A stretch of DNA of 12,793 nucleotides. It comes from Candidatus Beckwithbacteria bacterium CG23_combo_of_CG06-09_8_20_14_all_47_9 (GTDB taxonomy: Bacteria; Patescibacteriota; Microgenomatia; UBA1400; CG1-02-47-37). The translations under genes were made by a program, and so were the position numbers. The first letter of the stretch is position 1, and every line of letters starts with the position of its first letter. Shown one piece after another: positions 1-12,793 of this stretch. The stretch lies in the NCBI GenBank assembly GCA_002772455.1, contig PCSQ01000018.1, forward strand, positions 1-12,793. Reading direction: 5' to 3'. The notes beneath the pieces are model-generated. The model searched no databases. It was not told the DNA's origin and worked only from the letters and a program-made list of their open reading frames with translations.

Positions 1-1
1 G

Positions 2-151
2 GTTTGTTTAAAATTATCACCCAATATCCCCTTAAGGCAGGAAACAACCACTTTAGCCCATACTTTTGTCGATTTATGGAGCCTGACCGACTGGATGGCC
101 AAGGATTTTATTAAGCGGATCGAGAAGGAGATCGATGATTTATTATCGTGA
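2..151 (+). CDS. C-terminal fragment of an unidentified protein, cut by window edge
   Basis: An open frame enters from the left edge and stops at TGA 149-151, giving 49 residues with no start in view. The last part is helical and charged (WMAKDFIKRIEKEIDDLLS). It overlaps the next gene by 17 nt, and the Shine-Dalgarno site of that gene lies inside it, so the two are probably co-transcribed and translationally coupled. Genes just before AbiEii-type nucleotidyltransferases are often antitoxin-like regulators, but too little is visible here to assign a family. Its reality is inferred from the open frame and the coupling only. Confidence 0.5.
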   Translation, partial: VCLKLSPNIPLRQETTTLAHTFVDLWSLTDWMAKDFIKRIEKEIDDLLS

Positions 152-797
152 TAGTGTGACAGAGGCCAGTTGGCGGCTACTTAAGGAATTGAAGCGGCAG
201 TTTAATTTTTGCCTGATTGGCGGTTGGGCGGTGTGGCTGTATACCCATCAGTTAAAATCCAAAGACATTGATATCGTGATTAAACCGGACGAATTGAGCC
301 GGATTAGGAAAAAGTATGAGTTGTTTAAAAACGACCGTCTGAAAAAATACGAATTTCGGAAAGGCGAGGTCCAGATAGATGTTTACCCGGCTTACTATGC
401 GGATTTGGGTATCAAAGCGGAAGAAATTTTGTCTAACAGCCGGATTGTTGAGGGATTTTTAGTGCCGGTGCCGGAAGTGCTATTTATTTTGAAATTGAGC
501 GCGTGGTTGGAGCGGAAGCACAGCGCTAAAGGCAGGAAAGACCTAGTTGATTTGATTAGTTTGTTACAAATTATTGACGGGAAAGAGGTTAAATTAAACC
601 ACCCGGGAATTAAAAATCTGACTCAAGAATTACAGGCGATAGCGGCAGTGCCGGAATTAAACTTAAATCGGCACCAATGGTCCAGAGCCAAAAAACGTCT
701 TTTACTTTTTCTGAATGCCCGGCAGTTCGGTTTTTGGAGATTTGCGGGTGCTGTCCGCGGAAAGAATGAGGGATTTTTTTGCTGGCCTCGCCGATGA
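135..797 (+). CDS. Nucleotidyltransferase-fold protein (AbiEii/MNT-like) with antisense-derived C-terminus
   Basis: The N-terminal half shows the minimal nucleotidyltransferase signature: LIGGWAVW (residues 27-34), then SKDIDIVI with Asp44 and Asp46, and a third acidic residue at Asp82 in EVQIDVYP. These would bind the metal-nucleotide. The family includes AbiEii toxins and related transferases that add nucleotides to RNA or proteins; which one applies here is not decidable. The start is ATG 135, supported by GAAGGAG at 124-130, one of the few good Shine-Dalgarno sites in the window. The helical middle region (about 100-195) looks normal. From about residue 180 to the end at 220 the frame runs antisense to a decayed HepT-like sequence, and the tail (KNEGFFCWPRR) looks like non-native readthrough. 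The original stop was probably lost. It converges on the HTH gene at 888. Confidence 0.75.
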   Translation: MIYYRDSVTEASWRLLKELKRQFNFCLIGGWAVWLYTHQLKSKDIDIVIKPDELSRIRKKYELFKNDRLKKYEFRKGEVQIDVYPAYYADLGIKAEEILSNSRIVEGFLVPVPEVLFILKLSAWLERKHSAKGRKDLVDLISLLQIIDGKEVKLNHPGIKNLTQELQAIAAVPELNLNRHQWSRAKKRLLLFLNARQFGFWRFAGAVRGKNEGFFCWPRR

Positions 798-876
798 TTT
801 CCAGCCGTCGTAAAACCGAATCCTGGGTTTGCGTGTCTTCAAAAAATTCAGATTTAGTCATGTTAGTAGTATAACA
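682..876 (-). pseudogene. HepT-like (DUF86) remnant
   Basis: In one minus-strand frame the translation reads YTTNMTKSEFFEDTQTQD followed by SVLRRLEIIGEASKKIP and FRGQHPQIS...AG. This matches from memory the central helices of HepT/DUF86 RNases (family pattern: EF..D..TQDAVIRxLEIIGEA.K..P..FR..HPEI...IAG). The usual first ~25 residues are missing. The RX4-6H catalytic motif that should follow IAG is destroyed: the sequence reads AGHSEKVKDVF, with Ser and Lys where Arg and His are expected. After that the similarity fades. ATG 861 is preceded by TGTTATACT, but those bases also encode the conserved stretch, so a real start there is doubtful. HepT is normally the toxin paired with an MNT-type nucleotidyltransferase, so this may be the relic of a toxin-antitoxin locus. 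Calling it dead is inference. Confidence 0.6.
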
Positions 877-887
877 TGAAGAGAGGT

Positions 888-1112
888 TTACTTTTCCGTG
901 ATTCCCAGTAGCCACAAAACGGCTTGTTTTTTATAACGGCGGTCGCCGCGGGAGTTAATGCGAATCGCCGGCAGTTTGCCGCGCTTGCCCCAGCGTTTAA
1001 TGGTCAGGGGGGAGACGCGCAATAACTGGGCGACTTCCCGGACAGTCAGCAAATCCGGCATTGAATCTAATGAGATCACAGGTTTAGCGTTTGATATACT
1101 TTGATCAGTCAT
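888..1112 (-). CDS. Small excisionase/MerR-type HTH DNA-binding protein
   Basis: A 74-residue protein. LLTVREVAQLLRVSPLTIK (about 21-39) forms the helix-turn-helix, followed by RWGKRGKLPAIRINSRGDRR, the wing seen in HTH_17/excisionase and MerR-type domains. The remaining ~15 residues end in WLLGITEK, so there is no effector or recombinase domain. ATG 1112 is preferred over the upstream TTG at 1127 because a near-consensus promoter ends 5 nt before it. The gene starts just past the rplL stop on the same strand, so it could also receive readthrough from rplJL. A perfect inverted repeat spans its start and suggests autoregulation. The role is unknown: plausible options are a local repressor or a leftover of a mobile element. 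Domain assignment is firm, function is not. Confidence 0.85.
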   Translation of the reverse strand: MTDQSISNAKPVISLDSMPDLLTVREVAQLLRVSPLTIKRWGKRGKLPAIRINSRGDRRYKKQAVLWLLGITEK

Positions 1113-1130
1113 GACGCAGTATATCAAACG
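1088..1130. promoter_or_regulatory. Perfect 13-bp inverted repeat around the HTH gene start (putative operator)
   Basis: The left arm CGTTTGATATACT (1088-1100) and right arm AGTATATCAAACG (1118-1130) are exact reverse complements separated by 17 nt. The right arm covers the -10 box of the HTH promoter and the left arm lies within its first codons. Arm centres are about 30 bp apart, roughly three helical turns, which would suit a dimer of dimers or looping. The spacer holds two short palindromes, TGATCA (1102-1107) and GTCATGAC (1108-1115). Binding by the HTH protein itself is inference. Confidence 0.65.
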
Positions 1131-1147
1131 GCTTAATAACCTGTCAA
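1118..1147 (-). promoter_or_regulatory. Near-consensus promoter of the HTH gene
   Basis: On the minus strand TTGACA (1147-1142), an 18-nt spacer and TATACT (1123-1118) are visible, with TG one base upstream of the -10 (TGATATACT, extended -10). Only 5 nt separate the -10 from ATG 1112, so transcription should begin at or next to the start codon, giving a leaderless mRNA. The -35 lies 2 nt downstream of the rplL stop codon. Confidence 0.75.
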
Positions 1148-1148
1148 G

Positions 1149-1544
1149 CTACTTGAGTTCGACTTGAGCACCGGCGGCTTCGAGTTTTTTCTTAGCCTCT
1201 TCGGCCACTTCTTTCTTGTAAGTGCCGACTTCTTTGGGGGCGGCTTCAGCCAAGTCTTTGGCTTCTTTTAAGCCTAATTCCTGATTGATTTCTCGCAAAG
1301 CTTTAATTACGCCGATTTTGTTGGCGCCGCAAGCGGTCAGCATTACCTGGTACTCGCTCTTTTCTTCCTTTGCCTCGCCGGAGCCGGCGGCGGAGGCGGG
1401 AGCGGCTGCTACTACTGTAGGCGCAGCGGCGCTAACGCCGAATTTATCTTCTAGCGCTTTAACCAGTTCAGCCAGTTCCAAAACCGTGAGTTTTTCGACG
1501 GCCTCAATGATTTTGGTTAAATTGGGGGAAAGTTTATCTGTCAT
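1149..1544 (-). CDS. rplL: 50S ribosomal protein L7/L12
   Basis: A 131-residue protein with the three L7/L12 parts: an N-terminal dimerisation and L10-binding segment (about 1-36), an Ala/Pro-rich hinge (about 38-58), and a C-terminal factor-binding domain including [17 protein letters not shown] and ending [14 protein letters not shown]. It forms the ribosome stalk that recruits EF-Tu, EF-G and other GTPases. Its start at ATG 1544 overlaps the end of rplJ by 11 nt, so translation is probably coupled. No obvious terminator follows; the HTH promoter begins 2 nt after the stop. In most bacteria rpoB comes next, but here it does not. Confidence 0.97.
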
Positions 1545-2049
1545 GTTCTTTCACCGCCCCTCGTCCGCCTATGGCGGATAAAACGTAAACTAATTTTCTT
1601 AAATTTCCCTGCAAAACATTGACGAAACCGGAGATTGGCGCTTGGAGTGTCCCAATTGTTTTAGTTAATAGTTCGATTTTGGTGGGTAAATTGGCCAAGG
1701 TTTCCACCTGGTCTTTGGCTAACGGTTCTTTGGCTAAAAACCCGGCTTTAATCTTGGGCAGTTCGTGGGCTTTGGCAAACTCGGCCAAGGCTTTGATCGG
1801 AGCAATTTCGTCGCCGTAAGCCAGCAGGGTAATGGTGGGCCCGGGTAAAATCTCTTTCACTCCCAAGGCCAGTTTCAAGAGAGTGTTTTTGACGACAATC
1901 AGCTCGCCGCCGGCCAACTTGACCGCTTGCCGCAGTTCCCGCTGTAAATTGACGGATAAACCGGAAGCATCGGCAAAAACAAGGGACTTGGCGTTTTTAA
2001 GTTTGGTTTTAAGAAGATTGACGGTGGCAACGTTTTTTTTGCTCGGCAT
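1534..2049 (-). CDS. rplJ: 50S ribosomal protein L10
   Basis: A 171-residue protein, the base of the L7/L12 stalk. Characteristic parts are [19 protein letters not shown] near residues 14-32, the stretch [25 protein letters not shown] (about 37-61), and a C-terminal helix (roughly [21 protein letters not shown] onward) that binds L12 dimers. The start ATG 2049 has GAGGT at 2058-2054 on the minus strand, spaced 4 nt, so unlike many neighbours this mRNA appears to have a true leader. It overlaps rplL by 11 nt. The last ~13 residues are encoded by a palindrome plus the rplL start region and look appended. The upstream neighbour in the usual operon, rplA, is separated by the inverted truB, so rplJL probably has its own promoter. 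Confidence 0.96.
1564..1578. repeat. Short GC-rich palindrome in the rplJ 3' end
   Basis: TCCGCC (1564-1569), TAT, GGCGGA (1573-1578): a perfect 6-bp hairpin with a 3-nt loop. It encodes the IGGR near the L10 C-terminus, just before a tail (GAVKEHDR) that runs over the rplL start. L10 proteins usually end soon after a segment like LVYVLSAI, so this palindrome and what follows look like an extension. Similar TCCGCC/GGCGGA palindromes are, from memory, frequent in Patescibacteria genomes; not verified here. Confidence 0.55.
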
Positions 2050-2053
2050 ATTT

Positions 2054-2082
2054 ACCTCGGTAGGACTTGGTTTTGTGCCTAC
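2054..2082 (-). promoter_or_regulatory. rplJ leader: hairpin next to the Shine-Dalgarno
   Basis: On the minus strand GTAGG is followed 13 nt later by CCTAC (2082-2060 overall), immediately before the Shine-Dalgarno GAGGT (2058-2054). A possible -10 (TATAGA/TAGAAT, about 2108-2101) would give a leader of about 45 nt. L10-L12 operons are commonly autoregulated by L10 binding to the leader, and this stem is in the right place. The stem is only 5 bp and I do not recognise a conserved L10-leader motif in it. Confidence 0.35.
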
Positions 2083-2104
2083 TGTCTTTAGTAATAGGGT
2101 ATTC

Positions 2105-2110
2105 TATAAT
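2105..2110 (+). promoter_or_regulatory. -10 box of a predicted leaderless truB promoter
   Basis: A perfect TATAAT ends 6 nt before ATG 2117, the spacing expected for transcription starting at the A of the start codon. The -35 is poor (CTGTCT at 17 nt). It overlaps the probable divergent -10 for rplJ, so the two may compete for polymerase. Confidence 0.6.
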
Positions 2111-2116
2111 TAATTT

Positions 2117-2914
2117 ATGGATAATGTCAATAGAATATTGGCGGTAGATAAGCCGGTGGGGTGGACCAGCCATGACGTGGTGTCCAAAATCAGGGGGGAG
2201 CTCGGGAGGAAAACCAAAGTGGGCCATGGTGGCACCCTGGATCCGTTTGCCACCGGGTTGTTGCTGATTTTAATCGGTAAAGCGGTGAAGCGATTTGACG
2301 AAATCAGAACTTGGGAGAAAGAATACATGATGACGGTCAAGCTGGGGGAGGCGACCGATACCGGCGACCCGACCGGTAAAATCGTAACTACTTCAAGTTC
2401 GGAACCTGAAGTGTCGCAAAATGAAGTTGAGAGAGTTTTGGCAAGTTTTGTTCCCGGTTATGAACAGACCGTGCCGATTTATTCGGCGGTCAAGATCGGC
2501 GGACGGCGCGCTTATAAATTGGCCCGCGCCGGGAAAGAGTTTATTCAGCCAAAGCGCTTCGTCAAAATCAAAGAAATTGAGCTAATCAACCTGCAGGGTC
2601 CAACCCTGCAGGTTAAAGTGGTTTGCGGTTCGGGGACGTATATGCGGCAGTTGGCGGTGGATATTGGGGAAAAGCTGGGCTGGCCGGCGCATTGCGCCGC
2701 TTTGCGGCGAACGCGGTTGGGCACCTACAAGGTTAAACCTTGTAGATCGAGTTTAAGGCTCGGGCTCATGGAGGAACAGATAAAAGCGGCGGAAATATTT
2801 TTTGGCTGGACGCTTTTGATGGCCGCGGTTAAATTATCAACCAGTTGTTCGTCTTTAAACGAGAGTTTTCCAATAATCAGGTGCATTAGGGGGGCTTTGG
2901 GTTCGGATTTGTAG
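2117..2914 (+). CDS. truB: tRNA pseudouridine(55) synthase with antisense-encoded C-terminal tail
   Basis: TruB makes the pseudouridine of the tRNA T-loop. Seen: DKPVGWTSHDVV (11-22), the catalytic motif GHGGTLDPFATGLLL with Asp42, PIYSAVKIGGRRAYKLAR (the active-site Tyr block), and GSGTYMRQLAVDIG near the C-terminus, then ALRRTRLGTYKV. Family members this short usually stop soon after that motif, with no PUA domain. Here the frame continues about 60 more residues (from Tyr204 to 265), antisense to the 3' end of rplA, with a composition unlike TruB, so the native stop seems lost at the palindrome 2725-2745. Two more palindromes lie in its variable loops. The gene is inverted within a ribosomal-protein cluster and probably has its own leaderless promoter. 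Function is firm; the tail is suspect. Confidence 0.93.
   Translation: MDNVNRILAVDKPVGWTSHDVVSKIRGELGRKTKVGHGGTLDPFATGLLLILIGKAVKRFDEIRTWEKEYMMTVKLGEATDTGDPTGKIVTTSSSEPEVSQNEVERVLASFVPGYEQTVPIYSAVKIGGRRAYKLARAGKEFIQPKRFVKIKEIELINLQGPTLQVKVVCGSGTYMRQLAVDIGEKLGWPAHCAALRRTRLGTYKVKPCRSSLRLGLMEEQIKAAEIFFGWTLLMAAVKLSTSCSSLNESFPIIRCIRGALGSDL
2391..2411. repeat. Palindromic element copy in truB (variable loop)
   Basis: Arms CTTCAAGTTC and GAACCTGAAG flank a central G, with one mismatch; adding a flanking pair gives 11-bp arms at 2390-2412. It matches the 21-nt family seen elsewhere in the window (core TTCAAG-TCGGA-CTTGAA) and is read as Ser/Glu/Pro-rich residues in a TruB loop that is normally short and variable. 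Confidence 0.6.
2588..2614. repeat. Palindromic element copy in truB, perfect 11-bp stem
   Basis: AACCTGCAGGG (2588-2598) and CCCTGCAGGTT (2604-2614) are exact reverse complements with the 5-nt loop TCCAA. The 21-nt core 2591-2611 encodes LQGPTLQ between two predicted strands just before the conserved VVCGSGTYMR. It is the GC-richer member of the palindrome family. There is no T-run after it, so it is not a terminator. Confidence 0.75.
2725..2745. repeat. Palindromic element copy at the truB/rplA junction
   Basis: CTACAAGGTT (2725-2734), central A, AACCTTGTAG (2736-2745): a perfect 10-bp palindrome. On the minus strand it encodes the last residues of L1 (LQGLTL) and its TAG stop; on the plus strand it is read as YKVKPCR in truB, which has no stop there. 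Neither side has a T-run, so it does not look like a rho-independent terminator. Confidence 0.75.
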
Positions 2915-3495
2915 TGGATTAGGCCGCCGCAAAACTTTTTGGCGGCCGTTTCCGGGTCGGCGGCAATGGTGTTGTTTTTGGGGTTGGGCATCAGGCCCTT
3001 GGGGCCTAAAATCTTGGCATACTTGGCCAGTTTGGGCATCATCATTGGTGCAGCGATTAAAATGTCAAAATCGATTTTATTATCGTTGAGTTTAACCAAA
3101 GTTTTCTCGGAAGCGATTTCGACCTTGACGGTTTTACCGGTGCCGTGGGGGAGCTGGAGTTCGCCGCCGACTTTATCCACGAGCAGGTTCAGATGGAGTT
3201 CAACCGACGGGTCAAATTTGACCCGGGAAATTGCCTTTAATAATTTAACCGCTTCATCAATAGGGTAGGTCTCGTTGGTTAATTTGGCCTTGGCTTCCAA
3301 ATAGCGTTTCGAGCGGCCGTGCCTAATCCGCTTATGAATTTCAGCCTTCAAGGTCGGACCTTGAATTGGCTTAGGCTCGGGTTCTTGAGGTTTTTTAACC
3401 TTGAAACTAATTTTTTGGCTCCTAACGCCGGTGGCCTTGAGTTCGGCGGTTTCGCCTTGGGACAGATCGACGAGGGCGACTTTTTTCTTGCCCAT
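2725..3495 (-). CDS. rplA: 50S ribosomal protein L1 with N-terminal extension
   Basis: 256 residues. The L1 core begins near GRSKRY (60-65). It includes LPHGTGK (125-131) and the hallmark ILGPKGLMPNPK (162-173), and ends FICSSMSPSLKLDLQGLTL. L1 forms the mobile E-site stalk of the ribosome and in many bacteria represses its own operon. The first ~58 residues (Lys/Pro/Glu-rich, including IQGPTLK at 44-50 encoded by a palindrome) precede the usual start and are an extension. ATG 3495 overlaps the rplK stop as TAATG, so translation is coupled. The C-terminal end is also encoded by a palindrome copy. The gene overlaps truB by 190 nt tail to tail, unusual for a ribosomal gene. Confidence 0.96.
   Translation of the reverse strand: MGKKKVALVDLSQGETAELKATGVRSQKISFKVKKPQEPEPKPIQGPTLKAEIHKRIRHGRSKRYLEAKAKLTNETYPIDEAVKLLKAISRVKFDPSVELHLNLLVDKVGGELQLPHGTGKTVKVEIASEKTLVKLNDNKIDFDILIAAPMMMPKLAKYAKILGPKGLMPNPKNNTIAADPETAAKKFCGGLIHYKSEPKAPLMHLIIGKLSFKDEQLVDNLTAAIKSVQPKNISAAFICSSMSPSLKLDLQGLTL
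3208..3225. repeat. 18-bp perfect palindrome in rplA
   Basis: CGGGTCAAA and TTTGACCCG abut with no loop. It encodes part of RVKFDPSV, a well-conserved stretch in L1, so it may simply be coding constraint. It does not fit the 21-nt palindrome family. Confidence 0.35.
3346..3366. repeat. Palindromic element copy in the rplA N-terminal extension
   Basis: TTCAAGGTC (3347-3355), central G, GACCTTGAA (3357-3365): a perfect 9-bp stem and the clearest copy of the family core CAAGGTCGGACCTTG. On the coding (minus) strand it reads IQGPTLK within the non-conserved extension of L1, nearly the same peptide as the truB copy (LQGPTLQ). Confidence 0.7.
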
Positions 3496-3914
3496 TAGGC
3501 TACCTTAATTCCCATTGACCGGGCCGTGCCGGCGATGATTTTCTTGGCCGTTTCCAGGTCATTGGCGTTAAGGTCTTCCATTTTTTCCCGGGCGATTTTA
3601 GCCAGTTGGGCCTGGGTAATCGTGGCGGCGGTTTCCCGGCCTGGGGTTTTGGATCCGTGTTCGATTTTTAACTCTTTTTTAATGAATTCGGATACCGGCG
3701 GTTTCTTCAGTATAAAAGTAAACGAGCGGTCTTCAAAAATGGTGATGACCGCGGGGATAACGCCCTGCATTGCCTTGGTTTTTTCGTTGTACTGCTTGCA
3801 AAACTCCATGATGGCAATGCCATGCTGGCCCAAAGCGGGGCCGATGGGAGGAGCGGGATTAGCCTTGCCGGCGGGAAGATTTAATTTGAGGATAACTTTT
3901 ACTTTTTTTGCCAT
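3495..3914 (-). CDS. rplK: 50S ribosomal protein L11
   Basis: 139 residues from ATG 3914. [20 protein letters not shown] is the typical L11 start, followed by [11 protein letters not shown] (22-32), and it ends [12 protein letters not shown]11 binds the GTPase-associated centre of 23S rRNA with L10 and the L12 stalk. An upstream GTG at 3929 would add five residues, but the promoter -10 lies inside that stretch and the family starts at MAKK, so ATG 3914 is preferred. There is no Shine-Dalgarno; instead TATACT ends 5 nt before the ATG. The stop overlaps the rplA start (TAATG). Confidence 0.97.
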
Positions 3915-3919
3915 ATGGG

Positions 3920-3949
3920 AGTATATCACAACCTAATCTTCAGCGGCAA
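3920..3949 (-). promoter_or_regulatory. Predicted leaderless promoter of rplK-rplA
   Basis: TTGCCG (3949-3944), an 18-nt spacer, then TGATATACT with -10 TATACT at 3925-3920 (extended TG). ATG 3914 follows after 5 nt. It uses the same -10 octamer and the same spacing as the HTH gene promoter. It would let rplKA be transcribed apart from secE-nusG. Confidence 0.6.
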
Positions 3950-4130
3950 CCCCGACCTTTTTGGCAATTTTATTGAACATATTGAGAATTCGGTCATATT
4001 GGTGCCAATGAAAGACTTCTTTTTCGCGATGCTTGGCTATTTCGATCATGACCGGATCAATTTGTTGCTGCCAACATTGTTTTAATTTTTTTAGATCTGA
4101 TTTGGTGGTAAAGCCATTGGTGCCGGTCAT
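3933..4130 (-). CDS. Small protein of unknown function between nusG and rplK
   Basis: A 65-residue frame, basic and mostly helical, with no signal peptide or membrane segment. One visible feature is KSDLKKLKQCWQQQIDPVM; another is the aromatic/His cluster VFHWHQYDRIL near residues 39-49. I do not recognise a family. Support for it being real: it fills the whole gap between nusG (7 nt away) and rplK in a tightly packed cluster, shares their strand, and has TATAAT exactly 6 nt before its ATG with TGGACT 18 nt further up. An insertion of a gene between nusG and rplK is uncommon. It could be a ribosome or transcription-associated accessory protein, but nothing in the sequence proves that. Confidence 0.6.
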   Translation of the reverse strand: MTGTNGFTTKSDLKKLKQCWQQQIDPVMIEIAKHREKEVFHWHQYDRILNMFNKIAKKVGVAAED

Positions 4131-4136
4131 GATTTC

Positions 4137-4166
4137 ATTATATTTTTTGTACTTGCAGGAAGTCCA
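4137..4166 (-). promoter_or_regulatory. Predicted leaderless promoter inside the nusG 3' end
   Basis: TGGACT (4166-4161), an 18-nt spacer, then TATAAT (4142-4137), which overlaps the nusG stop codon. ATG 4130 follows after 6 nt. The spacing matches the rplK, HTH and kinase-like gene promoters. Confidence 0.5.
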
Positions 4167-4725
4167 GTTCTACCGGGGTTTCGCGGCCGAAGATCGAGAC
4201 CAAGACTTTAACTTTGCCTTTGGCGTCGTCGATCGAGTCGACCGAACCCAAGAAATCGGCAAACGGGCCTTCGATGATTTTGACCGCTTCGCCGATGCTA
4301 AAGCTGGCTTTGTATTTGGGCGCTTCCATGGTCATGAATTTCATGATGTTATCGATCTCTGATTTAGGCAGCGGTGTGGGTTTGTTGCCGACGCCGACAA
4401 AGCCGGTAACGCCTTGGGTGGTGCGCACCGCCAACCAGGAATCGTCGGTCAAAATTAGTTTAACCAGCATGTAACCGGGAAAAAGTTTTTCTTTGATCTG
4501 GTGTTTTTCGCCTTTTTTGATCTGGATTTTATTTTGGGTGGGGACGAGTATTTCCAAGATATAATCAGTGAGATTCATGGATTTGGCCCGTTGGTCGAGG
4601 GCGGCGGCAACTTTGTGTTCGTGGCCGGAATAAGTGTGGACCACGTACCAATTGCCCGGTTTTTTGGGCTCGGGGTTAATGATCAAATGATTTTCCTGGT
4701 TTTGATCAACCGTAATGTCGTCCAT
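4138..4725 (-). CDS. nusG: Transcription termination/antitermination factor NusG
   Basis: 195 residues. After a ~24-residue polar N-terminal stretch comes the NGN domain (NWYVVHTYSGHEHKVAAALD, about 25-44; LFPGYMLVKL, about 81-90; VRTTQGVTGFVG, about 100-111). The KOW domain follows (SIGEAVKIIEGPFADFLG, about 143-160) and the protein ends VELDFLQVQKI. NusG binds RNA polymerase and links it to Rho or the leading ribosome. It begins 3 nt after the secE stop, the standard secE-nusG pairing. No strong Shine-Dalgarno is visible, so coupling to secE translation is likely. Confidence 0.97.
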   Translation of the reverse strand: MDDITVDQNQENHLIINPEPKKPGNWYVVHTYSGHEHKVAAALDQRAKSMNLTDYILEILVPTQNKIQIKKGEKHQIKEKLFPGYMLVKLILTDDSWLAVRTTQGVTGFVGVGNKPTPLPKSEIDNIMKFMTMEAPKYKASFSIGEAVKIIEGPFADFLGSVDSIDDAKGKVKVLVSIFGRETPVELDFLQVQKI

Positions 4726-4728
4726 ATA

Positions 4729-4914
4729 TTAGATGATTAAAGCAAGTAATTTAGTAAAGATAAAGTCCAGCCCGCCCATAAGCAGTCCGGCAATCACCGA
4801 AACGACGATCACTATCAGTGTCAGGCGGACCACTTGTTCTTTGGCCGGCCAGACGACTTTCTTGAGTTCGCTGATCGCTTCGTGCAAGAAACGGATTGGT
4901 TTGGATTGTAACAT
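4729..4914 (-). CDS. secE: Preprotein translocase subunit SecE
   Basis: 61 residues, the short single-span form. The amphipathic segment FLHEAISELKKVVWPAKEQV (9-28) carries the hallmark ELKKVVWP, followed by one hydrophobic transmembrane helix (about 31-55, LTLIVIVVSVIAGLLMGG onward). SecE clamps SecY in the inner-membrane translocon. It is the first gene of the minus-strand cluster, divergent from galU across 44 nt. Confidence 0.95.
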   Translation of the reverse strand: MLQSKPIRFLHEAISELKKVVWPAKEQVVRLTLIVIVVSVIAGLLMGGLDFIFTKLLALII

Positions 4915-4924
4915 GGCAAAGTCT

Positions 4925-4933
4925 ATTATGCCA
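4925..4933 (-). promoter_or_regulatory. Extended -10 of the secE-nusG promoter
   Basis: TGGCATAAT on the minus strand (4933-4925), 10 nt before ATG 4914, giving at most a 3-5 nt leader. There is no good -35 (TTTTAA at 18 nt). It lies within the 44-nt divergent region shared with galU. Confidence 0.45.
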
Positions 4934-4940
4934 CAAATTG

Positions 4941-4949
4941 TGTTATACT
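4941..4949 (+). promoter_or_regulatory. Extended -10 of the galU operon promoter
   Basis: TGTTATACT ends 9 nt before ATG 4959 (12 nt before the second ATG at 4962). No -35 match is evident, consistent with an extended -10 promoter. The transcript would carry only a few nucleotides before the start and there is no Shine-Dalgarno. Confidence 0.55.
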
Positions 4950-4958
4950 TAAAACTCC

Positions 4959-5861
4959 ATGATGGCGAAGATTACCAAAGCGGTTATTCCCGCGGCCGGA
5001 TTCGGCACCAGATTTTTACCCCAAACTAAAGCCATTCCCAAAGAAATGCTGCCGATTGTGGACAAGCCGGTAATCCAGTATGTGGTTGAAGAGCTGGTCA
5101 ATGCCGGCATTAAAGACATTATTTTAGTGACCGGTTACCACAAGCGGACGATCGAAGACCATTTTGACTCTCCCAGTAAAGACCTGGTGGAAAACCTGGA
5201 ACTGGGCGGGGCAAAAAAACAGCCGCTATTGGAAGCGGTCAAAGACATTTCCGAAATGGCCAACTTTATTTACGTGCGCCAAAAAGGGCCTTACGGTAAC
5301 GGCACGCCGCTTTTGAACGTCAAAGACTTAATCGGCAACGAACCGTTTATTTACACCTGGAGCGATGACTTTATTGTGGCCAAACCCTCGCGGTTTAAAC
5401 AGCTGATCAGCGTTTACGAGGAATTCGGCTGCAGCGTTTTGGCCGGCATCCGGGCCAGGCGCGACGAAGATTATAATCGTTACGGCTTTGCCGGCGGGAA
5501 AGAAATTAAGCCGGGATTGATGGCCATCAACCAGTTGATCGAAAAGCCGGGAAAAGCTAAAGCGCCGTCGGACTTGGCCACAGTTTCCGGGTTTTTATTC
5601 ACCCCGGAAATTTTCGGCTATTTGGAAAAATCATTAACCCAGCTTAAGCCCGGGCAGGAATTGTGGTACAACGACGCCATTAAATTAATGCTGGCTGACG
5701 GGAAGAAAGTCATGGTCAGGGAAATCGCCAACGGCAAGTATTACGACACCGGCAATAAATTGGATTATTTAAAAACCGTGGTCGAATTTGCCCTGAAACG
5801 AGAAGATATCGGCGCGGAGTTTAAACGGTATTTACAGCATGAACTTAAACTCACTGATTGA
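4959..5861 (+). CDS. galU: UTP--glucose-1-phosphate uridylyltransferase
   Basis: 300 residues. The nucleotidyltransferase signature AVIPAAGFGTRFLPQTKAIP (8-27) is followed by KEMLPIVDKPVIQYVVEE. Further on are ELWYND and the end block NGKYYDTGNKLDYLKTVVEFAL typical of GalU. It would make UDP-glucose from UTP and glucose-1-phosphate. The loop usually reading GLGHAV is here PYGNGTPLLNV, and the metal-site region reads TWSDDF rather than a GDD, so substrate details may differ (a related sugar-1-phosphate is possible). It starts MMAK at 4959; ATG 4962 is equally plausible. It is the first gene of the plus-strand operon and overlaps deoC by 23 nt. Confidence 0.92.
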   Translation: MMAKITKAVIPAAGFGTRFLPQTKAIPKEMLPIVDKPVIQYVVEELVNAGIKDIILVTGYHKRTIEDHFDSPSKDLVENLELGGAKKQPLLEAVKDISEMANFIYVRQKGPYGNGTPLLNVKDLIGNEPFIYTWSDDFIVAKPSRFKQLISVYEEFGCSVLAGIRARRDEDYNRYGFAGGKEIKPGLMAINQLIEKPGKAKAPSDLATVSGFLFTPEIFGYLEKSLTQLKPGQELWYNDAIKLMLADGKKVMVREIANGKYYDTGNKLDYLKTVVEFALKREDIGAEFKRYLQHELKLTD

Positions 5862-6444
5862 TCATACGTTGTTAAAACCCACGACAACCCAAACGGAAAT
5901 TTTGCAGTTGTGTGACGAAACCAAAAAATATAAGTTTTGGAGCGTGTGCGTTAATCCGGTCTGGGTAAAATTAGCCAAAGAGCAGGGGGTGAAGGTTTGC
6001 AGTGTGATTGGTTTTCCGCTGGGGGCAAATACTTTAGCGGTTAAAGTAGCCGAAGCCCGGCAGGCAATTAAAGACGGAGCCGAAGAATTAGATGTGGTGA
6101 TTACTAAACCGGCAGAAATAAAAAAAACCGTCGCGGCGGTTTTGCCTGTTGCCAATAATAAAATAATCAAAGTAATTATTGAAACCTGCTATTTAACTAA
6201 TCAGGAAAAAATTCTGGCGGCTAAATTAGTGAAACAGAGTGGGGCGGATTTTGTCAAGACGAGTACGGGATTCGGACCCGGCGGAGCCACGGTTGCCGAC
6301 GTTAAATTATTACGAAAAGTGGTTGGTCCGGATTTCGGCGTTAAAGCCTCCGGCGGGATTAAAACCAAAGAGCAGGCGATGGACTTAGTTGCCGCCGGCG
6401 CCAATCGCTTGGGGACCAGTAGCGGCGTTGATATATGCCGGTAG
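5839..6444 (+). CDS. deoC: Deoxyribose-phosphate aldolase
   Basis: 201 residues, a class I aldolase with a TIM barrel. IDHTLLKPTTT (7-17), SVCVNPVWV (35-43), CSVIGFPLGANT (54-65), EELDVVI with Asp85, DFVKTSTGFGPGGAT with Schiff-base Lys140, and VKASGGIK with Lys169 are all in place. It splits 2-deoxyribose-5-phosphate into glyceraldehyde-3-phosphate and acetaldehyde, a common carbon-salvage route in reduced CPR genomes. It begins inside galU and ends 10 nt inside the next gene. No Shine-Dalgarno is visible, so translation probably depends on coupling. The C-terminus (GTSSGVDICR) is slightly short but complete. Confidence 0.96.
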   Translation: MNLNSLIDHTLLKPTTTQTEILQLCDETKKYKFWSVCVNPVWVKLAKEQGVKVCSVIGFPLGANTLAVKVAEARQAIKDGAEELDVVITKPAEIKKTVAAVLPVANNKIIKVIIETCYLTNQEKILAAKLVKQSGADFVKTSTGFGPGGATVADVKLLRKVVGPDFGVKASGGIKTKEQAMDLVAAGANRLGTSSGVDICR

Positions 6445-6833
6445 CTAATTTGTTCGGCACTTCGGGAATAAGGGGCTTGATCGGTAAAGAGATTGACGAA
6501 AAATTTAGTTTTAAAATAGGCTTGGCTTTGGGAAAGTATCTGGGGAAGGGTCGGGCCCTAGTCGCCCGCGATCCAAGGCCGGGGGCTAAAGAAATAACCC
6601 AAGCGTTAATTAAGGGACTGCAAAAAGCCGGGGCTGAAGTTGACGATGCCGGGATTTTAGCCACGCCGGAGCTGACCTGGTATCAGGTTAAGCGCGGTTA
6701 TGATTTAGGCGTTTCGGTGACCGGTTCGCATTTACCCTGGAACATGATCGGAATTATTCCCACTTTGGCTGACGGAGCCGGTATTTCCGGCGAAGTTGGC
6801 CGCCAAATAACAAGGATCTATGAATCATTCTGA
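6435..6833 (+). CDS. Phosphohexomutase, N-terminal part (domain 1, active-site Ser)
   Basis: 132 residues covering domain 1 of the alpha-D-phosphohexomutase family (GlmM/ManB/Pgm). It begins NLFGTSGIRGLIG (5-17) and carries the phosphoserine loop VSVTGSHLPWN with Ser98 (family form: TASHNP). The frame ends at TGA 6831-6833, where the family normally continues into domain 2. The rest is encoded in the +1 frame from 6820. Both halves have intact motifs, so this is either a split enzyme with two chains, a recoded gene or a sequencing frameshift. The frame of the second half is closed by TAA 6808-6810 upstream, so any fusion must happen between 6811 and 6833. Substrate is uncertain: glucosamine-, glucose-, mannose- or possibly pentose-phosphate. 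Confidence 0.85.
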   Translation: MPVANLFGTSGIRGLIGKEIDEKFSFKIGLALGKYLGKGRALVARDPRPGAKEITQALIKGLQKAGAEVDDAGILATPELTWYQVKRGYDLGVSVTGSHLPWNMIGIIPTLADGAGISGEVGRQITRIYESF

Positions 6834-7671
6834 CTATATCCGGGTTTTATTAACAACCGTTGATGCGGCGGCGATTAAACGGCGGCATTTTAAGATTCTT
6901 TTCGATCCGGTTAACGGTTCGGCGATTGAAGCCGGCCGGCAGTTATTTTCTAAGCTGGGCCGGCTGGTAATGATTAATGACTGCCTCGGCCAGAGGCCGG
7001 CTCGCGCGTCCGAACCGCGGCGGGAAACTTTAATTGAAACGGCTAAACAGGTAGTTAAAAATCACTGCGATTTGGGCATGGCCACCGACGTCGATGCCGA
7101 TCGGGTCTTGTTTATCGACGAAACCGGGGTGGTTTTGTCGGAAGATTTGACGGCGGTGATTTTAGCTCACGGCAAAAAAACTTTAGTCACGCCGGTTAAT
7201 TCATCCGGGATATTTACCGCCGAAGCGAAAAAATGGGGGGGCAAAGTGATTGAATGCCCGGTCGGCCCGCCGGAAATTATTCAGGCGATTAAAACCCACC
7301 GGGCCGACTTTGCCTACGAAGAATCGGGGAAGTATTTCTTCCCGCCGGAATTTTTGTGGGCCGATGGTTTGTTGGCGGGAGTCAAAATACTTGAAGCGAT
7401 GACAGCCAGGCAGCAGATTTTAAGCCGGATCCGCAAGGATTATCCGGAATTTTTTCAGGTGAAACTGGCAGTTGACTGTTCGTGGTCAAAGATGCCGTCA
7501 AAGTGGGTTGGGTTTGGTGAAAAGAGGATTTTTGGCGATAGTTTTATGTTTATCCGGGCATCGGGCACCGAGCCGCTGATCCGGATTTTCGGCGATTCAC
7601 CCAGTAAAAAACAGGCCCAAGAATTGGCCGAAGCCGGCAAAAAAGAAGTCAAGGCAGAATGCGGCCAGTAG
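6820..7671 (+). CDS. Phosphohexomutase, C-terminal part (domains 2-4)
   Basis: 283 residues holding the remaining catalytic elements of the split phosphohexomutase. The metal-binding loop is MATDVDADRV (Asp90, Asp92, Asp94), the sugar-binding loop is YEESGKYFF (domain 3, about 166-174), and the phosphate-binding loop is IRASGTEPLIRI (about 245-256). ATG 6820 has AAGGA only 3 nt upstream (6812-6816), a short but usable Shine-Dalgarno, which favours independent initiation of a second chain. The overlap with the first half is 14 nt. With GalU and the GH13 phosphorylase it could interconvert glucose-1- and glucose-6-phosphate; as GlmM it would feed peptidoglycan precursors. The 3' end overlaps nfo by 13 nt. 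Confidence 0.87.
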   Translation: MNHSDYIRVLLTTVDAAAIKRRHFKILFDPVNGSAIEAGRQLFSKLGRLVMINDCLGQRPARASEPRRETLIETAKQVVKNHCDLGMATDVDADRVLFIDETGVVLSEDLTAVILAHGKKTLVTPVNSSGIFTAEAKKWGGKVIECPVGPPEIIQAIKTHRADFAYEESGKYFFPPEFLWADGLLAGVKILEAMTARQQILSRIRKDYPEFFQVKLAVDCSWSKMPSKWVGFGEKRIFGDSFMFIRASGTEPLIRIFGDSPSKKQAQELAEAGKKEVKAECGQ

Positions 7672-8486
7672 GGGCGCATTTATCGATTGCCGGCGGGCTG
7701 GAAAAGGCGGCGGAGCGGCTGGTAAAAATGGGCGGCAACTGTCTGCAGGTATTTTCTGCCAGTCCGAAAAGCTGGGAATTGCCGACGATTAATGGCCGGT
7801 TGTCTGCGGCTGTCCGGCCGGCGTTTATCCACGCTAAATATCTGATCAATTTAGCGTCGGACAAGCCAGATTTGTTGGCAAAATCAATCGCCAGCCTAAA
7901 ATATGACTTGCAAGTTGCCGATTTGATTGGGGCCAAAGGCGTCATTGTCCATCTTGGCAGTCATTTGGGCCGGGGATTTAAGGCTGTTTTTCAGCAGGTA
8001 ACCGAATCAATTGAGATCATACTAAAGAATAGTAATACCAACTCATTACTAATCATTGAAAATAGTGCCGGACAGCAGGGTAAATTATGTTCTCTAATTA
8101 CTGAAATTAAGTTGATATTTGATGCCGTTAATAGTAGTCGGTTGGCCTGGTGCCTGGATACTTGTCACGCCTTCAATGCCGGCTATTCGATCGGGTCGGC
8201 TTCGGGAAATGGCTCGATACAGAATGATATAGTTAACGAGACTGCAAGGACGGACCTTGTAGGCCGGTTAGCCTGTCTGCATGTTAACGATTCCCGCGAT
8301 GATTTTGCCTCGGGCCATGACCGCCACGCCAATCTTGGCGAAGGTAAAATCGGTTTAAAAAATCTAGCCGAATATGTCAATCACCCCCAGTTAAAACATC
8401 TACCCCTGATCATCGAAACTCCCGGGTTTGATAAATCCGGACCGGATAAAAAGAACTTGGATATTTTAAAATCGCTATGCGTTTAA
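7659..8486 (+). CDS. nfo: Endonuclease IV (AP endonuclease)
   Basis: 275 residues, close to the family's usual 280. GAHLSIAGGLEKA (5-17), CLQVFSASPKSW, VIVHLGSHLG, IIENSAGQ, the zinc-ligand block WCLDTCHAFNAGY, LHVNDSRDDF followed by HDRHANLGEGKIG, and IIETPG near the end together give the full tri-zinc site. It cleaves DNA 5' to abasic sites in base-excision repair. Before LHVNDS lies ARTDLVGRL, encoded by a copy of the palindrome family (8242-8262). The start overlaps the mutase gene by 13 nt and the end overlaps the hydrolase by 10 nt. Being in a sugar operon probably reflects genome packing, not function. Confidence 0.96.
   Translation: MRPVGAHLSIAGGLEKAAERLVKMGGNCLQVFSASPKSWELPTINGRLSAAVRPAFIHAKYLINLASDKPDLLAKSIASLKYDLQVADLIGAKGVIVHLGSHLGRGFKAVFQQVTESIEIILKNSNTNSLLIIENSAGQQGKLCSLITEIKLIFDAVNSSRLAWCLDTCHAFNAGYSIGSASGNGSIQNDIVNETARTDLVGRLACLHVNDSRDDFASGHDRHANLGEGKIGLKNLAEYVNHPQLKHLPLIIETPGFDKSGPDKKNLDILKSLCV
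8242..8262. repeat. Palindromic element copy in nfo
   Basis: The core CAAGGACGGACCTTG (8245-8259) differs by one base from the rplA copy and has one stem mismatch. Flanking CT-G and T-AG extend it to 21 nt. It is read in a different frame from the rplA and truB (2591) copies, giving ARTDLV in a loop before LHVNDS. Confidence 0.65.
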
Positions 8487-9427
8487 TTGCCGGGTTGACA
8501 GTGGGGTTAATTTTAGGTTTTTCAGTTTGGTATTTTTGGCCGAAAGAGAAAAAAGTATTTTTATCACCCGAGGGGAAGTGGACTTTTGAAAGTAAACCAT
8601 TCGAGAAGTATAGTTTTCCTAAACTTCGGGAGCGGGTTTTTATTCCGGACGGCATTTGGGTGGAAGGTAGCATGTTTTACTATTGGGTTGAGGGCAAAAA
8701 AGTCAGCGGCCAAATCTTAAAACCAGTAGGTTCGGTTCCTACGAATGGCTGGCCGGTGATCATCATGCTTCGGGGCTATGTTGACCGGGAAATATATCAG
8801 CCCGGAGTGGGGACGCGCCGGGCGGCCGAAATGTTTAGCCAAAACGGCTATCTGACTCTGGCACCGGACTTTTTGGGTTACGGCGGGTCTGATCAGTCTT
8901 TCCCTAATAATTTGGAAGACCGGTTTTTCCACCCCATCGAAGTTTTACAGTTAATCGCCTCGTTAAAAAATCTTGATATGGCTAATCCGAATCAAGTGGC
9001 GCTTTGGGGGCATTCCAACGGTGGTCAGATTGCCCTATCGGTTTTGGAAATTTCCGGCAAAGATTTCCCGACCAGTTTGTGGGCGCCGGTGTCTAAACCG
9101 TTTCCTTACTCGATTTTGTATTACACCGACGAGGCTGATGATAATGGTAAAGCCTTGCGCCGGGTGGTGGCCGGGTTTGAGGCGCTTTACGACAGCGACG
9201 AATTTTCGATTCAGAATTATTATGATTGGATCAGCGCCCCGGTACAGGTCCACCAGGGAACCGCCGACGAGGCCGTGCCGCTCAAATGGTCGCAGGCGCT
9301 GGAGAAATCCTTAAAAGATAAAGATAAAAATGTTAAGTTATATATTTATCCCGGTGCCGACCACAACTTGCTCGGCGGCTGGGAGGCGGCGGTAGAAAGG
9401 AGCCTCGAATGGTTCAAGCAAAAATAA
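8477..9427 (+). CDS. Membrane-anchored alpha/beta hydrolase (S9/dienelactone hydrolase-like)
   Basis: 316 residues. It begins with a hydrophobic helix (MRLIAGLTVGLILGFSVWYF) that should act as an uncleaved anchor or signal, placing the enzyme outside the membrane. The hydrolase core has an oxyanion region (PVIIMLRGY, 93-101), nucleophile elbow WGHSNGG with Ser180, acid HQGTADEAVPL with Asp264, and PGADHNLLGG with His296. The catalytic triad is therefore complete. Such proteins act as acyl-ester hydrolases or peptidases; the substrate cannot be read from sequence. No Shine-Dalgarno is visible, and its start lies in the last 10 nt of nfo. Loop residues KPVGSVPTN come from a decayed palindrome. 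Its 3' end holds the Shine-Dalgarno for the next gene. Confidence 0.87.
   Translation: MRLIAGLTVGLILGFSVWYFWPKEKKVFLSPEGKWTFESKPFEKYSFPKLRERVFIPDGIWVEGSMFYYWVEGKKVSGQILKPVGSVPTNGWPVIIMLRGYVDREIYQPGVGTRRAAEMFSQNGYLTLAPDFLGYGGSDQSFPNNLEDRFFHPIEVLQLIASLKNLDMANPNQVALWGHSNGGQIALSVLEISGKDFPTSLWAPVSKPFPYSILYYTDEADDNGKALRRVVAGFEALYDSDEFSIQNYYDWISAPVQVHQGTADEAVPLKWSQALEKSLKDKDKNVKLYIYPGADHNLLGGWEAAVERSLEWFKQK
8726..8742. repeat. Decayed palindromic element in the hydrolase gene
   Basis: GTAGG (8726-8730) and CCTAC (8738-8742) flank TTCGGTT. The TTCGG centre and spacing fit the family, with two mismatched inner pairs. It encodes VGSVPT in a surface loop of the hydrolase where homologues vary. Confidence 0.4.
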
Positions 9428-11079
9428 AACATAAATTGCTGGAGTTATTTTCTGAAGACGGCGAACGGCTTTATCGTTATTGGTGCCAACGGTTGGCGGC
9501 GACCGGGGCGATCGGCAATGTGACTGACCGCTTGCCGGAAAAGTTGAATACTATGGTGGTCTATCCGGGTACTTTTGGCGATTTTCATGGTTTAATCAGG
9601 GTTTTACCGCGATTGAGAGATTTAGGCGTTAATCAAATCCATATTTTGCCTTTTTATGAGGCTACCGGCGACGATGGTTTTGAAGTAGTTAACCGTACTT
9701 TGGCAGTGCCGTTAAGAGTTGCCGATGAGTGGGGTGGAATTTCGATGTTTAAAAAGTTGGTAAAACGGGCAAAAAACTTGAAGATGAGTTTAATGGCCGA
9801 TGCGGTGTTGAATCACATTTCCAGCCATTCGCCGGTTTTGAAACAGGTTGGCTTGGAAAAACTGACTCGGAGTTGGCTAAAAAATAAGATACCGTTTAAA
9901 TTTTTGCGTTTGGAATCCGGCGCGGCCGGCGGGGTTGAGGCAATTTACCGTTTTAACGGCCGAAAGGTGAGACGGATAGTGATTTTCCCAGAGCAGGCTG
10001 ATCCTAAACAGCCTCATTTGGTGTTAATTGGTCGGAGGCTGGTGTGGCATACGTTTTATCCCAACCAGCTGGACCTTGACCTGAATCAACCGGAAGCGTT
10101 CAAACTGGCAATGAATACAATTCTACAGATTGCCGATTTACTTGAAGGCCGGGGAACAATCCGTTTGGATGCGATTCCGTTTGTGGGAAAAGTTATCAAT
10201 CGGGAAAAGTTTGAGTTTATTTCCGGAACCAGAGAAAAACCATTGATTGTTTTGTTGAGGTTGATGTTGGCAGTTAAGGCGCCGCAAATGACCATGATTG
10301 CCGAGGCCGCCCGGCCGTTAACTAAAATGAGTCAATATGTTAAGCTCGTCGGCGGCAATTATGATTTTTTAAGTTTTCCCCGCTTCATTGCGGCAATCGC
10401 CTCGGAAAATGCCGCCCGTTTAATTGACGCAGTTAATCTTTCAATTCAAACTATAGGTTTGAATGTATTAGAGAATTTAGCCTTTACGGTTCAGACACAT
10501 GATGACATTCCTCTAGCCGAGCTTGGAAGTTTTGACTTAAGCCGTGAAGTTTGGGTGAGCTTAAAAAAGCTGGGAGCGTTGCCTTTTGGGACCAAAGAGG
10601 CGAACAGCATACCCAAGGGGGCGGTTATCCGGCTGATGGATGTTTGCGGCGGCAATCCGGATAAACTGGCGGTAGCATTTTTTCTGGCTGCCATGATGCC
10701 CCACCGGCGATTATTGTGGCTTTATGGAACCGAAGTTGGGCTATGCGGCTCGCCGGAAAATTATCAAGCCGATTCGGTTTTGGCCAAAGCCGTCGGAAGA
10801 AAATCGGACGCGCGCAGTTTCATCCGCCAGCCGTTGGCAGTAAAAGATTATTTAAAAAAACTGGATGGGGCGGCGGCTGGGAAGATTGGCGCCATTCTCA
10901 AGTTAAGGTTAAACCAACTGCCAGATAAATTCGATTCGTGGTCAGCCGCAGTGGTTGGCAGCGTGGTCAAGATTGCTTTTTCCGGCAGGAAAAATAAACA
11001 AAAAATTTCCGGGCAAGCCATGGTAAACTTACATCTGCCTTACAACTATGAAATCAAAAATAATAATTTTGGGAGTTAG
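9409..11079 (+). CDS. GH13 sucrose-phosphorylase-like enzyme (GH13 subfamily 18 type)
   Basis: 556 residues with no signal peptide, so cytoplasmic. The (beta/alpha)8 barrel shows VYPGTFGDFHGL (51-62), IHILPFYEATGDDGFEVVN (77-95) and MADAVLNHISSHSP (129-142), then WHTFYPNQLDLDLNQPE. The catalytic trio is IRLDAIPFVGK (nucleophile Asp254), MTMIAEAARP (acid/base Glu299) and VQTHDDIPL (Asp365). HILPF and QLDLDL are features I associate with sucrose phosphorylase and glucosylglycerate phosphorylase, not with amylases. The reaction would release glucose-1-phosphate, which suits the operon's mutase and GalU. The exact acceptor is unknown. AAAGGAG at 9396-9402, 6 nt before ATG 9409, is the best Shine-Dalgarno in the operon. 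It overlaps coaBC by 32 nt. Confidence 0.85.
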   Translation: MVQAKIKHKLLELFSEDGERLYRYWCQRLAATGAIGNVTDRLPEKLNTMVVYPGTFGDFHGLIRVLPRLRDLGVNQIHILPFYEATGDDGFEVVNRTLAVPLRVADEWGGISMFKKLVKRAKNLKMSLMADAVLNHISSHSPVLKQVGLEKLTRSWLKNKIPFKFLRLESGAAGGVEAIYRFNGRKVRRIVIFPEQADPKQPHLVLIGRRLVWHTFYPNQLDLDLNQPEAFKLAMNTILQIADLLEGRGTIRLDAIPFVGKVINREKFEFISGTREKPLIVLLRLMLAVKAPQMTMIAEAARPLTKMSQYVKLVGGNYDFLSFPRFIAAIASENAARLIDAVNLSIQTIGLNVLENLAFTVQTHDDIPLAELGSFDLSREVWVSLKKLGALPFGTKEANSIPKGAVIRLMDVCGGNPDKLAVAFFLAAMMPHRRLLWLYGTEVGLCGSPENYQADSVLAKAVGRKSDARSFIRQPLAVKDYLKKLDGAAAGKIGAILKLRLNQLPDKFDSWSAAVVGSVVKIAFSGRKNKQKISGQAMVNLHLPYNYEIKNNNFGS

Positions 11080-12211
11080 CGGCGGGATCGCGGCGGTAAA
11101 AGCGCCGGAGCTGATGCGGCTGTTAACTAAAAAGGGGTTTCAAGTAGAATGCGTTTTAACCCGGAGTGCCGTCAATTTTGTTAAACTGCCGGGAGTTAAA
11201 GTTTACGTCGATTTGTTTGAGTCGGGTTTTAATGCCAAAAAAGTTTTGGTTCAACGTCAAGTTGAGCACATTGCTCTGGCAGATAAGGCTGATTTAATTT
11301 TAATCGCGCCGGCGACTGCCAATTTAATGGCCAAGTTGGCGCACGGGATTGCCGATGACTACTTGACGACACTGATTTTAGCCACGAAAGCGCCGGTGAT
11401 TATTTGCCCGGCCATGAATGTTAACATGTGGAATCACCCGGCGGTCAAAGAGAATTTGGCCAAGGTTAAACAGCTAGGTTATGAAATTATTAATCCGGTT
11501 GCCGGCAGGCTGGCTTGCAGCTATGAGGGTTTGGGTCGTCTGGAGGAGCTGAATAAAATTGTTAAGACGGTTGTTGAGAGATTAAAAGTAAAAGACAGCT
11601 TAAAAGGCAAAAAAATTCTGGTTACTGCCGGTCCGACCCGCGAACCGATCGATAGCGTCCGCTTTATTACTAACGCTAGTTCCGGCAAAATGGGGACAGC
11701 AATCGCCGAAGCGGCTAAAAAGCGTGGGGCCGAAGTCCGGTTATTAATGGGCCAAACAGACTTTGTTACCGGTCAGGACTTACTGGCTTTGGTAAAAAAA
11801 ACCACACCGGATTATGACATTATTTTTCATACAGCCGCCGTGGGTGATTTTGGGGTGCAAACCCGGCCAGGCAAGCTGTCCAGCCGCCGGCCGGTAAATT
11901 TAAGGCTGGAAACACAGGTAAAAATTTTAGAGCAGATAAAAAAGTTTAACCCAAAAATTAGAGTGATCGGTTTTAAAGCCGAGTACGGCCTGCCGGGAAA
12001 GTTAACAGTCCAGTTTGGTGCCGACGCCACTATTTATAACGATGTTTCCCGAAAAGATATTGGTTTTGCCAGCGACGACAATGAAGTGATTTTAGTGATG
12101 CCGGGTAGAAAGATCAAAATTAAGAAAACGTCGAAAACAATCGTTGCAGGGAAACTTTTAGATTTTCTGGTCCGGCACTATCGTTGGAAATTTCTCGGTG
12201 GGGAATTTTAG
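11048..12211 (+). CDS. coaBC: Bifunctional phosphopantothenoylcysteine decarboxylase/phosphopantothenate-cysteine ligase
   Basis: 387 residues, the usual fused form. CoaC: ILGVSGGIAAVKAPELMRLL (7-26), catalytic His74 in VEHIALADKAD, PAMNVNMW (121-128) and the flap GRLACSYEGLGR with Cys157. CoaB: ILVTAGPTREPIDSVRFITN (about 192-211) then ASSGKMG, HTAAVGDF, and NDVSRKDIGF near the end. It carries out two steps from phosphopantothenate to phosphopantetheine in coenzyme A synthesis, using cysteine and a nucleoside triphosphate. It starts inside the GH13 gene with no Shine-Dalgarno visible. The tail (RHYRWKFLGGEF) looks extended beyond the usual end and overlaps the convergent kinase-like gene by 92 nt. 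Confidence 0.96.
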   Translation: MKSKIIILGVSGGIAAVKAPELMRLLTKKGFQVECVLTRSAVNFVKLPGVKVYVDLFESGFNAKKVLVQRQVEHIALADKADLILIAPATANLMAKLAHGIADDYLTTLILATKAPVIICPAMNVNMWNHPAVKENLAKVKQLGYEIINPVAGRLACSYEGLGRLEELNKIVKTVVERLKVKDSLKGKKILVTAGPTREPIDSVRFITNASSGKMGTAIAEAAKKRGAEVRLLMGQTDFVTGQDLLALVKKTTPDYDIIFHTAAVGDFGVQTRPGKLSSRRPVNLRLETQVKILEQIKKFNPKIRVIGFKAEYGLPGKLTVQFGADATIYNDVSRKDIGFASDDNEVILVMPGRKIKIKKTSKTIVAGKLLDFLVRHYRWKFLGGEF

Positions 12212-12620
12212 GGACATCAAAGAGCGAGTCCATTTTCTTGACGTAAGCCTCATCCCAGGGGTAATCAGCCCGCTCCCGGCGCCTTTGGTAGCGTAAATCG
12301 GTTTTAGTTTTAACTAAAATAAATTTGGCTTGGGGTAATCGTTTTAACAGTCTTTGCCGATACTTGTTTTTAATAAAAGTCTGGGTGACCGCTAAATTTT
12401 TATGTTTGGCCGCCAGTTTGGCCGTGGAATTAATCAGCCGGGTGATAAACTTTTGCCGCATCCGGTCGGTAATGACCCGCATCGAATGTAATGCCAGTTT
12501 CATTTCTTCGGTTAAATCACTATCGCCGTCGTAAAAATAATAGCCAAACTCTTTTTCCAGCAATTTGCCAATATAAGTTTTTCCCGCACCGGTGGGGCCG
12601 AAAAGGATAAGAAGCGGCAT
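12120..12620 (-). CDS. Small P-loop kinase-like protein (gluconate/shikimate kinase fold)
   Basis: 166 residues. It opens MPLLILFGPTGAGKT, a Walker A motif at 8-15, then IGKLLEKEFGYYFYDGDSDL (16-35); the DGDSDL acidic segment and following TDRMRQ resemble the gluconokinase family, in which the acidic residues bind the sugar. VTQTFIKNKYRQRLLKRL is comparable to the A.SALKxxYRDxLR block there, and KTKTDLRYQRRRERADYPW matches the Arg-rich lid. It may phosphorylate a sugar acid or similar small molecule, or be a nucleotide-kinase-like protein of other use. The C-terminal ~30 residues run antisense to coaBC. Its own leaderless promoter lies directly upstream. Fold firm, substrate open. Confidence 0.75.
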   Translation of the reverse strand: MPLLILFGPTGAGKTYIGKLLEKEFGYYFYDGDSDLTEEMKLALHSMRVITDRMRQKFITRLINSTAKLAAKHKNLAVTQTFIKNKYRQRLLKRLPQAKFILVKTKTDLRYQRRRERADYPWDEAYVKKMDSLFDVPKIPHREISNDSAGPENLKVSLQRLFSTFS

Positions 12621-12626
12621 AGAGAA

Positions 12627-12656
12627 ATTATAGCAGGGGCTGGTGAACTATGTCAG
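12627..12656 (-). promoter_or_regulatory. Predicted leaderless promoter of the kinase-like gene
   Basis: CTGACA (12656-12651), an 18-nt spacer, then TGCTATAAT with -10 TATAAT at 12632-12627 (extended TG). ATG 12620 follows after 6 nt. This is among the best promoter matches in the window. Confidence 0.7.
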
Positions 12657-12793
12657 GACTTGGTTTAGGGATAACATAAATGGTTTTGAGTTGAATCCGG
12701 TTTATCCAAAACTGCCATGGGTTTGATTTTTTAATGTGCAAAATACTTAAAAACAGCCATTACCGGCGGGTATTTTTGGGCTATCAGACTTCA

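What the first reader, a model, noticed from the sequence alone, without database searches (positions are those of the whole stretch)
2390..8742. A family of ~21-nt palindromes embedded in coding genes in several frames
Five positions (2391-2411, 2591-2611, 2725-2745, 3346-3366, 8242-8262) carry near-identical palindromes with core CAAGGTCGGACCTTG, plus a decayed copy at 8726-8742. Seen: stems of 9-11 bp with one or no loop base (five in one case), one shared consensus, and use in all three frames: LQGPTLQ, IQGPTLK and LQGLTL-stop in one, ARTDLV and SSSEPE in another, YKVKPCR in the third. All sit in variable loops, an N-terminal extension or a gene end. Known parallel: Rickettsia palindromic elements insert in frame into protein genes. 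Inference: this lineage has its own miniature protein-invading palindrome, perhaps mobilised or copied as a hairpin, or acting as a DNA-uptake or protein-binding mark.
Basis: partly seen in the sequence, partly recalled or inferred. Interest (0 to 1): 0.78.

Follow-up and report, generated by a model that had tools for sequence, protein, structure and literature searches.

The report
Transposase-linked palindromes inside bacterial genes
Short DNA palindromes sit inside ordinary genes of a tiny uncultured bacterium, most of them match palindromes carried by its own transposase-like genes, and they seem to have overwritten gene sequence rather than lengthened it, which bears on how such repeats spread in bacteria.

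Summary
The lineage is Candidatus Beckwithbacteria (Patescibacteria). The genome has 69 sites of the generic pattern against 0 of the reversed control. They fall into families, and each of seven REP-associated tyrosine transposase (RAYT) genes has its own, usually before the gene, at its stop codon, and inside the gene in up to two fixed linkers. In-gene copies matching the gene's own flank recur in 20 of 80 RAYT loci from public genomes, against 0-4 with shuffled flanks. Of 50 host-gene palindromes, 33 are exact cores of a RAYT palindrome of this genome.

They are not clean insertions: relatives without the palindrome differ by a median of 0 residues, never -7 (20 comparisons). Nine host sites persist between species while their sequence changes, in part in step with the RAYT loci. 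Best reading: a GTAG-less REP/RAYT system, by motifs of the RAYT class reported to lack REPs, whose palindromes are rewritten in place. The rewriting step is inferred.

The parts
2117..2914 (+). truB, tRNA pseudouridine-55 synthase, host of sites 1-3; the last 50-odd codons run antisense into rplA
   Evidence: TIGR00431 over cut-off; G001 TruB is 220 aa, this one 265 aa
2390..2412 (.). palindrome site 1, encodes TSSSEPEV; G001 has another family at the same codons, G003 none
2590..2612 (.). palindrome site 2, encodes LQGPTLQ; exact core of the C121 RAYT family; palindromic with changed sequence in G001 and G003
2725..2745 (.). palindrome site 3 at the overlapping ends of truB and rplA; gives rplA its TAG stop; +13 nt against G001
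2725..3495 (-). rplA, ribosomal protein L1, host of sites 3 and 4
   Evidence: PF00687; TIGR01169 matched below its cut-off
3346..3366 (.). palindrome site 4 in the N-terminal extension of L1, encodes IQGPTLK; linker differs in length and sequence in G001 and G003
7659..8486 (+). nfo, deoxyribonuclease IV, host of site 5
   Evidence: TIGR00587 over cut-off
8242..8262 (.). palindrome site 5, two mismatched pairs, encodes TARTDLVG

Best explanation
The palindromes are the cognate hairpins of a REP/RAYT system in Patescibacteria. Shown by sequence: each of seven paralogous Y1 (HuH) transposase-like genes has its own 21-23 nt palindrome family at fixed places (about -36, the stop codon, and up to two linkers inside the gene); most host-gene palindromes examined in this genome are exact core copies of one of these; syntenic RAYT loci of two sister species carry changed palindromes that largely agree within each locus; host sites persist between species while their sequence changes; and a palindrome does not lengthen the protein by seven residues. 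Inferred: the RAYT recognises the hairpin in single-stranded DNA, probably at the replication fork, and copies or converts palindromes onto hairpin-prone, partly matching sequence, so that 21-23 nt are overwritten rather than added; polymerase template switching within the hairpin keeps the arms perfect, flips the loop and extends stems into the flanks; selection keeps the sites where the 7-8 encoded residues are tolerated.
For: Seven Y1_Tnp genes, all over the Pfam cut-off, each with its own family. Whole-genome excess 69 against 0. Repeated hairpin family at 45 of 80 RAYT loci against 4 of 145 control windows; in-gene copies matching a flank in 20 of 80 against 0-4 in 20 flank shuffles. Host cores exact to own RAYT families 33 of 50, to those of G001 3 of 50, random palindromes of the pattern 22 of 2000. 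RAYT number predicts pattern density over 53 genomes (Spearman 0.63; 0.54 without the own family) but not the control (-0.03). Three RAYT pairs syntenic on both sides with switched palindromes. Nine shared host sites, all changed in sequence, one with an inverted loop. Constant length. Stem extension of 4 or more pairs in 9 of 107 sites against 1.09 expected. Best PDB match of the RAYT model is 4er8, REP transposase with a REP hairpin.
Against: 35 of 80 RAYT loci show no repeated hairpin family and 60 of 80 no matching in-gene copy. In G001 host palindromes do not prefer their own RAYT families (6 of 15 exact either way). C149b lacks the 5' and C-linker copies, the partial RAYT on G001 C38 has none, and the copies of locus C149a are mixed. 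No enzyme activity is shown; constant length and switching could also come from mutation and selection. Site 3 is +13 nt against G001.
Confidence: 0.65

Rival explanations
1. Binding sites evolved in place: palindromes are built and changed by ordinary mutation, kept because RAYT (or the cell) needs a hairpin there, and they follow the specificity of the RAYT by selection, without copying.
For: No net length change; symmetric arm changes; 12 of 20 outgroups keep the proline of TruB site 2.
Against: 33 of 50 host cores are exact including the unpaired loop; TruB site 1 changed its loop from GAG to CGG, a loop of other families of the genome; at L036/L268 the whole loop is inverted. Many simultaneous fitting mutations would be needed.
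Confidence: 0.2
2. Ordinary transposition of 21-23 nt REP units into genes, followed by deletions that restore length in flexible linkers.
For: Insertion is how intragenic REPs are described (PMC3733652 section 15); site 3 is +13 nt; Obg and RecJ relatives are 2-5 residues shorter; the Nfo alignment is ambiguous.
Against: Median length difference 0 and no case of -7 in 20 comparisons; TruB site 2 constant in 14 of 20 outgroups and shorter in none; CobA changed with no gap.
Confidence: 0.1
3. Hairpins acting in mRNA, bound by RAYT or a nuclease as a regulatory mark.
For: Most sites lie in open frames (51 of 63 in G000 stretches) and would fold in the message.
Against: The frame finder covers 97% of the sequence, so this is no enrichment; families follow RAYT genes, whose known relatives act on single-stranded DNA (PMC8266576 section 3); no Rfam match in the window.
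Confidence: 0.03
4. DNA-uptake marks, terminators or chance palindromes.
For: Palindromes without the arm pattern are only mildly in excess in the window (6 against 2.28 for at least 8/9 pairs), so some could be chance.
Against: 69 against 0 reversed control; family identity with RAYT loci; low density and several families per genome do not suit an uptake mark.
Confidence: 0.02

Closest known systems
REP/RAYT systems (REPtrons), e.g. E. coli, Stenotrophomonas maltophilia (PMC2817692, PMC8266576)
   Same: HuH Y1 transposase gene with its own palindrome family on both sides and copies in the genome; co-evolution of the two; short perfect hairpins with a 3-nt loop in S. maltophilia
   Different: No GTAG tag 5' of the hairpin; not mainly extragenic; copies inside the RAYT gene; RAYT motifs of another class
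TnpAY1 subclass 2.4 (RAYT group 4) with REPs inserted in the tnpA gene (PMC6006769 section 13)
   Same: In-frame REP copies inside the transposase gene itself
   Different: There the inserts lie mostly between HuH and Y and REPs carry GT[AG]G; here the copies lie before HuH and after Y, HuH-Y distance is 59-61, no tag
TnpAY1 subclass 2.1 (RAYT group 1, TIRYT) (PMC6006769 section 20)
   Same: Motifs NH[FY]H, FQ, YIHLNP, SS and HuH-Y distance near 60
   Different: No REP-like sequences were found there; a C-terminal helix-turn-helix domain is reported, none was found here in six proteins
Intragenic REPs and Rickettsia palindromic elements (PMC3733652 section 15; PMC2229807 passages)
   Same: Palindromes translated within housekeeping genes, truB and uvrB among them; different REPs at about one site of recB in two Xanthomonas species
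   Different: RPEs are 105-146 bp in-frame insertions; here 21-23 nt without net gain, and tied to RAYT genes
Template switching between inverted repeats; coding palindromes of Nematomorpha mitochondria (PMC8604942, PMC6649704, abstracts)
   Same: Perfect inverted repeats kept in coding DNA; arm homogenisation and spacer inversion
   Different: Neither abstract mentions a transposase or a dispersed palindrome family

Membership tests
REP/RAYT system | Y1 (HuH) transposase-like gene | tested here: met
   PF01797 over cut-off in 7 of 7; REP_Tyr_transpos matched but below its cut-off in 6 of 6; best PDB match 4er8
REP/RAYT system | Gene flanked on both sides by its own palindrome | tested here: met
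   5' copy in 11 of 13 visible, 3' copy in 13 of 14 RAYT genes of G000 and G001
REP/RAYT system | Cognate palindromes dispersed in the genome | tested here: met
   69 against 0; 33 of 50 host sites exact
REP/RAYT system | GT[AG]G (or CGTC) tetranucleotide at the 5' foot of the hairpin | tested here: not met
   214 arms: CTTC 103, CTGC 36, CTAC 31, TGAC 18, TGGA 14, no GTAG at the start; bases outside mostly AC, GC, AA. GTAG ends the 3' arm in the CTAC families
REP/RAYT system | Mostly extragenic | tested here: not met
   51 of 63 (G000 stretches) and 20 of 31 (part of G001) inside open frames; the frame finder covers 97%, so genes are not avoided but not preferred
REP/RAYT system | Transposase cuts its single-stranded palindrome | not testable with these tools
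   -
TnpAY1 subclass 2.1 | NH[YF]H, FQ, Y[IV]HLNP, SS motifs | tested here: met
   44 proteins: NH[FY]H 43, FQ 31 (YQ 7, FE 4, none 2), YIHLNP 18 and YIHRNP 13 (YIHKQA 8, others 5), SS 44; by motif only, no tree with reference members
TnpAY1 subclass 2.1 | C-terminal HTH extension | tested here: inconclusive
   No HTH domain in Pfam scan of six proteins
TnpAY1 subclass 2.4 | REPs inside tnpA between HuH and Y, W in the WQ motif | tested here: not met
   Copies before HuH and after Y; no WQ in 44 proteins
Rickettsia palindromic element | Net in-frame insertion | tested here: not met
   Median 0, never -7, in 20 comparisons; TruB site 2
DNA-uptake sequence | One dense motif per genome | tested here: not met
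   69 sites in 885 kb, seven RAYT-linked families

The most novel reading that the evidence does not exclude
RAYT proteins of Patescibacteria are sequence writers: they copy their own hairpin into single-stranded DNA and overwrite 21-23 nt of host genes without changing gene length, rewriting 7-8 residues of housekeeping proteins, and rewrite the marks in their own genes and in host genes together when their specificity drifts. This would be a transposase-derived, trans-acting gene-conversion system rather than a transposon.
Probability: 0.3. Interest if true: 0.88.

Novelty: new variant of a known kind. Interest (0 to 1): 0.7.

Why it matters
It would give cognate palindromes to a RAYT class in which none had been found (PMC6006769 section 20), extend the RAYT-palindrome link to Patescibacteria, and show that intragenic palindromes need not be insertions. 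How REPs spread is stated to be unknown (PMC8266576 section 3); sites shared between species with switched sequence make that question testable by comparing close strains.

Tried and rejected
Rejected: one lineage-specific palindrome; clean in-frame insertion; a DNA-uptake mark; known structured RNA (Rfam on the window: 0 matches); subclass 2.4 membership.

Against the reading, or left out of counts: G001 host palindromes do not prefer own RAYT families. 4 of 145 control windows had a repeated hairpin. E. coli K-12 rayT as control: no in-gene hairpin of this design. Of 8 RAYT loci whose record title names a non-Patescibacterial taxon (L061, L097, L100, L113, L118, L119, L121, L122), 2 had a repeated hairpin family, 0 a matching in-gene copy. 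The 20 gap comparisons are those with a spanning alignment of at least 40% identity and best stem of at most 7 of 9; dropped: GatA against G001 L208 (both directions) and Obg against G003 L227 as likely paralogues, TruB 2725 against G003 (through a stop), repeats of the same sites seen from G001; other sites had no hit, low identity or no spanning alignment. In one search the 'any palindrome' counts are inflated by N stretches and the shuffle was approximate; searches are relied on. G000 stretches were mostly chosen for a pattern match or a RAYT gene, so densities there are not representative. Solved-structure search by sequence: 0 matches. In-gene REPs in other systems, found late, lowered the novelty.

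Papers: PMC3733652 sections 15, 16 and passages; PMC6006769 sections 8, 11, 12, 13, 20 and passages; PMC8266576 section 3 and passages; PMC2817692, PMC12306157, PMC2229807 passages; PMC6649704, PMC8604942 abstract and outline. Absence from print rests on searches in an open-licence PubMed Central library.
Full report
Observation. The window carries five palindromes of one design, 9-bp arms of pattern NNNCARRKW and a 3-nt loop. Sites with at least 7/9 pairs and that pattern number 6, against a mean of 0.24 in 200 dinucleotide shuffles; the sixth (9594-9614) is weak. The two best database relatives of the associated gene are Candidatus Beckwithbacteria. Pairing continues one base further on each side at 80 of 107 sites, so the usual element is 23 nt.

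The source. The genome has seven Y1 transposase-like genes, all over the Pfam cut-off; NCBIfam REP_Tyr_transpos matches six of six scanned, below its cut-off. A model of the G001 member (mean pLDDT 90) has as best PDB match 4er8, the REP transposase with a REP hairpin (E 2.6e-6). Each gene has its own palindrome family. Over the 14 genes of G000 and G001 a copy sits 29-37 nt before the start in 11 of 13 visible, near nt 151 in 6 of 14, near nt 443-479 in 11 of 14 and at the stop codon in 13 of 14. The in-gene places are linkers: one before the HuH strand, in a low-confidence loop of the model, and one just after the helix with the conserved Tyr142. The design recurs in the phylum: 45 of 80 RAYT loci have a repeated hairpin family in or within 400 bp of the gene, against 4 of 145 control windows; 20 of 80 have an in-gene palindrome matching a flank, against 0-4 in 20 flank shuffles. 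E. coli rayT has none.

Host genes. In the held G000 stretches 33 of 50 palindromes outside RAYT loci are exact 15-nt cores of a RAYT-linked palindrome of the genome, 3 of 50 of one of G001; 22 of 2000 random palindromes of the pattern are exact. In G001 the test does not discriminate: 6 of 15 either way. Over 53 genomes the number of RAYT genes predicts pattern density: Spearman 0.63, or 0.54 without the own family, against -0.03 for the control. By best NCBIfam match the hosts include TruB, L1, Nfo, UvrB, Obg (two sites), GatA, TsaD, a thiamine diphosphokinase (two sites), a CobA-type adenosyltransferase, RadA and a ComEC-like protein; L1, GatA, CobA and ComEC score below the curated cut-off. 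Tgt, HolB and GatB carry, at their ends, copies that flank a RAYT.

Not insertions. In 20 comparisons of a palindrome site with a relative lacking a good palindrome there, the relative differed by -10 to +17 residues, median 0, never by -7 (dropped rows under Tried and rejected). TruB site 2 has the same length in 14 of 20 outgroup genomes, is longer in 6, shorter in none; 12 of 20 keep the proline; one (G023) has a stem of 8, A/T-rich, the rest at most 7. CobA of G001 has as many codons and no palindrome. Nfo is ambiguous: 11 relatives align without a gap at the palindrome, but this Nfo has 2-10 extra residues a little upstream. Site 3, at the overlapping ends of truB and rplA, is +13 nt against G001, and TruB there reads on into a tail (265 against 220 aa).

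Sites stay, sequences change. Nine host sites are palindromic at the aligned place in two or three species, and the sequence differs at all nine; two align with small gaps near the site. Inner arms change symmetrically at four (TruB site 2, a sortase-like gene, the ComEC-like gene, the C42 gene). At L036/L268 the arms are the same and the loop is inverted. TruB site 1 carries exactly the G001 C50 RAYT palindrome in G001 and another centre in G000. Three RAYT pairs are syntenic on both sides: C132b/C40 and C32/C42 differ between species at every position and agree within the locus but for orientation and one or two bases; C149a/C50 differ at three of four places, G001 having four identical copies and G000 a mixture. 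The ComEC-like site, on another contig, changed in the same way as the C149a/C50 in-gene copies. Stems run on into locus-specific flanks: 4 or more extra pairs at 9 of 107 sites against 1.09 expected, 10 at two, one of them in tsaD.

Mechanism. Shown: association, partly concerted change, persistence of sites, constant length. Known elsewhere: E. coli RAYT cuts and joins single-stranded REP hairpins at a CT dinucleotide, and how REPs spread is unknown (PMC8266576 section 3); template switching between inverted repeats homogenises arms and inverts spacers in coding DNA (PMC8604942 abstract). Inferred: RAYT-driven copying onto partly matching sequence, with template switching restoring symmetry. 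Rivals are in-place evolution under selection, and insertion followed by deletion.

What is known. Intragenic REPs, also in truB and uvrB, and different REPs at about one site of recB in two Xanthomonas species are described (PMC3733652 section 15); REPs inside the RAYT gene are described for subclass 2.4, mostly between HuH and Y and with GT[AG]G tags (PMC6006769 section 13). The present proteins carry motifs of subclass 2.1 (44 proteins, with exceptions), for which automatic and manual searches had found no REP-like sequences (PMC6006769 section 20); the automatic search required a GTAG or GTGG tag (passage), which these palindromes lack. In searches I found no report of RAYT palindromes in Patescibacteria, of tagless palindromes for this class, or of constant-length switching. 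Class membership rests on motifs; no tree with reference members was built. I rate it a new variant of a known kind.

Noticed in passing
window 6435-6833 and 6820-7671: A phosphoglucomutase/phosphomannomutase-like protein (my reading of the residues) appears split into two overlapping frames: a true split, a frameshift or an assembly error.
   Followed up: no
window 2752-2914: TruB runs about 50 codons beyond its usual end, antisense to rplA, compared with G001 (265 against 220 aa); the change lies at palindrome site 3.
   Followed up: partly
L024:1-1606 and L205:6500-8203: RAYT C132a and G001 C37 share downstream synteny but are not reciprocal best matches, as if the RAYT gene at one place had been replaced.
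   Followed up: no
L295:856-2178: This RecJ-like protein (my reading) shows further stretches like decayed palindrome peptides (RGLSVKGLSS, SSSHLEGE) besides its palindrome.
   Followed up: no
L028:767-807, L038:5994-6034: Two 20-bp stems in open frames whose outer 10 bp differ between the two sites; tsaD is the first host.
   Followed up: partly
L101, L104, L105, L116: RAYT loci with two or three copies of one hairpin family on the same side of the gene, as in BIME arrays.
   Followed up: no
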